Source of the DNA: a virus
Virus record (IMG/VR): IMGVR_UViG_3300020165_000007
Span: 206,384 to 270,383 of that record
Direction: 5' to 3' (one strand)
Length of the DNA stretch: 64,000 nucleotides
A program made the translations under genes and the position numbers. Below, piece by piece: positions 1-64,000 of this stretch; positions within the stretch are counted from its first letter, which is position 1; each line of letters begins with the position of its first letter. The notes under the pieces were generated by a model. That model saw nothing but the letters and a program-made list of their open reading frames with translations, ran no database searches and was not told the DNA's origin.

Positions 1-536
1 CACCCATACCTATTGATAAATTTATTGAAGATTTTATGGACGTTTTAAAAGGTAATAATGAATTAGATACTTGGGTTAACCTTCCTGGAGGTGGTGACGC
101 CGAGATATATAACTATACTTTTGAGATTAATCCTGAGGAGCGTATGGTAAGAATATATGGGGATTATAGTTACTATACCGAGGGTGAACAAAACAATAAT
201 GTATATGATGCTGACGTATTACCTGAAGAAATTATTGAATTTTTAAATAAATTAAGTGAGGAAGGTCACGGTGAATTGGAGGTAGATTTCCAAGGTTCAG
301 GTGATAGTGGTTGGCTAGAGGAAGATGGTAGAACAAGGAGAGATGACCATTATAAAATACCTGAGGTCGTAGAAAACTATTGTTATGAACTTTTAAAACA
401 ATATCCAGGTTGGGAAATTAATGAAGGTTCTCAAGGTAATTTTTATTTTGATTCCTCAAAAATGATAGTTTCTTTTGAATTCCAATATAATGAAGAGGTT
501 AGTGAGAGAGAATTAATGTATCAGTTCAAATATTAA
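1..536 (+). CDS. Hypothetical protein, 5' end outside the window
   Basis: The first ATG is at 36, but the same frame is open to the window edge (codons from base 3 encode P-I-P-I-D-K-F-I-E-D-F before that Met), so the gene probably starts upstream and is partial here. The visible part is acidic and rich in Glu, Asp, Tyr and Asn with a beta-like pattern. No family recognised. Its stop overlaps the thyA stop by 4 nt (convergent). Confidence 0.7.
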   Translation, partial: PIPIDKFIEDFMDVLKGNNELDTWVNLPGGGDAEIYNYTFEINPEERMVRIYGDYSYYTEGEQNNNVYDADVLPEEIIEFLNKLSEEGHGELEVDFQGSGDSGWLEEDGRTRRDDHYKIPEVVENYCYELLKQYPGWEINEGSQGNFYFDSSKMIVSFEFQYNEEVSERELMYQFKY

Positions 537-1570
537 TTACTTAATGGTGCCTTAATCGTTGGGTGTGATTCGTAGTTAATGATTTTATAATCAAACTCAC
601 CATTTAAAATGTCTTGTTCAATAAGATGAATCTTAGGTAATTTAAAAGGTTTTCTTTTAATTTGTTCTTTAGCCTGTTCTATATGGTTATTATATAAATG
701 AACATCACCTAAGTTACCAATCAAATCACCAGGGACCATACCAACTTCATCGGCAATAATTTCTAATAACATCGCATAAGACGCGATATTGAAAGGTAAT
801 CCTAAAAAGGTATCCACACTCCTTTGGTTCCACATAAGTGAAATCTCACGTCTTGGAATACCGTATACGTCCATATGTTCATGGAAGTAGTCATTAGAAC
901 GACTCATAGGATTTACCCCTTCATTATAAATGTCAATTCTCTCATCTAAATTCAATTCTCTTGTGTATACTTGAAAACCATAATGACATGGAGGTAATAC
1001 CATTTTATCAATATCACCTGGATTCCATGCGTTAACCATAAGTCTTCTTGAATCAGGATTATCTTTAACCTGCTCTATCAAATTCCTTATTTGGTCAACA
1101 GAAGACTTAACGTTTGGGAATCCCTCTTTATCGGTTAGTTGGTGGTCGTACTTATCCCACTTCTTCCATTGTTTACCGTAAACAGGGCCTAACTCCCCAT
1201 ACAAATCCGCAAAACTATCATCAGTTTTAATGTTTTCTATAAATTCTTCCATAGACACATAATCGACATCCGTTACTAATAAGTTCATGAGTTTATAATT
1301 CTTATAAGCATCTCCGTTCCATATCTTACAATTATTTTCAACTAAGTAACGAATATTTGTATCTCCTTTTAAAAACCATTTAAGTTCTGTCATAAGTGAT
1401 TTAATCGCCATCTTCTTAGTTGTAAGAAGAGGAAACCCATCTCTCATTTTATGACGTATAGAATAACCGAAGATTGACTTAGTACCTGTACCTGTTCTAT
1501 CTTTTTTTTCTACACCATATTCCAATATGGTCATCAAAAGTTCTTGATATTGTTTATCTAATTTATTCAT
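533..1570 (-). CDS. thyA: Thymidylate synthase
   Basis: Makes dTMP from dUMP with methylenetetrahydrofolate, supplying thymine for phage DNA synthesis. Visible motifs: N-terminal DRTGTGT (about residues 24-30), SRRLMVNAWNPGDI (174-187), the catalytic-cysteine motif PPCHYGFQVY (Cys195), RSNDYF and the C-terminal HPTIKAPLSN. At 345 aa it is longer than the roughly 264 aa of E. coli ThyA. Extra residues lie around 85-130 and 205-245, as in the longer ThyA subtype. The start overlaps the stop of the upstream 78-aa gene by 4 nt. Function is confident. Confidence 0.96.
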   Translation of the reverse strand: MNKLDKQYQELLMTILEYGVEKKDRTGTGTKSIFGYSIRHKMRDGFPLLTTKKMAIKSLMTELKWFLKGDTNIRYLVENNCKIWNGDAYKNYKLMNLLVTDVDYVSMEEFIENIKTDDSFADLYGELGPVYGKQWKKWDKYDHQLTDKEGFPNVKSSVDQIRNLIEQVKDNPDSRRLMVNAWNPGDIDKMVLPPCHYGFQVYTRELNLDERIDIYNEGVNPMSRSNDYFHEHMDVYGIPRREISLMWNQRSVDTFLGLPFNIASYAMLLEIIADEVGMVPGDLIGNLGDVHLYNNHIEQAKEQIKRKPFKLPKIHLIEQDILNGEFDYKIINYESHPTIKAPLSN

Positions 1571-1803
1571 AAGATAGTATTATTAAAATCTTCTTTATTA
1601 ATCATAACGTACTCACCTCGATATTTTCCATACATTTCATAATCATATTCTTTGATTGATTCGAAATATTTTAAATTAAATTCTTTAACCAAAACGTAGT
1701 CGCTTTCATTACTAAATCTCATCCTAACTGTTTGTAATTCACTAATAGCGTGGTTTAACACTCTATCCAATGCGTCTTCCTCATCAAATTCTATTTCATC
1801 CAT
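1567..1803 (-). CDS. Hypothetical protein (78 aa)
   Basis: Small acidic protein, N-terminus MDEIEFDEEDALDRV. It is translationally coupled to thyA (4-nt overlap at its stop). No recognised domain. Kept as real because it fills the gap exactly and shares the operon layout. Confidence 0.65.
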   Translation of the reverse strand: MDEIEFDEEDALDRVLNHAISELQTVRMRFSNESDYVLVKEFNLKYFESIKEYDYEMYGKYRGEYVMINKEDFNNTIL

Positions 1804-1821
1804 AATGATGTATGTTAAAAT

Positions 1822-2073
1822 TTATTCATGATTAAATTCCAAAATAGTGTTACTAATCGGAACCCTTAGTAGAGGAGCGTTTTTTTCTGTTATATTTTGT
1901 TTTTGTAAAACTTCGTAATAATTTTCATGAGTTTTTATAGTCATTACATTTTCAAATGTACGAGTAATATGGTCATACGTGTATTCTAACGAATGATTTA
2001 ATGTATCAAATTTTAGTTCAATCATAATTGTATTGTTATTTTTTAGGGTATAAAAAACCTTTCCCCTAAACAT
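1822..2073 (-). CDS. Hypothetical protein (83 aa)
   Basis: Beta-rich small protein beginning MFRGKVFYTLKNNNTIMIEL, 18 nt upstream of the 78-aa gene in the thyA operon. No family recognised. Confidence 0.6.
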   Translation of the reverse strand: MFRGKVFYTLKNNNTIMIELKFDTLNHSLEYTYDHITRTFENVMTIKTHENYYEVLQKQNITEKNAPLLRVPISNTILEFNHE

Positions 2074-2110
2074 AAGGAAAAGGTTTTAATTTTTCAAGTT
2101 TATAATTATT

Positions 2111-2407
2111 TTAGTTGCCTATAACTAAATCATTAAAATCTAATTTATCCATTCCTCCTACCTCACCCTCTATCTCATCGTACATAAAAGCCTTAACAAC
2201 CGCAACTATAGATTGTTCTGACTGTGCAATTTTAGACTCCATCCAATCCTCTAACTGTTCACCGTCTTCCATCGTTTCCCACATCTTATAAGCTAAAGTT
2301 GCTATGGTAAACATTTGTTGTTTGGCCATATACGACCCATCTTTATTCTCTTTGAGGTTCTCTTTTAATTTTTTAAGTTGTTGTTCTGTAATAACTATAT
2401 TACTCAT
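2111..2407 (-). CDS. Hypothetical protein with N-terminal ITE tag
   Basis: Mostly helical 98-aa protein. Its N-terminus MSNIVITEQQLKKLKE carries an (I/L)-x-E tripeptide of the kind discussed under the possible capsid-targeting leaders. No catalytic motif is visible. Upstream, in the sense direction, are a short hairpin and a 14-codon mini-ORF. Confidence 0.65.
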   Translation of the reverse strand: MSNIVITEQQLKKLKENLKENKDGSYMAKQQMFTIATLAYKMWETMEDGEQLEDWMESKIAQSEQSIVAVVKAFMYDEIEGEVGGMDKLDFNDLVIGN

Positions 2408-2435
2408 GTCTTATTGTTTTATATTTTATAAGTAT

Positions 2436-2493
2436 CCCGTATAACGGGTTATTCTATTATACCTACCGTTATTCTTTGTATTTCTTCTTCCAT
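2436..2493 (-). promoter_or_regulatory. Possible leader: 14-codon ORF plus hairpin
   Basis: Read on the minus strand: an ATATTTATA element, a 14-codon ORF (2493 to 2449, MEEEIQRITVGIIE) and, immediately after its TAA, the hairpin CCCGT-tat-ACGGG (2448-2436). The 98-aa gene then starts at 2407. The arrangement resembles a leader peptide with a structured 5' UTR. It may be chance in AT-rich DNA. Confidence 0.25.
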
Positions 2494-2529
2494 AATAGTA
2501 TAAATATTATTATTTTTTTAATCCTTAAA

Positions 2530-2739
2530 CTATTTAATTTTTGACTTATTTTCAATTGATTTAACCCACTTACCCAGTTTAGTTATCTCTTTATTAAATT
2601 CAATGAATGTTCTTTTTACTTCATTAATATAGTTGACATTTTTTTTAACTTCCGTTTTAACCACACCAACAATATAACCTATTAAAAATATAGATATTGC
2701 GATTAAAATAAAACCAAGAATTTTTAAAATTAGAATCAT
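2530..2739 (-). CDS. Small single-pass membrane protein (69 aa)
   Basis: The N-terminal hydrophobic stretch (about residues 2-27, I/L/F/G rich) is a clear membrane segment, followed by a charged helical cytoplasmic or coiled-coil tail (NEVKRTFIEFNKEITKLG). No family recognised. Confidence 0.7.
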   Translation of the reverse strand: MILILKILGFILIAISIFLIGYIVGVVKTEVKKNVNYINEVKRTFIEFNKEITKLGKWVKSIENKSKIK

Positions 2740-2758
2740 GTTTTAAAATTATAGATGT

Positions 2759-3166
2759 TTATTCAATATTCTCATATTGTTCACAATATTTGTACTTACC
2801 GTTATTACTTCTAACCCTTATTTTAATATAATAATCGCGGTTTTCTTTTGTTTCCCCAATTAATTTTAATACTCCATTTGGTATTATATGTGCCTCCCAC
2901 CACCCTGGGTCTATGTTATAATAAAACCATAAATCATCACAACTAATATACTCTTTATCAGTGTTTAAATACATAGTAATATCTAATAATTTACTCATGT
3001 CAGGTGATGACCACCTATCTTTAGTCTCTGTACTTTTCGATATTTCTTTCAATTCCACATTAAACCTATCAATATCAGAATCTCCTTCTTTATTTTTACC
3101 TAAGTAATTTAAATACGTTGGTGTATTTAATATTTTTTCAACTAATTGAGCTTTTTCTACCTCCAT
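2759..3166 (-). CDS. Hypothetical protein (135 aa)
   Basis: The longest ORF begins at 3274, but that stretch contains a terminator and hairpins. The ATG at 3166 (MEVEKAQLVEKIL) is preferred because an ATATTTAT element (3178-3171) sits just upstream. The protein is acidic with aromatic clusters (DDLWFYYNIDPGWWEAH). Function unknown. Confidence 0.65.
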   Translation of the reverse strand: MEVEKAQLVEKILNTPTYLNYLGKNKEGDSDIDRFNVELKEISKSTETKDRWSSPDMSKLLDITMYLNTDKEYISCDDLWFYYNIDPGWWEAHIIPNGVLKLIGETKENRDYYIKIRVRSNNGKYKYCEQYENIE

Positions 3167-3170
3167 AATA

Positions 3171-3178
3171 ATAAATAT
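3171..3178 (-). promoter_or_regulatory. ATATTTAT upstream element
   Basis: Sense-strand ATATTTAT four nucleotides before the 3166 start codon. It is one of a recurring set discussed in the findings. Confidence 0.35.
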
Positions 3179-3204
3179 AACATGTTGATAAATATAAGTT
3201 AAAT

Positions 3205-3232
3205 AAAAAAGGTGGAGAGTTTCCTCCCCACC
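3205..3232 (-). terminator. Rho-independent terminator
   Basis: Minus-strand hairpin GGTGG-G-GAG / gaaa / CTC-T-CCACC followed by six T. It ends the transcript of the 3282-3545 gene. The 49 nt before it (3281-3233) also fold into small tight hairpins (CGAC/GTCG and CTCGT/ACGAG). Confidence 0.8.
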
Positions 3233-3281
3233 TGTAAGGCCGACTTGGATGTCGAACTCCACCACTCGTTTCACAACGAGA

Positions 3282-3545
3282 TTAACTAACCCCCTCTTTC
3301 ATTTTAGTAACTGCGTACTGTCCGAGAGTCATGGAAGATGTGTTTCCTACAATCACACATTCCTTTAGAATATCATAAGGGATGTGAATAAGATTGTCAA
3401 CCCCGTTGAACATAGAAAGTGGATTTTTCAGAGCCAAAGCTGAGTGAACCGCATTAAGATAGATTTTGTGTTGGTTTTGTTCGTTATCAAACTCTTGATT
3501 CAACAACTGTCCAAACTGTGGGTGAATAATGACTACGTTTTTCAT
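3282..3545 (-). CDS. Hypothetical protein (87 aa)
   Basis: Starts MKNVVIIHPQFGQLLNQEF. Compact alpha/beta-looking protein with no recognised motif. It has its own host-type promoter and terminator, so it is an independent transcription unit. Confidence 0.7.
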   Translation of the reverse strand: MKNVVIIHPQFGQLLNQEFDNEQNQHKIYLNAVHSALALKNPLSMFNGVDNLIHIPYDILKECVIVGNTSSMTLGQYAVTKMKEGVS

Positions 3546-3549
3546 ATCA

Positions 3550-3580
3550 CAAATATAAGAAAATTAATTCATACAAACAA
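3550..3580 (-). promoter_or_regulatory. Bacteroidota-type promoter
   Basis: Minus strand TTG (3580-3578), 20-nt spacer, TATATTTG (3557-3550). Both boxes match the Bacteroidota -33 TTG / -7 TAnnTTTG consensus. The ATG of the 87-aa gene is 5 nt beyond the -7 box. Confidence 0.75.
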
Positions 3581-3818
3581 GTAATTCGTCCCTAATATCT
3601 GTTAATTCTTCGATAGTACAGTCTTCAAACAAATATTCATATTCTTCAGGTACCTCATCCACAAACAACTCATGTATTGGGTTATGTTTGATGTAATTGT
3701 TTAGGTGATGTAGAAAAAATGTATTGTCTTTTAAGTCACATTCGATTGATTGCCACCTCATAGGTTCGTTATGAATCATATTATCAAATAGGTTGAATGA
3801 GATTTCGTTATTTTCCAT
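3564..3818 (-). CDS. Hypothetical protein (84 aa)
   Basis: Acidic protein starting MENNEISFNLFDNMIHNEPM. The -33 box of the next gene's promoter lies inside its 3' end. Family unknown. Confidence 0.65.
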   Translation of the reverse strand: MENNEISFNLFDNMIHNEPMRWQSIECDLKDNTFFLHHLNNYIKHNPIHELFVDEVPEEYEYLFEDCTIEELTDIRDELLVCMN

Positions 3819-3832
3819 ATGTCAAATATATA

Positions 3833-3840
3833 CATTTATT
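3833..3840 (-). promoter_or_regulatory. TATATTTG -7 box
   Basis: TATATTTG on the minus strand, 14 nt before the 3818 start codon. No clear TTG at the -33 spacing, so weaker than the other copies. Confidence 0.45.
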
Positions 3841-3874
3841 ACGATGTATCCTATTTTTTTAAAAAAAAAGTTAC

Positions 3875-4807
3875 ATGAGAATTATAGTTACAGGAGGATT
3901 AGGTTTTATAGGTTCTAATTTTGTTAATCTATTGAATGAGAGATTACCAAAAATCGAAGTAGTAATTTTAGATAAGATGACCTACGCAGCAGACCCAAAT
4001 AGTATTATTAAGAATAATAAATTAATTAAAAAAGATATTTGTGATGTCACACCTGAAGATTTAGGTGTATATGATTATATTGTTCATTTTGCCGCTGAAA
4101 GTCATGTAGATAATTCAATATCAGATGGTAGACCTTTTATGAACACGAACATTATTGGAACATTTAACTTAGTTGAATGTGCAAAACAAAATAAATCTTT
4201 GAAAAAGTTTATTCACATATCCACTGATGAGGTATACGGTGATATGGCAGATTCTGAATGGTTAAGTTCGAATGAGGACCACAACTTATCCCCAAGTTCT
4301 TATTACTCATCATCTAAAGCATCTTCAGACATGATTGTGTTGTCGTCTCACAGAACATTTGGTTTACCTTACCTTTTGACAAGAACTTGTAACAACTATG
4401 GTGAAAACCAAAATAAAGAGAAGTTTTTACCTAAAATTTTTGATTCTATAATTAACGAAAAAACAGTTCCTGTTTACGGTGATGGAAAACAGATTAGAGA
4501 GTGGATGTATGTTAAAGATAATGTTGAAGTAATCTTTGACTTGATGATGGATGATAAAGTCGTAAATGAAGTATACAATATTGGTACTGACAATACTTTC
4601 TATAATTTAGAATTAGTTAAAAAGATATCTGAAATTATCGGTAAAGACGTAACATTTGAATTTGTTACTGACCGTTTAGGTCACGATAGAAAATACAATT
4701 TAGATTGTACGAAACTTAAAGAATACTACAAGTCAAAGGGTAAAGAGTACCAACCAAAAGATATTATTGATTGGATGAATCAGTTCCTCCTTGAAGAAGT
4801 GGTATAA
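3875..4807 (+). CDS. dTDP-glucose 4,6-dehydratase-like NAD-dependent epimerase/dehydratase
   Basis: Extended short-chain dehydrogenase. Rossmann motif GGLGFIG (residues 7-13), HFAAESHVDNS (71-81), STDEVYG (116-122, the TDE triad of RmlB-type dehydratases), YxxxK (Tyr144-Lys148), NNYGENQ, and VYGDGKQIREWMYVKDN as in RmlB. It would convert dTDP-glucose to the 4-keto-6-deoxy sugar, so it may feed surface-sugar or virion glycosylation. 310 aa, slightly shorter than cellular RmlB (about 350). The only plus-strand gene in this area. Its 3' end overlaps the convergent next gene by 44 nt. Confidence 0.88.
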   Translation: MRIIVTGGLGFIGSNFVNLLNERLPKIEVVILDKMTYAADPNSIIKNNKLIKKDICDVTPEDLGVYDYIVHFAAESHVDNSISDGRPFMNTNIIGTFNLVECAKQNKSLKKFIHISTDEVYGDMADSEWLSSNEDHNLSPSSYYSSSKASSDMIVLSSHRTFGLPYLLTRTCNNYGENQNKEKFLPKIFDSIINEKTVPVYGDGKQIREWMYVKDNVEVIFDLMMDDKVVNEVYNIGTDNTFYNLELVKKISEIIGKDVTFEFVTDRLGHDRKYNLDCTKLKEYYKSKGKEYQPKDIIDWMNQFLLEEVV

Positions 4808-5144
4808 GTATATTTAAGTACTTCTTTTCTTCTGTTCTATTCAATACATAGGACATGTCAAAGTCTATACCTAGTCTTTCTTTTATACTGTTTTCTAAGT
4901 ACTCCTGCATTTCAGGTGATTGTTCATAACCATAAAGAATAAGATTAGAAACTGATGGGAGTACTTTTAAATCAATAAAATCCAGTATATTTCTAACAAT
5001 TATAAAGTAAGGTTTACCATTCTTATGTAATACCGCAGTATCGTAGAGAAAACCTGGTAGGGTTCTATCTTCTAACTCTTGAAATTTGAGTCCATCGACA
5101 ATATTGTCTATTTGTTTCTTTAATACATCAGGTAGAGTACTCAT
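4764..5144 (-). CDS. Hypothetical protein (126 aa)
   Basis: Starts MSTLPDVLKKQIDNIVDGLK. No known motif. Overlaps the start of the downstream nuclease-like gene's stop by 4 nt (coupled) and the rmlB-like gene by 44 nt at its 3' end. Confidence 0.65.
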   Translation of the reverse strand: MSTLPDVLKKQIDNIVDGLKFQELEDRTLPGFLYDTAVLHKNGKPYFIIVRNILDFIDLKVLPSVSNLILYGYEQSPEMQEYLENSIKERLGIDFDMSYVLNRTEEKKYLNILIPLLQGGTDSSNQ

Positions 5145-6055
5145 TTTTTTAATTTTTTTAAGTTAATAGGTACTACATTTCCTTTATCTAAATACATTAA
5201 TATATCCACTGATTTATAACTACCATTCAAATATCTTTTAATGAAATCTTCTTTTTGACCTACACCAGTTTTTACCTGTACAGTATATAGTTTTCCTTTA
5301 AATTCTACTATTAAGTCGATACCTAATTTCATATCTATAAAATCACCATCCCCGCCTTGTCTTACAACTGTACCTCCCCACTTATCACTTTCAATCCACT
5401 TTACCGCTTTATTTTCAGTCGCTAAACCTATTCTATCCGTAACCCCTAATTTTTTATCTGCTATATCTATTAAGTTATGCCCATCAAACATATTACCAAA
5501 CTCATCTTGGATATCATTTTTATATTTTTTTAAGATGTCTTTTAATCGGGTCGGGTTATTTTCCTCAGAAATTTGTTGTAAGATATCATTTCTACCTTGT
5601 TCAAATAAAATGTCAGTAACCAACTCAGAAAGTAAGGTATAATTTGTGTTTATCTTATTTGAGTGGTGCCACCTTCCGTTAACTTCAACTCTTTTAAAAT
5701 TTTCTAACTCTTCTAAGAGTTTATTGTAATACCAAGAATTTATTTTATTAGCATTTTTTAACTTAAGTAACCATTCTTTTGAGTTTTCCTTTTCCTCGTT
5801 ACTCATAGGTGATTTTATTTCATCCTGAATGTCGTTAACCAATTTTTTAAGACCTAATCCATTATCACTATGTAAAAATGCTCTTAAATTATTAATTTTT
5901 TTTCGTATCTCTGACTTATTAAAACTCACGGGCTCGTTATTGGGTATACCGTCCATATTTGGTATACCGTCATAGTTGTCCCCCCGCGGGTGCATTGGGT
6001 CATTGGGTCCGATAAGGTCTTGTTCTCTTAATATTTTACGTATAAGTTCTTTCAT
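5141..6055 (-). CDS. Putative PD-(D/E)xK-type nuclease with N-terminal LRE tag
   Basis: The C-terminal third has the pattern GIDLIVEFKGKLYTVQVKT: an Asp after a hydrophobic strand followed by Q-x-K, as in PD-(D/E)xK restriction and resolvase folds. This is preceded by a possible ATENKAVKWIES helix. The N-terminus MKELIRKILREQ is shared almost exactly with the next gene. A similar internal block ILFEQGRNDIL resembles the N-terminus of the leucine-rich-repeat protein at 28818. The paired tags suggest packaged head proteins. The nuclease assignment is an inference. Confidence 0.6.
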   Translation of the reverse strand: MKELIRKILREQDLIGPNDPMHPRGDNYDGIPNMDGIPNNEPVSFNKSEIRKKINNLRAFLHSDNGLGLKKLVNDIQDEIKSPMSNEEKENSKEWLLKLKNANKINSWYYNKLLEELENFKRVEVNGRWHHSNKINTNYTLLSELVTDILFEQGRNDILQQISEENNPTRLKDILKKYKNDIQDEFGNMFDGHNLIDIADKKLGVTDRIGLATENKAVKWIESDKWGGTVVRQGGDGDFIDMKLGIDLIVEFKGKLYTVQVKTGVGQKEDFIKRYLNGSYKSVDILMYLDKGNVVPINLKKLKK

Positions 6056-6093
6056 ACTTCAGGTAATTTCATGTTATTGTTTTTATCTATTAC

Positions 6094-6765
6094 TTATGAC
6101 CCATATAATCTCCATGCATTTCTATAGTTGTGGTCCATACCAGTCATATACAATCCGTACTTATCGATTATATCTAAAAAAGATTCTTTTGCTGCCATCC
6201 CTATTTCAGTAGTTACTTCATACAAATCATCTTGATGAATATCGTGGTCAATCATAAATAGTTCGTCAAAGTCCCATCTAGTATCATCATCTCTATCTAA
6301 AAATTGTACTGAACCGTTAGTTATGCGGACCTTCATACCTAATTCAGTACCATATGGATTTTCATCAGGGTTACCTTCCGTCCTACTGATAATCCCAATA
6401 GATAAAGGTGTCACATCCATTTCATATCCTCCTGAAGATATATGTCTTTTTTTACCTATACCTATTTCTTTTTTGGCTAATTCAAGTGCTTTATCATATC
6501 CACCATAGAATTTTATTTTCAGTTTGTCAATCTCCTCTTCGTATTCTAAACAATTTATACCAATATATCTACAGGGTGTTAGTTCTGTACCATTTTTACT
6601 CCAATAGTCAAATAAGAATTCTTCTACTTGAGGACTTAGTTCCTTTTTTTTAGGTGCTCCTTGCCAACCTTCACTCATTTCATACTCATCACTTTTAGGT
6701 GAAGCGTCAGTAACATGTGAATACTCTAAGTCTTCTCTCAATATTTTACGTATAAGTTCTTTCAT
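6094..6765 (-). CDS. Hypothetical protein with MKELIRKILRE leader
   Basis: 223 aa. The first 11 residues match the neighbouring nuclease-like protein, then the sequences diverge completely. The remainder contains an SGGYEMDVTPLSIGI stretch and an acidic segment. No enzyme motif recognised. The shared leader ending in L-x-E looks like a targeting or processing signal rather than homology. Confidence 0.7.
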   Translation of the reverse strand: MKELIRKILREDLEYSHVTDASPKSDEYEMSEGWQGAPKKKELSPQVEEFLFDYWSKNGTELTPCRYIGINCLEYEEEIDKLKIKFYGGYDKALELAKKEIGIGKKRHISSGGYEMDVTPLSIGIISRTEGNPDENPYGTELGMKVRITNGSVQFLDRDDDTRWDFDELFMIDHDIHQDDLYEVTTEIGMAAKESFLDIIDKYGLYMTGMDHNYRNAWRLYGS

Positions 6766-6774
6766 AGTATGTTA

Positions 6775-6782
6775 ATAAATAT
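6775..6782 (-). promoter_or_regulatory. ATATTTAT upstream element
   Basis: Sense GATATTTATT, 9 nt before the start codon at 6765. Member of the recurring upstream motif class. Confidence 0.35.
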
Positions 6783-6791
6783 CGTTAAAGT

Positions 6792-6825
6792 AAAAAAACC
6801 TCAGTCGACTAAGACTGAGGTTTTT
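6792..6825 (-). terminator. Strong bidirectional terminator
   Basis: CCTCAGTC (6799-6806), loop gactaa, GACTGAGG (6813-6820). Seven A on the left and five T on the right give a T-run on both strands. It bounds the 3' end of the structured RNA block. Confidence 0.88.
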
Positions 6826-7771
6826 AATGTTATATATATTGGGGTAGGGAATTAAAGGACGCTGAGATTACACGTTTGAATGACTCGTCTTTTGTGGGAT
6901 TATTATTACTTTTTCCCCACTTATCCACCCCATTGACAGGGGTATCGAATCAGTGTCGGTTACTATCGGTAACCACTCGTATCGTTGATAACTACTCAAC
7001 CGTTACTAAAATCTCTTAAGACTTGCGGTCTCATAAAGGGTCGGCCAACCCACGAGTTGTTTCACAATCGACATCCTTAGACTTGCGGTCTGAAGGAAAA
7101 CTTCGTTGACAAAGGTCCGAAGTATTAGACACCTTTCGTCATCAACGCTCGAAGACTCTTGCTTTTCTAATTGATTTTAGATAAACAACATGGATTTATG
7201 AAAGATGCGCTTCGAGAGAAGTTCTATACCTTTGGAGTACAGAATGCTTCACACCTCTCTGTAAGTCTGTCAACTTACGGTAAGTTAGGACCACGTCGAC
7301 TTGTCGTCTCGGAGACCCCTCATACTGGTACTCAGCCCTACAACACCTGACAGGGTGTGTCGAACCGTCACCTGTAGCTTTTCCTATTGATATCACTATC
7401 TCAACTCTGATATTCCACGGACTCAGAGTGGTTTCATCCCTTTAGCAGTTGCCCTTAGGGTTTTGACCGTAGCCACTTTGTTTAGTTGTCAGAGTAAACT
7501 CTGCGGATATCTGAGAGTTGCTCAACACTCTTCAATCCCTTTAGTCCTGTTACCAGGGTTATCTAACGACGCTAAACCGCCGATGACTAATAACTCACTG
7601 TGATTTTAAAAAAAGGGGGTTAATCTTTTTTGATATAAACTCGATTCAGTGAGTGTTCGTCATTATTATTTCAAAGAACTTCTACAAAGATAAGAAACTT
7701 TTTTCTTAATCTCCAATTTTTTTTTACTTTTTTTTAAAAGGTAATATATAAATATACTGTTTTGTCTAAAA
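6799..7771 (-). ncRNA. Candidate large structured non-coding RNA
   Basis: About 950 nt without any credible gene, the only such gap in the window. It has a host-type promoter (7808-7779) and a strong terminator (6825-6792), both reading on the minus strand. Short perfect hairpins are dense between 6927 and 7654: ACCCC/GGGGT (6927-6943), GGTTAC/GTAACC (6958-6974), AGAC/GTCT twice with the same 5-nt loop (7019-7031 and 7079-7091, the second extended by CCTT/AAGG), AACTTA/TAAGTT (7272-7286), ACACC/GGTGT (7343-7358), ACTCTGA/TCAGAGT (7404-7429), CAGAG/CTCTG (7490-7503), CCTG/CAGG (7546-7557), ACTCACTG/CAGTGAGT (7593-7654). Base composition is richer in G+C than the flanks. Size, ornate folding and phage context resemble GOLLD or ROOL RNAs, but I recognise no defining motif. 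Strand is inferred from promoter, terminator and neighbours. Confidence 0.7.
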
Positions 7772-7778
7772 GGTTGTA

Positions 7779-7808
7779 CAAATATATAAAAAATCTTTCA
7801 TATATCAA
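7779..7808 (-). promoter_or_regulatory. Bacteroidota-type promoter of the structured RNA
   Basis: Minus strand TTG (7808-7806), 19-nt spacer, TATATTTG (7786-7779). The start of transcription is expected near 7771, upstream of the hairpin block, with no coding sequence following. Confidence 0.7.
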
Positions 7809-7822
7809 TCAAAAACACCATA

Positions 7823-8035
7823 TTATTTAGAATACTGTTTATAATTACTATTTAATGTATCTAAATTACCCTCAGCAGTAGCAAGTTTTTCTATTAATTT
7901 ATCCATTTCTTCAATAATACCTGGATGTTCTCCAATACCCGTGGGATTGTTAAAGTAAATTTCTAATGTAGCTAAACACTCTAACTTGTCAGCCTCATAC
8001 TTAGACTTTAATGCTTTGTAAATATAGTTTTTCAT
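7823..8035 (-). CDS. Hypothetical protein (70 aa)
   Basis: Helical, coiled-coil-like small protein (IIEEMDKLIEKLATAEGNLDTLN). Overlaps the Nudix gene stop by 4 nt. Function unknown. Confidence 0.65.
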   Translation of the reverse strand: MKNYIYKALKSKYEADKLECLATLEIYFNNPTGIGEHPGIIEEMDKLIEKLATAEGNLDTLNSNYKQYSK

Positions 8036-8439
8036 TTTAAAATTATGTTTAATAGTTTATTAAGTTGTTTCGTCATTGGTTCCGGTAATTCGTCTTTACC
8101 GAAGTATCCACATTCACTGTGTTCATCACCATCTATAGCGTTATCCAAGTCAGGATATATAGGTTCTTCTGTATCTAAAAGATGACAATACATCACTCCC
8201 TTTAAAATTTCTCCGTCTCTTGTGTACCTTTTTATTGCACCAATAAATTCGACATTACCGTAGATAGGTAAATCTGTTTCTTCAATAAATTCCCTAACCG
8301 CAGCTTCTCTCGGTGTCTCTCCTTGCTCCATTTTCCCGCCAGGACAAGACCAAAAACCTGGTAATGTTCCTTCATTGTTTCTTTTACATAGTAAAACTTT
8401 ATTTTCATGTCTCACTATTATTCCAGCATATTTCTTCAT
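8032..8439 (-). CDS. Nudix hydrolase (MutT-like)
   Basis: Complete Nudix box at residues 34-58 in the GX5EX7REUXEEXGU pattern (GGKMEQGETP then REAAVREFIEETDL). The protein begins KYAGIIVRHENKVLLCKR as in MutT/NudG-type proteins. 135 aa, a standard single-domain size. It probably hydrolyses a modified nucleotide or nucleoside diphosphate derivative; the substrate cannot be read. Start codons of this gene and the divergent DUF192 gene lie less than 20 nt apart. Confidence 0.92.
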   Translation of the reverse strand: MKKYAGIIVRHENKVLLCKRNNEGTLPGFWSCPGGKMEQGETPREAAVREFIEETDLPIYGNVEFIGAIKRYTRDGEILKGVMYCHLLDTEEPIYPDLDNAIDGDEHSECGYFGKDELPEPMTKQLNKLLNIILK

Positions 8440-8456
8440 GTATAATATTTATGTAT

Positions 8457-8813
8457 ATGAAGGTAATGATAAATAATAACATTTTTAAAGTCAAATTATG
8501 TACGAGACAAAAATCGATAGAGGAGGGAATGCAAAATAAAAACTTTAACGAATCTTTTAATGGAATGTTATTTATGATGCCAAAAACTACCGAACAAAGT
8601 TTTTGGACGTATAACTGTATTATTCCTTTAGATATATTAATGATTAATAGAGGCGAAATAAATGAGGTACATCATAACTGCAAACCTTGTCACAAACAAT
8701 CACAATGTGATTCATATAAAGGTTACGGTGGTGAAGTATTAGAATTACCTGGAGGTACTTGTAAAAGTTTAGACATTAAAAAAGGAGACTCAGTCTCCTT
8801 TTCTTTAGTTTGA
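8457..8813 (+). CDS. DUF192 family protein
   Basis: A longer ORF opens at 8313, but that part is antisense to the Nudix gene. The ATG at 8457 (or 8466) is chosen, after an ATATTTAT element at 8445-8452. The product shows the DUF192 pattern: a substrate-like F-x-V-x-L-C-T-R opening, GMLFMMPKTTEQSFWTYNC, IPLDILMINRGEI, and a C-terminal EVLELPGG with a final GDSVSF strand. An inserted Cys/His cluster (HHNCKPCHKQSQC) is unusual. Function of the family is not established. Confidence 0.8.
   Translation: MKVMINNNIFKVKLCTRQKSIEEGMQNKNFNESFNGMLFMMPKTTEQSFWTYNCIIPLDILMINRGEINEVHHNCKPCHKQSQCDSYKGYGGEVLELPGGTCKSLDIKKGDSVSFSLV
8779..8801 (+). terminator. Bidirectional terminator inside a coding 3' end
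   Basis: AAAAAGGAGAC / tca / GTCTCCTTTTC. It lies within the last codons of the DUF192 gene on plus and directly after the DHH gene stop (8805) on minus, so one element can serve both convergent genes. Confidence 0.75.
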
Positions 8814-10220
8814 TTTACTTTCGTTAATCTTTTCTTTTAGAACTTCAACGAATCTTCGTTGAATCATCTTTACAAACTTAACGTATGGAGTGTCTCCCTC
8901 TTTTTTACCATACTTCTTCTTACCTGAAGGAGGTCTCTTACTTCTACCAAAATAATTTAGTGCTGAAATATTTGTAATACATTTATGTCCTCCTGAATTT
9001 GCTTGAATCATCTCCCAAGCAGGAACACCTAACTTATCAAGTATTGCCCATTCACCATCCGTTAAATCATTATATGGTTTGTTCATTATTGTCTTTAATC
9101 TATCCATATACTCTTCACCACCGTCTATAGACCTAACTTTATCTCCATAAAACGCTTCTAAATCGGCGTTAGTAAACCCTACAGACTCTTGGTCAAAACT
9201 TTTACCTGATTCTGATATCCACTTAATAGTTGATAATGGTATTATTTTATCTCTGAGTTGTGGTTCCCATTTCGCTAAGACTTCTTGAGCAATCTCACCT
9301 AAGTTTACACCTTTAAGTTCTCTCTCACCCTTAAATGGATTACAACTTGCCTGAACTAATCCCATGGGCCAAGCGATAACTAAAAAATCTGCGTCAGGAT
9401 TGTTTTTAAATGGTGTATATCTATCATATGAACCCGGTTTAAACATAGAACCTCCACCATATTGAACGATTATTCCGTCATCTACTTTTACTTTATCACT
9501 ACTATCTTGTTTTTTCACATAACCTTGTTGATTTAAAACCATTTCCTCAGGTGATGCATATCCTTCTTCTTGTGCAATTCTATTAATATTTTGAAATATA
9601 TTTAATAGTGATGGTGATGAAGACATAACTAATTTTTCTAAGAACTTAGGTTTGTTTTTATAAGCCAGTAGTAGTTTATTCGTGGCCAACCCTAAAGCCA
9701 TTTTATTTTTTTGTAATGATTTATCCTTTTGTAATTTAAATATAAAGTTCATTATATCTTGAGGTTCAAGACCAAATCTAGCGAAATCTGCCGAATCAAC
9801 TGTTGATATTAGTGTAATATCATCTGATGGGAATATGTCTGATGGTGACATAATATCAGAAAGTGTTGCCACATTTGAACGAGATGACCTAAAGGATGTT
9901 GAAGTATCTCCCTCAACACCCGTCTGACTATCGTGGTGGTCTGTATGAACCACAAACATAGGTTTACCATGTGCAAAATCTACAAGAACTGGCATTGTGT
10001 CTCCTTGAGCGTCCTGTTTTTTGACTGCAAACTCTTTATCTCCGTATTGAATTATCTCAGAGTCTACTACTTCTATTCCGTTATTTTCCAAATAGTTTTT
10101 CATCGCTAAGGCGGTAGTTACACCGTCTAAGTCTTGGTGGAAATATATCTTAGCCTTCTTGTACCTATCTGCAAGTGCCTTAATATTTCTTAATCCTGTC
10201 TCGTTTAATATTTTTTTCAT
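8805..10220 (-). CDS. DHH-family phosphoesterase
   Basis: Motifs in order: HQDLDG (residues 28-33), VDFAHG (Asp81) and HTDHHD (92-97, containing the signature DHH), the metal-binding sites of RecJ/NrnA/GdpP-type phosphoesterases. The last third has a Gly-His-Lys stretch (NSGGHKCITNISALNYFG) suited to a DHHA1-like substrate site. 471 aa. Expected to cleave short oligonucleotides, single-stranded DNA or cyclic nucleotides; which one cannot be decided. The N-terminus MKKILNETGL contains an L-N-E like the other tagged proteins. Confidence 0.85.
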   Translation of the reverse strand: MKKILNETGLRNIKALADRYKKAKIYFHQDLDGVTTALAMKNYLENNGIEVVDSEIIQYGDKEFAVKKQDAQGDTMPVLVDFAHGKPMFVVHTDHHDSQTGVEGDTSTSFRSSRSNVATLSDIMSPSDIFPSDDITLISTVDSADFARFGLEPQDIMNFIFKLQKDKSLQKNKMALGLATNKLLLAYKNKPKFLEKLVMSSSPSLLNIFQNINRIAQEEGYASPEEMVLNQQGYVKKQDSSDKVKVDDGIIVQYGGGSMFKPGSYDRYTPFKNNPDADFLVIAWPMGLVQASCNPFKGERELKGVNLGEIAQEVLAKWEPQLRDKIIPLSTIKWISESGKSFDQESVGFTNADLEAFYGDKVRSIDGGEEYMDRLKTIMNKPYNDLTDGEWAILDKLGVPAWEMIQANSGGHKCITNISALNYFGRSKRPPSGKKKYGKKEGDTPYVKFVKMIQRRFVEVLKEKINESKSN

Positions 10221-10534
10221 TACGCTCCTATACTTCCAATGTTTAAGTCACCATCCAAAGCGAATGATGCCACTTTTAAATCAGGGTTCTCTTCAACTCT
10301 AAACCTATACTGAGTTCCGTATCCACCATGACAAACTTCACTTAATTTATCACCTCCCAACTCTATTAACCAATTTAGTTTGTTTTTATCTTTTACGACT
10401 TCTTCAATACCTTCTACTTGATTTATTGGTATACATTTACCTTCTTGCTCATTCAAATATTGTCTTTTTGTTGCTGACTCGTGAAGGTTTAATATTCTAT
10501 CTTTTTCCGAGTTATCAATTCTGAATTGTCTCAT
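10220..10534 (-). CDS. Hypothetical protein with LHE/LNE N-terminus
   Basis: 104 aa. N-terminal 35 residues contain ILNLHESATKRQYLNEQ, two (L/I)-x-E tripeptides, followed by a small globular part (VCHGGYGTQYRFRVEENP). Coupled to the DHH gene (shares one base with its start). Possibly a virion protein. Not recognised. Confidence 0.65.
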   Translation of the reverse strand: MRQFRIDNSEKDRILNLHESATKRQYLNEQEGKCIPINQVEGIEEVVKDKNKLNWLIELGGDKLSEVCHGGYGTQYRFRVEENPDLKVASFALDGDLNIGSIGA

Positions 10535-10550
10535 AGTAACTTATTTTAAT

Positions 10551-10558
10551 ATAAATAT
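10551..10558 (-). promoter_or_regulatory. ATATTTAT upstream element
   Basis: Sense GTTATACGTGATATTTATA, 16 nt before the 10534 start. The flank GTTATACG-x-GATA is nearly repeated upstream of the 2407 gene (GTTATACGGGATACTTATA). Confidence 0.4.
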
Positions 10559-10568
10559 CACGTATAAC

Positions 10569-10595
10569 AAAAAACCCCTCACAAGGAGGGGTTTT
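10569..10595 (-). terminator. Rho-independent terminator
   Basis: ACCCCTC (10574-10580), loop acaag, GAGGGGT (10586-10592), with a minus-strand T-run at 10574-10569. It ends the FAS1 gene transcript. Confidence 0.88.
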
Positions 10596-10618
10596 AAGTT
10601 AATTTAAATATTTTAATC

Positions 10619-11677
10619 TTACTCTTGAGTCATAATATACTTCTTACCATTATAGATATATAAACTACCAAATGGAAGGTCTAATAAATTATCGATTCTC
10701 TGACCCATAACATTATAATAGTTATTATCTAGTGGTCGTTGAGTATTTTGAATCTCACCTACACTGTTAGTAGTGTTGTCTAACAAGACCGCATCAATTG
10801 CATGTACTACACCATTTTGAGCTTCTAAATCAGCTAAGACGACTGTAGCAGTGCCGTTAATTGTTACTGTTTCACCGACACCGACTGTCAAAGTACCACC
10901 ACCAACTGTGGTCGCTTCCAGTCCATCATATAAATCAGTACTCATAACAGTAGTACCTAATACGTGATACAAAAGAATGTCAGTCAAATTAGGAAGAACT
11001 AAAAGGTCAGTAACCTCAACACCCAACGTAGTTGCCAATGCGACGAACGCATCGTCAGTCGGTGCGAATACTGTAAAGGTACCTTCACCTTCTAAAGTAC
11101 TTTGTAGACCTCCGGCAATAACAGCTGCTTCGAGGTAGTTATGGACATCACTTCCTTCAATCCAGTCCCATACTGTTGCCACTGCAGGTGTACCCGGTGG
11201 AAAAACAACCGCATCGATAACGTGGACTACACCATTGTCAGTAATAAGGTCTGCCACAGTTACTGAAGCTACACCATTTATTGTAATAGTCATACCATCT
11301 GATTGTATGTACATTGGTTCTTCAGGGAGTAAAGTGCCTAACATAGAATTAATTGACGGTGGAAGAAGCACCTCTCCTAAATATACTTCCGGAAGTACGT
11401 GGTATAAAAGAATATCAGTAAGATTAGGTAGTGCAAGTAAATCTTCTACCTCAACATTCAATTCATATGCTAACGCAATAAATGCATCATCAGTTGGTGC
11501 AAATACGGTAAAAGTGCCCGATGTGTCACTTAATGCATCGACAAGACCAGCAGATACAACAGCGGCTTCCAACAATGTATGGTCTTCACTATTAACGATT
11601 ACATCTACTACTGTAGATTGAGAAAAACTAATTAGGGATGTTAAGGCCAACCCAAAGGCCATTAGTACTTTTTTCAT
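10619..11677 (-). CDS. Secreted protein with two FAS1 (fasciclin) domains and a T9SS-like tail
   Basis: Signal peptide at residues 1-20 (MKKVLMAFGLALTSLISFSQ). Two fasciclin repeats, about 28-160 and 172-300, each with FAPTDDAF, ILLYHVL and NGVVH-x-IDAV motifs. The C-terminal about 35 residues (YNVMGQRI, then GSLYIYNGKKYI) match the pattern of type IX secretion sorting tails in Bacteroidota, which attach or export proteins at the cell surface. FAS1 proteins mediate adhesion. In this phage it may alter the surface of the infected cell. It has its own promoter and terminator. The bacterial secretion signals suggest a host-derived gene. Confidence 0.9.
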   Translation of the reverse strand: MKKVLMAFGLALTSLISFSQSTVVDVIVNSEDHTLLEAAVVSAGLVDALSDTSGTFTVFAPTDDAFIALAYELNVEVEDLLALPNLTDILLYHVLPEVYLGEVLLPPSINSMLGTLLPEEPMYIQSDGMTITINGVASVTVADLITDNGVVHVIDAVVFPPGTPAVATVWDWIEGSDVHNYLEAAVIAGGLQSTLEGEGTFTVFAPTDDAFVALATTLGVEVTDLLVLPNLTDILLYHVLGTTVMSTDLYDGLEATTVGGGTLTVGVGETVTINGTATVVLADLEAQNGVVHAIDAVLLDNTTNSVGEIQNTQRPLDNNYYNVMGQRIDNLLDLPFGSLYIYNGKKYIMTQE

Positions 11678-11709
11678 TTTTTTTGAAATTTGTTTTTTAT
11701 TGTTCCTTT

Positions 11710-11738
11710 AGTATAGTGTGTAGAGTTTTATTAGTCAA
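11710..11738 (-). promoter_or_regulatory. Sigma70-like promoter of the FAS1 gene
   Basis: Minus strand TTGACT (11738-11733), 17-nt spacer, TATACT (11715-11710), an almost canonical -35/-10 pair, 33 nt before the ATG. It differs from the TATATTTG class used elsewhere. Confidence 0.6.
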
Positions 11739-11778
11739 TTGTTTTTTTGTGAAAGTTTTATTAAAAATATTTAAACAA

Positions 11779-11807
11779 AAAAGACTCCTCATTATAAGGA
11801 GTCTTTT
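11779..11807 (-). terminator. Terminator overlapping the pckA stop codon
   Basis: AAAAGACTCCT / cattata / AGGAGTCTTTT, an 11-bp perfect stem. The pckA TAA (11794-11792) lies in the loop, so the last codons double as the terminator stem. Confidence 0.85.
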
Positions 11808-13264
11808 AACATAGTAAAAAATTTATCTTGTCTATTATTATCAGGTTTTTCAAAAACTTTTTCCATATTGTACTTACCTATTCTTTTTGGAATTTTTAAT
11901 TCATTGTATTCTATGTAATCATCTTCATAATCTCTTTCAATAACCCCATTAATAACTCCACGGGTTTGTGATAATGAGAATCTTTTATAATTTTTATCAA
12001 AACCTGTATTCACTAACCACACTTTTACTTTGTGGTTATTCTCAACCCTATTTCTAAACATATTGGTGTAATCAGATATTTTCCTTGGTAGGAATGGGTC
12101 CCCAAAACAAGGTGAGAACGTTGTGGTAGGTTCAGTAACTCCAACTTCAGTACCCGCAACTTTTGAAGTATACCCTAACTTAAAGTACTCAACTGCTTGT
12201 TCTGTATTTAATAATGATATAGGTGGTAATACACCAAAAGCGTCAAAAGATAGAAAAAATATATTCTCAACCCCTAAACCTCTACCTGGCATACTTACCT
12301 TAACCTCACGTCTTATTTGGTCCAATGGATAAGAAACCCTAATGTTCTCTGTTATACTACTATCACTAAAATCAACATCACCTTCCTCATCAACTATAAC
12401 ATTCTCTAATAATGAGGTATTTGTTTTAGTGAATTTACTATGTATTGCGTCCCATATTACAGGTTCTTTATACTCATCTAAATCTATGAGTTTAGCGTAA
12501 CATCCTCCTTCAAAGTTATATATATAATCATCATACCATCCGTGTTCATCATCACCAATAAAATACTTTAAAGGGTCAGAAGATAGGGTAGTCTTACCAG
12601 TACCTGATAGTCCAAAAAATAAATTAACACCTCTACCGTCTTTAGTATTAGAATTAGCAGAACAATGCATCGGTAAGACTCCTCTATCAACTAAAAGAGT
12701 ATTCATAACGGTAAAGACACTTTTCTTTATCTCACCCGTATAACTCGTACCAGCTATTAAGATTTTTCTATCATCAAAATCTAATATTACAAAATTTTCA
12801 TTTTTAACATCTTCAGGTCTATTTTTACTTACAAAATCAGGGCAATGTAATATTTCCCATTCAGTAAATGTAGTTGAGAATGTTGTGACAAAACTTTGTG
12901 GGTCAATTAACATATTATTAAAGAATATGATAGCCCATGGTTCTGTACTTTCTATATTAAAAGTTGCACTGTGTTCATAATTGTAACCTGCAACTTGTCT
13001 AGCTCTGAAAGTTTTTGCGTTTTCTATATATTCTTTAATTTCATTTTTTAATGAAATATAACTATCTCTACTAACTCGTTGGTTTATGATTCTTTCAAAA
13101 TCGATAGTCTTATCTGTATATTTCCCCTCAGAAAAGTATCTATCTTTAGGTGACCTACCCGTAAATTTACCAGTATTAAAATGTAATAAACCCTCTTTGG
13201 TGGTCTTCATTCCTCTCTCCTTAGCAAGGGTCATTAATTGCTCAGTAGTTTCGTAATAAACCAT
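11792..13264 (-). CDS. pckA: ATP-dependent phosphoenolpyruvate carboxykinase
   Basis: Interconverts oxaloacetate and phosphoenolpyruvate plus CO2 using ATP. Visible signatures: TGRSPKD (35-41), GTSYTGEIKKS (172-182), HCSAN (200-204), the P-loop FGLSGTGKTTLS (217-228) and IGDDEHGW (236-243, Mg/Mn site). 490 aa against about 530 in bacteria, shortened mainly at the N-terminus. All active-site blocks are intact, so it is probably functional. As an auxiliary metabolic gene it could redirect TCA carbon toward gluconeogenesis and nucleotide synthesis during infection. Confidence 0.95.
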   Translation of the reverse strand: MVYYETTEQLMTLAKERGMKTTKEGLLHFNTGKFTGRSPKDRYFSEGKYTDKTIDFERIINQRVSRDSYISLKNEIKEYIENAKTFRARQVAGYNYEHSATFNIESTEPWAIIFFNNMLIDPQSFVTTFSTTFTEWEILHCPDFVSKNRPEDVKNENFVILDFDDRKILIAGTSYTGEIKKSVFTVMNTLLVDRGVLPMHCSANSNTKDGRGVNLFFGLSGTGKTTLSSDPLKYFIGDDEHGWYDDYIYNFEGGCYAKLIDLDEYKEPVIWDAIHSKFTKTNTSLLENVIVDEEGDVDFSDSSITENIRVSYPLDQIRREVKVSMPGRGLGVENIFFLSFDAFGVLPPISLLNTEQAVEYFKLGYTSKVAGTEVGVTEPTTTFSPCFGDPFLPRKISDYTNMFRNRVENNHKVKVWLVNTGFDKNYKRFSLSQTRGVINGVIERDYEDDYIEYNELKIPKRIGKYNMEKVFEKPDNNRQDKFFTMLKDSL

Positions 13265-13269
13265 TTTTT

Positions 13270-14145
13270 TTAATTTGTTAATTCATCAACCTGTATTTTA
13301 AGTTGTTGTTGTTCCAACTGATAATCTTTAATTCTTTTTTTGGCGACTTCACAATAGTTTTTTGAGATATCAATTCCTATCCATTTTCTACCTAACATTT
13401 CGGCGGCTAAGCAAGTTGTTCCTGAACCGTTGAATGGGTCGAGTATTATATCTTCTTTATATGAAAGTATTTTAATCGCTCTGTACGGTATATCTAAAGA
13501 GAATGTCGCCTTTGTTTTTTGTTTGGTATCTGCAAAGTAATTCCATTGACCGAAAACTAGTGACATGAAATCTTTCTTATCTTTATCTTCATAAACAAGT
13601 TTCTTTCTCATCCCACCTTTTTTAGTGTCTTCAACCATTTGGTGTTCACCTTTCCATTGTGGAGTACCTTTTACCTTTTTCTTATGTAAGTTTTTATAAG
13701 CCAAAATGACACATTCCTTAGGGTTATAAATATACGGTGAAGAAGGACTCATCCAACTTCCCCAAGCAGTGGTCTTACTTCTATGAGGTGAACTTTCCTC
13801 TAAATCAACAATACCGAAGAATCCAAAACCAATCTCTTTCATTATCATCCACATCTCTGCAGAAAAATAAATTCTACCACCTTTGTCCTGTCGGTTTATT
13901 TCATAAGGTATGTTGATAGCAATCCTACCATCATCTTTAAGTACTCTGTAAGCCTGTGTTAACCAATCTTTCGCAAAGACTTTATACTCTTCGAAATATT
14001 TGTCGTCATCCCAACTATCATAATCAATACCAACACCATAAGGTGGTGATGTAACAATAAGGTCAATCGACCCCTCCTCCATCACCTCCATTTTCTTTAT
14101 AGAGTCTGACGTATAAATCGTGTTTGTTTCCATCTTCATTTTCAA
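13270..14145 (-). CDS. DNA methyltransferase (N4-cytosine/N6-adenine, beta-type order)
   Basis: Catalytic motif TSPPYG (32-37) precedes the SAM-binding motif DPFNGSGTT near the C-terminus, with the closing LGRKWIGIDISKNYCE-like block. SPPY is typical of N4-cytosine enzymes but also occurs in some N6-adenine ones. No restriction partner is adjacent, so it may protect phage DNA. The start (MKMKME) overlaps the DUF3310 gene by 83 nt. Confidence 0.92.
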   Translation of the reverse strand: MKMKMETNTIYTSDSIKKMEVMEEGSIDLIVTSPPYGVGIDYDSWDDDKYFEEYKVFAKDWLTQAYRVLKDDGRIAINIPYEINRQDKGGRIYFSAEMWMIMKEIGFGFFGIVDLEESSPHRSKTTAWGSWMSPSSPYIYNPKECVILAYKNLHKKKVKGTPQWKGEHQMVEDTKKGGMRKKLVYEDKDKKDFMSLVFGQWNYFADTKQKTKATFSLDIPYRAIKILSYKEDIILDPFNGSGTTCLAAEMLGRKWIGIDISKNYCEVAKKRIKDYQLEQQQLKIQVDELTN

Positions 14146-14356
14146 TTGTTTTTATTCTTCTTTCCAAATACCATAAAGCTTTCTTTAAGTCTTGTAAAGG
14201 GGGGTTATCATCTTTTTTTCCACTACGTCCAATATATTTTAAAACATTAAATAGATAGGCGTCTTTATCTATACCCCAAGCTTCCGCTACTTTTACAACC
14301 TCATATGGGTTATCCTCACCACCGTAATGTGAAGGATGATTTACCTGTTCTTTCAT
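14063..14356 (-). CDS. DUF3310 protein
   Basis: Starts MKEQVNHPSHYGG and continues with VVKVAEAWGIDKDAYLFNVLKYIGR and DLKKALWYLERRI, the hallmark of DUF3310, a phage family related to part of T7 gp1.7 (nucleotide kinase). 97 aa. Its start forms an ATGA overlap with the 54-aa ORF upstream. Confidence 0.88.
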   Translation of the reverse strand: MKEQVNHPSHYGGEDNPYEVVKVAEAWGIDKDAYLFNVLKYIGRSGKKDDNPPLQDLKKALWYLERRIKTIENEDGNKHDLYVRLYKENGGDGGGVD

Positions 14357-14517
14357 TCTTCTAATAGTTTTTTTATCTTTTCTTCTGTTAAAACAGCCTG
14401 ACTGTAGTATTCATCAGATTTTTTTCTGTCAATATTTCCGTATTTATGAGAAAGTTCAAAAAATTTATCTTTTTTACTATTTAATCTCTTTAGTTTTATG
14501 TTTTTAAAAATACCCAT
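14353..14517 (-). CDS. Small basic protein (54 aa)
   Basis: Begins MGIFKNIKLKRLNSKKDKFF and ends EEKIKKLLEE, very Lys-rich and helical. It fills exactly the gap between two genes and its TGA overlaps the next ATG (ATGA). Function unknown. Confidence 0.65.
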   Translation of the reverse strand: MGIFKNIKLKRLNSKKDKFFELSHKYGNIDRKKSDEYYSQAVLTEEKIKKLLEE

Positions 14518-14518
14518 A

Positions 14519-14740
14519 TTACTTTGATTCGTATTTCTTCTTTTTATTTTCTTTCCTCATTTTTCTCTTTTTCTTATCTGACATATTGTCAGATTCATAC
14601 TCTAATTCCTGTACAGGTTTTTTCTTACTACCTTCTTTCCATAGGTTCTTTGGGCAATATTCCCATCCAAATTTAACCATATTAATAGCCTCTTTATCTG
14701 AGACTCTTTTTACTTCTACACCTCTTTTAATTGTTTTCAT
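14519..14740 (-). CDS. Hypothetical Lys-rich protein (73 aa)
   Basis: Begins MKTIKRGVEVKRVSDKEAIN and ends in a strongly basic tail (KKKRKMRKENKKKK). The middle motif FGWEYCPKNLWKEG is common in small phage proteins. The tail suggests nucleic-acid contact; this is inference. Confidence 0.65.
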   Translation of the reverse strand: MKTIKRGVEVKRVSDKEAINMVKFGWEYCPKNLWKEGSKKKPVQELEYESDNMSDKKKRKMRKENKKKKYESK

Positions 14741-14918
14741 AGTTTTTGAGTTTTTCTTTTATTTCATTTATTGGTTTGTTTTCCGAAAACATTTTATAAA
14801 AATCGTGTGACCAATCATCACCAAAAATTAACGCATCTGAATTGAAGAGGTTATCTATGTAGTTATCCTCAGTCATTTCAATTATTTCTTTAGTTATAAA
14901 TCTTTTATTGAAACCCAT
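14727..14918 (-). CDS. Hypothetical protein (63 aa)
   Basis: Acidic helical protein (MGFNKRFITKEIIEMTEDNY). Overlaps both neighbours (14 and 25 nt), consistent with a tightly packed operon. No family recognised. Confidence 0.6.
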   Translation of the reverse strand: MGFNKRFITKEIIEMTEDNYIDNLFNSDALIFGDDWSHDFYKMFSENKPINEIKEKLKNYENN

Positions 14919-15313
14919 TTTAGTTCTGAATTTAATTTTACCGATACAATATGTTCTTGTTCTTTATCCCATTCATCTGGTGATATTAATGATAAGAATT
15001 TTTTTCCATTATTTCCATAGTATAAGTGATAGATATAACCTACCACAGGCTCGAAAGAATAAGTCGAATTGTAAATCATATTATTTAGGTTAACTTCTTC
15101 TATTAATTTATTGTATTTGTCGACAATTTGTTCAAACTCAGATTTAAATATTTTTTGTATTTTATGAGTCCCTTTTTGTCTAAATAAATCAATGTCCTCT
15201 ACTTCAATTTTAGGTCCTGATAAATTAGAAGCGTATGGTAATATATTAGCGTGGAATTTTTCATTCTCTTCGTCCCATACGATATTATCAGGGTATCTAG
15301 ATTTTTTACTCAT
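14894..15313 (-). CDS. Hypothetical protein (139 aa)
   Basis: Begins MSKKSRYPDNIVWDEENEKF. The C-terminal half has an SH3- or beta-barrel-like pattern (YIYHLYYGNNGKKFLSLISPDEW). ATGA overlap with the upstream 236-aa gene. Unknown function. Confidence 0.65.
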   Translation of the reverse strand: MSKKSRYPDNIVWDEENEKFHANILPYASNLSGPKIEVEDIDLFRQKGTHKIQKIFKSEFEQIVDKYNKLIEEVNLNNMIYNSTYSFEPVVGYIYHLYYGNNGKKFLSLISPDEWDKEQEHIVSVKLNSELKWVSIKDL

Positions 15314-16020
15314 TTTATATTACTTTCTTTGAGTTCATCTAATTTTATTGTTTGAGTAATGTAATTAATTACCTTTCTTTTAATTATCGAAAGTAGACAC
15401 CCGTCAATAGGAAATTCACTATCGAATTTTGCCTCGAAAATTATGTGATTCTTTTTAAATTTATGTGTGATTAATTCTCCCCTTTCTTTTAATATAAAAT
15501 CACACTTCTTTTCGTCATATCTTCTATGAATTTTTTTTATACGATATTCATATAAAAATTTTTCGTCATTATAGTCAAATATTAAATAACCTTTATTCGC
15601 ATTTTTATTATTTAATTTAACTTCTCTGTTAGTAGGCTTTACTAATACAGATTCAAATACGATAGACCATATTGACTTGGCAATTAAAAAGTAATCTTTT
15701 AATTGTTCATTAGCCTTTTTAGATATTTTTACAATTTCTATTAAGTTATCGTCACTAATACCTGTTAATTTTTTATGGGATAAATGAGCTAAAAGTATTT
15801 CATCGTCAACATTTTCAGGTTCTTTTTTTAATACTATTCTAGTTAAGTTTTTACTTATAGAATTAAGATTGGCTAAATGTAAAGAAAGTTCTTGAAATGT
15901 TGGGTATAGTTTAAAGTTTTCTAAGTCTTTATCTATTTTAGAAATATAGTCTAATAGAACATACTCTTTATGTTCCATATCTATAGGTTCTTGTAAAATC
16001 CAATCTAAAGGTAATCTCAT
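15310..16020 (-). CDS. Hypothetical protein (236 aa)
   Basis: Begins MRLPLDWILQEPIDMEHKEY, helical first half, beta-rich second half (KGYLIFDYNDEKFLYEYRIKK split by charged loops). This layout is typical of a phage protein of unknown role. No motif recognised. Confidence 0.65.
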   Translation of the reverse strand: MRLPLDWILQEPIDMEHKEYVLLDYISKIDKDLENFKLYPTFQELSLHLANLNSISKNLTRIVLKKEPENVDDEILLAHLSHKKLTGISDDNLIEIVKISKKANEQLKDYFLIAKSIWSIVFESVLVKPTNREVKLNNKNANKGYLIFDYNDEKFLYEYRIKKIHRRYDEKKCDFILKERGELITHKFKKNHIIFEAKFDSEFPIDGCLLSIIKRKVINYITQTIKLDELKESNIK

Positions 16021-16067
16021 AATTAATTATTATACCTTAAGAATAAAAAAAACTTTTAATTAATCAA

Positions 16068-17699
16068 TTAATCTACCCTAAATACATAATAATCGTGACC
16101 ATCAATTCTAATATCATATTCTACACCATCATAATGTGATATATTGTGACCAACACCATCCGTATCCACCGCATCCTCAATTATCTCATCTTTATTTAAG
16201 AATTCCTCAAGGTCTAAATCGTAATCTTTAATATAATTTTGTGGGTTAGACCTAACGTCACTTAAATACTCATCCACCTTTTTTTCTATCATTTCCTCAG
16301 TGGGTTCTCCCTCAGGACTTAATGTTAAATCATCTCTCTCCTCTTCTAACTCATCTATTTTATCATATACTTCACCCCTTTCATCACTACTATAAGGTAA
16401 CGAGTCAGTATCTCTTGTCTTTCTATAAAGTTCTTCAATCTCTTGGTCTAATTCTTCGTGTCTTTCCTTTTGTTCTGTAGATAACGGTAGTTCATCTTCA
16501 TCGAATATAGATTCCCAATCATCTCTAACATAATCATAATACCAACTCTCAAAATAACTGACAATAGAATCTATGTCTATGTAATTCATCAAATAGTCTT
16601 CGTTAAATGACTCCATTAACCCTACGTCATTAACCAAGTCGTTTAATCTAGATTTTGCGAGTTCGTAAACATCATCCCATTCACCCACAATATATTCACT
16701 ATCTGTTTCATTTTCACCCATCCATTTAAATGCTAAAATTTCTCCAGGATAAAAATTATTAGTCTCAGGTATTAAATTATATATGTCCTCATCTTCACCA
16801 ACTTCATTCACTAACCACTCATTTCTTAAACCACTCATCACAGCATTTGCCTTTCTTCCTACCTCATCTAATTCGTTGTTTTCAGGATTCCACGCATCTC
16901 TTTCTCTTATATCGTCCATCCTCCTTAGTAATCTTTCTCTTCTTATTCTATCATCTCTTTGGGTTCGTCTTTGTAACTCTTGTTTCGCTTTAATTTCGTC
17001 TTTAAATAATTCGATATCACTAGCGTAATTTGTTGACATGTATCTTTGTATAACATTATCAATCTTTTCAAACTCAGGTGTCCCTAAAATCCACCCCACT
17101 TTAAATGAATCATCAGGCGCATCATAGAAAATTTGTTTTCCATCATATTTTTGTAACATTGCAACTTTATAAAACTTACTACCTGATTTAGCTTTTTTAT
17201 CTAAAAAATAAAATAATTTACCGTCTCTATTGTAGGACATAAAGTGACTATCACTACTTTTAGCTGCTGTACACCATTTACTGCCCGCTCCGTAATAACA
17301 ACTAGCCTCATGTGTCTTTGGTGTTATTACAGTAAACCTGTCGTCTTCATACACTATGTCGGCCCCATCTATTTTTTTAACGTCCCTCCTTACCTTATTT
17401 TCGTGTTTTTCAATCGCATCTGTAATATCTTTTAAAGTATTGTATTGATTAATATCTTTTATTTCTAAATTTTTTTGAAATTTTATAAACTTCTCTACCG
17501 CAATTTTCGCTTTAACTAAATCATCATTTACATTTTCAGATGAAATGACCTTACCTAAAAAGTTTAAAAACTTTTGGTTGGATGATAGTTCTATAGATAA
17601 TAAAAATATTTTTTTTATATCCTCAGGTTTGAACTTATCTTTATATCTTAATAAAAACTCGTCTTTTCTTCCTTCTAATAATACTTTACTAAGATTCAT
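16068..17699 (-). CDS. WCT-motif protein with LLE-type N-terminus
   Basis: 543 aa. Starts MNLSKVLLEGRKDEF (L-L-E tag). A conserved-looking core at about 118-200 contains CYYGAGSKWCTAAK (Cys134, Trp142-Cys143-Thr144) then HFMSYNRDGKLFYFLDKK. The same pattern (ACFYGGYG, GWCTSAPG, FNTYIKDGPLYVVI) occurs in the LRR protein at 27475-28818, so the two share a domain. The remainder is highly acidic and coiled-coil-like. The biochemical role is unknown. The paired conserved Cys and Trp-Cys-Thr suggest an active or metal site. Confidence 0.75.
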   Translation of the reverse strand: MNLSKVLLEGRKDEFLLRYKDKFKPEDIKKIFLLSIELSSNQKFLNFLGKVISSENVNDDLVKAKIAVEKFIKFQKNLEIKDINQYNTLKDITDAIEKHENKVRRDVKKIDGADIVYEDDRFTVITPKTHEASCYYGAGSKWCTAAKSSDSHFMSYNRDGKLFYFLDKKAKSGSKFYKVAMLQKYDGKQIFYDAPDDSFKVGWILGTPEFEKIDNVIQRYMSTNYASDIELFKDEIKAKQELQRRTQRDDRIRRERLLRRMDDIRERDAWNPENNELDEVGRKANAVMSGLRNEWLVNEVGEDEDIYNLIPETNNFYPGEILAFKWMGENETDSEYIVGEWDDVYELAKSRLNDLVNDVGLMESFNEDYLMNYIDIDSIVSYFESWYYDYVRDDWESIFDEDELPLSTEQKERHEELDQEIEELYRKTRDTDSLPYSSDERGEVYDKIDELEEERDDLTLSPEGEPTEEMIEKKVDEYLSDVRSNPQNYIKDYDLDLEEFLNKDEIIEDAVDTDGVGHNISHYDGVEYDIRIDGHDYYVFRVD

Positions 17700-17716
17700 C
17701 TTATAATACTTTTATG

Positions 17717-17724
17717 ATAAATAT
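17717..17724 (-). promoter_or_regulatory. ATATTTAT upstream element
   Basis: Sense CTAATATTTATC, 17 nt before the 17699 start codon. Confidence 0.35.
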
Positions 17725-17799
17725 TAGTAGTTTATAAAATAAACTTTTTAAAGACTATTTATATATTAAATAAACTCTCACTATTAAAAAATTAAACTC

Positions 17800-17931
17800 A
17801 TGGGATGTGGATGTAAAAAAAAGGCTCAACAAGCTCAACAACAAGCACAAGTTCAGCAACAAGATAATACTAAGTCTGTACAAGAAGCGGTAAATAAAAC
17901 TGTGGAAAAGTATTATAAGAAAAAAGACTAA
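17800..17931 (+). CDS. Small Cys/Gln-rich protein (43 aa)
   Basis: ORF starting MGCGCKKKAQQAQQQAQ and ending VEKYYKKKD. The N-terminal Cys-Gly-Cys followed by Lys and a Gln tract is distinctive. A T-rich stretch with CTATTTATATATT lies upstream and a clean terminator follows, so it is probably a real monocistronic gene. Function unknown. Confidence 0.6.
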   Translation: MGCGCKKKAQQAQQQAQVQQQDNTKSVQEAVNKTVEKYYKKKD

Positions 17932-17951
17932 GTAAAATCCGCCATAAACTT

Positions 17952-17978
17952 AAAAAGGGGTGTAATACATCCCTTTTT
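17952..17978 (+). terminator. Rho-independent terminator
   Basis: AAAAAGGGGTG / taata / CATCCCTTTTT, 20 nt after the 43-aa ORF stop. Symmetric enough to act on both strands. Confidence 0.78.
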
Positions 17979-18026
17979 CTATTTATAGTATTTTTATTTA
18001 TTGGTATATTTCATAAAAAGTATAAT

Positions 18027-18857
18027 ATGGAGACAATTTTTTTTGGGGAGAATTTAGGGAATTTATTTTTAAATGAAATAATAAAGGAGTACGATAATAT
18101 TGACACTTCTCATAAAACCAATTTAGAGTTAATTGATGTTACTCAATTTATTATATTAAAAGGTAAAACTTCAATATCTAACCCTATAAATTATTCTAAA
18201 TTATTTAGAAATTATATGGAAAGTAAGATAGGTGTTGAGAATAACTATAGTATTATAGACTTAATTGAGTACGGGTCTTCAATTAATTACAAAGATGTAA
18301 TAGTAAAAAGTGTTTTCGATAGTAATTCGTTATACCCTAATCGTCTTTTTTTAGATTCACATCAACAAGGAGAGTATGTGATTGACGACATTCAAAATAT
18401 AATATACACTACAAGTGAGTCGTTATATTCTAAAATATTATTAGAAGGTGATTATTCTCAATATATAAATAAGAGGTTAAAAAACAATAAGTCATTTATT
18501 TGTGATAAATTTTATGGAATGAGCTTATCCCCACTCAAAATATATGAAACATATTTAAAATATATTTCACATAATCTTTTTGAAAAACAACTGTGTAAAG
18601 ACATATCTTATAATCTATACTACGAAGGTGATATAAATAAATTAAATTGGGAGACCATGTCTTTTGTAATTGATAGTAATTCTTTAGTTGTTAATAAAGA
18701 ATGGGTGAAGTCATTAATATTGGACTTATTTGACTTTAACATTAATCATGTGAAAAAACATTTATCTTTGGATAAATATGACTTTGAGAATGACATTACT
18801 GGTGTATCTCCTTGTTGGAAGGTTAGAGATAGAACTTCAGAAATGGTTCTACTATAA
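18027..18857 (+). CDS. Hypothetical protein (276 aa)
   Basis: Begins METIFFGENLGNLFLNEIIK and ends GVSPCWKVRDRTSEMVLL. Contains DVTQFIILKGKTSISNPINY and other alpha/beta segments, but I cannot assign a family. Plus strand, convergent with glutaredoxin (6-nt overlap). Confidence 0.7.
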   Translation: METIFFGENLGNLFLNEIIKEYDNIDTSHKTNLELIDVTQFIILKGKTSISNPINYSKLFRNYMESKIGVENNYSIIDLIEYGSSINYKDVIVKSVFDSNSLYPNRLFLDSHQQGEYVIDDIQNIIYTTSESLYSKILLEGDYSQYINKRLKNNKSFICDKFYGMSLSPLKIYETYLKYISHNLFEKQLCKDISYNLYYEGDINKLNWETMSFVIDSNSLVVNKEWVKSLILDLFDFNINHVKKHLSLDKYDFENDITGVSPCWKVRDRTSEMVLL

Positions 18858-19133
18858 TAGGAATTCTTTGACCTTGTGAATTGCTTCATTTAAGTCTTTG
18901 AACGATAGGTCTGGAGCTAACAATTGTATATCAGGTTTTTCCCCTTCTTTAATCTCTACTAATGTTAGAGCGGGTAGATATTCATTTTTAGTTACATCAA
19001 CAAATTGTTTATATTCTTTTTCATGTTCATCGACATTTCTTTCAATATACTCTAAATTTTCTTCTTTAAACATTTTTTTTAAAGAATAACAGTGAGGACA
19101 CCCTTCCATACTATATAAGATTACTGTTTTCAT
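18852..19133 (-). CDS. Glutaredoxin-like protein
   Basis: MKTVILYSMEGCPHCYSLKKMF: a CPHC redox motif right after the first beta strand, then YIERNVDEH and the cis-Pro segment YLPALTLV. 93 aa, normal for phage glutaredoxins. It probably reduces ribonucleotide reductase or other disulfides. One base overlap with the thioredoxin start region. Confidence 0.9.
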   Translation of the reverse strand: MKTVILYSMEGCPHCYSLKKMFKEENLEYIERNVDEHEKEYKQFVDVTKNEYLPALTLVEIKEGEKPDIQLLAPDLSFKDLNEAIHKVKEFLL

Positions 19134-19450
19134 TATAATACGTTTTTAACCATTTCTAATATTTGATTTTCACTAACTAAACCAACTTTATTACCCACAT
19201 TTTCTCCTCCACTAAAAATTTTAATATAGGGAATAGAACGTACCCCTAGTTGAGTAGCCATTTGTTGGTCTTCTTCAATGTTAAATTTATAAACTTTCAT
19301 TTCACTTCCTTCTTCCTCCAATTTTTTAGCAACACTTTCGATAATCGGACTTAACATTCTGCAAGGTCCGCACCAATCCGCGTACAAATCTACTATAAAT
19401 TTTTCACCTGAATTTATTTTTTCTTGCAATTCCTGTGCATTTATTTTCAT
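19133..19450 (-). CDS. Thioredoxin
   Basis: Classic YADWCGPCRML active site, cis-Pro motif VRSIPYIKIF and C-terminal helix. 105 aa. Adjacent glutaredoxin suggests a two-gene thiol-reduction cassette for dNTP production. Confidence 0.96.
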   Translation of the reverse strand: MKINAQELQEKINSGEKFIVDLYADWCGPCRMLSPIIESVAKKLEEEGSEMKVYKFNIEEDQQMATQLGVRSIPYIKIFSGGENVGNKVGLVSENQILEMVKNVL

Positions 19451-19797
19451 ATTGTTTTATATTTTTTAAGTTGATTTAAGTAGAAGATTATACTATCAGA
19501 AGAATCTTCATTACATAAGTAATAAAATTTATATGTATTTTCATATTCATTTTTAGTAAAGTATAATAATGTTTTAGTATCTAAAAACTGTATTAATCCT
19601 TTATTGTAAATAGTGACTTGACCATCAAAATATTTTTTTGACCATATAATTTTATTTTTTTTTAAAGTTATTCTTAACGCGTCAATAGTATAAAAATCAG
19701 TCTCAATAATAGAAGGTAAACTTCCAATTATATTCTCAGATAAGATTGATACTTTATTTGGTATACCATAATTGTTATGTTTTTCTTTATCTTTCAT
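19447..19797 (-). CDS. Hypothetical protein (116 aa)
   Basis: Beta-rich protein starting MKDKEKHNNYGIPNKVSILS, sandwiched between glutamine synthetase and thioredoxin with 1-4 nt overlaps. No domain recognised. Confidence 0.65.
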   Translation of the reverse strand: MKDKEKHNNYGIPNKVSILSENIIGSLPSIIETDFYTIDALRITLKKNKIIWSKKYFDGQVTIYNKGLIQFLDTKTLLYFTKNEYENTYKFYYLCNEDSSDSIIFYLNQLKKYKTI

Positions 19798-20867
19798 TAA
19801 ACTTCAAGTAATTCTTTTTCTATACTTTTTGAGTTTTTTACATAATCAATACTATCACTAATTACTTTAGTTATTTTATATGGGTCAGCGTTAGACGCAG
19901 GTCTTCTATCTTCTAGATACCCCTTCCACGTTTTACTCGTTTGTAGTGGAACTCGTATAGACGCCCCTCTATCAGAAACACCCCAACTAAATTTAGTAAT
20001 ATTCTGGGTTTCATGTAACCCTGTTAGTCTCATCTCATTACTTGAACCATAATTATTAATGTGTATATCATGTCTATCCTTGAAAGATTTAAATATATTT
20101 TGATAGTACTCTTCATCTCCGTCTTCCCTCATTTTTTTATTAGAGAAGTTACAGTGAAGTCCTGAACCGTTCCAATCACCTGTAACAGGTTTAGGATGAA
20201 ATTCGATATCATAACCGTAATCCTCAGACATCTGATGTAAAATATATCTAGTAATCCATAGGTCATCTCCAGCCTTAATTTTACCCTTACTGAATACTTG
20301 GTATTCCCACTGACCTAGCATGACCTCAGCGTTCGTTCCAGTGATGTCTATACCGGCCATTATACAGTTTTCCATATGTTTATCAACAAACTCCCTACCT
20401 GTTACTTGTCCGTTACCTACACCGCAATAGTACTTTCCTTGTGGTTCAGGAAATCCATTTTTAGGAAAACCTATAGGTTTGCCGTCTTTCATTAGAGTAT
20501 ATTCTTGTTCAAATCCAAACCATAAATCCTCATCATCTTCATTAAATAATCCCCTACTATTACTTTCGTGTAATGTACCATCAGGGTTTAAAACTTCACA
20601 TAGAACTAAATAACTTTCTAATAATCCATTATTCAGTGGATTTGGATAAAGTGTTACAGGTTTTAGTATACAATCGGAAAAATGTCCCTCAGCTTGTTCA
20701 GTGGACGACCCATCGAATGACCATTCAGGGCAATCAGTTAACCCTACACCATGAACCGTTTTACCATGAATAGTGTGTGTAGGTGGGTTGATTACTTTTA
20801 CTTTACTTCTGAGATTAGGTTCAGGATTATACCCATCTAACCATATGTATTCTAATTTAATTTTCAT
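19797..20867 (-). CDS. Glutamine synthetase, type II (eukaryote-like GlnII)
   Basis: Makes glutamine from glutamate, ammonia and ATP. Signatures of GSII: LEYIWLDGY at the N-terminus, EWSFDGSST (49-56), FGFEQEYTL (118-126, metal-binding Glu120 and Glu122), YYCGVG (146-151), GQWEYQV, GDWNGSGLHCN (230-240), RGASIRVP and EDRRPASNADPY (319-330). 356 aa is the normal size of plant and bacterial GSII, and far shorter than GSI. All catalytic blocks are present. It sits downstream of a lipoprotein gene with no terminator between them. Confidence 0.95.
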   Translation of the reverse strand: MKIKLEYIWLDGYNPEPNLRSKVKVINPPTHTIHGKTVHGVGLTDCPEWSFDGSSTEQAEGHFSDCILKPVTLYPNPLNNGLLESYLVLCEVLNPDGTLHESNSRGLFNEDDEDLWFGFEQEYTLMKDGKPIGFPKNGFPEPQGKYYCGVGNGQVTGREFVDKHMENCIMAGIDITGTNAEVMLGQWEYQVFSKGKIKAGDDLWITRYILHQMSEDYGYDIEFHPKPVTGDWNGSGLHCNFSNKKMREDGDEEYYQNIFKSFKDRHDIHINNYGSSNEMRLTGLHETQNITKFSWGVSDRGASIRVPLQTSKTWKGYLEDRRPASNADPYKITKVISDSIDYVKNSKSIEKELLEV

Positions 20868-20896
20868 TTTTTATTTAATTAAAGTTTTATGTAAAT

Positions 20897-21553
20897 TTAT
20901 TTAACCGGAATTGGAGTACCAACGGGATATGGTGACCCTTCTTTCGCAGCAGTGACAGAAGTCATACCTGAATCTACAGGAATAGCAAATCTTAATGGAA
21001 TTGCCGCCTCATTTAAAGGACCATAACATTTGGATAATATTATACCATTGTCAAGTGTGTCTATTATGTCACATGGCATTGCGAACATATTACTCATACT
21101 GGTACTTGGTGAATTTGTGTCAACAATAAACTTACGATTAGTTGGTGGTAACCATTCCCATCCGTTAGTTTCAGGATTAAATTGTGGTACTGTATCACTT
21201 GATGTAAAGAACCAAAAGAATGACCATGTTGTTCCGTCTGTCCCATCAGGAGTTTGTTGATTTTCTTTTACATTAAACTCTCCCCAAGTTTCACTTTTAC
21301 CTTCCATAGCCAAGTTGGAAATTGATAGTCCGTTCATAACAGGACAAATTGCACAACCTTCGTCGAACTCAGTTCCTTGTACAGTTATTTTTTTACCTGT
21401 AGGTACAGCACCTGACGCCCCACAGAATGAGAAAGAACCTTCATGTAGTACAACCACTTCTTCAGGTTCAGGAGCGCATGTATCCACTTCCGTTTGTTGT
21501 CCACAACTTAGTAGTAAGAAGGATGACAACAATGTTAATAATGTTTTTTTCAT
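20897..21553 (-). CDS. Secreted lipoprotein of unknown function
   Basis: Signal peptide MKKTLLTLLSSFLLLSCGQQ ends in a lipobox (LLSC), predicting lipid anchoring in the outer membrane. The mature part has paired cysteines (FCGASG, CAICPVMNG, MPCDII, SKCYGP) and beta-strand-like segments. No known domain. The gene precedes glutamine synthetase and follows a palindrome overlapping its putative promoter. Confidence 0.85.
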   Translation of the reverse strand: MKKTLLTLLSSFLLLSCGQQTEVDTCAPEPEEVVVLHEGSFSFCGASGAVPTGKKITVQGTEFDEGCAICPVMNGLSISNLAMEGKSETWGEFNVKENQQTPDGTDGTTWSFFWFFTSSDTVPQFNPETNGWEWLPPTNRKFIVDTNSPSTSMSNMFAMPCDIIDTLDNGIILSKCYGPLNEAAIPLRFAIPVDSGMTSVTAAKEGSPYPVGTPIPVK

Positions 21554-21577
21554 TGTTTATGTTTTTTAATGAGTTTA

Positions 21578-21598
21578 TTTGATATTAATAATATCAAA
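21578..21598 (-). promoter_or_regulatory. Perfect palindrome upstream of the lipoprotein-GS operon
   Basis: TTTGATATT-att-AATATCAAA (9-bp arms, 3-nt centre). On the minus strand its first arm overlaps TATAATTTG, a near match to a -7/-10 box, 25 nt before the start codon. The position suits an operator. Confidence 0.5.
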
Positions 21599-21636
21599 TT
21601 ATAAGTATTAGTATACCTAATATTTTAAATTTTTTT

Positions 21637-21667
21637 AAAAAAAAAAGGGGTTCAAAAACTGAACCCC
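21637..21667 (-). terminator. Strong terminator after the TonB receptor gene
   Basis: GGGGTTC / aaaaact / GAACCCC followed on the minus strand by ten T. Confidence 0.92.
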
Positions 21668-21698
21668 TCTTTCATATATTTTATAATATTATCGTAAA

Positions 21699-24452
21699 TT
21701 AGAAGTTATATCTTAAAGATGCATTCCAAGTTCTACCAAATCCAAACCACACTGAGTTACGTGTGTCAATACCGTTCCACGTATCTGATGTTTCAGATGC
21801 GTGAATATTAGTGTTTGACTCCGCAATGTATGTAGTGTCGAATAAGTTATTTACGTTAACTCTAAACGTTGCATTGTTACCTAACAAGTCAAAACGAGTG
21901 GTAACACCCAAATCAACTAAATTGTATGACGGTAACTTCAACGCCCCTTGGTTATCGGGTGTGAAGAAGTCAGAACCTGTGATTGAGTAGTCAGCGTAAA
22001 GTCCGTCAACATATCTCATACCTAAGTCTACATTCACACCTCTAGTTACTCTGTAGTCAACACCTAAGTTTCCAACAACTTGTGCTGCGTCACCAACTTT
22101 AGCCCCTTCAGTATAAAGAACTCCTGTACCAATCTCTTCTTGATTCTCATCAAACAAGGTGGTTTCAAAATCCTTTGTATACTTCCAATCTCCCAATGAT
22201 AACATACCTGTAAGTTTTAGGTTGTTAGTAGGTCTATATGTAGACTCTAACTCGATACCATTGTGTTGAACGTCAATATCTCTAAACTGTGCAAATCCAT
22301 CGACACCTTGAGCATTAGTCAATGAAAGTGCTCTAAATCTATTACCCCATGTTGTTGCATATGCATTAACATTAACAGTAAGCTCGTCACCTAAGTATCC
22401 GTAACCTAACTCAAATGAAGTAATTTCTTCATTTTGTAAGTCGTCATTAATGTCATTACCATAACTTGGGAATACCGCTGAGAAGTTTGGTTGACGTGAG
22501 ATGAATCCCGCGTTAGCAAAAACATTAGACTTTTCATCGATATTATAGTTAGCACCACCTTTAATGTATCCACCACCTAAATTAGCCGTTTCTGAAATTG
22601 GATTACCTGGTTGGTCAAAGTAATCTTCTCTTTGGAATGATTGGTTCGATAACCCCGCTTGTACAACCGCGTTTATTCTTCCATCATCATTATATTCAAT
22701 AAGTCCGTTTACACCGGCCCATCCAACGTTTCCTACATTATAGTAGTCAATTTTTGGACCGTTAAGACCTGTGTTATTAAACGGACTAGCGTTTACAGTT
22801 GTGTTAACAAACTGACCTACACTATTATCATTACCTGTTGAGTAGTATGCGTCAAAACCCATTAGGTTATTTACTGTACGATAGTGATAACCTTTGTACT
22901 TTCTGAGGTCAATACCTACAGAAGCCCTAATCTTGTCTTTATCGTACTCTAAATTAGAGATTGCACCTACCCAGTCGTGTGAGTTCATAGACGCTCTACG
23001 AATCATCCCACTTCTATTAACACCACCTTCATCATATCCATTTGAACCGATGAGTTGTCCGAAAAAAGGACTGTCCATTAAGGTTGAGTCAGGAATTGTT
23101 CCGTCAGCATCAATACCATAAGTCTGTGCCCCTGATTGGTTATCAGCGACAATAGCGTCAAAATCAATTGTACCATCATCGTTACGAAATTGTGTTGTAC
23201 TGTCTTCATACATGAATTCATACAAATCCTTTCTATAAGGATGGACATCGTAGTTTCTACCACGAGGACCTGTTCCTCCACCTCGACCAGCAGAACCATA
23301 GACTGAAGTATTCAATGTTAAATCTTCGTTGATGTCCCAATCCCAGTTAAAGGTTGCAAGTGGTTTGTTATAAAAGTTTCTTCTCATAGAGAACTCTTCC
23401 CCATTTAAAGTACCTCCGTTTGTGTTCCAACGAGCGTTGATACCATCGTCATTCTGTTCACCAAATGTTTGAAAGTCTCTAATAGAAACCCAAACGTCTC
23501 TTTGGTGGTGCCATTGACCCGCACCTAAAATAGATAGGTTCAATGCGTGTTTTGAACCTTCAGGTTGGTAACCTACAGCTCCGAAGTATGTCCAACCTTC
23601 ACCACTGGTGTTGTCGACATATCCATTACCTGCCCATCTACTCATTAAGAACGATGACGCCCATCCATTCTCATTTTTACCGGTATTGTAGTTAACACTT
23701 GTCTTAGTGTAACCATCATTACCAATAGTTTCAGATACTGAACCACCTTGTTCTTTCTCCGCCGCTTTAGTAGAAATAGAAACGGTACCACCAACAGATG
23801 GAACCGCAAGACGAGTAGCACCCAATCCTCTCTGGATTTGAATACCTGAAGCAACGTCAGTAAGACCTTGCCAATTAGACCAATATACCCATCCATTTTC
23901 CATATCATTAACAGGTTGACCGTTAATTAGGAATGATGTGTTACGTTGGTCGAAACCTCTAAGAGATATTCTTGAGTCACCATAACCACCACCTTGTTTC
24001 GTAGCATAGACACCAGGTGTTCTATTCATGATTTCAGGGAATTCTTGGTTTCCGACTTTCAAAGCAATCTCTGACGGACCAATGGTTGATACCGCAACTG
24101 GTGTTTCTCTCACTTTCGCAAAGTCAACAACGTTAACGATTACGGATGCCTCATCCAAACCCAACGCAGTAGCGGTTAATGATATGGTACCCATATCTTT
24201 TAGTGCCGGTGTAGTTATTGTTTCATACCCGATAAAACGTACAACTAGGTTTCCTGTGGCCTCACTGTTGAGAGTGAATTCACCTGATACATTAGTTGAT
24301 GTTCCTCGTGTGTTACCTTCAAGATAGACATTCGCTCCGATGAGCTCATTACCTGTCTTAGAGTCAACAACTTTACCTGTAATTTGGGAGAATAGACTCG
24401 TAGTTGAGACCATCATTACTCCTAAGATAAACAATCGATTAATTAATTTCAT
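21699..24452 (-). CDS. TonB-dependent outer-membrane receptor
   Basis: 917 aa. Residues 1-22 are a signal peptide. A carboxypeptidase-D-like regulatory domain (ITGKVVDSKTGNELIGANVY, then GTSTNVSGEFTL) occupies about 24-95. A TonB plug domain at about 110-225 carries FPEIMNRTPGVYATK, RISLRGFDQRNTSFLING and GLGATRLAVPSVGGTV. A long Gly/Asn/aromatic-rich 22-strand-type barrel ends in the terminal aromatic motif SLRYNF. These proteins import large substrates such as iron chelates or glycans using TonB energy. Full length and intact, with its own terminator. Presence in a phage genome is very unusual. Closest in design to flavobacterial receptors. Confidence 0.95.
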   Translation of the reverse strand: MKLINRLFILGVMMVSTTSLFSQITGKVVDSKTGNELIGANVYLEGNTRGTSTNVSGEFTLNSEATGNLVVRFIGYETITTPALKDMGTISLTATALGLDEASVIVNVVDFAKVRETPVAVSTIGPSEIALKVGNQEFPEIMNRTPGVYATKQGGGYGDSRISLRGFDQRNTSFLINGQPVNDMENGWVYWSNWQGLTDVASGIQIQRGLGATRLAVPSVGGTVSISTKAAEKEQGGSVSETIGNDGYTKTSVNYNTGKNENGWASSFLMSRWAGNGYVDNTSGEGWTYFGAVGYQPEGSKHALNLSILGAGQWHHQRDVWVSIRDFQTFGEQNDDGINARWNTNGGTLNGEEFSMRRNFYNKPLATFNWDWDINEDLTLNTSVYGSAGRGGGTGPRGRNYDVHPYRKDLYEFMYEDSTTQFRNDDGTIDFDAIVADNQSGAQTYGIDADGTIPDSTLMDSPFFGQLIGSNGYDEGGVNRSGMIRRASMNSHDWVGAISNLEYDKDKIRASVGIDLRKYKGYHYRTVNNLMGFDAYYSTGNDNSVGQFVNTTVNASPFNNTGLNGPKIDYYNVGNVGWAGVNGLIEYNDDGRINAVVQAGLSNQSFQREDYFDQPGNPISETANLGGGYIKGGANYNIDEKSNVFANAGFISRQPNFSAVFPSYGNDINDDLQNEEITSFELGYGYLGDELTVNVNAYATTWGNRFRALSLTNAQGVDGFAQFRDIDVQHNGIELESTYRPTNNLKLTGMLSLGDWKYTKDFETTLFDENQEEIGTGVLYTEGAKVGDAAQVVGNLGVDYRVTRGVNVDLGMRYVDGLYADYSITGSDFFTPDNQGALKLPSYNLVDLGVTTRFDLLGNNATFRVNVNNLFDTTYIAESNTNIHASETSDTWNGIDTRNSVWFGFGRTWNASLRYNF

Positions 24453-24490
24453 TAGTTTTTTTTTAAGTGTTTATTGGTTGTTTATATAAT

Positions 24491-24519
24491 AAAAAACTAC
24501 CCCCACTCTGAGGGTAGTT
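24491..24519 (-). terminator. Rho-independent terminator
   Basis: AACTACCC / ccactctga / GGGTAGTT, followed on the minus strand by a T-run (24496-24491). Ends the 24531-25127 gene. Confidence 0.82.
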
Positions 24520-24530
24520 CTAAATTCAAT

Positions 24531-25127
24531 TTATGTGGTTTTTTCGGTTTCCGTTTCCGTAAACACGAAGGGGTCACCTTCCCCATCATTAATAAATGCG
24601 TAACCTCTTTCTATAAAAGCGTCCTGTGTCATACCAACACTATCATAAAGTTCCATCATCGCATCTTCATACGCCTCTTCATTTTCCATATCATCCTCAT
24701 CAGGATATTCGAAGTCCTCATCCTCATCTGCGAATATTTGATTTTTATAAACCAATATACCACCGACTGGGTCGTATCCTTCATCTTCATATCTGTTCTC
24801 AACAGCCACATCGGGGTCTAACTCAACAAGTAAATTGTAAAGGTGCATCGTAAATTCTTTAACCGGATGCCATGCCGATGTAACTTTAATTTCGTTATCA
24901 TCTATAGTGTGTTCAAAATATGCCCATTTAGCTCCTAAATTTTCACCAGCCCATGAGTTGAATGTTCCTCCATTTTCACTTATGTGTGGGTTTTTATAAA
25001 AGATTTTTGCGAAACCTCCTGTGTCTGAGTATTCTAAAGAATCAAGTAAATCGATGTACTCATTCATCTTATTAGTTACTTTTTCATTTCCAACAACTCT
25101 AATGTTGTTACTTACGTGATTTGCCAT
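24531..25127 (-). CDS. Ferredoxin-like (Api92/DUF1281-type) phage protein
   Basis: Begins MANHVSNNIRVVGNEKVTNK, with AKWAYFEHTIDDNEIKVTSA and the WHPVKEFTMHLYNLL block. The layout is typical of Api92-like ferredoxin-fold proteins common in phages. The C-terminal half is extremely acidic (DEDEDFEYPDEDDMENEE), possibly a DNA mimic or interaction tail. Assignment is tentative. Confidence 0.55.
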   Translation of the reverse strand: MANHVSNNIRVVGNEKVTNKMNEYIDLLDSLEYSDTGGFAKIFYKNPHISENGGTFNSWAGENLGAKWAYFEHTIDDNEIKVTSAWHPVKEFTMHLYNLLVELDPDVAVENRYEDEGYDPVGGILVYKNQIFADEDEDFEYPDEDDMENEEAYEDAMMELYDSVGMTQDAFIERGYAFINDGEGDPFVFTETETEKTT

Positions 25128-25204
25128 TATTTTAATTTTTTTATTTTAAACTTGTTAAAGTTAATTGAACTAAACCATAAGGAAAGTCTTAATATTAAAT
25201 AATA

Positions 25205-25336
25205 TTATCGACCTTGACCTCTATAAGATTTACGATAATTTTTAGAATTTTTATTCTTAGATGATTTTGTTTTGGAGTGAACTCCTGGTCGATTTACTTT
25301 GTTTTTACTTTCGTAACCTCCTGCAATTTTTGCCAT
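25205..25336 (-). CDS. Small very basic protein (43 aa)
   Basis: ORF starting MAKIAGGYESKNKVNRPGVH and ending NYRKSYRGQGR, about one third Lys/Arg. It follows a near-perfect host-type promoter and resembles short basic proteins I recall from Bacteroidota phages (recollection, not searched). Likely binds nucleic acid or ribosomes; function unknown. Confidence 0.7.
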   Translation of the reverse strand: MAKIAGGYESKNKVNRPGVHSKTKSSKNKNSKNYRKSYRGQGR

Positions 25337-25367
25337 AATTTTTTATTATTTAAAATGTTTTACTAAT

Positions 25368-25398
25368 CAAATATACAACATTTTTTTTAATAAATCAA
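25368..25398 (-). promoter_or_regulatory. Bacteroidota-type promoter
   Basis: TTG (25398-25396), 20-nt spacer, TATATTTG (25375-25368), 32 nt before the 43-aa ORF. The -33 box overlaps the stop of the upstream gene. Confidence 0.75.
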
Positions 25399-27086
25399 AA
25401 AGGTAAATCGAAATCTACGAATTCATCTATATTTCCAATATTATCTTCCCATACCAAAAAATCAAAACTATTATTAAGTTTTTTATTTTTATGGAAATAT
25501 GATTTGGTTTTCATTACTTTACCATTACTAAACTCTTTAATCATTTTAGGTAAATCAAAATTATTACTATTAAACAATAATTCAATTTTATTATCTAAAA
25601 CTTCTAAAGGAACGTTCCACGTATCATCTAAATTACTATTAAATTTTCCTCTACTCTGAACTCGTTTTAAACTACTTTTTAATATTCTATATTCTACTGT
25701 TGCCCTGTCTTTATTCAATATATCATTTTTTCTTAATGATATAATTAAAGATTCAGGTTTTTCAATATAGGTCCTAACACAATTGGACTGTACTTGAGAC
25801 TCCTCATTATATTCTCCTGAACTTGTTAAAACTACAGGGTAATAATTTTCATTTGGCAGTACTTCTATCGGTATTTCTATAACCTGAAGGGTATGGTCGT
25901 TATATATTCTCTTTATTTTACCTTTCTTGTATGTTTCAACTAATTCACTTATGATATAATGTTCATCATTAAATTGAGTTATGTTAGTAAATTTCATCTT
26001 GAAGTCTTCTCCATACTTTTTTAAAGATTTTATAATATGTAGATGGTCTTTTATGATTGACCAATTCATATCTTTATTTTCGTTAATTAAATTAACTATT
26101 CTTTTTTTATCGATATTACTAAGGTCGAAGTAAGACCTTCTATTAAAATCAACGAAATTGAACCATGTGGAATACATATCCACACTATTTTTACTAAAAA
26201 AACTTTCTCTTATTTTATTAAAATAGTCTACCCCTAAATTGTGAAATACTTCGAATAAAATAAAAAAGTCAATATCTCTACCTTGGTTTAGTATCTTTCT
26301 GACTTTCTTACCCTTTAATCTATTTTTATCCATAAAAAACTGTGTTAGGTTTCCCTTTTTAATAAGTTCTCTTTTTGGGAGTTGTAGGACTCTATACTCT
26401 AATACCGAATCAGGGTAAGACACTTTGTTAACTTTTAAGTATAGTTTATACATTTCACCCTCTAAGTGGTTTGACGTATATTCCATTAAAATATTGGTTT
26501 GCTTATGTAGTTGATTAATAAATATTTTTATTGATTGTAGAGCAATTTCATCTCCTACCGTATTAAAGTTATTAGTTGTGGAAATCATATCTTTCCATTC
26601 CTTATTTTTACTTACTACATGATTAAAGTTTCTTCTTACAGCAAGTTTTATTTCTGTTAAAAATGGTAACTGAAATCCATTACATCTTACTTTTTTGGAA
26701 ATTATCTTTTTACGTTTCTTAGATATGTGTCCGTGGTAAAAATTTTTACTTTTAGTATTATAAGTAACAAAACTAATTTCTTTATTGACTTTAAAGTATT
26801 GACTACCAACCAATCTTTTAAAAATATTATGATAAAACCTAATACTGATTTTATCGCCTGATTGTACAACTTTAACCTTTATTTTAATAAGATGTAGTTG
26901 TTTAGTCTTATCAGAATAAAACTTTTTTACATCTTCGTCTTTAATTATCTCATCTTTTTCAAAAAAAAATTTTCCGTATTTTAGAGTTGATTTTTCGGAC
27001 TGTACGTAACTTATTTCACAACTATTTTTAAAATATTCTAATATGTTAATTGTCCCTTCTTTTTCATACAGTATAGTTTCACCCAT
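25395..27086 (-). CDS. PcfJ-like protein
   Basis: 563 aa, basic. The C-terminal third carries the PcfJ-type pattern QSNCVRTYIEKPESLIISLR, ATVEYRI and VQSRGKFN. PcfJ domains occur in plasmid and phage proteins of unknown mechanism. The N-terminal 150 residues are beta-rich, the middle helical. A single large gene with no coupled neighbours downstream. Confidence 0.65.
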   Translation of the reverse strand: MGETILYEKEGTINILEYFKNSCEISYVQSEKSTLKYGKFFFEKDEIIKDEDVKKFYSDKTKQLHLIKIKVKVVQSGDKISIRFYHNIFKRLVGSQYFKVNKEISFVTYNTKSKNFYHGHISKKRKKIISKKVRCNGFQLPFLTEIKLAVRRNFNHVVSKNKEWKDMISTTNNFNTVGDEIALQSIKIFINQLHKQTNILMEYTSNHLEGEMYKLYLKVNKVSYPDSVLEYRVLQLPKRELIKKGNLTQFFMDKNRLKGKKVRKILNQGRDIDFFILFEVFHNLGVDYFNKIRESFFSKNSVDMYSTWFNFVDFNRRSYFDLSNIDKKRIVNLINENKDMNWSIIKDHLHIIKSLKKYGEDFKMKFTNITQFNDEHYIISELVETYKKGKIKRIYNDHTLQVIEIPIEVLPNENYYPVVLTSSGEYNEESQVQSNCVRTYIEKPESLIISLRKNDILNKDRATVEYRILKSSLKRVQSRGKFNSNLDDTWNVPLEVLDNKIELLFNSNNFDLPKMIKEFSNGKVMKTKSYFHKNKKLNNSFDFLVWEDNIGNIDEFVDFDLPF

Positions 27087-27135
27087 AGTAAGTTTAATTT
27101 ACTAAAGAATAAAATACAATATCTGAACTTTCAAC

Positions 27136-27411
27136 TCAATTTAAATATATTTTACCAAACTTACCTTCCATAGTTACTTTATATTCTTTCTTACTTTCAA
27201 CTACATTCAACTTTAAAATAACCTCTATCATTTGTTTTTGGGTAAGTTGTATGTCATTACCTTCTTTATGGTTAATTAACGCTTTCTTATATATTGCATC
27301 AAAAAAATTATCAATAGGTGAGTCACCGATTAAACTATACAATTCTTTTGGATTTTCTTTAAAGAATGTTTTAATCTGTGAAAGATATATTTGCACGTCA
27401 ACATCACTCAT
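27136..27411 (-). CDS. Hypothetical protein (91 aa)
   Basis: Starts MSDVDVQIYLSQIKTFFKEN. Helical first half, with a final KVTMEGKFGKIYLN strand. Family unknown. Confidence 0.65.
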   Translation of the reverse strand: MSDVDVQIYLSQIKTFFKENPKELYSLIGDSPIDNFFDAIYKKALINHKEGNDIQLTQKQMIEVILKLNVVESKKEYKVTMEGKFGKIYLN

Positions 27412-27440
27412 TTAATTATTTTTTAAAAAACTATGTAAAA

Positions 27441-27470
27441 TGAAAATAACCGATTTAACGGTTATTTTCA
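27441..27470 (-). terminator. Terminator-like inverted repeat
   Basis: TGAAAATAACCG / atttaa / CGGTTATTTTCA, a 12-bp perfect stem, 5 nt after the LRR gene stop. The following T-run is interrupted (TTTTCATTTT). Confidence 0.65.
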
Positions 27471-27474
27471 AGTA

Positions 27475-28818
27475 TTACCTAAAGATATGTAATTTTTTAT
27501 TATTCTCAATCTCGTCAGGTATTTTAACGTTTGGACTATTCTTTAAGTTAATTACCTGTAGGTTTTTCAAGTTACTTATCCCCTTAGGTATCGTTGTAAG
27601 ATTATTATTGTTCGGTAAGGATAGGAATACTAAATCTTTCAACTCTTCGATTTCTTTAGGTAGTTCTTTAATAATACCTTCCAAGTGAAGGGCATTTAGA
27701 TTTTTAAATCTACCTAGCGTTTTTGGGATAGTAAGTGCGACTTCATCTGAAGATTCCCCGTATCTATTATTCGACTTAACAAAATCAAATCTTTCAAGAT
27801 TATCAGGTAGAGTTTCAAAAAACTCATCAAACCCATATAATGATATAAACTTAGAAGCGGAATCTTTTGGATATTCAACAGATATCGAAGTTCCTTCTCT
27901 ATTAGTTAAACTTTTCATAAATTCCGGTTTAAATACTTCTTTAAGTTCTTCGTTTTTATTCAAAAATTCTATTAGATTAATTTGTCTATCATTTGCCCCC
28001 ATATACTGATTAGATGGGAAATGAAACTGATACCTATTTGCAGGTAATCCACTTTTTTCTCCTGTAGTCACACCTCCATCTCGGAAAGATTCAGGTTTGT
28101 TTGGAATTACCACATATAAAGGACCATCTTTAATATAAGTATTAAAGTAGTTACTTCTTCCAGGTGCAGATGTACACCAACCACTTTCACCTTTTGCAAT
28201 ATCTAAACCATATCCACCGTAAAAACAAGCCGCATCGTGCCCTAACTTTCCAGTGTCTTCGATTTTTACAACGGTCCACTTACTACCTTTAAAAATTACT
28301 TCACCACCTGGATGTTCATAAGTTTTAGCGGCTTCTTCTTTTTCTGATTTAGAAGCTTTAGTTTTATCCAAACTAAAATCTACAGTAATATCTGCTAATT
28401 TTTCAATATTAAGTTTATTAATATCTCTAAGTTCTTGGTCAAGTTGACCTTTGAACCTGTCGAACTTTTGTAAAGACTCTGTAGTTTTATATAAATCCTC
28501 AAAAAATAGTTCTTGTAACCTACTCATTTCACTTTTAAATTCTGAAGTACCATACTCCGATTCAGGCTCAAGTCTAAGAAATTGTTTTACCAACCACGGT
28601 GTATATGTACCGGCCTTTTTAATTTCGTCTCCGTCTCTACGAGTCGTAGGGTCAGCTAATACTATTTTATTCAAATCCTCTAAAGACATTCTAGCAGGTT
28701 TTACTTTGTCACCTTTTTTCTTAGGTTCAGTATAAGTCTTCCTAAGAATTTCATAACGACCCTGTTCTAAAATTATATGTCTAATAATACCACTAAATTT
28801 CATATTATTCTTTTTCAT
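27475..28818 (-). CDS. WCT-motif protein with leucine-rich repeats and ILE-type N-terminus
   Basis: 447 aa in three parts. N-terminus GIIRHIILEQGRYEIL (residues 10-25) carries an I-L-E tag. The middle domain contains ACFYGGYG (197-204), GWCTSAPG (213-220) and FNTYIKDGPLYVVIPN (225-240), the same domain as in the 543-aa protein at 16068. The C-terminus (about 340-447) has three to four leucine-rich repeats of the type L-x-x-L-x-x-L-x-L-x-x-N-x-L-x-x-I-P. LRRs normally bind proteins, so it may target a host factor. It may be a head-packaged effector; this is inference. Confidence 0.75.
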   Translation of the reverse strand: MKKNNMKFSGIIRHIILEQGRYEILRKTYTEPKKKGDKVKPARMSLEDLNKIVLADPTTRRDGDEIKKAGTYTPWLVKQFLRLEPESEYGTSEFKSEMSRLQELFFEDLYKTTESLQKFDRFKGQLDQELRDINKLNIEKLADITVDFSLDKTKASKSEKEEAAKTYEHPGGEVIFKGSKWTVVKIEDTGKLGHDAACFYGGYGLDIAKGESGWCTSAPGRSNYFNTYIKDGPLYVVIPNKPESFRDGGVTTGEKSGLPANRYQFHFPSNQYMGANDRQINLIEFLNKNEELKEVFKPEFMKSLTNREGTSISVEYPKDSASKFISLYGFDEFFETLPDNLERFDFVKSNNRYGESSDEVALTIPKTLGRFKNLNALHLEGIIKELPKEIEELKDLVFLSLPNNNNLTTIPKGISNLKNLQVINLKNSPNVKIPDEIENNKKLHIFR

Positions 28819-28826
28819 ATAAATAT
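28819..28826 (-). promoter_or_regulatory. ATATTTAT upstream element
   Basis: Sense CTATATATTTATATG, abutting the 28818 start codon. This would favour the internal ATG at 28803 as the true start. Confidence 0.25.
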
Positions 28827-28843
28827 ATAGTTAACTTAAAAGA

Positions 28844-29689
28844 TTACGAATTATAATTCAAAATTAATAGTTCGGTTCCTTTATTTTGTGTTTTTCCTTT
28901 TTTAGCTGACGCCGCTTTGACGAAGTCTTTCTGTTCCCAAAGATAATCATTTTTTGGAAACCACCCATTTAAAAGTTCAAAATCATAGTAAGATAATGAA
29001 AACTTTCCTTTGATATTGTTTAGAATTTTTGCCAACCTTTCGTGGTCATTCCTATCAAAGTCGTGATTAGAATAGTAGTTCTCTGTTTTCCAGTACGGTG
29101 GGTCTAAGTAAAAGTATGTCTTATCTCCATCATATTTGTTAATGAGTTCTTCAAAGTCCATATTTTCAACAAAGTTAATTTTTGAGAATTTGTCTATCCA
29201 CTTTTCGTTTTTCAGTTTATCTCTAAAAGTAAGGTATTTTGATTTGTACTTACCCTTTAAGTCGATGTAATTTGATGACTCTGGTTTACTGCCGCTGAAT
29301 ACCTGTGTAAGAATGTAAGCATACTTAGCAGCAACATCATAGTCAGGGTAATTTATTTCAAAGTCATCTGCAAATATCTCAGACTGGAACTCTTTGAATA
29401 GGTCTTTATATTCTGTAGGTGTGTTCTCCACTCCTCGTTGTTGACAAGGGATAGACTCAACAGATTTAAGAAGTTCTGTAGGGTTTTGCACACACATAAA
29501 GAGATTGTAGTTCAACGGATTGAAATCGTTATAAACAATGTTCTTTAGATTTGGGTACTCATCCAAATCCATATTGTAGTAACACCAAAACATACCTCCG
29601 AATGGTTCAACATATGTCTCCATATCTTTAGGGTAATATGGGACTATCCATTTACCTATCCTACTTTTTCCTCCTATATAACTAAGCAT
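28844..29689 (-). CDS. DNA N6-adenine methyltransferase (Dam/D12 class)
   Basis: SYIGGKSRIGKWIVPYYP and EPFGGMFWCYYN at the N-terminus (SAM site of the alpha class), catalytic YFYLDPPYWKTENYY near residue 198, then FSLSYYDFELLN. 281 aa, the usual size. It probably methylates adenine in a short site, protecting phage DNA or marking replication. Confidence 0.93.
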   Translation of the reverse strand: MLSYIGGKSRIGKWIVPYYPKDMETYVEPFGGMFWCYYNMDLDEYPNLKNIVYNDFNPLNYNLFMCVQNPTELLKSVESIPCQQRGVENTPTEYKDLFKEFQSEIFADDFEINYPDYDVAAKYAYILTQVFSGSKPESSNYIDLKGKYKSKYLTFRDKLKNEKWIDKFSKINFVENMDFEELINKYDGDKTYFYLDPPYWKTENYYSNHDFDRNDHERLAKILNNIKGKFSLSYYDFELLNGWFPKNDYLWEQKDFVKAASAKKGKTQNKGTELLILNYNS

Positions 29690-29706
29690 ACTTATTAATT
29701 TTACTA

Positions 29707-29714
29707 CAAATATA
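29707..29714 (-). promoter_or_regulatory. TATATTTG -7 box
   Basis: TATATTTG 18 nt before the methylase start. The nearest TTG is only 12 nt upstream of it, so the -33 match is poor. Confidence 0.4.
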
Positions 29715-29737
29715 GTAAAGAAAATTCAAAAAGAAAA

Positions 29738-29848
29738 TTAATCTTGATTTTTGAATTTTTCAATCAATACAGATATAACGGATATAGTTATTATTGAGAT
29801 TGAAAGGATTAAAAAAAGTATGTCGAATATTGGGAAACCTTTATACAT
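29738..29848 (-). CDS. Small membrane protein coupled to the phosphate transporter (36 aa)
   Basis: ORF MYKGFPIFDILFLILSIS ending EKFKNQD, a single hydrophobic helix. Its ATG overlaps the transporter stop (TATGTATAA), a typical coupled start. It may be an accessory subunit. No homolog recognised. Confidence 0.5.
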   Translation of the reverse strand: MYKGFPIFDILFLILSISIITISVISVLIEKFKNQD

Positions 29849-30776
29849 AATGTATTAATAATACTATAGCTACTGAAACAAGTAGACCAACTAATAACTT
29901 TAAGAAATCTTTAGCTACTATAGGAAATACTTGTTTTAAATTACCTTTCTTAGTTAGGTATGTGTTTAAAGCAAGTTCTCTACCACACAACAATCCAACA
30001 AATACCCATGTAGTTGACATAGGGACGTTATTTAATTGTTTAAAATACAATAGTAGGAAAGCATACACTAAGTCAATTAAAGTCGCTGAGCGAACGTATT
30101 TTGTATTTTGTTTGTCAAGAACTATCTGTTGTATCTTACCACCTTGTTGATAAAATATCCATCCCAATCCTATAGTAAAAAAGGTTATAACACCTGACAG
30201 TTCAACAACTGAAAGTTGTCTTGGTAAGAACACTGCGATGTTTGCGATATCGTGTGAAAGCCACGTAAACCACAAAAAACTTGTGGTTAACCATTGTCCT
30301 ATTCTCCAATATTTTTTATTACTTTCTTTTATGTCGTTATCTTCGTTGAATACTCCTGATATTAAGAACCATAATCCGTACGCCGCCACAGCTGCCAGAC
30401 CATATCCTACAATACTTTTCATTAACATCTTCTCTAATACAAATGTTGACGCAAAAGCCGATAATACCAAAAATGATGTAGACACAGGAATACCTTTTCT
30501 TGTTAGTGCAACTAAAGCAAGAGGTGCAAGTGCGTGATACCACTGTACTTCTTGGAAGGGTATCTTATCTAATCTACCAAAGGATATGTCACCGTCATAT
30601 ACATTCCATCCATATATTAATGTGAAAGCCATTACGACTGAAGCTGCTAACCATAATACATACCATTTAAATTTTTCTTTATTTGATGCAATCCATGTGC
30701 CGAGCGTTTGTACACTATCATTGGCAATTACTGAGTAACCCGCCAATGTAAATCCTATTAACGAAAGTAATGTCAT
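29841..30776 (-). CDS. PiT-like inorganic phosphate transporter
   Basis: 311 aa with about eight to nine hydrophobic helices. The two inverted signature segments of PiT permeases can be seen: GYSVIANDSVQTLGTW near the N-terminus with GIPVSTSFLVLSAFAS, and HDIANIAVFLP with NNVPMSTTWVFVGLLCGREL later. Would import phosphate across the inner membrane, relieving phosphate limitation for DNA synthesis. Operon with the exported protein upstream (4-nt gap) and the 36-aa protein downstream. PHO4-type genes are known in some marine viruses. Confidence 0.8.
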   Translation of the reverse strand: MTLLSLIGFTLAGYSVIANDSVQTLGTWIASNKEKFKWYVLWLAASVVMAFTLIYGWNVYDGDISFGRLDKIPFQEVQWYHALAPLALVALTRKGIPVSTSFLVLSAFASTFVLEKMLMKSIVGYGLAAVAAYGLWFLISGVFNEDNDIKESNKKYWRIGQWLTTSFLWFTWLSHDIANIAVFLPRQLSVVELSGVITFFTIGLGWIFYQQGGKIQQIVLDKQNTKYVRSATLIDLVYAFLLLYFKQLNNVPMSTTWVFVGLLCGRELALNTYLTKKGNLKQVFPIVAKDFLKLLVGLLVSVAIVLLIHYV

Positions 30777-30780
30777 ATTT

Positions 30781-31227
30781 TTAAATTTTTATAGAAAATC
30801 TGAATCTTATGGTTTTAGAATTATCCCATCCAATTCTGTAAACAAATTTATTATTTTTATATGGTATGTCAACAGCTACTGCCAAATTATATAATTTATC
30901 ATACCAAAATTCTTGTTGTACCCAAAGTTTGAACTTTTCAAATTTGTAAATTAATCTAGGTTCAAACGTTGGTTGGTTATTTTCAATCTTATAATGTAGT
31001 GGTACACTAAATACTATCGGTGATTCTGCAAAATTAAAGTTGTGTCTGTATGTGACTCTATTCTCATCCAACTTTGTTTTGTGTCTGAGTTCAAGTCCTC
31101 CCTTCTCAGTAATTTTGTGACTAAATGTTATGTAGGATTTTCCGTTGGTTCTCATCTCATAACCTATTTTTTGGGATAGGAGACTACAACTGATTAATAA
31201 CATTAAAAATGTTAGTGTTAGTTTCAT
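30781..31227 (-). CDS. Exported beta-rich protein, possible small outer-membrane barrel
   Basis: Signal peptide MKLTLTFLMLLISCSLLSQ. The mature part alternates polar and aromatic residues (RVTYRHNFNFAES, RLIYKFEKFKLWVQQEF, KTIRFRFSIKI), typical of an eight-stranded barrel, and ends in a hydrophobic residue. First gene of the phosphate-transporter operon. Confidence 0.65.
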   Translation of the reverse strand: MKLTLTFLMLLISCSLLSQKIGYEMRTNGKSYITFSHKITEKGGLELRHKTKLDENRVTYRHNFNFAESPIVFSVPLHYKIENNQPTFEPRLIYKFEKFKLWVQQEFWYDKLYNLAVAVDIPYKNNKFVYRIGWDNSKTIRFRFSIKI

Positions 31228-31265
31228 AATAATCTATTTCTAACCATATATAGAAATAGATTATT
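31228..31265 (-). promoter_or_regulatory. 15-bp inverted repeat before the transporter operon
   Basis: AATAATCTATTTCTA, 8-nt centre, TAGAAATAGATTATT. Perfect, directly adjacent to the start codon at 31227. No T-run, so it is an operator or 5' UTR hairpin rather than a terminator. A second repeat TGTTAAC/GTTAACA lies at 31288-31306. Confidence 0.6.
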
Positions 31266-31320
31266 TAAAATTTCACATTATCTAATATGTTAACCTTGTG
31301 TTAACAATTAAGAAACAATA

Positions 31321-31491
31321 TTACTTATAGCAATTCTTATAAGGTCTACACGAAGCTTTCTGTGAGAACCCCATATCTTTACAAAGCGTTTTTTCACAAT
31401 AAGATTTACTCATCTTACGAGTTCCCTTATCATTACTTTGTTCTTTCTCCTCTAAGTAGGATTTAATAACACGTTTAATAATACTATTCAT
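31321..31491 (-). CDS. Small Cys-rich protein (56 aa)
   Basis: ORF MNSIIKRVIKSYLEEKEQ, then SYCEKTLCKDMGFSQKASCR and PYKNCYK. The pattern C-x5-C-x-x-MGF-x-QKASC with basic surroundings resembles a small protein I recall from marine T4-like phages (recollection only). Four cysteines could bind zinc. An ATATTTAT element (31504-31497) precedes it. Confidence 0.7.
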   Translation of the reverse strand: MNSIIKRVIKSYLEEKEQSNDKGTRKMSKSYCEKTLCKDMGFSQKASCRPYKNCYK

Positions 31492-31505
31492 TAAAAATAA
31501 ATATC

Positions 31506-31655
31506 ATGAAAGAAAAAAAAGAAGAAGGTTGTAGTAGTTGTAAAAAAGGATTAGACATTAAACAAAAGTCTATGGTAGTATTATCAGTTTATATATTTAT
31601 TACCTCTATATATGGAACCTATAAAATAATACAGAATGTAGTTTCACACTTTTAA
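31506..31655 (+). CDS. Small membrane protein with CSSC (49 aa)
   Basis: MKEKKEEGCSSCKKGLDIK then a hydrophobic helix (VVLSVYIFITSIYGTY). Divergent from the Cys-rich gene (14 nt between start codons). Its 3' end overlaps dnaJ by 12 nt. Confidence 0.55.
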   Translation: MKEKKEEGCSSCKKGLDIKQKSMVVLSVYIFITSIYGTYKIIQNVVSHF

Positions 31656-32618
31656 TTTTTCTATAATATTATTTTTCATCTCTGCATCCATAATTTCGTT
31701 AACTACACTCATTTTAACGTAAAAATCACCTACCCCACCATTAGTTTTATATCCTTTACCTTTTAACCTTAATGGTTTACCCGTCTCAGTATTTTTAGGG
31801 ATACTTATTAATACTTCACCGTCAGGGTGAGGGAGACTAATTTCATTTTCCATAATTAAATCATATAATTTAACCGATTTAGTATAAACTAAATCATGAT
31901 TAATTTTTTCAAAGTTATCACTATTAATTACCTCTATTTGTAATATTAAATCACCAAAACCTAAATTAGGTGTAAAATCACCCTTACCTTTAACTCTTAA
32001 ATATTCACCCGTATTTACATTTGGTGGAATATCTACAGTTATGTTCTCTATTTTTTGTTTAATCCCCTTACCCTGACAATTAAAACATGGGTCTATCATA
32101 ATACTACCCACTCCATTACAACTACTACACGGAGTATCTATTATATGGTTAACAAACCCTGAACCCATCTTTCTTCTTATGTTACCACTTCCTTTACAAG
32201 TTTGACATACATTCTTTTTACCTCCACTTCCAGCACAGGTACCACAAGTATTATTGGTTTGATAGGTTATCGCTTTACTAACACCTTTAAATGATTCGAT
32301 AGGGTTAATTTGTATATTTATTTTTTTGTCAGGTCTTCTTCTATTTTTTTGATTTTGACTCCTAAACTGATTCATAAAATTAGAAAAAGGGTCAAATCCA
32401 TTACTTCTTTGATTATTGAATAGATTAGGATTATCGTATTTCGCTTTTTTATCATCATCCGTCAATGTTTCATATGCCTCAACAATCTCTTTGAACTTGT
32501 CTCCCCCATTGGGGTTAACATCAGGGTGATACTTTTTAGATAACTTTCGATAAGATTTCTTAATCTCATCTTTGGTTGATTTTTTATTAACACCTAGTAT
32601 TTTATAGTAATCCTTCAT
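31644..32618 (-). CDS. dnaJ: DnaJ (Hsp40) co-chaperone
   Basis: J domain at residues 1-65 with HPD (31-33), Gly/Phe-rich linker (SNGFDPFSNFMNQF), four CxxCxGxG zinc repeats (CGTCAGSG, CQTCKGSG, CSSCNGVG, CFNCQGKG) and C-terminal substrate-binding domain. 324 aa, about 50 shorter than host DnaJ. Would recruit host DnaK for phage protein folding or replication-complex remodelling. Its start codon is only 2 nt from the divergent plus-strand gene. Confidence 0.95.
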   Translation of the reverse strand: MKDYYKILGVNKKSTKDEIKKSYRKLSKKYHPDVNPNGGDKFKEIVEAYETLTDDDKKAKYDNPNLFNNQRSNGFDPFSNFMNQFRSQNQKNRRRPDKKINIQINPIESFKGVSKAITYQTNNTCGTCAGSGGKKNVCQTCKGSGNIRRKMGSGFVNHIIDTPCSSCNGVGSIMIDPCFNCQGKGIKQKIENITVDIPPNVNTGEYLRVKGKGDFTPNLGFGDLILQIEVINSDNFEKINHDLVYTKSVKLYDLIMENEISLPHPDGEVLISIPKNTETGKPLRLKGKGYKTNGGVGDFYVKMSVVNEIMDAEMKNNIIEKLKV

Positions 32619-32620
32619 TT

Positions 32621-33265
32621 ATGGAAAATTTTATAATAGTATTATTTAAGAATAAGAAAAAGAAAAAAATTATCAAAGGTTATTCTACAGAGAAAAACGC
32701 TTTATCTAAATTTAATTCTTTATTAAAAAGTAATAACGTTTTATTTGATACTAAATATGAAAATTCGGAAAAGGTTAAGTACGAGTTAGCACTACTCTCT
32801 AAGATAGACGACTATCAATTACCCTTATATAAAATGGATGAGATTGGTCGAAATAATCGAGTTTTTATGGATGACCAATCAGGTTATATAATTAAAAATA
32901 TATCAGACTATAAGTTAGAAGAATTAGTGTATGACTGGCAGTCATCTTCTCGTATTTCTTTTAATCAATTAATATCAAAATATTGTAAGAAAAAAGACTT
33001 TAAAGTTATATCTAAATTAAATAATAAAATTGTTATTCAAATAGACGAAATTTTTAGTTTATTTTCTCTAAAAAACACAGAAGACTCTGAACGTCTAATC
33101 GACACTCTAGAGTCTTCATTTAGAGAGTTAGGAAGGAGTGACGCCATGTTTATTAAAGATAGTACTCAAACTCAACGTAAATGGTTATATAACGTATTAG
33201 AAAAAAATGGATTTGATAAGAAAAAACTTTATAGACAAAAGACTACTTTTTCAAAACGAACTTAA
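32621..33265 (+). CDS. Hypothetical protein (214 aa)
   Basis: Begins MENFIIVLFKNKKKKKIIKG, with a mixed alpha/beta pattern and Asp/Lys-rich loops. The C-terminal segment (IKDSTQTQRKWLYNVLEKNGF) could be a helix-turn-helix. Divergent from dnaJ. Not recognised. Confidence 0.65.
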   Translation: MENFIIVLFKNKKKKKIIKGYSTEKNALSKFNSLLKSNNVLFDTKYENSEKVKYELALLSKIDDYQLPLYKMDEIGRNNRVFMDDQSGYIIKNISDYKLEELVYDWQSSSRISFNQLISKYCKKKDFKVISKLNNKIVIQIDEIFSLFSLKNTEDSERLIDTLESSFRELGRSDAMFIKDSTQTQRKWLYNVLEKNGFDKKKLYRQKTTFSKRT

Positions 33266-33473
33266 AACTAACCTTACCAAAAGTAATAAAAAACTTTTCT
33301 GAATTCCAATCAATCTCTCTAAAGTGTTTTAATATCTTATCGTATTTAGGTTTTTCTAAATTAAGTTTTATCTGTACTTCTTCATCCTTTAATAAAGAAT
33401 TTTTCTCAATTAAATCTGCAATTTCCGCAAATGATTTTATGTTATCCCCAAAGTTTTCTTGATTCTTTTCCAT
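33243..33473 (-). CDS. Hypothetical protein (76 aa)
   Basis: MEKNQENFGDNIKSFAEIAD, helical and charged. Overlaps neighbours at both ends (23 nt with the convergent gene, 37 nt with the coiled-coil gene). Confidence 0.55.
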   Translation of the reverse strand: MEKNQENFGDNIKSFAEIADLIEKNSLLKDEEVQIKLNLEKPKYDKILKHFREIDWNSEKFFITFGKVSFKFVLKK

Positions 33474-33631
33474 AATGAATATTTTTCTTCTTCGTTAACT
33501 TTAGTCTCTACTATGAGTTTTTGAGTACTTTTTATTTCTTTAATAAGAACTTGTTTATGTTGTTTTAGGTTCTGTTGATTTTTCTCTATCTGTAGTTTCA
33601 ACTTCTCCACTTCCTTCTGAACTTTGTCCAT
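33437..33631 (-). CDS. Small coiled-coil protein (64 aa)
   Basis: Chosen start is the ATG at 33631 (MDKVQKEVEKLKLQIEKNQQ); the longer form would use TTG. Long heptad-like coil then LWKRIKKTLGIT. It overlaps the next gene by 77 nt in another frame, so one of the two may end or start elsewhere. Confidence 0.5.
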   Translation of the reverse strand: MDKVQKEVEKLKLQIEKNQQNLKQHKQVLIKEIKSTQKLIVETKVNEEEKYSLWKRIKKTLGIT

Positions 33632-34025
33632 TTTCTTCAATGTTATTAGTTAATAGGGTAAACTCATCAATATCAAACTTAAGATTCTTTAGTATATCCA
33701 GATTTTTATCTTCAAAAATACTCTTTAATTCTTGAACTTTATTTTTAAACAGTCTTTCTTTCTCCTCTTTTTCGATATTGAATTTAATTATAGAGTTAAT
33801 AGTATTTTCTATTTTATTAATTGACTCTTCTTTAAAAGGAGTTACGAAGGATATTATAATTCTTCCAGTCTCACCTTTATTTTTAATTATTTCAATTCCT
33901 TCTGAATGTTCTTTTAGAATTACCCATTTATCAGGAAATGACATATCAAAACTTATATAGTCTTTTATAACCCTAACCGACTTAAGGTAGTCTTTAGTAG
34001 AATTTATGAAATTATAGTACGACAT
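33555..34025 (-). CDS. Hypothetical protein (156 aa)
   Basis: MSYYNFINSTKDYLKSVRVI. The N-terminal two thirds look globular (DKWVILKEHSEGIEIIKNKG), followed by a low-complexity S/T/E tail that overlaps the coiled-coil gene. Unknown. Confidence 0.6.
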   Translation of the reverse strand: MSYYNFINSTKDYLKSVRVIKDYISFDMSFPDKWVILKEHSEGIEIIKNKGETGRIIISFVTPFKEESINKIENTINSIIKFNIEKEEKERLFKNKVQELKSIFEDKNLDILKNLKFDIDEFTLLTNNIEENGQSSEGSGEVETTDREKSTEPKTT

Positions 34026-34231
34026 TATGTTATAATATTAAATAAAACTGTAATTAAAAAAGATAAACATATCCCATAGTAAATTAGTGCGTTATTACCC
34101 ATTACAAACTTTTCTGGTGGTGTGGACAACAACGCACTAATAAATTTAAACAACAACCTAAATAATGAAATTATTGCAAAAACAAATAAAAAAGTGATAA
34201 TATATCCCAGTATAGGTATTTCTATATTCAT
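34025..34231 (-). CDS. Two-helix membrane protein (68 aa)
   Basis: Hydrophobic segments at about 6-34 and 47-66 (LGYIITFLFVFAIISLF and ALIYYGICLSFLITVLF). Small size with two membrane segments is compatible with a holin, but no holin family is recognised and it is not next to the amidase. Confidence 0.65.
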   Translation of the reverse strand: MNIEIPILGYIITFLFVFAIISLFRLLFKFISALLSTPPEKFVMGNNALIYYGICLSFLITVLFNIIT

Positions 34232-34232
34232 A

Positions 34233-34403
34233 TTATTTACTTCTCTCTTCTAAAATTTCTTTTCTTAAGTCTTGAAGTAAAGCTTTTAGTTCCTGTGCTG
34301 ACTTTCTAGCTCTAGTACCCGCTGATTTATTACCTCCGTAAAATTTAACAGTATCTACTGATAGTGTTTCAACAAGTGTCTTAATGTTTTCTAAAGTTTC
34401 CAT
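34233..34403 (-). CDS. Histone H1-like (Hc1-type) protein (56 aa)
   Basis: METLENIKTLVETLS, then KFYGGNKSAGTRARKSAQEL and KALLQDLRKEILEERSK. The block N-K-x-A-G-x-R-A-R-K-x-x-x-E-L-x-x-L-L-x-x-x-R-K matches the short histone H1-like proteins of Bacteroidota (Hc1 family, about 57-60 aa). It should bind DNA and may compact it or occupy the nucleoid. Intact length. Origin most likely the host. Confidence 0.8.
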   Translation of the reverse strand: METLENIKTLVETLSVDTVKFYGGNKSAGTRARKSAQELKALLQDLRKEILEERSK

Positions 34404-34480
34404 TTGTGTATTTTTTTTATTTTTATTATTCTATAAAAAAGTAATTTTTTTACATTTATAGTAAATAGATAACCACTTTT

Positions 34481-34966
34481 TTAAATATGTAAAGACCTTT
34501 CAAGTGTTTTGTAAACATCAGTAAACATCTCTAAGTCGGACTTACTGGTTGGTCTTTTTCTATTGAACATCTGTTTTAAGAAATCGTTAAGAGCCTCTCT
34601 CATTTCCTTATCTTCTTGGTCATAAAATACTTCGAAAAAAAAGTCTTTAAAGTACTCTTCGTCTTTTTCACTAAATTTAAAGATTATATTTTCTTTTTTA
34701 AAGCTGTCTATTGTTTTATTCCAACACCACTGATAGTGTTTGACTTTATCTACTGTCGTCATACCTATTTTAGTCTCTTTAGAATCATTATAACTGTCTC
34801 CTAAATATGTACCCCTAACTAAGTAATAAAAAGAGAAACAGAAGTCTTTAAATAACTCTGTCAGTTCTGGCATTATATTATGAGCCATATTCCATGTATG
34901 TATGTCTTCCTTTCTCATAGGTTCAGATAACCACTTAAAGAATTGGTCCGGATTATATCTCTTCAT
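34481..34966 (-). CDS. Hypothetical protein (161 aa)
   Basis: MKRYNPDQFFKWLSEPMRKE, helical, many aromatic residues (FKDFCFSFYYLVRGTYLG). No family recognised. Confidence 0.7.
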   Translation of the reverse strand: MKRYNPDQFFKWLSEPMRKEDIHTWNMAHNIMPELTELFKDFCFSFYYLVRGTYLGDSYNDSKETKIGMTTVDKVKHYQWCWNKTIDSFKKENIIFKFSEKDEEYFKDFFFEVFYDQEDKEMREALNDFLKQMFNRKRPTSKSDLEMFTDVYKTLERSLHI

Positions 34967-35012
34967 ATAAGAAATATAACACGGACCAATAAAAAATGAA
35001 TAATAAGTTTTA

Positions 35013-37013
35013 TTATTGTGACTTATAATTGTGTGAGAATAATTTTTTCATTCTGTCAACATTCTCATTAATTTTTAATTTATTTTTATCTTCTTTTTTA
35101 GATTCAGGTAACGTAATACCTGCCATCTTACTATTATGTCTTTTTTTACCTGGGTAATCAGTTATAGGTTGGGTTGCCTTATTATAAGCCATATTTTTAA
35201 GTTGAGCTAAGACATTCTTTTCCATTCTTTGTTTAACTTCGTCTCCGACATCAGTAGCCACAGCATTTCCCCACTCAGGATTATTACCTGTATCAGATGA
35301 ACCCATAATGTTTTTATCTAACCATTCCTCATCTGGCTTAATTTGGTCGTATTCTAAGTTTTCTTGTCCTCCTGAACGTGCAATTTGTTCTATATACTCC
35401 TCAACACCATCCGAAGCCGTATACATCATCTTATCATCTTTTATGTCTCCATTACCTGATGGAAATTTTTTGGGGTTAGTTTCATACTTCGCGTTGGAAC
35501 CTTTTAAAAAGTTTGATAGTTTGGACGCTAAATCTTTCATATAACTTTCGGTGTCTTTTTTGCTCTGTTTAAGAGCTTTGTTTTGAGAAGTTATTCCCTC
35601 TATCTTTTGTTCTTCAATTATTTTTTCAATCAAGTCTATCATATCCTCCTCACTTAACTGTAAACTCTTTTTACCTTCATGAAAATCTAAAGGTGCATTA
35701 AAAGAACCTGAAGATGACGCACCAGTGGCTTCTTTAGTCTCTTTCTTTTTCTTTTTCTTATCTTTAGCAGCTTTTTTCATAGATTCTTTTTTGTTTCCAT
35801 CACCATCTAAATCTAAAAAGTCAGGTTTTTCATCTTCCTTCATTTCATCTTGTTTTTTAATGTTAGAATCAACACCAATAACTTCTCCTGGTCTACCATC
35901 AAATTCATCTCTGTCTTCAGGAGCCTTACCCATATCTTCTTTGGTGACCATTCTTTCCTGTTTTCTCTGTTTAGCAATCTCATAGAATTCAGTCATATCA
36001 TCAATTTCTTCTGAGACAGACTCTGTTATATGTTTGGCTTTTTTATTAATCTCTTCAGACAGTACTTTGTCTACTATCCCATCAATCATATTTTCAATTT
36101 CTTTATTCATTTCGGTACTTTTATAATAAATATTAGTGTTTTCTAAAATAACACCTTTTATGTAATCTTGATTTAATTTATATCTTGTTGATATGTTTTT
36201 TATTGCTTCGTTTACTAAATTATTTTCAAAAAACTCTAAAGCTTTTATATCTCCCTGATTACAATATGGGAAAGTTTTACATTTATTTTTTATCTTAACG
36301 AACTTACCTCCCGGTCCTCCATACTTTGGGAAGTTCTTGTCTTTCACAGACCTTAAATCTTTATAAACAGTATCAGGGTTGGAAAGTTTCAGTGGGTCTT
36401 TCTTTGGTCCCCCAAATGGTGCGTCATAAGGTCCTGATGATGATGCTGTTGTCGCTTCTTTGGCTTCTTCCTTATGTGATTTAGATTCCATATCTTCTAA
36501 TTTATCGTAATAATATAAATCTTCATATATATGGTCCATAGCAATTTCAATAGCTATGGATTTATCATTAGTGTGTTCCATTTCAACATTAACACCCTTT
36601 TCCATTTTATCTAAAAGTTGTGTAATATCGACCTCATGTTTATTAGCTAAATCACTAACAGTCATTCCGTCAGCTAATCCTCCAGGTATTTCATCTTCAT
36701 TCACAGATTTAGATAGTTTTGTTTCAGTGTCAGGTTGAAATAATGTATTTTTAACGGGTTCGGTAAACATCGGCTTTTCGAAAGACCCTGATGAAGATGA
36801 GCCAGTCGCTTCTTTAGCCTCAACTTTAGTAATCTCCTCGAAAAACTCATCATAATCCTCTTCCTTTATCTCTTTTTCCGCTTTACTCAAACTAGTCATC
36901 ATTTTTCCATAATTTTTTATCGGTATTGGGTTTTTGCCTGTGGTAATCTGTGTAGCGGCGTCTCTAAACTCACCGCTTAAGGCTTTTTTAAATTGTTGGT
37001 TAACTGAACTCAT
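35013..37013 (-). CDS. Large repeat-bearing structural or scaffold-like protein
   Basis: 666 aa, highly charged. Three copies of a module opening (KEATGSSSSGSF, KEATTASSSGPY, KEATGASSSGSF) are spaced along the protein, each followed by Pro-rich text (EKPMF, DAPFGG, NAPLDF). A compact block with KNKCKTFPYCNQGDIKALEF lies between. FLDLDGDGNKKESMKKAA looks like a calcium-loop-type acidic motif followed by a Lys-rich stretch. The C-terminus KINENVDRMKKLFSHNY contains an I-N-E tag. Charge pattern and size suit a prohead core or virion-associated protein; this is inference. Confidence 0.6.
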   Translation of the reverse strand: MSSVNQQFKKALSGEFRDAATQITTGKNPIPIKNYGKMMTSLSKAEKEIKEEDYDEFFEEITKVEAKEATGSSSSGSFEKPMFTEPVKNTLFQPDTETKLSKSVNEDEIPGGLADGMTVSDLANKHEVDITQLLDKMEKGVNVEMEHTNDKSIAIEIAMDHIYEDLYYYDKLEDMESKSHKEEAKEATTASSSGPYDAPFGGPKKDPLKLSNPDTVYKDLRSVKDKNFPKYGGPGGKFVKIKNKCKTFPYCNQGDIKALEFFENNLVNEAIKNISTRYKLNQDYIKGVILENTNIYYKSTEMNKEIENMIDGIVDKVLSEEINKKAKHITESVSEEIDDMTEFYEIAKQRKQERMVTKEDMGKAPEDRDEFDGRPGEVIGVDSNIKKQDEMKEDEKPDFLDLDGDGNKKESMKKAAKDKKKKKKETKEATGASSSGSFNAPLDFHEGKKSLQLSEEDMIDLIEKIIEEQKIEGITSQNKALKQSKKDTESYMKDLASKLSNFLKGSNAKYETNPKKFPSGNGDIKDDKMMYTASDGVEEYIEQIARSGGQENLEYDQIKPDEEWLDKNIMGSSDTGNNPEWGNAVATDVGDEVKQRMEKNVLAQLKNMAYNKATQPITDYPGKKRHNSKMAGITLPESKKEDKNKLKINENVDRMKKLFSHNYKSQ

Positions 37014-37264
37014 TACTTAACATTTTTTAAAGATGGTTCCCAAAAACTTCTTCTAGTCCACATAATCTTATAGAACTCTTTCATGATTTTAGTCACTATT
37101 TCGTTTATATCACCACGTATCTTTCCGTTATTAATTTCTTTTTGAATATTATCTACAATTTTTTTTTCGAATTGTTGAATCGTATTAGAGTTAAGAAAGT
37201 CTTTAATCTCTTTCCTAACTATCACTTCAATATCCTTTTTATCTGTATTACTTAGTGCCATCAC
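37013..37264 (-). CDS. Hypothetical protein (83 aa)
   Basis: MMALSNTDKKDIEVIVRKEI, amphipathic helices and FYKIMWTRRSFWEPSLKNVK at the end. Coupled to the 666-aa gene (one-base overlap), so probably its partner, perhaps structural. Family not recognised. Confidence 0.7.
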   Translation of the reverse strand: MMALSNTDKKDIEVIVRKEIKDFLNSNTIQQFEKKIVDNIQKEINNGKIRGDINEIVTKIMKEFYKIMWTRRSFWEPSLKNVK

Positions 37265-37266
37265 AT

Positions 37267-37274
37267 ATAAATAT
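37267..37274 (-). promoter_or_regulatory. ATATTTAT upstream element
   Basis: Sense GAGTGATATTTATATGTGATG, 2 nt before the 37264 start codon. Confidence 0.3.
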
Positions 37275-37900
37275 CACTCATTCTTTAATTTCCAATGAAT
37301 ACCTCCTCCAATTGATAAATTATTTTCTATATCTGTTCCTAAACCTAAAATAAATAGATTTCCTTTTCTACTCTTTACCGCACCTTCTAAACCCATCCAA
37401 TTAATTTTTTTCATATTATATCTTGTCCCAAAACCCACGTATAATTCTAACTTATTAATATCTTCTATTCTGTTAATAGTTTTTATTGGTATTTCTATAT
37501 CTTGAATATAACTTCTTGATAAGATATTATTATTATATATGGTGTCAATCACCTCTACATAACCTATACTATCAATCTGTAATGTATCAATATATACGTT
37601 TCTTTGGTGGTATCTTTGAATAATATTTAATGTATCTACTTCTATAGGTACATTAACAATTACAGTATCATATATAAACTTTGTATTTGTTTTCCATAGT
37701 GTCTTAATCTTAACAGTCTCTATGGTGTCGATTAGAGTTTCAGTCTCAATAATAGTTATAGGCTCAGATATTGTAAGTTTATTATCCTCTTCACACTTAA
37801 TTAAAAAAAGAATTACAACAATTAAAGTAAAAATTGTTATGTTTTTTACTCTTCCCCTGCGGGCATAGTTTTCTTTCTTTGTGCTAACGTTTTGGCCCAT
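37274..37900 (-). CDS. Membrane-anchored protein, possible spanin-like
   Basis: After a short basic N-terminus, a transmembrane helix (NITIFTLIVVILFLIKC, about 20-36) is followed by a long periplasmic beta/coil region rich in I-x-D-T repeats. The C-terminal about 50 residues resemble barrel strands (LYVGFGTRYNMKK, NLSIGGGIHWKLK). Next to the amidase region, so a role in envelope disruption is possible. The start overlaps the upstream gene by 55 nt. Confidence 0.5.
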   Translation of the reverse strand: MGQNVSTKKENYARRGRVKNITIFTLIVVILFLIKCEEDNKLTISEPITIIETETLIDTIETVKIKTLWKTNTKFIYDTVIVNVPIEVDTLNIIQRYHQRNVYIDTLQIDSIGYVEVIDTIYNNNILSRSYIQDIEIPIKTINRIEDINKLELYVGFGTRYNMKKINWMGLEGAVKSRKGNLFILGLGTDIENNLSIGGGIHWKLKNE

Positions 37901-38427
37901 TTTGATTTAAATTTTTCATAAAAAGATGTTAATTTATTTATTAACTCAACTAACTCTGTATCTAATTTAATCATATCTCCATTAATATATACGCCGTTAT
38001 TTTCTCCTATAGTAAAATAAAATTCTAAATCAAAGTCAATTACTTTACCTGACCAATCAACATTATTAGGGTAAATATTTAACGTACCAAAGTCAGATAG
38101 GTCAGAGACTTCATTAACAAAATCATCCATAGTCTCTTGGTAGGATAGCTTCTCATCTGTAGATAGTTCTAAGTCTTGCTTATTCTTTCCATGAAGTGTT
38201 ATTAAACCTCCAGATACCCTATATGTCTTTTGCTTATCTTCTTTAGGTCTTGTATCTAATTCAATCTCCTCCTCACTATCAGCGGCTAAATTATCTGGTT
38301 TAATGTCCATTTCTTTTAAGAGTCCACTTTTAATTAAAGTTTTTTTAGACTCCTCTAATCCACTAACACCCATTAAGTTTCTACTACTTTTTAGTAGATT
38401 TTTGATTTCGTCGTATTGGTTACTCAT
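37846..38427 (-). CDS. Hypothetical protein (193 aa)
   Basis: MSNQYDEIKNLLKSSRNLMG, acidic centre, then a beta-rich segment (DWSGKVIDFDLEFYFTIG). Possibly virion-associated; no family recognised. Overlaps the amidase gene by 8 nt. Confidence 0.6.
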   Translation of the reverse strand: MSNQYDEIKNLLKSSRNLMGVSGLEESKKTLIKSGLLKEMDIKPDNLAADSEEEIELDTRPKEDKQKTYRVSGGLITLHGKNKQDLELSTDEKLSYQETMDDFVNEVSDLSDFGTLNIYPNNVDWSGKVIDFDLEFYFTIGENNGVYINGDMIKLDTELVELINKLTSFYEKFKSKWAKTLAQRKKTMPAGEE

Positions 38428-39016
38428 CTTTTATTTTATTTATAAATATATCGAAATCAAAAGCAGGATTCAAATCAGTATTAATTATATCATAATTACT
38501 ATTACTAGATATACCTTTAAATCTTTCTATTTTGTCTACCTTAACATTATGTCCTACACTCATTTTAGGTATTTCGTAATCCTCACATAGTTTATTCACT
38601 ACATTAATCAGTGATTCCATTTGGTTATCTGTGTATGGTTGCCAAAAGTGATGACCTCTCCATTTTCTACTATATATTTCATCTTCATGTATATCACCTA
38701 TCCAATTAATAAAATTATGAGTTAAAGGGTTTTTTCTCAACCACCCTAAATTTTCCAAACAAACGATTATAGACTGTTTGTTACTCTTGTTAGTTTCCAT
38801 ATAATAACTGTACGTGTCCGTTGGTATTATACTATATATGTCCCCTTCTCTTCCGATAATAAAATGTGGTAATTTTTTATTATCTCCATTATACCTGTAC
38901 TTTAATGAGGAAATATAATCTTTTAGATTTCTAGAAGTATGAGTGAGAATTATTTGTTTTTTTTTCTTATATCTTCCTACAGGTTTAAAACCATCAATAA
39001 TATTAACTTTTATCAT
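38420..39016 (-). CDS. N-acetylmuramoyl-L-alanine amidase (endolysin, Amidase_2 type)
   Basis: 198 aa. Order of motifs: ILTHTSRN (first zinc His), LPHFIIGREGDIYSII, QSIIVCLENLGWL, WQPYTDNQMESLINVV and MSVGHNVKVDK (second zinc His) with NPAFDF at the end, as in T7-lysozyme-type amidases. The usual third ligand (Cys/His near the end) is not obvious. Expected to cut the peptidoglycan stem peptide during lysis. Neighbouring membrane proteins support a lysis region. Confidence 0.8.
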   Translation of the reverse strand: MIKVNIIDGFKPVGRYKKKKQIILTHTSRNLKDYISSLKYRYNGDNKKLPHFIIGREGDIYSIIPTDTYSYYMETNKSNKQSIIVCLENLGWLRKNPLTHNFINWIGDIHEDEIYSRKWRGHHFWQPYTDNQMESLINVVNKLCEDYEIPKMSVGHNVKVDKIERFKGISSNSNYDIINTDLNPAFDFDIFINKIKDE

Positions 39017-40037
39017 TACGTTTTTTATAAACTAACCTTTTATTGTTTTGAACTTTTTCCATTGTAATCGGTTCTTCTATAATCTCTTCTTTAGGTTCTT
39101 CTATAATCTCTTCTTTAGGTTCTTCTATAATCTCTTCTTTAGGTTCTTCTTTAGGTTCTTCTATAATCTCTTCTATAATAATAGTATTATTTTTTTGTGA
39201 TAAGTCATTATTATTTTCTTTTTTTCTTATAGTTTTAAATAAGAAGTTAGCCGCAATTACAAGTGCAATAGCGAGTGGGTCAAATACAAAAATTATAACT
39301 AAGAGTAAGTAATTAATAATTTTATTCATCGGTAGCCCTGTTAATTCACTTAAGTATTTTAACGGTCCTAATTCAGCTGCTACATCAGAATTAGATTCTA
39401 TATTTAATATTTTAATATCTAAAGATGTTATAGAATCTGTAACTGATTCTAGTTTTACTGATAAATTATTTTTATTATCTATTGCCTCGTCTAACTGTGA
39501 TTGTAAAGCTCGTCTATTAGAAGATGAAGTTGTTGTGATTATTTGACCTGTCTCTTGGTCTTTATATTGAATTACATTGTTGGAGATACCGTCCCTAAGT
39601 GATGATATACTTTCTTCAACAATTTTCTTTTCTTCTATAATATATTCTCGATTTTCAATGAAACGACTACGTTTAACATCTAATAAATTAATTTCTTTAT
39701 CAATTATTCCTGATTTTGAGGCGGTTTCTTGATATGCCGCAGATAAAAATCCATATATACCCATAGAGGTAATAATAACTAATGTAGTTGCCGCTACGGT
39801 TAAATAGAATCGTAACACTTTATTTAATTCATCCCAATATTGATACAGTAATGAGGCGATAATAAGTTTAGAAACTTCTAATGAAGAAGCCATAATTATT
39901 ACTTCAAAACTTGCACCGGCAAACAATTTACTTAATCCAGTTATTGAATAAAATGCCGCGGAAGCACTAACTGACAACGCAGATAGTGCAACCATGGTTG
40001 GGAATAATATTTCTTTTAATCTTTGTATAAATCTCAT
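39003..40037 (-). CDS. Membrane protein with coiled coil and Glu-Pro-Lys repeats
   Basis: 344 aa. Four hydrophobic helices: three in the first 130 residues (MVALSALSVSASAAFYSITG, EVIIMASSLEVSKLIIASLL, FYLTVAATTLVIITSMGIYG) and one near 255 (IINYLLLVIIFVFDPLAIAL). The predicted extracytoplasmic coiled coil (about 125-230) lies between them. The C-terminal tail repeats EEPKEEII. The type is known in T4-like marine phages but has no defined role. It overlaps the amidase gene by 14 nt. Confidence 0.75.
   Translation of the reverse strand: MRFIQRLKEILFPTMVALSALSVSASAAFYSITGLSKLFAGASFEVIIMASSLEVSKLIIASLLYQYWDELNKVLRFYLTVAATTLVIITSMGIYGFLSAAYQETASKSGIIDKEINLLDVKRSRFIENREYIIEEKKIVEESISSLRDGISNNVIQYKDQETGQIITTTSSSNRRALQSQLDEAIDNKNNLSVKLESVTDSITSLDIKILNIESNSDVAAELGPLKYLSELTGLPMNKIINYLLLVIIFVFDPLAIALVIAANFLFKTIRKKENNNDLSQKNNTIIIEEIIEEPKEEPKEEIIEEPKEEIIEEPKEEIIEEPITMEKVQNNKRLVYKKRNDKS
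39070..39175 (-). repeat. 24-bp tandem coding repeat
   Basis: Near-identical units encoding EEPKEEII in the tail of the membrane protein, about four copies, one shortened. Confidence 0.85.
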
Positions 40038-40047
40038 TTGATTATTT

Positions 40048-40071
40048 TTAGTCTACCTATAAATAGACTAA
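40048..40071 (-). promoter_or_regulatory. 8-bp inverted repeat between sigma factor and membrane protein genes
   Basis: TTAGTCTA, 8-nt centre, TAGACTAA. On the minus strand the centre reads TTTATAGG, giving CTATTTATAGG 21 nt before the 40037 start. There is no T-run, so it is probably regulatory. Confidence 0.4.
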
Positions 40072-40075
40072 GTTA

Positions 40076-40891
40076 TTACAAATAATCAAAAAGTATACTA
40101 CTCTCGTTTCTTAGTTTTCTTAAAGCCTTTTCTTTAATTTGTCTAACTCTTTCCTTTGTTAGGTTAAAATCTTTACCTATTTCTTCTAAAGTTTTAGGTG
40201 TTCCGCTTATTCCGTAATAATCTTTAACTATTACTTGCTCTCTTTTATCTAAAGTTTTCATAATCGCAAATAATTTACCTTTTAAAGCCTTATCATCATT
40301 AAAAGTTGCGTCAGGACTGCTAGAGTTTTCATTCTCAATTAAATCAAGTAACGTATCACCTTCCTCATTGATGTGATTATCTAAACCTGTAACTTTCGGT
40401 AAAGAAGTGAATTTTGCATCCATCTCTTTATTTGTCTTTTGACACTCTTTTTTAGCCTTATAAAGGTCTTGGACTACATTTACCGGTAGACGGATTGTAC
40501 GAGAGTTCTCATTTAATGATTGCAAAATTGATTGCTTAATCCACCAAACCGCGTAAGATATAAATCTTAGGTTCTTAGTCCAATCAAAGTTTTTTATCGC
40601 CTTCATGAGTCCGTAATTACCCTCAGCGATTAAATCACTTAAGTCTAACCCCTGATTTTGGTATTGTTTGGCCACTGTAATAACAAACCTTAGATTACCT
40701 TGTAAAAGTTCTTGGTGAATTTCTTCTTTTTGTTTTTCAGTACATTCGACTGAACATATGATTTTTGCCAATTCTTTTTCTCTTTCTGGCGTCATAACTT
40801 TAATCTTACGGATATCTTTAAGATACATTTGTATCTCATCTTGATTGATAGGATTGTGATTGTTCATTAAATTAAGTTTTTGAGTATTCAT
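40076..40891 (-). CDS. RpoD-like sigma-70 family factor
   Basis: 271 aa, close to the unusually short (about 287 aa) housekeeping sigma of Bacteroidota. Region 1.2 (NQDEIQMYLKDIRKIKVMT), region 2 (GNLRFVITVAKQYQNQGLDL, then KFISYAVWW-like RFISYAVWWIKQSILQSL), a shortened region 3, and region 4 with TLEEIGKDFNLTKERVRQIK. It should redirect host RNA polymerase. Region 2.4 and 4.2 residues could be compared with the host to see whether it prefers the ATATTTAT elements. Confidence 0.95.
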   Translation of the reverse strand: MNTQKLNLMNNHNPINQDEIQMYLKDIRKIKVMTPEREKELAKIICSVECTEKQKEEIHQELLQGNLRFVITVAKQYQNQGLDLSDLIAEGNYGLMKAIKNFDWTKNLRFISYAVWWIKQSILQSLNENSRTIRLPVNVVQDLYKAKKECQKTNKEMDAKFTSLPKVTGLDNHINEEGDTLLDLIENENSSSPDATFNDDKALKGKLFAIMKTLDKREQVIVKDYYGISGTPKTLEEIGKDFNLTKERVRQIKEKALRKLRNESSILFDYL

Positions 40892-41453
40892 CTAAAATTT
40901 GTTTTTCTATTTTGGTTAGTGAGGTCATACCTTCCTCTTTTATTTTTTCAAGGATGTCGTCCATACTTGGTTTTTCTTCATTTACTTTAGCCATAATATT
41001 CTCAAACATCTCATTCATTTTTTCCTCTGGTAAAACGTTTTCAGGTAATATAGTAGATGCCGCATTTAATAAAAAGTTGTCTATAATATCTGTCATATCT
41101 TTAAAATTAAAATCTTTTTGTTCAACATTATCATTCTCTTCATTTAAATCAAATAGATTTAACTTTAATTCAGGAGGCATAAAAGCATACATATGTTGTG
41201 GTCTCTCTATGAGAAAGTATTGTGGAGCCACCTTTTCTAAAACCAAATGAATATAATCCCTAATCTCATAAAAAGGTAGAAGACTTTCTAAATTCATTAC
41301 GATACCATAATCACCATAATTATATTTTAGATATGAGTCTTTATTAGTAAAAGGAGATATTTGAGTCGCTATTAATCTGACTAACTCGTCGTCGTTTTTG
41401 AAGTTTCCAAAAATGAATATCATGTATTGGAATTTCTCGGTTTTATTATCCAT
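40872..41453 (-). CDS. Hypothetical protein (193 aa) ahead of the sigma factor
   Basis: Overlaps the sigma gene by 20 nt, so it could be a co-regulator. The C-terminus PSMDDILEKIKEEGMTSLTK followed by IEKQILDEYS resembles the short tail found on Bacteroidota rhomboid proteins (DUF6576 type). The rest is unknown. Confidence 0.6.
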   Translation of the reverse strand: MDNKTEKFQYMIFIFGNFKNDDELVRLIATQISPFTNKDSYLKYNYGDYGIVMNLESLLPFYEIRDYIHLVLEKVAPQYFLIERPQHMYAFMPPELKLNLFDLNEENDNVEQKDFNFKDMTDIIDNFLLNAASTILPENVLPEEKMNEMFENIMAKVNEEKPSMDDILEKIKEEGMTSLTKIEKQILDEYSKT

Positions 41454-41506
41454 ATGTTGTGTTTTATATTTATATATACTTATCTTAATATGTAAAAATT
41501 TACGTA

Positions 41507-41896
41507 TTAAAGTTGTATTTCAAATCTGTTCTTCATTCTCTCAATAGATTCTGAAGGAACTCCATGAATATTATCACCACTATGACGATTTTCCACAATC
41601 AAAGAGAATACCAAATAACCTTTTTCTTCAGACATATCTATATATGGTTTCATCTCCCACTCTTGTGTTGAAGTGTTAGATACTACGATTCTCTCAACCT
41701 CTTCGTCCATCCATTCATTAACCATATTCTGACACCACTTGTGTGCGATAGGTAGACTCGTAGGGTCAAAGTTATATTCTCCATCATCATTAGTAAAATA
41801 CATGTCGGCTTCGATGTGATATCCACCAAGAGATTCTGCAAGAGTGGACTTACCACTACCGGGAAGTCCTCGAAGGATATAAAGTTCTTTTTTCAT
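41507..41896 (-). CDS. P-loop kinase-like ATPase (N4BP2/polynucleotide-kinase type)
   Basis: ILRGLPGSGKSTLAESLGG (Walker A), IEADMYF, AHKWCQNMVNEWMD and VVSNTSTQEWEM. The order and spacing fit the small AAA_33 / N4BP2-like 5'-polynucleotide kinase group. 129 aa. One-base overlap with the upstream gene. Together with the HAD phosphatase at 43714 it may reproduce the two halves of T4 Pnkp. Confidence 0.75.
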   Translation of the reverse strand: MKKELYILRGLPGSGKSTLAESLGGYHIEADMYFTNDDGEYNFDPTSLPIAHKWCQNMVNEWMDEEVERIVVSNTSTQEWEMKPYIDMSEEKGYLVFSLIVENRHSGDNIHGVPSESIERMKNRFEIQL

Positions 41897-42195
41897 TATG
41901 CAAATTTTACTTCAGTATTAACAACTTTAACCACATTCACAACACTATCGTTATTAATCATCTCAATAACACGGTAAGTGAACCCTTCTTTGGTTTCACC
42001 CGGTAGATTCTCTACCGGAAGTTTGTTACCTTTACGGTATCCAACCTGCATGTTACTCAACGCAAATGCAGTACCACTACTACTATGACCTCCATAAAAG
42101 CTATACTTAAGGCTACCATCGACCAAGTTACACACAAGTGTTTTCTTGTTCTTCATACCATCTTCAAGATGGAAATGGAATATTTTTTCTGACAT
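41896..42195 (-). CDS. Hypothetical protein (99 aa)
   Basis: MSEKIFHFHLEDGMKNKKTL, with a Ser/Gly-rich turn (FYGGHSSSGTAFAL). No known domain. Directly behind a host-type promoter. Confidence 0.65.
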   Translation of the reverse strand: MSEKIFHFHLEDGMKNKKTLVCNLVDGSLKYSFYGGHSSSGTAFALSNMQVGYRKGNKLPVENLPGETKEGFTYRVIEMINNDSVVNVVKVVNTEVKFA

Positions 42196-42214
42196 GTTTA
42201 TTTTGTTTGTGGTA

Positions 42215-42245
42215 CAAATATAGGTATAAAGTTTTAACTGACCAA
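42215..42245 (-). promoter_or_regulatory. Bacteroidota-type promoter
   Basis: TTG (42245-42243), 20-nt spacer, TATATTTG (42222-42215), 19 nt before the 42195 start. The upstream boxes overlap the end of the PRPP synthetase gene. Confidence 0.72.
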
Positions 42246-43166
42246 AAAAGTATCACTAATTGAACGATTTTCTACTAAACAATGTAATGTGGTTGCAAAA
42301 AGTTCGTTAGTTGGGATTACTTTTATCTTACCGTTAGTCTTGGTTTTGTCAATAGGTATTGTGTCTGTGACAATAAGTTCTGTTAGAACACTTTCTTCAA
42401 TTCTCTGATATGCGGGTCCACTAAGAACTGCATGTGTACATAGAGCTCTAACGGATTTTGCTCCGTTATCCATCATTAGTGATGCGGCCTTAGTTAAAGT
42501 ACCCGCAGTGTCACATATATCGTCAACCAACACCACATCCTTACCACTAACGTCACCGATTACTGTCATACTGTCAACTTGATTAGCGACCTTACGTTGT
42601 TTGTAACAAATAGCCATATCAACACCCAAAAATTTTGAGTAAGAATTAGCTCTCTTAGTTCCGCCAGTGTCAGGGGTTGCAATACATAGGTTATTAATAT
42701 TCATTTTTTGAAGATGTGGTACAAATAGTGTATTAGCATATAGGTGGTCTACAGGTACTTCAAAAAACCCTTGTATTTGGTCTGCATGTAAGTCCATAGT
42801 CACTACTCTATCAACACCTGAAGCAGTTAAAAGGTTAGCCACAAGTTTTGCTCCGATGGGTACTCGTGGTTTATCTTTTCTATCTTGCCTTGCATATCCG
42901 AAATAGGGGATAACTGCGATGATTCTTTTCGCACTAGCTCTTTTCGCTGCGTCAACCAATAATAATAATTCCATAAGGTTATCAGTTGGTGGGAAGGTTG
43001 ATTGAATAATTGCCACCTCATCTCCTCTAATAGTTTCTTCAATACTAACTGAGAATTCACCATCACTAAACCGATGTGTCTTAACAGGAACCAATTTAGT
43101 TCCAAACGATTTTGCCACTTTTTGGGCATACTCTTTTGATGCCGAGCCAGCCATAATTTTTAACAT
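42234..43166 (-). CDS. prs: Ribose-phosphate pyrophosphokinase (PRPP synthetase)
   Basis: Converts ribose-5-phosphate and ATP to PRPP for nucleotide and NAD synthesis. All family blocks are present: RFSDGEFSVSIEETIRG, FPPTDNLMELLLLVDAAKRA, IPYFGYARQDRK, DLHADQIQGFF (metal-binding), and the PRPP loop VVLVDDICDTAGTLTKA. 310 aa, full length. Phages often pair prs with nicotinamide phosphoribosyltransferase; none is visible here. Confidence 0.97.
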   Translation of the reverse strand: MLKIMAGSASKEYAQKVAKSFGTKLVPVKTHRFSDGEFSVSIEETIRGDEVAIIQSTFPPTDNLMELLLLVDAAKRASAKRIIAVIPYFGYARQDRKDKPRVPIGAKLVANLLTASGVDRVVTMDLHADQIQGFFEVPVDHLYANTLFVPHLQKMNINNLCIATPDTGGTKRANSYSKFLGVDMAICYKQRKVANQVDSMTVIGDVSGKDVVLVDDICDTAGTLTKAASLMMDNGAKSVRALCTHAVLSGPAYQRIEESVLTELIVTDTIPIDKTKTNGKIKVIPTNELFATTLHCLVENRSISDTFLVS

Positions 43167-43168
43167 TT

Positions 43169-43714
43169 TTAAACTCTTTTTGAATATCCAACTACTTGAT
43201 AAAAATCCTTTTTTCCTTCTGTATACTCTTTAACAAGACCCAAAAGGTTTCTAAACATAAACGCCCCCTCTGTCTGTTTCTCACATTTAGTGAATAACTC
43301 AATAAATGTTGTGAGTGTACTTACAGTGTAATAACCACTTTTAGATAAACTACCGTATTTTTCTTGTAGTTGGTTATTAACGTATTGTAATTCGTAACCA
43401 TTTCTCTCATCGATACTATTGAATGGTTGTATGGTATCATACATACCAATCATATCATTAATGTAATTTTTTACAGTATCTTTTTGTGTTTCACATTTAA
43501 CCAATAGGTCCACAATCCAGTGAGTGTGGGAAGGCGTCCGAAGACGCCCTCCTTCCTCTTTATATTTGACGATGAAATCTAACTCAGGATTCCCGCCACG
43601 GAACCCCTGATAGATAGCAACGAGGGTTTTCTCATCTGTCTCGTAATATTTGAGTGGTGGGTAATAAACATCCTCACCTCTCTTCTTATATGTAAGTTCT
43701 TTAATAGTGTCCAT
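43169..43714 (-). CDS. Hypothetical protein (181 aa)
   Basis: The ORF can begin with GTG at 43744, but the ATG at 43714 (MDTIKELTYKKRGEDVYYPP) shares one base with the stop of the HAD gene and is preferred. Helical, with aromatic clusters. Function unknown. Confidence 0.65.
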   Translation of the reverse strand: MDTIKELTYKKRGEDVYYPPLKYYETDEKTLVAIYQGFRGGNPELDFIVKYKEEGGRLRTPSHTHWIVDLLVKCETQKDTVKNYINDMIGMYDTIQPFNSIDERNGYELQYVNNQLQEKYGSLSKSGYYTVSTLTTFIELFTKCEKQTEGAFMFRNLLGLVKEYTEGKKDFYQVVGYSKRV

Positions 43715-44175
43715 CAGAAGTCCCCATTTGCAACTTGAAAACACTGAAGTCCGTTATCCCTCCACATCTTTACCACCTTATCACGGTCATCAAATACACA
43801 AAGAATATCATTCTTCTTTTCACCAGGGAAAAGACTGTCCAACCAATGTTGTTTTAGTTCATCATCAGGCATGTACATCCAATCTTTACTGGTGGGTCGC
43901 ATCTTAATCACATCAAAGGGGACATCAAACTTCTTCAACCACCTCTTGGTTTCGTCTTTAGTTCCTTTGGAACGTCCAGAGAAGATAACGATACGGTTCT
44001 TTTGGCTCAACATCTGTGCCATTTGAATCACCACTTCGTTGGGTGTATCAAACCAAATGTTTTCAGGTGTGAAGAATGTATCCCAATCAATCTTACCATT
44101 CTCTTTGGTTGACATCTCACGACGCTTGGTGATGTCTGCCAACGTTCCGTCCAAATCAAAAATAACTGTTTTCAT
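43714..44175 (-). CDS. HAD-family phosphatase, T4 polynucleotide-kinase phosphatase-domain type
   Basis: FDLDGTLAD (motif I), DWDTFF, DTPNEVV, IVIFSGRSKG (motif II), MRPTSKDWM and CVFDDRDKVVKMW (motif IV). This order matches the 3'-phosphatase half of T4 Pnkp. 153 aa. It probably removes 3' phosphates from nucleic acid ends. Codons look more GC-rich than in most of the window. Confidence 0.82.
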   Translation of the reverse strand: MKTVIFDLDGTLADITKRREMSTKENGKIDWDTFFTPENIWFDTPNEVVIQMAQMLSQKNRIVIFSGRSKGTKDETKRWLKKFDVPFDVIKMRPTSKDWMYMPDDELKQHWLDSLFPGEKKNDILCVFDDRDKVVKMWRDNGLQCFQVANGDF

Positions 44176-44179
44176 AAGA

Positions 44180-44209
44180 CAAATATAAGGAAAGTTTTTT
44201 ATTAATCAA
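44180..44209 (-). promoter_or_regulatory. Bacteroidota-type promoter
   Basis: TTG (44209-44207), 19-nt spacer, TATATTTG (44187-44180), 4 nt before the HAD gene ATG, so the mRNA would be almost leaderless. Confidence 0.75.
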
Positions 44210-44213
44210 AATA

Positions 44214-45131
44214 TTATTTCATCAAGAAACCAAGTTCGTAAACCAATGGTCTCATACGGTTCTCCAATGATTTGTAGAGTTCACGGAACTCTTTAAAGTC
44301 CTCAGGGAAGTATTCCTTCCATACGAGTTTGAGTTGAGCGTAACCCGCATCCCATGAGTTCAAGTGGTTCTCATCGTTTGCCATCATCTGACGCATTTGG
44401 ATGGAGTTCTCAACCATCTCGGTCGCTTTGTCCAACACCTCTTTTGCATCGTCAGAGAGTTTGTCGTAGATACGTTCTTCACCAAAGAGAAGTTTGTATA
44501 CGTGACGGTCTGATGCGGTACGAGCGTCGTTGTAAAGTTCATCGTAACCGTTCTCGTCAGCCAATTCTTTCATTCGGTCAGCAGACATCCAAAAGAATTC
44601 ATTTTTGATGTCCCATAACTTGTCTTTGTATTCAACCTGACGGAGAGAGGATTGATTCGAACCTGAATGAAATAATGAATACACTAAAGAATCATATTTA
44701 AATTGTTCGAAATGTTCGTGTTCTTCGTTCGGCGCAAGGTACTCGTCTTTTTGGTTAACCCAATCGGATTTAACAATTTTTCTAACCGAAAATAATGAGA
44801 CACATCTGAAAAAATTAGAGGAGTGTACTGATAATCCATGAGCCATCGCAAAGGTAGAACTCCCAATAGACACACCTGTACCACTCTTATAAATATTATT
44901 GGAATTATTAATCATATAACCCAAATACCCATTAACCACAGAACCCCCACCTGTTTGTTTGTACGATAACGCAGATGTCATTTGAGGAGCATCATGTGTT
45001 TTCATACCCTTAAGTGGTTCTCTAACCCATTTTGATGCTGGTAGAACATTATCAGTATTATAAAGACTCTTAACTGAAGTTTTAACAACTTCTAAATCTT
45101 TATTCATTTCTAAAACGTCAAATTTAAACAT
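44214..45131 (-). CDS. C-terminal half of a split N6-adenine DNA methylase (probable)
   Basis: 305 aa starting MFKFDVLEMNKDLEVVKTSV. It contains no SAM or NPPY motif, but its text (GGGSVVNGYLGYMIN, NEFFWMSADRM, WDAGYAQLKLVWKEYF, VYELGFL) reads as the target-recognition part that would follow the methylase encoded just upstream, which ends abruptly after SILSVKK. The 32-nt junction holds a promoter. It would act as a separate specificity subunit if both products assemble; this is inference. Confidence 0.6.
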   Translation of the reverse strand: MFKFDVLEMNKDLEVVKTSVKSLYNTDNVLPASKWVREPLKGMKTHDAPQMTSALSYKQTGGGSVVNGYLGYMINNSNNIYKSGTGVSIGSSTFAMAHGLSVHSSNFFRCVSLFSVRKIVKSDWVNQKDEYLAPNEEHEHFEQFKYDSLVYSLFHSGSNQSSLRQVEYKDKLWDIKNEFFWMSADRMKELADENGYDELYNDARTASDRHVYKLLFGEERIYDKLSDDAKEVLDKATEMVENSIQMRQMMANDENHLNSWDAGYAQLKLVWKEYFPEDFKEFRELYKSLENRMRPLVYELGFLMK

Positions 45132-45151
45132 ACTTTTTATTTTTATTTATA

Positions 45152-45181
45152 CAAATATAAGGATTATTTCTTAACTGACAA
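45152..45181 (-). promoter_or_regulatory. Bacteroidota-type promoter at the methylase junction
   Basis: TTG (45181-45179), 19-nt spacer, TATATTTG (45159-45152), 20 nt before the 45131 start. Its -33 box lies within the last codons of the upstream methylase gene. Confidence 0.75.
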
Positions 45182-46639
45182 AATAGAAAAGGTTAAACCC
45201 CACGATTGAACATCGGCAAAGTTAGCAGCATCCATAATAAAACCACCGTCAAAACTATACGAGTCAAGGAGTTTCTTTCTGATTTTAATCGAACTTGGAC
45301 CTGTCAAGTACAGTGGTGGACTAAACATGACAATATTAGACTTAACCTCATTAATAATACGGTAAAGAAACTGGTTATAAATTTGTTGTGTTGACTTACC
45401 CATATCATCATTTCTCATTAACCCTCCAACTTTAGTATCCGACAATCCCACTTTTTTAGCACCTTTATTAGCACCGTCATTGGCTGCGGCATATGGAGGA
45501 TTCATCAACACAATGATTTGACGACCTTCCTCAATCGCTTTACGAAGACCTTCAGGAAGTTTCTCGTAGTCATCATTCAAGAAGTCGTACTGAAACTTAA
45601 CCGCCTCAGGGTTGTAACCCATTTGGTTTGCAGTGTCAATATCTGATTGGTTCAAAGTTGAAACATACAACTCACCGAATTTGTAGTCACGAGTCAAATT
45701 ACCTGTTCCCCAAGCTGGGTCCCATACCACGTACTCCTCTTTCCAATTCTCACCGTAAACAGAAGCAATATATTCGTGAGCTTTATCCACCCAAATTGCC
45801 GGTGTGAAGAACTCACCTTGTTTGCGACGAGTTGTATCCTCAACGATACGGTCAACTACCGCAGTCAACTTATCTTTTTGAGATGGTGAGTAAGAGGAAG
45901 AAAAGTGAGCGAAGAACGATTGAAAACCTTCGCGAGACTTAATAGATACCTCACCAAAAGCTTTAGTTACGACAGTCTTTCTACGTTTTGCAGGGTGAAT
46001 ATAGTTATCTTCTTTATTGACCAACAACTGAACAAAAAGATTAGCCAGCTCATTTGTACCCAACTTAGTACGACTAATAACATTCTTTTCAAAATAACGA
46101 AATACCTCAGTAATATTTTTGTCAGTAACTAAAACCTTTCGTTGAATGTTATCTGTCAATTCTTTTACTTTATCGATACACTGTGTAAATCCATCGGGAT
46201 TAAAGATGAATGGATTAATGTTTTCGTCTTGGATAAGTTCGGTAATCAACTCAGGGATACGATAGGCTGAAGAAGGTGCGATAGACCAATCAATGTCCAT
46301 ATCCAAGTACTTAAGGACATCGTTTACGTGTACTGCAAAACACTCATTACGGTCTCCAACAAAAATTGTAGACGGAGGAATGATACCTTTATCATAAAAC
46401 TTCTTAATGTAAAAAATTGACTGAGCCAAAACCTTACAAACTTCAATTTTATTGGTGAGTTTAAGGTCGTCTTTGAATTCTAATAAAGTACGAATATTGT
46501 GTTTTTTGGAAACCGCAAATCCGTCACAGCCAAAAGGAGAAGTGATTTCAAGGTCACTAAACTTATTCATCAAAGTGTGACGATACAGGTTTTCTACATC
46601 CTTTTCGTTGAGCGTTTTATGAAGTTCTTGTAATCCCAT
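45164..46639 (-). CDS. N6-adenine DNA methylase, catalytic half
   Basis: 491 aa. RRKQGEFFTPAIWVDKA, SAM motif VVWDPAWGTGNLTRDY, and the catalytic motif MNPPYAAANDGANKG with the following KSTQQIYNQFLYRI. This is the gamma-type order of type I/IIG methylases. The N-terminal 230 residues have no recognised domain. Ends at SILSVKK, which looks internal to a longer ancestral protein. A host-type promoter is upstream (46674-46645). Confidence 0.85.
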   Translation of the reverse strand: MGLQELHKTLNEKDVENLYRHTLMNKFSDLEITSPFGCDGFAVSKKHNIRTLLEFKDDLKLTNKIEVCKVLAQSIFYIKKFYDKGIIPPSTIFVGDRNECFAVHVNDVLKYLDMDIDWSIAPSSAYRIPELITELIQDENINPFIFNPDGFTQCIDKVKELTDNIQRKVLVTDKNITEVFRYFEKNVISRTKLGTNELANLFVQLLVNKEDNYIHPAKRRKTVVTKAFGEVSIKSREGFQSFFAHFSSSYSPSQKDKLTAVVDRIVEDTTRRKQGEFFTPAIWVDKAHEYIASVYGENWKEEYVVWDPAWGTGNLTRDYKFGELYVSTLNQSDIDTANQMGYNPEAVKFQYDFLNDDYEKLPEGLRKAIEEGRQIIVLMNPPYAAANDGANKGAKKVGLSDTKVGGLMRNDDMGKSTQQIYNQFLYRIINEVKSNIVMFSPPLYLTGPSSIKIRKKLLDSYSFDGGFIMDAANFADVQSWGLTFSILSVKK

Positions 46640-46644
46640 GACAA

Positions 46645-46674
46645 CAAATATAGAACATTTTATTCATAAAGCAA
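46645..46674 (-). promoter_or_regulatory. Bacteroidota-type promoter
   Basis: TTG (46674-46672), 19-nt spacer, TATATTTG (46652-46645), 5 nt before the methylase ATG. Confidence 0.75.
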
Positions 46675-47206
46675 AATCGTTAACATATATTTGAAAAAAT
46701 ATGTCGACTGGAACGGTGACTACATCTCCGTTTGGAAAGTAAAATTCAGAACTTAGTTTTTTTGATTTAATAAGCGTTAATTTCTGTATCTTATCTACAC
46801 AATTATATTTCGTTTTATACTCAAAGTAGTCGGGTAAGATGAACGCAACCACATCCGAAAACTGTGAAGCATGATTTATAAATTTAACCGCTAATTTACC
46901 TCTGTTCCCAAATGGTGGACCACCTATAGTTATATACTTACCTTCATCTTTAGGGTTCCACTCAAGAAAATTACCTTCAACAATCTCTTCATGTCTAGGC
47001 TCTATATCTATCCCGAATCTCCTATCTTTAGGTAGTTTAGTTAAAAAAGCTCCGTCACCGGCTGACGGTTCAATGTATGTATACTCATCTGAGTTTATTT
47101 CTAACTCATTTAGTTTTTCTTGTAGTAGACTTAAACATTCGTTAACCATGTCCTTATGTGCAAAGTATTGGTCTCTTTCCTCATATTTTATAATATTTTT
47201 ATTCAT
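46664..47206 (-). CDS. SAM-dependent methyltransferase, DNA adenine-type motif
   Basis: 180 aa. EPSAGDGAFLTKLP (SAM loop), FGIDIEPRH, and GGPPFGNRGKLAVKFINHA, a variant of the (N/D)PPF/Y catalytic motif. The third such enzyme class in the window. The substrate may be DNA or RNA. Overlaps dCMP deaminase by 8 nt. Confidence 0.78.
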   Translation of the reverse strand: MNKNIIKYEERDQYFAHKDMVNECLSLLQEKLNELEINSDEYTYIEPSAGDGAFLTKLPKDRRFGIDIEPRHEEIVEGNFLEWNPKDEGKYITIGGPPFGNRGKLAVKFINHASQFSDVVAFILPDYFEYKTKYNCVDKIQKLTLIKSKKLSSEFYFPNGDVVTVPVDIFFQIYVNDFAL

Positions 47207-47642
47207 AAAATAAAACCTCTACTCCACTTTCTTCAAACATTATTCTAGACCTTGCTGCGTGAGCATCCCAATGTTCACGATTACGAGTGGTGTCTTCTTT
47301 TTTAACATATATCTTTTTAATACCAGCATTAATTATACCTCTACAACAATCAGAACATGGAACACCACACGTTAGATACATCGTACAATCCTTTGTAGAT
47401 ACTCCGATACGTGCAGCATTCAATATTGCATTCATCTCAGCATGGACAATCCAATAATACTTCTCAGGTCTTACTTGTCTTTCATCAACTTCATCATCTA
47501 TACCACGAGGAAATGAATTATACCCTGTAGACACTATTTCATTGTCTTTACCAACAATTACAGCCCCTATCTGTGTACGTTTATCTTTAGACTTTAATTT
47601 AACAGTCTCAGCGATATTCAAAAAATATTCTTTCCAATTCAT
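47199..47642 (-). CDS. dCMP deaminase
   Basis: Zinc-dependent deaminase: HAEMNAILNAAR and CGVPCSDCCRGIINAG, with an N-terminal KSKDKRTQIGAVIVGKDNEI block. 147 aa. Produces dUMP, the substrate of the thyA product, so the two genes form a dTMP pathway. Confidence 0.94.
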   Translation of the reverse strand: MNWKEYFLNIAETVKLKSKDKRTQIGAVIVGKDNEIVSTGYNSFPRGIDDEVDERQVRPEKYYWIVHAEMNAILNAARIGVSTKDCTMYLTCGVPCSDCCRGIINAGIKKIYVKKEDTTRNREHWDAHAARSRIMFEESGVEVLFYE

Positions 47643-50014
47643 TGTACAACTTTTGATACGTTTTTAGTTTTTTCTATTTTTACGATAGAGTCAGACCATT
47701 GACTAACCATCGGATTGTGTGTTATAACAAATATTTTTTCAAAGTATGATTTAATCTTATGAAAAAACTCTGACACCATATCAAGGTTATCGTTTGATAT
47801 CTTACCAAACACCTCATCGAACACCACAATATTTGGTTTAGGTAATGAACATACTTTGGATAGTACCGCTCGTAATGCAAGTGAAGCTATAGTTCTTTCA
47901 TATCCACTACCACTACTCATAAGTTTTTCTATTTGGGTATTGTTATCTACCATCCAAAATTCCACTTCATCTTTTTCGGATATACGTACCTCAAGCTTAA
48001 ACTCTGCAGAGTCCATAAGAAGTCTTTGTAATTCAGAATTAATAACAGGAGTCATACTTCTCATAATCATTTTGGTTATACCTTTCTTACCAAACAATTC
48101 TAAATATATCTTATATACTCTTAGTTTTTCTTCTTCCTCTTTGATTCTAGTTATGAATCCATTAAGTTCTTCAATTTTATCTTTGTACTTATTTATATTG
48201 TTATTTGAGGTTGTTATGTTTGAATTGACTTCTTCTTTTTCATTTGTTAGTTCGTCCAATCTCATATCGGCTTTAAGTAGTACCTCATCAATTTTATTGT
48301 TATCCTTAACTTTAACCTCTTGTTCCCTAAACCTATTTAGTATATCTTCAACACCTTTCTTTTTTAACTCAAAAGACTCTATTTGTATTTCACACTTTTC
48401 TTTAACCAATTTGTTCTTTTCATACACATCAAATTGATTTTTAAGGTCGACAAATATTTTTTCTTCTTTTGTGTGTTTCTTAACTTCTTTTACGCACTTC
48501 TTAAGGTATTCTTTTAGTTCTATTAATTCTAATTTTTTGTTCTCAGAATATTCGGACTGAGCAAGTGTTATTCCACAATACTGACATTTGATTCCTCCTT
48601 CAAATTCTTTTAGTTCCCCCTCGATATCCTTAATCTTTGACTCAGTAGTACCAAAACTAATCTCAGACATTAACAACAGTTCTTTAACCCCGTCATGTTT
48701 ATCTTCCTCATACCCTTTTGGTGGTTCCGTAATGTCTAGTTCATCGATATCTTTCTGAGTGTTTGTAATCTTAGACTCGTAATTCTTTATATCTAAATCT
48801 AAGTCGTTTGGATTAACTCTAAGTAAGTCTTTATCAATTCCTGTATGTTTCTTCTGTATCCATTCATCACGGTATTTTTGTCCTTTATCAATTCTTTCGT
48901 TAACATCTTTTATTTGGTTATTATATATTTTAATATTAACCTTTTCCTCTGATATCTTTTCTTTATTGATTTCAATATCTGATTTTAAATCTTCAATATT
49001 ATATAGATTTGAGGTCATCCTTTTATTGAAGTTGGATACAATTTCTTTAGCCGCTTCTTCTTTAAGTTTTAAACTATCTAAACCTAAGAATCTTGATAGT
49101 ACCTGACCTCGTGCTGTTGGTTTAGAATCTATTAGTTCCTCTAAATTACTCGATGTGGTTAAGATAGTCATTAGGAAATCATTCATCTCACCTATGGACC
49201 TCTTAATGAACTCTTCGGTTTCCCTTCTTTGTTCTCCAGTAAAGTTAACCAAGGAACCGTCAACCAACTTCTTAAAGAAATCTAATTTGGTACTTACTGT
49301 AAACCCATCACCATTTCTTTTTGGTTTTCTTATAACCTCACGAACTATAATGTAGTTTTCACCGTCAATAGTAATATCACCTTTAACGCTAACTTTATTC
49401 TTATCTCTAAACCTATTGAATATCTCTTCAGCCTTATTTGTTTTGGTGGTGGTATTAAAGAATAAGAAAAGTAAAAGGTCTACTGTTAATACTGTCTTAC
49501 CTCCAAAGTTTGGTGGGTTAGATTCAACAGCGGTGATACCATTTACCTTATTAAAGTCTATTATTTGATTATCACCAAAAGATAAAAAGTTAGAAAACTC
49601 AATCCTATTTATATACCATTTTTTAAAGGGCGTGATATCTGATTTATCAGCACTTACTTTATTCTCAACAATATCATTAAATTCAAGTATTTCTTTTTCG
49701 TCACCCAATAACTCATGGACTTTTAAAAACTTAGTAATTAAATCTTTTTGAAAATTCTCATCGAGAATATTCATAGATACGTCAACCGACTGTATTTCTT
49801 CGTTTGAAGATTTTACTTTAGTAACTACATTAACATTTTTTGAACCGTACTTTTTTTCAAAGTAAGAACGGACTCTCTTGATTCTTTCTTGTGTGAAATT
49901 GTCAGGAGTGTCTTCCCATACAACTTGTATGTATGGGTTTTTTATTTCGTCTACTTTTAAATCGTGGTTCATATTAACATAGTCAAATTCTATCGGTTGA
50001 TTGAATAGGTCCAT
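47639..50014 (-). CDS. T4 gp46-like recombination exonuclease subunit (SbcC/Rad50 family)
   Basis: 791 aa. ATPase head begins near residue 135 (INRIEFSNFLSFGDN) with a Walker A variant ESNPPNFGGKTVLT (164-177), long coiled coils, a zinc hook (KCQYCG near 475), and C-terminal signature and Walker B (SSGSGYERTIASLALR, then PNIVVFDEVFGKIS). An additional about 130 residues precede the head, unlike T4 gp46 (560 aa). Pairs with the gp47-like nuclease at 52239 to resect DNA ends for recombination-dependent replication. Confidence 0.92.
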   Translation of the reverse strand: MDLFNQPIEFDYVNMNHDLKVDEIKNPYIQVVWEDTPDNFTQERIKRVRSYFEKKYGSKNVNVVTKVKSSNEEIQSVDVSMNILDENFQKDLITKFLKVHELLGDEKEILEFNDIVENKVSADKSDITPFKKWYINRIEFSNFLSFGDNQIIDFNKVNGITAVESNPPNFGGKTVLTVDLLLFLFFNTTTKTNKAEEIFNRFRDKNKVSVKGDITIDGENYIIVREVIRKPKRNGDGFTVSTKLDFFKKLVDGSLVNFTGEQRRETEEFIKRSIGEMNDFLMTILTTSSNLEELIDSKPTARGQVLSRFLGLDSLKLKEEAAKEIVSNFNKRMTSNLYNIEDLKSDIEINKEKISEEKVNIKIYNNQIKDVNERIDKGQKYRDEWIQKKHTGIDKDLLRVNPNDLDLDIKNYESKITNTQKDIDELDITEPPKGYEEDKHDGVKELLLMSEISFGTTESKIKDIEGELKEFEGGIKCQYCGITLAQSEYSENKKLELIELKEYLKKCVKEVKKHTKEEKIFVDLKNQFDVYEKNKLVKEKCEIQIESFELKKKGVEDILNRFREQEVKVKDNNKIDEVLLKADMRLDELTNEKEEVNSNITTSNNNINKYKDKIEELNGFITRIKEEEEKLRVYKIYLELFGKKGITKMIMRSMTPVINSELQRLLMDSAEFKLEVRISEKDEVEFWMVDNNTQIEKLMSSGSGYERTIASLALRAVLSKVCSLPKPNIVVFDEVFGKISNDNLDMVSEFFHKIKSYFEKIFVITHNPMVSQWSDSIVKIEKTKNVSKVVQ

Positions 50015-50217
50015 TACAGACTTATATTCATAGACTCTGATGTGTCTATCTCTTGGTTTTCCGTTTCTCCTGAACCTTTTAATTCTTCCATTTTTTTCAT
50101 CATCTCTTCTTCGAACATCTGTTGCATTTTACTACGTTGATTCGTAATGGTGTTATTTCTTTTCTGAACTCTTTTTCTGTGTGCTTTTGCACCGCCTCGT
50201 AATCTTGATTTTGGCAT
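50014..50217 (-). CDS. Small basic protein (67 aa)
   Basis: MPKSRLRGGAKAHRKRVQKR then a helical Met-rich part and an acidic tail. The basic N-terminus suggests nucleic-acid binding. It shares one base with the gp46-like start. A TATAAATA sequence sits 3 nt before its ATG. Confidence 0.7.
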   Translation of the reverse strand: MPKSRLRGGAKAHRKRVQKRNNTITNQRSKMQQMFEEEMMKKMEELKGSGETENQEIDTSESMNISL

Positions 50218-50244
50218 GATATTTATATTTAAAGTTAATTTACT

Positions 50245-50463
50245 ATGAAAAAATTTATTAAAAAAATATTAGATAATACTTGGGTTAAATTATTATTCTC
50301 TATTTCAATTATTGTCTCATCTGTACCCTCAATTATACAAGATTTTCAGGACCCAGTCAACAATGGTTACACACATTATGGATTATTTATTGTCGGAGTG
50401 ATGTATTTATTAGAAAGTTTATTATGGATAGCCGACATTTGGAAGACCTCAGAAGAGAGTTAA
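50245..50463 (+). CDS. Two-helix membrane protein (72 aa)
   Basis: MKKFIKKILDNTWVKLLFSI, two hydrophobic segments (VKLLFSISIIVSSVPSII and YGLFIVGVMYLLESLLWIA). Overlaps the CorA-like gene by 40 nt; the two probably form a unit. An ATATTTAT element (sense GATATTTATATT) lies 18 nt upstream. Confidence 0.65.
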   Translation: MKKFIKKILDNTWVKLLFSISIIVSSVPSIIQDFQDPVNNGYTHYGLFIVGVMYLLESLLWIADIWKTSEES

Positions 50464-50819
50464 GTGAGTTTGAGAACCTTATTTTTAAGGGTGAAGAGAT
50501 TGACGATAAAAAGTTTTTTATGTTAAAAAAGACTCTTATCGATAACCGAGAAACTTGTAGAGATTTATTGGAACTTTACGATATGTTAGAATCTCTAATT
50601 GATAAAATACAGAATGATAAAATTAATAGAAGATTAAACGTATTAACTATATGGTCCACATTATTCCTTCCGTTATCTTTTTTTACAGGTCTATTCGGTA
50701 TGAATTTTAATGATATTCCTTTTTTAAATAGTCATTATGGTTTTTGGATTTTTGTAATACTTAGTTTATTAACCGTAGGTGGGTTATGGTACTACTTTAA
50801 AAAATACAAATGGTTTTAA
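50424..50819 (+). CDS. Minimal CorA-like Mg/Co channel segment
   Basis: 131 aa. Helical stalk (residues 1-68), then NRRLNVLTIWSTLFLPLSFF and TGLFGMNFNDIPFLN, where GMN is the selectivity-filter signature of CorA, then a second helix and a basic C-terminus (YYFKKYKWF). The about 180-residue cytoplasmic regulatory domain of CorA is missing, so it would be an ungated or differently gated channel if it forms a pentamer. Confidence 0.78.
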   Translation: MDSRHLEDLRRELSEFENLIFKGEEIDDKKFFMLKKTLIDNRETCRDLLELYDMLESLIDKIQNDKINRRLNVLTIWSTLFLPLSFFTGLFGMNFNDIPFLNSHYGFWIFVILSLLTVGGLWYYFKKYKWF

Positions 50820-51043
50820 CCTAAATAAAACTCCATCATTTTACCCATTCTACCATTATTAAAACCTTCTAAAAATAGTACATAGGCTAAGTATACCCAA
50901 CCTAAAAAGAAATGGAATATACCCCAAAATACAGATTTATTAAAGTACCAACTAACAAACATAGCTAACACTCTAAAAATTAAACGGTAGTCTGTTGGTA
51001 TAAGGTGACTTTTAACTATATTTTTCTTTTCTTCTTCAGTCAT
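50816..51043 (-). CDS. Small membrane protein (75 aa)
   Basis: A longer ORF uses TTG at 51130 but overlaps the neighbour by 95 nt. The ATG at 51043 (MTEEEKKNIVKSHLIPTDYR) is preferred. Hydrophobic segments around LIFRVLAMFVSWYF and FHFFLGWVYLAYVLFL. Convergent with the CorA-like gene (4-nt overlap). Confidence 0.65.
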   Translation of the reverse strand: MTEEEKKNIVKSHLIPTDYRLIFRVLAMFVSWYFNKSVFWGIFHFFLGWVYLAYVLFLEGFNNGRMGKMMEFYLG

Positions 51044-51377
51044 TTTTTCTATTTTCTTCAAACCATTCAACAATTGCGTTAATAGCCCAAACACCACCTG
51101 AAGCAAACATACCGTCAAAGAATATCCCAAAGGCCGGATGTAAACCTAAGTACCACGTAAACGGTGAATAGAACAAACTCATAAAAAACCCTACCCAAGT
51201 TGATGTACACATCATACAGACTATAAGTCCTGATAGGAATTTAAATAATGGTGTAATAAGTGGTATATCTGTATTTGACATACTATGAATAGTATTTCTA
51301 TACCCTTCAAATATAGAACCGTATACAAGAATATTACTCATCCCATAAGCGGCTATTAACCATAAAAACATTTCCAT
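51036..51377 (-). CDS. Membrane protein (113 aa)
   Basis: MEMFLWLIAAYGMSNILVYG, three hydrophobic helices with MCTSTWVGFFMSLFYSPFTW. Similar three-helix proteins occur in T4-like phages. Function unknown; coupled to both neighbours. Confidence 0.65.
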   Translation of the reverse strand: MEMFLWLIAAYGMSNILVYGSIFEGYRNTIHSMSNTDIPLITPLFKFLSGLIVCMMCTSTWVGFFMSLFYSPFTWYLGLHPAFGIFFDGMFASGGVWAINAIVEWFEENRKND

Positions 51378-52267
51378 TATTTATATAAATTATCGTTTAG
51401 ATTGGACGAGCCCATATATTGAGCCTTTATAGGTCCTTTTATCTTTTGTAATTCTAACACATTTTTCTCTAATTGTAAAATGTTTTTATCTTTTTTTATC
51501 ATTTCTTCTCTTAATGTTTGAAGTGTTTTTTGTAGTTTCTTTTGTTTTTCTTTGTTTTCTACTTCCTTAGTAACTTCTACTATTTTTTCAGTAATAACCT
51601 CCTTCACTACTTCAACAATTTTTTCTACCTCAACTTCTTTTATTACTTCAACAATTTTTTCTACCTCAACTTCTTTTATTATTTCAACCGGTTTTTCTAT
51701 TATTATTTCTTTTTCAATCGTCTTGGGAGGTATATTTTCTAAATGTTGTATTTTAACTAATAGTTCTTTTATCTCGGTATCATCTGTAATGTAAATTTCT
51801 TTCTCTACTTCTATTTCTTTTATGGTTTCTATTAATTTTTCAACTTCGACCTCTTTTATTACTTCCACAATTTTCTCAACTTCTTTTATAACTTCTACTG
51901 GTTTTTCTATTTCTTTTATAACTTCTACAATTTTCTCAACCTCAACCTCAACTTCTTTTATAACTTCTACAATTTTCTCAACTTCTTTTATAACTTCTAC
52001 CGGTTTTTCTATTTCTTTTATAACTTCTACAATTTTCTCAACCTCAACTTCTTTTATAACTTCTTTTATAACTTCTTTTATAACTTCTTTTTCAATAACA
52101 GATTGCCCGTCTATAGTTAATAAACCATACTTTTCAATTTGATATCCTTTATTAAAGCACTCTTTTACGAATTTAAAATAATCTAACTCATTAAGATTAC
52201 AAAATGAGTTGATGTCTTTTAATTCATCTGCAGAAAATTTAATTATTGACAAGTCTTTCTTTTCCAT
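51377..52267 (-). CDS. Coiled-coil repeat protein (VEKIVEVIKE repeats)
   Basis: 296 aa. After about 65 ordinary residues (MEKKDLSIIKFSADELKDIN), some 18 imperfect copies of VEKIVEVIKE / IEKPVEVIKE fill about 66-235, then a normal coiled coil. Valine/glutamate/lysine-only composition predicts a long rigid helix, perhaps a tether or ruler. Lies between the gp47-like and gp46-like genes. No family. Confidence 0.8.
   Translation of the reverse strand: MEKKDLSIIKFSADELKDINSFCNLNELDYFKFVKECFNKGYQIEKYGLLTIDGQSVIEKEVIKEVIKEVIKEVEVEKIVEVIKEIEKPVEVIKEVEKIVEVIKEVEVEVEKIVEVIKEIEKPVEVIKEVEKIVEVIKEVEVEKLIETIKEIEVEKEIYITDDTEIKELLVKIQHLENIPPKTIEKEIIIEKPVEIIKEVEVEKIVEVIKEVEVEKIVEVVKEVITEKIVEVTKEVENKEKQKKLQKTLQTLREEMIKKDKNILQLEKNVLELQKIKGPIKAQYMGSSNLNDNLYK
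51560..52100 (-). repeat. Degenerate tandem coding repeat
   Basis: Units such as acttcttttataacttctac and aattttctcaacctcaac repeated irregularly. All copies stay in frame with the coiled-coil gene, and plus-strand ORFs here are only its shadow. Confidence 0.88.
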
Positions 52268-53018
52268 TTACCAAATCATCTATCGATTTAATTTTAAAAT
52301 TTAAAAATGGTCGTGGGTTGGGTAAGTCAATTGTTTCATACTTATCCTTATCAACATGATAAATACCATATCCGTGATTCTTTACACTTTCACCAAAATT
52401 TTGTTGTATTGTGGAACCAACCATATATGCCTTTTTATTATTAGGTATGTTAAAAGTTTGTCTTTTATGTATGTCTCCACATAAAACTAAATCACACCCT
52501 TTAAACCTTGCAGTATCAAACCCATCTTCAAACTTATACCCGATATCAGTCGTTAATCCTTGAATAGGTCCGTGAAATAATCCAATTTTAAGGTTATCCG
52601 ATTTATCGATTTGAGGTCTTACATTATGGTTAACTAATGAGTATACTACCCATTCTATGTTTTCGTCAGTATATACACCACTATCTTTATGATACACTAT
52701 ATTATTATTTTCTAGTGAATCTATAATCGGTGATAAAGCATCAACTCTGTTTAAATTACTTTCTAAAAAATCATGATTACCAATAATTAATACAGTTTTA
52801 CATATCTTGGAACATTCACCTAAAATCCAAACAACAAAGTTAATTAATTCGGGAGTCATCTGATTTTTAGAGTGTACTAAATCACCCGTAAATACTATTC
52901 TATCAGGTTTTTCTTTTTTCCACTGAGATAACGCATTAGTCATTATTTCACGATATAAGTCGTGGTCTTTGAATAACCTAATGTGTAAGTCAGAAAAATG
53001 TATAATTTTATTAATCAT
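52239..53018 (-). CDS. T4 gp47-like recombination nuclease subunit (SbcD/Mre11 family)
   Basis: Calcineurin-type phosphoesterase: FSDLHIRLFKDHD, FTGDLVHSKNQ, LIIGNHDFLES, GLFHGPIQG and CGDIHKRQTF with MVGSTIQQNFGE. 259 aa from the ATG at 53018 (a longer frame uses TTG), shorter than T4 gp47 (339 aa). Its ATG overlaps the cysK TGA (ATGA). Partner of the gp46-like subunit. Confidence 0.92.
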   Translation of the reverse strand: MINKIIHFSDLHIRLFKDHDLYREIMTNALSQWKKEKPDRIVFTGDLVHSKNQMTPELINFVVWILGECSKICKTVLIIGNHDFLESNLNRVDALSPIIDSLENNNIVYHKDSGVYTDENIEWVVYSLVNHNVRPQIDKSDNLKIGLFHGPIQGLTTDIGYKFEDGFDTARFKGCDLVLCGDIHKRQTFNIPNNKKAYMVGSTIQQNFGESVKNHGYGIYHVDKDKYETIDLPNPRPFLNFKIKSIDDLVNGKERLVNN

Positions 53019-53926
53019 AAGCAACTTAAGTATCTTTCTCCTCTGTCACATAGGAATGTTACAACACGACCTCTAGGGTTGTTTTTTTCGACCCACCTTT
53101 CAGCCGCTAAAATATTTGCACCTGCAGATATACCTACAAAGATACCTCTTTCTTTTGCTAATCTTATTGCTCTATGTTTAGCGTCTTCGGTAGATATTGT
53201 AACCACTTCTTTCACACTATCCATGTCTACAAGAAATTTAGAGCCGTCACCTATTCCCTGTATACCGTGTAATCCAGGTTCTCCACCACTCATAACAGGT
53301 GATTCTGAAGGTTCAACTGCAATCATTTTTATTAGTGGATACTGTTTGTCTAATGTTTTTTTACACCCCATTAAAGTTCCTCCAGTTCCTGTCCCTGTAA
53401 CTACCGCCTCAAGATATTCAGACCTTTTTTGAAAGAAGTCTAATATCTCAACCGCAGTACCTTCAGAGTGTGACTTTATGTTTATCGGGTTACCGAATTG
53501 ATTACAGTTGTACCATCCGTTTTCTATAGCTAATTCATCTCTTAGTCTAATGGCTCCATCAAAATCACCAGCGTCAACCTCAATTAATTCCGCACCATAT
53601 AGTCTCAACATATGTTTTCTTTCGTCAGACATATTAGACGGCATTACAATCTTACATTTATAACCTCTCTCTGCTGCTAACCAAGCAAATGAAATTCCCA
53701 TGTTACCTGAAGTGGCCTCGATGATAGTATCACCATTCTTTAAAACCCCCATAAGTTCGGCATTATCTAAAATATAACTAGCGGGTCTATCTTTGATGGA
53801 ACCTGTAGGGTTAAAAATCTCAGCCTTAGCATATATTTTATCGCTGATTTTTATCATAGGAGTATTTCCTATCATAGAAGATAATTTCATTTTATTATCT
53901 GGTATACCGTATTTACTTATACTCAT
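53015..53926 (-). CDS. cysK: Cysteine synthase (O-acetylserine sulfhydrylase)
   Basis: PLP-dependent fold-type II enzyme. NPTGSIKDRPAS (Lys45 is the Schiff-base lysine), EATSGNMG, GTGTGGTLMG (phosphate loop) and GISAGANILAA. 303 aa, full length. Makes cysteine from O-acetylserine and sulfide. An auxiliary sulfur-metabolism gene embedded in the recombination operon by 4-nt overlaps. Confidence 0.95.
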   Translation of the reverse strand: MSISKYGIPDNKMKLSSMIGNTPMIKISDKIYAKAEIFNPTGSIKDRPASYILDNAELMGVLKNGDTIIEATSGNMGISFAWLAAERGYKCKIVMPSNMSDERKHMLRLYGAELIEVDAGDFDGAIRLRDELAIENGWYNCNQFGNPINIKSHSEGTAVEILDFFQKRSEYLEAVVTGTGTGGTLMGCKKTLDKQYPLIKMIAVEPSESPVMSGGEPGLHGIQGIGDGSKFLVDMDSVKEVVTISTEDAKHRAIRLAKERGIFVGISAGANILAAERWVEKNNPRGRVVTFLCDRGERYLSCL

Positions 53927-54153
53927 ACTTTAAATTCTTTGTTAATATTTCCACATTCAGTACATTTATAGGTTTCCACGGGTACGTATTGGTCCTCAGA
54001 TGTACGAGCTATTAATCTACTAATTTTTTTTAAAACTGTCACTTTATCAAAGTAAATATTTTTACAATTTTCACACTCAGTATTAGTAGCATCTTTAATA
54101 TTAACTTGAATTTGATGTCCTCCCTGACCTAAATTTTCTAAATCCATATTCAT
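53923..54153 (-). CDS. Zinc-ribbon protein (76 aa)
   Basis: Two CxxC pairs (CENCKNIYFDK and KCTECGNINKEF) flank a strand pair with VLKKISRLIARTSEDQ, a small ribbon common in T4-like phages. Function unknown, possibly transcription or replication factor. Confidence 0.8.
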   Translation of the reverse strand: MNMDLENLGQGGHQIQVNIKDATNTECENCKNIYFDKVTVLKKISRLIARTSEDQYVPVETYKCTECGNINKEFKV

Positions 54154-54154
54154 A

Positions 54155-54832
54155 TTATCTATTATCTATATGTATTATTACCTCATTATAAAATTCTATA
54201 AAGTGTTCATTCCATAAGTCCCATTTTATATCGATTCCATCAATAGAGTAAACTTTATGATTAGGAAATATTCTTAAAAATACATCTCTAAATTCTCTAA
54301 ATTGTTTTTTACTTTTAGGTGAATTTAAATGCCATTCACCTGCACATTTTTTCATATTTTCTTTTAACCAGCATATATTTTCGACCTTGAATACTCCATA
54401 TTCCCCACCTTCACAATCAGTTTTTAAAAAGTCTATTTTTTCTATATTATTTTCTTCAATAATTTGCATAAATGTTTTAGCTTTTACAATCTCATGATTC
54501 GTACTATCACCAAAAGATTCCGCAATTACTAAATCATTATCACTGATTACATTAGGTATGTAAGTATATGGAATACCATCTATATTTTTAAGTAATGTAA
54601 TTGATTGAGTTTTTGATGGTTCAATAACGTACAGGTGCTCTACGTTCCTATCTTTTAATTGGTATGACCAAGGTCCGATACTTGCACCTATGTCCATAAC
54701 TACATCATTTTCTTCTACTTCAAAAACAGTTTCGTATACATTTTTATCGGAATTAAAGAATTCCTCTTTAATAGTTCTTACGAACCATTCATTGGATTTT
54801 CCCCAATCAAATTTTTCTAAATCTATACTCAT
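54155..54832 (-). CDS. FkbM-family methyltransferase
   Basis: DVVMDIGASIGPWSYQL (SAM loop), YVIEPSKTQSITLLKN, and IDFLKTDCEGGEYGVFK, the FkbM signature. 225 aa. FkbM enzymes O-methylate sugars or small molecules. The target here is unknown, perhaps a surface glycan with the dTDP-sugar gene. Confidence 0.85.
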   Translation of the reverse strand: MSIDLEKFDWGKSNEWFVRTIKEEFFNSDKNVYETVFEVEENDVVMDIGASIGPWSYQLKDRNVEHLYVIEPSKTQSITLLKNIDGIPYTYIPNVISDNDLVIAESFGDSTNHEIVKAKTFMQIIEENNIEKIDFLKTDCEGGEYGVFKVENICWLKENMKKCAGEWHLNSPKSKKQFREFRDVFLRIFPNHKVYSIDGIDIKWDLWNEHFIEFYNEVIIHIDNR

Positions 54833-55590
54833 AATTCTTCTAACATTAATTTAATTTCCGTCTCTAAGTCTTTACACTTATAAACCTTATAGTTTTTATT
54901 TTTTTCATTAATCCATATAAGGTAACAATTACCTATTTTTAAATCAGTATTCTTTTCAATAATATGTTTATATAATGATAATTGTAGTGAATATGTATTT
55001 ATTTCGCACACATCTAAATGTGAAATAGGTTCTTTAAACCTTTGACCATAATTATTCTTGGTGTTAATAGCTTTGTTTGTTTTATAATCCCAAACTTCCA
55101 ACATATTTGATTTTTTATTATAAAATAAGCAATCAACCATACCACCTAAACCATAATCTTCATCTCCCACTACCAATTCCATTTTTACTGGGATTAAGTT
55201 TATTCGTGAGTCCTCATAAAAATTTTTAAATATCTGTTGACACTTGTCAAATCTTTCTTTTATTATATCGTGACCAAATTCTCTGATAGCTACAGAAGAA
55301 TCGTAAGGGAACTCTTTATTATTCCACCAATTCTCTGCGTAATCATGAACCGCAGACCCCTTTACTGTAGAGGTGTCCCTTTTTAAATCCCAATCGGCAA
55401 TGACATCATCTACTTTAAGTCCTCTTTTTGCCGCATATTCTTCAGCTATACGTTGTGTCTCAAATTTTGGTTTAAACATTCCGATAAACCTTGTGGCCGA
55501 CATAAGCTCCCTATCATGGATAAAATACTTATGAGGACCATCATAGTACTTTACATGGTTAAATTTACTTAACTCTAATATCGTTTCCAT
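54829..55590 (-). CDS. PD-(D/E)xK exonuclease (RecB/Cas4-like)
   Basis: 253 aa. GSAVHDYAENWW (N-terminal His), GLGGMVDCLFYNK (Asp), EVWDYKTNKAIN (E-x-K core) and YSLQLSLYKHIIE (QxxxY). This is the RecB-type nuclease order. Probably processes DNA ends with the gp46/47 complex and the primase next door. Confidence 0.85.
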   Translation of the reverse strand: METILELSKFNHVKYYDGPHKYFIHDRELMSATRFIGMFKPKFETQRIAEEYAAKRGLKVDDVIADWDLKRDTSTVKGSAVHDYAENWWNNKEFPYDSSVAIREFGHDIIKERFDKCQQIFKNFYEDSRINLIPVKMELVVGDEDYGLGGMVDCLFYNKKSNMLEVWDYKTNKAINTKNNYGQRFKEPISHLDVCEINTYSLQLSLYKHIIEKNTDLKIGNCYLIWINEKNKNYKVYKCKDLETEIKLMLEEL

Positions 55591-56519
55591 TATTTTTCTA
55601 ATTTTATATATGAACCTTCAGGTATGACTCCTCTTAAATCTCCGAGGTCTTTACCCTCAGGTAGTTTAACTATTTTTATCCTTCCAAACAATTTACCACC
55701 CGATAGTTTATAGTAAAGTCTTTTAGCATCTTCCCACGCATCTTCATCAAGACAAATTATAATGTCTTTTTTAGACCTTTCATAAAGAACTTCCCATAAG
55801 TTATCATTAATATATTTACCTAATAAAGGTATAGAGTTCGGTACAAAGAACCCATCAAACACTCCTTCTACAATCCATATATCTTCTTCCCAATTAATTC
55901 TACTCTCATTAAAAATAAGAAATTCTTTAGCCGCTTCAGGGTTTTTATATTTCATTCGAGTATTTGGGTTCCAACTCCTACTTACAAAGTAATTTAGTTT
56001 ACCTTCCATATCATATGAAGGAACGATAATACGACCCGTATAATCACCTTCGTAAGCAAAACCTATGTCGTACTTATCTATAATGTCTTTAGTGATACCA
56101 CGACCCTTTAAATAGTTCATAGCCCTCTTTTTCTGAGGGTATAAGTCACTAACGTCATCAAACCTATAATATTCCTTGGGTAAGGTTAATTTTTTATAGG
56201 TTTTCTCTTCCCTGATAAATTCATCAGGTCTGATAAGTTCATAATATTGTTTGTCTTTCTTACCCCCATACCTTTCTATTAACCAACCTAAATGACCTTT
56301 TGTGTTGTGTGTCTCAGCACAAGCCCAACATTTATAAACATGGTCACCGTAATTGACTTCTAGGTTACCTTTACCGTCACCTTTATCTAAACCTTTAATA
56401 TCATAGGAACACACAGGACAATCAAAAGATATTTGATTCCTGTGTTCATTATGCGCATGTTCTCTACCGAACATACTTGTCAACATATCAACTATTAATC
56501 CTTCATCAGTATGGTCCAT
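55590..56519 (-). CDS. DnaG-like DNA primase
   Basis: 309 aa. Zinc finger CPVC (34-37) and CWAC (64-67), then YLKGRGITKDIIDKYDIGFA, RIIVPSYDMEGKLNYFVSRS, TOPRIM motif IVEGVFDGFF and ICLDEDAWEDAKRLY. A compact primase without a helicase domain, as in T4 gp61-like systems. Shares one base with the nuclease gene. Confidence 0.9.
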   Translation of the reverse strand: MDHTDEGLIVDMLTSMFGREHAHNEHRNQISFDCPVCSYDIKGLDKGDGKGNLEVNYGDHVYKCWACAETHNTKGHLGWLIERYGGKKDKQYYELIRPDEFIREEKTYKKLTLPKEYYRFDDVSDLYPQKKRAMNYLKGRGITKDIIDKYDIGFAYEGDYTGRIIVPSYDMEGKLNYFVSRSWNPNTRMKYKNPEAAKEFLIFNESRINWEEDIWIVEGVFDGFFVPNSIPLLGKYINDNLWEVLYERSKKDIIICLDEDAWEDAKRLYYKLSGGKLFGRIKIVKLPEGKDLGDLRGVIPEGSYIKLEK

Positions 56520-56554
56520 AGAATGAAGATAAGTAAAATATACTTAATAATCAA

Positions 56555-57157
56555 TTACCATATACCCTCTTTATTCATATAACCTAAAACGCATGTATAC
56601 GCATCTGCTTGGTCGAAACATTCTTTCTTAAGGGTATTATTTCTAGTATATAACCATGTTATTTGTGGTTCCTTATCAGAAACTTTTTTCCAAATTAACT
56701 CTTTTTTATCTATGTCCTTTGGTAGTCCTCCAAATAAAACTCTCTTCCCCTTGTTATTTTCTTGTACTAAAGAAGGCCAAGCAAATTTTCTTGAGTTATA
56801 TGTCGATATGTAGTTTGGGATTATACCTAAAGTTTTATATATCGACCTAGATATCATAGAGTTATATCTCAAAAGTGTACCTACGGTCCATATGTTATTA
56901 GAGTTTAAAAGGGGTTCTTCAATAACTATTTTAGTTATTCCCATATTTTTATAATCATTTAACTTGTCTTCAAACGCGTCGACTTTAAACAATAACTCCT
57001 CCATCTTATCTTCAGGTTTAGGTTTAATAACTGGTGATACGTGAGTTAATTCTAAAAGATTCTGAGTTTCTAAGTCGAATAAAGCCCAACCTATAGTTTT
57101 GGTTGAGATGTCTAACCCCAACACTTTTGGGGTATTCTTAAGGTTACTTTTGGTCAT
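56555..57157 (-). CDS. RuvC-like Holliday-junction resolvase
   Basis: 200 aa. KVLGLDISTKTIGWALFDLE (first Asp of the RNase H fold), IVIEEPLLNSNN (Glu), and DQADAYTCVLGYMN (closing Asp). Fits phage RuvC-type resolvases that trim branched replication intermediates before packaging. Confidence 0.82.
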   Translation of the reverse strand: MTKSNLKNTPKVLGLDISTKTIGWALFDLETQNLLELTHVSPVIKPKPEDKMEELLFKVDAFEDKLNDYKNMGITKIVIEEPLLNSNNIWTVGTLLRYNSMISRSIYKTLGIIPNYISTYNSRKFAWPSLVQENNKGKRVLFGGLPKDIDKKELIWKKVSDKEPQITWLYTRNNTLKKECFDQADAYTCVLGYMNKEGIW

Positions 57158-57163
57158 GTAATA

Positions 57164-59383
57164 TTAAAAATCTATTTTTATATTGTATTGTTGTACACCT
57201 AACCTCATTTCGGGGGACTGTACTTTAGATATAATCATAAGATTTTTATTATTATCGTAAAGCCCAACCTCAGAAACATAAGGTGTATCGGAGGTTGACC
57301 ATGTGGGATTGTTTGAAGTCATAAATTGACTTTGTCCTAAATTACATAGATAATTTAATACATATATTGTAGCTTGAATATCTGTTTGTAGTTCTCCATA
57401 AAAGAAGTATTCACCTCCAAAATTTAAAGTTTGTCCTGTTTCACCCACAGTCGGGATATCAATATAATTAGATAAATTATAGATTGGTGCAGAATCAAAG
57501 TCAGGTTTATTAATACTAATGGTTGAGTTTGTTAAACCTGTGGCTGTTATATAACCACCTATTTTAGTAGATTCAATCTGACTTGTTACGTTTATCTCAC
57601 TCCATAAAGAAGGATTAGGTCTTTGACCTGTCGTAACTTTTTGTGCTAAAATAATTAATTCGTTTGCTGAAAATCCTGAAGGTGTTGACCCGATTATATG
57701 TTCCAAAAATGGAAACTCGTCACCTAACCTAAATGTAACATCAGCAGTATCTGGTGGACAGTCGGGGTTAGTTCCTGATATCAAACTATAATAATTACAA
57801 TGAAGTGAATCAGTAAATGCAGTACTATTAAATCTATAGGTCACCCATAGAGATTCTGAAGACCCACTTAATAAACCTTCATCATCTGCCGCCGTATCGT
57901 TACAGGTGTTAGGTACAATTAAACCTAACTGAGGTGCGGGTAAAGTCCAATTTCGATTTGACTTATAACTTAACGACGCAATAATTTCATCATCATCAAA
58001 AGTAACTATTTTTAAATCAGGCCATACTTTACCTACTCTATTTGGATATCCGTTTGTATTGGTGTTCGTATCCCATAGGTGGTAGTACCTTAACCCTGGT
58101 TCATTCATGTTACTATTAGGTGTTGACTTCATATAGTAAACCGTGAATAGATTTAGATTACTATAACCAGGTGGGTCCACATAAAATGTTTCCCCAATAC
58201 TACCATCGGTAGATTTGTGCCACATTAAAGTAGGAATTGTTATTTTAAAATTACGAGCCTGACCTGTCTCTCCCGCATCTGTAGAATCATAAGGTTCTAA
58301 AGCAAATTTTTCACCATAATAATTATCAATGGCTTGATTTGTGTAATGTACAATAGATATTGATTTTTGGTCTGATGGTGATAGGTTAATTTTTTCACTA
58401 AATGAATTATAATAATATGTACTACTTGTGTCAGTTTGACCGGTATTCGAATTGTAACCCAAATACTCTTTTGTACCAATATATGACCTAGAATCGTAAG
58501 TGGTATAATCTTGGTTGAGAGTACTGAATACTCCTGATGGCGATTCAGTCCACGGTATATTCATATTCCATATTTTAACATCAGTATTAGAAATATCACA
58601 ATTACTTTCAAAGTCAATTGCGTCACTTTGCCAATAGTATGAAGGTGTTATAGAATCATACAACTCAGTCATACCTGAAGGGTAAAATATGACTCTACCA
58701 TTACCACTATACCCCATACTATTAAAGTCAGGTAACTCTCTATCTAATTTGACACTAACTGAACCTGTATTACCTGACGTATCACCAGTCACATTAATTA
58801 CTTTATATGTGAGTATGGGATAATTCTGTGTGATAGAGGAGACTGAACCCGACTGTCCGAAAAATAACACAGCAAAGTCACCTTCTTGTGTGTTACCTGT
58901 CACGTCACTATCTAAAACATCGGCACCTACTGTTAAGGTATCACCGGAATTAATGTTAGATATATTAAATATAAAGTTAGGGTTAACAGTATATCCCGTA
59001 GAAACTAAAACATTGTCATATCTATTTAAAGTTTCTCCAGTATTAAAAAAACCTCTCGGTGCCGCAGTATTATAGATTGGGTCAATATATGAGTTTTGAA
59101 CTGGTATCCCGAAAGTACTATCTGAAGTAGACGTAACTTTTATAGGGTACTTTATATTAGATTTACTTTTTTCAGGTATTGGAGATAAGTTTTGAGCGTT
59201 ATAATCGGCGTCTAATACCATTCCAGATGTTAAGTCTTCTCCACTCACACAGTCATAACAAACTTCACTATCACCTACTTGGAAATAGGATATATTAAAT
59301 TTACCCTCTGACATCTTTTTACGAGCGGCGTCGGTAACTTTCGTAGTTAATAGAGCTGCGGTATTTTTAATTATATATCCCAT
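57164..59383 (-). CDS. Large tail or baseplate structural protein (739 aa)
   Basis: Begins MGYIIKNTAALLTTKVTDAA, RKKMSEGKFNISYFQVGDSE. The K-x-T-D-A/K-G/A-R opening with an I-S-Y-F-x-V-G-D-S/E strand is typical of phage tail and baseplate proteins. The rest is Ser/Thr/Gly/Tyr-rich with beta repeats and ends LGVQQYNIKIDF. Function as a fibre or wedge component is inferred from composition and neighbours. Confidence 0.7.
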   Translation of the reverse strand: MGYIIKNTAALLTTKVTDAARKKMSEGKFNISYFQVGDSEVCYDCVSGEDLTSGMVLDADYNAQNLSPIPEKSKSNIKYPIKVTSTSDSTFGIPVQNSYIDPIYNTAAPRGFFNTGETLNRYDNVLVSTGYTVNPNFIFNISNINSGDTLTVGADVLDSDVTGNTQEGDFAVLFFGQSGSVSSITQNYPILTYKVINVTGDTSGNTGSVSVKLDRELPDFNSMGYSGNGRVIFYPSGMTELYDSITPSYYWQSDAIDFESNCDISNTDVKIWNMNIPWTESPSGVFSTLNQDYTTYDSRSYIGTKEYLGYNSNTGQTDTSSTYYYNSFSEKINLSPSDQKSISIVHYTNQAIDNYYGEKFALEPYDSTDAGETGQARNFKITIPTLMWHKSTDGSIGETFYVDPPGYSNLNLFTVYYMKSTPNSNMNEPGLRYYHLWDTNTNTNGYPNRVGKVWPDLKIVTFDDDEIIASLSYKSNRNWTLPAPQLGLIVPNTCNDTAADDEGLLSGSSESLWVTYRFNSTAFTDSLHCNYYSLISGTNPDCPPDTADVTFRLGDEFPFLEHIIGSTPSGFSANELIILAQKVTTGQRPNPSLWSEINVTSQIESTKIGGYITATGLTNSTISINKPDFDSAPIYNLSNYIDIPTVGETGQTLNFGGEYFFYGELQTDIQATIYVLNYLCNLGQSQFMTSNNPTWSTSDTPYVSEVGLYDNNKNLMIISKVQSPEMRLGVQQYNIKIDF

Positions 59384-59388
59384 TGATT

Positions 59389-59396
59389 ATAAATAT
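59389..59396 (-). promoter_or_regulatory. ATATTTAT upstream element
   Basis: Sense AAGAATATTTATAATCAATG, 5 nt before the 59383 start. Confidence 0.35.
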
Positions 59397-59414
59397 TCTT
59401 TTAGTCATTTTATT

Positions 59415-62114
59415 TTAAGTTAGTGGAGCAGTACAGTCGTATATTGTTATATTTTCAGCGATGGGGGTATTAGCGTTAACCACATTTCCACAGTTACTAT
59501 TATTTAACCTTAGATTAGATACTTGTAATGTCGTATTATATGTTCCGACCATTCTACACTCTGGAGAACAATCAACTCCATTACCACTTATAGTTACAGT
59601 TTGAGTTACAACACCGTTTAATGAAGTATCTGTACTACTTAAATTTAAAGAATTTACAAAGTTTGTGAAGGTTTCAGTAATTTGTTGTGTTGGTTTTACC
59701 GTACATCCTGTATCGACAGATGTTGTTACGGTTGCTGAGGTATTATATGGTATATTTAAATTACCGTTTTTAGTAATTGTATGTACATAACTAAATGATG
59801 ATATTCCAGTATCCCTATATTGTCTAATGTGATTTAAACTTAAATTGAAGGTTATGTCTTCACCCGCACTTAACGCAGGATTAATCTGAACTCCGTAGTT
59901 CCAAGTTCTTGTTCCATTACTACTGTTAGTTACATTTGATGTTAAACTTACAGTATATGTCGTTGAATCCTCACCTTGGTTAATTGTAAATACTGTAGTA
60001 GTGGTATTTCCTGAATTATCCTGCACCTCCCCTAAGTAATTACCTGACGATAAACCGTTAAATATACCAACATTACTATATGCTGGGTATGGTAATATGT
60101 TTTGCACTCTATATTGATATGGAGGATATCCCCCGTCTGCAGTTAGTATTACCGCACCATTTTCATTCCCTTTACACACCTCGTCACTTATTACAGAATT
60201 TAAAGTTAATGGTATCCCTAAACATGAACCTTCAGTCATTTCCCATGTAAGTGGTTGATTATTACCTAAGTTAGTAAAGTTACCTGTAGGTATAGTCTCG
60301 TTAACATTTCTAACCATACCTCCAACACCTATATTAGTCCATGGAGTTATCTCCCATCTATTTAAAGAGATATTATATTTTAAAGTTAAGGTGTTTGGTG
60401 TGTTTTCCCACACAAAATAATTATTTACATCCGTACCACTAGGTGTAAAATCGTATTGATTATTCGAGTTGGAAAAACATAAGGTAGGTTGAAATATTGG
60501 GTTAGGTGGGGATGGTTGACATTTCAAACAACTATCATATATGTTAGATACTGTTAATGCTGAGAATGTTTGACCTGTAGAAAGTAACCTTTGGTTATAT
60601 GAATAACAACCGTTTGTGTTAGTAAAATTATATATTGTGTTACCTGTTAGTCCAGCTATTGGTGATGTGTAAATTTTTTCGGTTGATAGACTGATACCTG
60701 AGAAGAACTCATCTATTACTTCACCTACCACTCCCCCTTGGAATCCTCCTACTGTGGGGTCTACTTGCCAATCAAAATTCTTTAATCCTGCACCGTTTTT
60801 ATATGTTGGGTTTAAGTTAGTATATGTAGTAGTACCAGTTAATCCTGAATATACGTTTGTGGTGGTTAACGCGCTTAAATTTAAACTTAATGGTCCCACA
60901 TTTGTTATAGGTGTATCGTATTTATCCTCAAAGGTTGTTGCGGATATAGTCGTCCCTTCTACCGCAGCAACAGTATGTTGGATATATGGTATCTCTGCCG
61001 TGTTATTTTCAATAACAGGGAAAATAAATCCTTCAAATCTTCCACTCTCATCTTTTATGTCTTCCCATACTTTCAAAAAGGATTCATAGTCATGAGTAAA
61101 TCTATTCGACGGTTCCTGTTGGGTTGTCGCACTCCATCCCGTACCTGACAAAGCAAAAGGGTTGGTGAATAGATAGTTTTTATTTGGCTGTCCACTTATT
61201 GTGTTAACATTACCATGATATAGTCCGGTATCTCCATCTGCCTCATCTGATACTATTATACATAAATAGTTTTTATCACCACCAATAAAATCGCCATATA
61301 TTGTTTCGTAATTACCTGTCATAGATGGTGTAACTGTGAAGGGTACACCCATACTTCTAACATCATCACTACCATAAGCACCTGTTAAGGTAAAACCATT
61401 ATTAATTCTCTGATATATATCTGATATTAAACCTCCAGCAACTGATGTACTAAAATTAAAAGATGGTTGTCTAGGTACACATTTTCCACCGTCACTAGAT
61501 TCACACCAATTCGAGTTATATGTTGAATAGTTTACTGATTGTCCGTCGAGTCCAAAAGATTTTATCTCTGTTATTCCATCTGATAGCGTTCCACCTGTTA
61601 AAGAACCCAAATATGGGTATGTTGACCACCATAACCAATTCTCAGCATTGTGATTTTCTTTACCTACTACACCTTCATATAATAATCCACCAAATCCATT
61701 ATTCTTTTTAGTCTGATACCAAGTTCTTATACTTTCCGAGGCTTGTGCCGCTGTTGTATAATTTAAAGATGTTCCATCATAAAATACAAATATATTCGGG
61801 TTAAATTCTTCTTCACATTTTATAAATTCATCTAAATAAAACGTATCATTACCTACAGTACATGTGACAGTCGTAGTATAATCACCATAATAATCTGTTA
61901 CTGTAGCAACATAGTTTCCTGATTGTAAGTTACCTATATAGTTACCGACACCTCCATTAGCCCAAGTAACTGTATAAGGTGATGTCCCTCCGTTAATAAA
62001 TAACTGAATAGAACCGTCTTGAGTTTCAGGACTTGTAGCATTTGTAGGGTTACAAGTCACCTCAAGAGGTCTTAAGCTAATAACATTACAATTATTTTGA
62101 TTAATTTCTGACAT
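59415..62114 (-). CDS. Large structural protein with SprB-like repeats and a vWA-like region (899 aa)
   Basis: The longest frame uses TTG at 62129; the ATG at 62114 (MSEINQNNCNVISLR) is preferred. Residues about 10-95 and about 640-715 form SprB-type repeats (DGSIQLFINGGTSPYTVTW, SGNYVATVTD; NGAVILTADGGYPPYQYRV, SGNYLGEVQD), named after the flavobacterial gliding adhesin. Between them lies a segment with NIFVFYDGTSLNY and YLCIIVSDEADG resembling a von Willebrand A fold. Probably a tail fibre or receptor-binding protein. Confidence 0.75.
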   Translation of the reverse strand: MSEINQNNCNVISLRPLEVTCNPTNATSPETQDGSIQLFINGGTSPYTVTWANGGVGNYIGNLQSGNYVATVTDYYGDYTTTVTCTVGNDTFYLDEFIKCEEEFNPNIFVFYDGTSLNYTTAAQASESIRTWYQTKKNNGFGGLLYEGVVGKENHNAENWLWWSTYPYLGSLTGGTLSDGITEIKSFGLDGQSVNYSTYNSNWCESSDGGKCVPRQPSFNFSTSVAGGLISDIYQRINNGFTLTGAYGSDDVRSMGVPFTVTPSMTGNYETIYGDFIGGDKNYLCIIVSDEADGDTGLYHGNVNTISGQPNKNYLFTNPFALSGTGWSATTQQEPSNRFTHDYESFLKVWEDIKDESGRFEGFIFPVIENNTAEIPYIQHTVAAVEGTTISATTFEDKYDTPITNVGPLSLNLSALTTTNVYSGLTGTTTYTNLNPTYKNGAGLKNFDWQVDPTVGGFQGGVVGEVIDEFFSGISLSTEKIYTSPIAGLTGNTIYNFTNTNGCYSYNQRLLSTGQTFSALTVSNIYDSCLKCQPSPPNPIFQPTLCFSNSNNQYDFTPSGTDVNNYFVWENTPNTLTLKYNISLNRWEITPWTNIGVGGMVRNVNETIPTGNFTNLGNNQPLTWEMTEGSCLGIPLTLNSVISDEVCKGNENGAVILTADGGYPPYQYRVQNILPYPAYSNVGIFNGLSSGNYLGEVQDNSGNTTTTVFTINQGEDSTTYTVSLTSNVTNSSNGTRTWNYGVQINPALSAGEDITFNLSLNHIRQYRDTGISSFSYVHTITKNGNLNIPYNTSATVTTSVDTGCTVKPTQQITETFTNFVNSLNLSSTDTSLNGVVTQTVTISGNGVDCSPECRMVGTYNTTLQVSNLRLNNSNCGNVVNANTPIAENITIYDCTAPLT

Positions 62115-62143
62115 TATATATAAATACAATCATAAAATGATTT

Positions 62144-62470
62144 TTAGAATTTTACATCCTTAGAATAACATATTGTTATTTCTTCATCTTTATCGATGTC
62201 CATTAAAGAGTAAAGGTAGAGATATTCATCATTTTTATTGTTTTTTATTACGGCATTTGGTTCCTCTGAATGGTTCAAAAAAGAAGAGTATGATGTCATC
62301 ACACACAATTTACCATTAGTCAATCCGAAAGCATATTTTTTAAACTCTTCAATTTGGTCTTCCCTATTAAATTCTATGTAAGGAATTTTTTCTATTAACT
62401 CCTCTTTATGGATGTCTTTATTCGCAAAAACTCCTCTCCCCTGTATTTTTGATTCTCTTATGTATATCAT
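62144..62470 (-). CDS. Viral SET-domain protein lysine methyltransferase-like
   Basis: 108 aa, a minimal SET domain. SKIQGRGVFANKDI (residues 8-20), SSFLNHSEEPNA (62-73, the NHS of the SAM/active-site pseudoknot) and DEEITICYS (95-103). Almost the size of the chlorovirus vSET protein. It lies between two tail genes with 13-29 nt gaps. Targets could be host or phage proteins. Confidence 0.82.
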   Translation of the reverse strand: MIYIRESKIQGRGVFANKDIHKEELIEKIPYIEFNREDQIEEFKKYAFGLTNGKLCVMTSYSSFLNHSEEPNAVIKNNKNDEYLYLYSLMDIDKDEEITICYSKDVKF

Positions 62471-62483
62471 CTAACCATATCTA

Positions 62484-64000
62484 TTAGGTGGCTGCCTGGC
62501 AACAGTCACCTTCATCGGATATACCTCCACCCGCTGATGGTGTAAATGTTATACTAGATAATTCCACACATCCAGGTATAGTATAGAAAGTTTGTACTAA
62601 ATCACCCGCCTCTAGTACATGTGATATTACGGTTGACTCTCCACATAAAGTCCATTGGTATGTTATATCAGTTCCTCCACCCATTGCACCCGCATCACCA
62701 TATGTGTTTTTAACCACTAATCCACTTCTACATCCACATGATTGAGTCTGCACTGATAGGTGTGTTCCGTTTTGTTGTCCTGACCCATCGGAGACTGTAT
62801 ACATAGTACCGTCTGTAACTGTGCCAGTAACTACCTTAACACAACTAATACCCACATTATAACTTGAACTCGTAGTGTACCCATTAATATTACTACCTGA
62901 GAACACATTACCAGTACTATAGTCAACTCCCGTTTGAGGGTTATATATCCATGATATTACTACGCCAGAATCGTCACAAGGTTCTACCGATGCCACACAT
63001 CTGTTACATCTATTATCATCACAAGCATTGTTTGCTACTTGAGTATTCCAACCGCTCAGCTGAGTGTTATCAATCGTAACAGTATTATCATAATTAAACG
63101 AGCTAACACATATCTCAGGGTCTTCAGTGGTATCAATTAATCCATGACCAATATTAATAATATGACCAAACGAACTAAATAAAGCTCCCTGAGTACTAAA
63201 TGGTGCTACATATGATGGACTACCAACAACATCGCAACAAGGTTTAAACGTATATCTACATCCAGAGCTAGTTCCGATTATAGTTACCGCAGCTGCGACT
63301 GCAATTTCACATGAAGCATATGGGTCTGACACATCTGTATAATAATTCACCGTCCCTATTGGTGTTGCACTAGCAGTTTCTATCTCATATGAATGACCAT
63401 CTATTATAATAAAGTCTCCACTTGAAAGTCCTTGTGCTGGTAGTGCGACTGAACCTCCACCTGGTACAGTAACCGGAGTATCTGTAGAATCACAACATAT
63501 AGTAAGTTTAGTTACGTAAATCCATTCAAAACTAGATGTTGGTGTAACCGTAGGCGTAATCGATGGTGTAATCGATGGTGTTGCGGTTATTGATGGTGTT
63601 GCCGTTATCGATGGAGTGGCAGTGATTGATGGAGTTGCGGTAATCGAAGGAGTTACTGATGGTGTTGCAGTTATCGATGGAGTTGCTGTTATCGATGGAG
63701 TGGCAGTGATTGATGGAGTTGCGGTAATCGAAGGAGTTACTGATGGTGTTGCTGTTATCGATGGAGTTGCTGTTATCGATGGAGTGGCGGTGATTGATGG
63801 AGTTGCGGTAATCGAAGGAGTTACTGATGGTGTTGCAGTTATCGATGGAGTTGCTGTTATCGATGGAGTGGCGGTGATTGATGGAGTTGCGGTAATCGAA
63901 GGAGTTACTGATGGTGTTGCTGTTATCGATGGAGTTGCTGTTATCGATGGAGTGGCGGTGATTGATGGAGTTGCGGTAATCGAAGGAGTTACTGATGGTG
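62484..64000 (-). CDS. Tail-fibre-like protein, 5' end outside the window
   Basis: An ORF call could start at a GTG at 63350, but the same frame is open to the right edge, so the gene is partial. The upstream part encodes a Thr-Pro-Ser-Ile linker (TPSITATPSIT repeats, 63541-64000). The C-terminal about 290 residues are Cys-rich (CCDVVGS, CNRCVASVEPC, CGCRSG) with strand-like segments. A receptor-binding tail component is likely. Confidence 0.75.
   Translation of the reverse strand, partial: PSVTPSITATPSITATPSITATPSITATPSVTPSITATPSITATPSITATPSITATPSVTPSITATPSITATPSITATPSITATPSVTPSITATPSITATPSITATPSITATPSVTPSITATPSITATPSITATPSITATPSITPSITPTVTPTSSFEWIYVTKLTICCDSTDTPVTVPGGGSVALPAQGLSSGDFIIIDGHSYEIETASATPIGTVNYYTDVSDPYASCEIAVAAAVTIIGTSSGCRYTFKPCCDVVGSPSYVAPFSTQGALFSSFGHIINIGHGLIDTTEDPEICVSSFNYDNTVTIDNTQLSGWNTQVANNACDDNRCNRCVASVEPCDDSGVVISWIYNPQTGVDYSTGNVFSGSNINGYTTSSSYNVGISCVKVVTGTVTDGTMYTVSDGSGQQNGTHLSVQTQSCGCRSGLVVKNTYGDAGAMGGGTDITYQWTLCGESTVISHVLEAGDLVQTFYTIPGCVELSSITFTPSAGGGISDEGDCCQAAT
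63541..64000 (-). repeat. 84-bp higher-order tandem repeat, continues past the edge
   Basis: Landmark agttactgat at 63651, 63735, 63819, 63903 and 63987, exactly 84 bp apart. Each unit has several 18-bp subunits (ggagttgctgttatcgat type) encoding TPSITA. Differences between units are synonymous. Confidence 0.95.

Follow-up and report, generated by a model that had tools for sequence, protein, structure and literature searches.

A GOLLD RNA gene with a boxA-like leader in the genome of a large, probably Bacteroidota-infecting phage

Results

A single long gap without genes lies at 6766-7822 of the stretch of DNA analysed here (the window; 64 kb, bases 206,384-270,383 of a 270,383-base IMG/VR virus record), as the first-pass annotation had pointed out. 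With a gap defined as a stretch without an open reading frame (ORF) of 60 codons, and with a mechanical 66-aa ORF at 7196-7396, inside the RNA, set aside for this count, it measures 1,057 nt compared to 440, 416 and 327 nt for the next longest gaps. The features located in it are listed in Table 1. The RNA runs on the minus strand from about 7680 to about 6794 (coordinates good to about 100 nt), which corresponds to a transcript of about 890 nt if started at the proximal promoter, or of up to about 990 nt if started at the distal one. Its GC content is 42.9% over 6859-7664 compared to 32.1% for the window, and the folding energy of the 889-nt transcript is -255.5 kcal/mol compared to -223.1 kcal/mol (sd 8.3) for 20 shuffled sequences, all of which were weaker (z = -3.9). 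Sequence and fold thus bear out the initial impression of a sizeable, structured phage RNA that has a promoter and a terminator to itself. The carrier is a phage or prophage, given as a virus record in IMG/VR and with phage-family proteins encoded nearby, and the probable host of this large phage belongs to the Bacteroidota. A 904-aa protein with an SprB repeat (Pfam PF13573), encoded at 59415-62129 of the window, fits such a host.

Table 1. Features of the GOLLD locus, in the direction of transcription (window positions)
Feature	Position	Strand	Basis and remarks
Distal promoter, Bacteroidota type, TTG-N19-TATATTTG	7779..7808	-	Sequence
Proximal promoter, TTGG-N20-TATCTTTG	7685..7716	-	Sequence; nearer the RNA, absent from the first-pass annotation
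boxA-like leader, AGTTCTTTGAAAT	7668..7680	-	Single copy in window; core near-constant in place in related loci; resembles host rRNA boxA
5' terminal stem, ACTCACTG/CAGTGAGT, with enclosed variable arm	7587..7654	-	Two-sided replacement in L025
GOLLD 5' domain (cap domain by analogy with cryo-EM structure)	7260..7582	-	Alignment A2, 30 sequences
GOLLD 3' domain, RF02032	6859..7259	-	Rfam, 299.8 bits, model 1-416/416
Variable linker, ~38 nt	7166..7203	-	Rfam alignment, coordinates; no tRNA inside
Hairpin AGAC-CGCAA-GUCU, first copy	7079..7091	-	Sequence; maps to CGCAA loop near model 195-206
Hairpin GGG-UUGGCCGA-CCC, probable L21a, self-complementary GGCC	7038..7051	-	Central GC kept; naming by analogy (PMC12286853)
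Hairpin AGAC-CGCAA-GUCU, second copy	7019..7031	-	Sequence and Rfam alignment
Intrinsic terminator, 13-pair stem and T run	6794..6825	-	Sequence; also scores on plus strand

Searching the whole window with the 4,227 Rfam families gave GOLLD (RF02032) as the sole match, with an E-value of 8.6e-85 and a bit score of twice the gathering score of 150, and the whole 270-kb genome holds one GOLLD. Over 6600-8100 no other family of the 4,227 searched, ROOL included, matched even at an E-value of up to 1; the tmRNA, rRNA, group I/II intron and OLE models likewise gave no match at the locus. Judged by this model match, the gap encodes a GOLLD RNA and as such a new member of an already known RNA class. 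The first-pass annotation had proposed GOLLD or ROOL from size alone, of which GOLLD proves right and ROOL fails on the model search, and had seen no motif assigning the locus to GOLLD, a statement overturned by the match to the full RF02032 model. It had named matches to rRNA, intron or tmRNA models as refuting its suggestion of a possible new class; none of these occurs, and it is the full-length GOLLD match that removes the new-class reading in their stead. Loci encoding homologues of the neighbouring protein carry a GOLLD at the same place, both at 87% identity (L025/L026, 304.9 bits) and at 99% identity (L013/L027).

The Rfam model ends at 7259 and covers the 3' 416 positions only, while the 5' domain as a whole spans 7260 to about 7664. 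That this 5' half lies outside the model is what could still speak for a new class of giant RNA of similar size, neither GOLLD nor ROOL. In the alignment of 30 non-redundant relatives, 94 consensus pairs were found, 45 of them with both-sided changes (27.3 in shuffles), 98.4% of the cells pair and the covariation score is 0.381 (0.168 in shuffles, at most 0.078 in slid-partner controls). None of 500 shuffles reached any of the five measures, a large margin; as the 30 sequences are related and the structure was itself derived from their alignment, these numbers are not probabilities. The check on homologous loci called for in the first-pass annotation thus did bring out covariation, and by this evidence the upstream half is a structured 5' domain of GOLLD, separate and covarying. 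Dozens of loci combine it with the GOLLD 3' domain, and variability of the 5' half is among the properties described for GOLLD (PMC12286853), which, next to the full-length match far above the cut-off that already refutes a new class, leaves that reading a practically negligible probability. The terminal stem of the 5' domain is swapped on both sides in L025, to AACCTTTG/CAAAGGTT; the single-sequence test of this stem is weak and suggestive only.

The TTG-N19 promoter previously proposed is present, and in the L025 homologue takes the form TTG-N19-TATCTTTG. The layout of the proximal promoter is common to L025 and the L006 group (TTTG-N20-TAATTTTG). The predicted minus-strand terminator was likewise found, and it is kept in L025 with its loop changed. 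These observations bear on whether the locus could be a degenerate GOLLD remnant without expression, a view open to a GOLLD that is known in this phage from sequence alone. Every model position is matched, however, nearly all cells of the 5' domain pair, and promoter, terminator and leader are all kept in L025, which makes a remnant very improbable.

Within the 3' domain, the twin AGAC-x5-GTCT hairpin noticed earlier was recovered as one 13-mer, AGACCGCAAGTCT, which occurs exactly twice on the minus strand. The central GC of the hairpin between the two copies is retained by almost every aligned hairpin that belongs to the same 5' type; it did not vary, hence no covariation signal is possible there. 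By analogy, this GGCC loop is probably the self-kissing L21a bridge between half-shells, the loops of the present RNA being matched only in part to the names used in the cryo-EM paper. GOLLD is often, not obligatorily, found near tRNA genes. Here no tRNA gene lies within the 64-kb window and the nearest one is about 37 kb away from GOLLD.

Other carriers of GOLLD are phages of Acinetobacter and of Mycobacterium, along with two huge uncultured phages, L002 (634,780 bases) and L051 (642,428 bases). The GOLLDs of the huge phages are of a different 5' type, that of L002 with a boxA-like leader and that of L051 with a tRNA-like end upstream instead. In Mycobacterium phage Estes, a tmRNA and a GOLLD (L004:1538-1901 and 2499-2920) lie about 600 nt apart in a tRNA array, neither being named in the annotation. 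At L005:7252-7324 a tRNA-Gln sits inside the GOLLD linker, which is a known arrangement. With stricter filters, no GOLLD was found in Lactobacillus phages LP65 and Lb338-1, Enterococcus phages EFDG1 and EF24C and Vibrio phage ICP1; an abundant ICP1 transcript, reportedly compared in size with GOLLD by others, therefore does not count as a GOLLD under this model. A GOLLD search of genome contigs gave 14 chance matches and no GOLLD. For LOOT RNA, a search of the phage genome gave no match and neither did its control, which makes this negative uninformative.

The antitermination signal of rRNA operons, boxA, is the site of NusB/S10 action. Directly after the proximal promoter lies the leader AGTTCTTTGAAAT, present once in the window compared to 0.05 copies expected; it resembles the host element, reads on the coding strand and stands close to where an untranslated transcript would begin. 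In the proximal transcript it would occupy the 5' end or nearly so, unlike in rRNA leaders, a point against boxA. Of the 53 distinct GOLLD loci for which 600 nt or more of upstream sequence is available, 40 have its exact core, GTTCTTTGA, upstream, compared to 136 of 2,600 random 900-nt stretches from the same loci; these loci are related and not independent events, and most had been retrieved through a motif in the 5' domain, a criterion that makes no use of the leader. The 46 loci with this 5' domain divide into 38 with the exact core and eight with a close variant (GTTCTTACA in six, ATTCTTTGA and GTTCTTTTA in the others), mostly placed 414-444 nt before the 3' domain. In several relatives a small hairpin precedes the element, an order that recalls the boxB and subsequent boxA of E. 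coli rrn leaders. The exact core is missing within 900 nt upstream of the Acinetobacter and Mycobacterium phage GOLLDs and of those in L005 and L007, so that, as far as sequence tells, the leader is not a general feature of GOLLD.

In Bacteroidota, 16S-23S spacers carry AGTTCTTTGACATATTGG after tRNA-Ile/tRNA-Ala (L270-L272 and L279, the 23S start being seen in L270 only), which is where a spacer boxA is expected. Flavobacterial 16S leaders carry AAGTTCATTAACATATTG, and host 16S-23S spacers have the 17-mer of the GOLLD relatives with one base changed. Only two of the 41 promoter-like sites in the phage genome have the core behind a TANNTTTG promoter, those of GOLLD and of a phage-encoded tmRNA. 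The latter gene (genome 135,635-136,024, plus strand; L020:15635-16024), which has an Rfam score of 97 bits and was missed by ARAGORN, combines a Bacteroidota-type promoter with the boxA-like leader of GOLLD. A third copy of GTTCTTTGA, at 165,528, lies inside the tRNA array of a region (L022, genome 163,842-176,421) with 13 tRNA genes, most of them in one array. A 112-codon ORF at genome position 167,842 has the core in front of it as well, which counts against the boxA reading.

Across viral contigs, the exact 17-mer AGTTCTTTGAAATATTG was found in at least 120 stretches and the reversed 17-mer in 17. Among the 17-mer matches listed, 28 of 90 distinct contexts adjoin a tRNA, tmRNA or GOLLD (none of 15 in the control), and 35 of 90 distinct sites lie inside ORFs, which again speaks against boxA. 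At least 27 intergenic AGTTCTTTGAAATATTG sites (in L069, L121, L147, L150 and others) have no assigned RNA gene, some of them sharing downstream sequence; intergenic sites of this kind may mark further stable RNAs. At L117:3435 (after a tRNA) and in L157 (minus strand, after a promoter) the sequence past the element continues near-identically, as ATAGTGGTTTTCCCCAC...CAACGGATGTCGACAATCCAGAGT, which is perhaps an RNA of its own.

Instead of being a boxA, the AGTTCTTTGAAAT leader could belong to the fold of the RNA, with the 5' domain's invariant TTAGATAAC as its pairing partner, or to a phage-specific promoter, or be a start-site element. Indeed, the minimum-energy fold pairs it with UUAGAUAAC, and the window, the L025 group and the L006 group all keep it at one fixed distance from the proximal promoter. 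Other relatives, however, keep the element with the promoter about 30 nt further up and the small hairpin in between, the GTTCTTACA variants would weaken the pairing, and the element stands before the tmRNA, in tRNA arrays and in host 16S-23S spacers, all without a GOLLD 5' domain. We consider a role in folding or initiation rather unlikely and infer from its likeness to host sequences that the leader is a boxA antitermination element. No paper treating boxA together with GOLLD or ROOL was found in a literature search that had most subscription papers outside its reach, and the boxA-like leader of GOLLD is apparently newly described as far as this literature goes.

Discussion

The locus is best read as a minus-strand GOLLD gene of about 890 nt in a large, probably Bacteroidota phage, with a transcript that boxA would help to complete and that would, by homology, form a cage, a reading to which we assign a probability of roughly 0.8. 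In the mechanism proposed, host RNA polymerase would transcribe the gene, the boxA-like RNA would, going by its sequence, recruit NusB/S10-type factors as on rRNA operons, and antitermination would shield the ~890 untranslated nt from premature (Rho) termination, three steps that are fairly well supported. The same device would be applied by the phage to its tmRNA and tRNA array. By analogy with env-38, the RNA copies would fold without protein and oligomerise into a closed hollow cage, which might, as a weak suggestion, be made late in infection and hold linkers or some cargo. In env-38 GOLLD (PDB 9MEE), the one solved example, 14 copies enclose the linker in a closed shell measuring 380 Å across, which assembles without protein through kissing loops and A-minor contacts (PMC12286853). 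GOLLD reportedly accumulates during lysis (PMC12286853) and was dispensable for phage production in one prophage tested (PMC7567579); an association with ribosomes in pull-downs is mentioned second-hand in PMC12286853.

This GOLLD of a large Bacteroidota phage is unlinked from tRNA genes and has a short linker free of tRNA. Carriage of a tRNA in the linker is therefore not its job in this phage, and such an arrangement argues against linker tRNA carriage as a general function of GOLLD. The boxA-like leader suggests, in a form open to direct test, how a phage could complete an untranslated RNA of 890 nt without a Rho stop, and it places GOLLD with the tmRNA and tRNA genes of the phage in a single group of stable RNAs. 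We think it somewhat probable that Bacteroidota phages use a copy of the host rRNA boxA to drive GOLLD, tmRNA and tRNA genes, so that rRNA-type antitermination would make the cage RNA; if this is true, the element becomes a usable flag for further stable RNA genes in Bacteroidota phages.

Compared to known systems, the RNA resembles ROOL in being a large phage RNA of similar size that would form cages, here by homology only, and differs from it in that the ROOL model had no match in a search of all families. It departs from env-38 GOLLD in lacking a tRNA gene for 37 kb around, in having a promoter and a terminator of its own, a boxA-like leader and a short, tRNA-free linker, and in that the 14-copy assembly, determined on env-38, is a prediction for the present RNA; both are phage-borne and share the full 3' domain match, a separate 5' domain of about 400 nt and a variable linker, and a putative L21a-like loop with a central GC would be a further likeness. 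The leader, finally, differs from rRNA boxA in being viral, in lying very close to the proximal transcript start and in that factor binding is predicted, and it shares with rRNA boxA the sequence itself (AGTTCTTTGAAATATTG in GOLLD relatives, AGTTCTTTGACATATTG in Bacteroidota 16S-23S spacers), a promoter upstream and a long untranslated RNA downstream.
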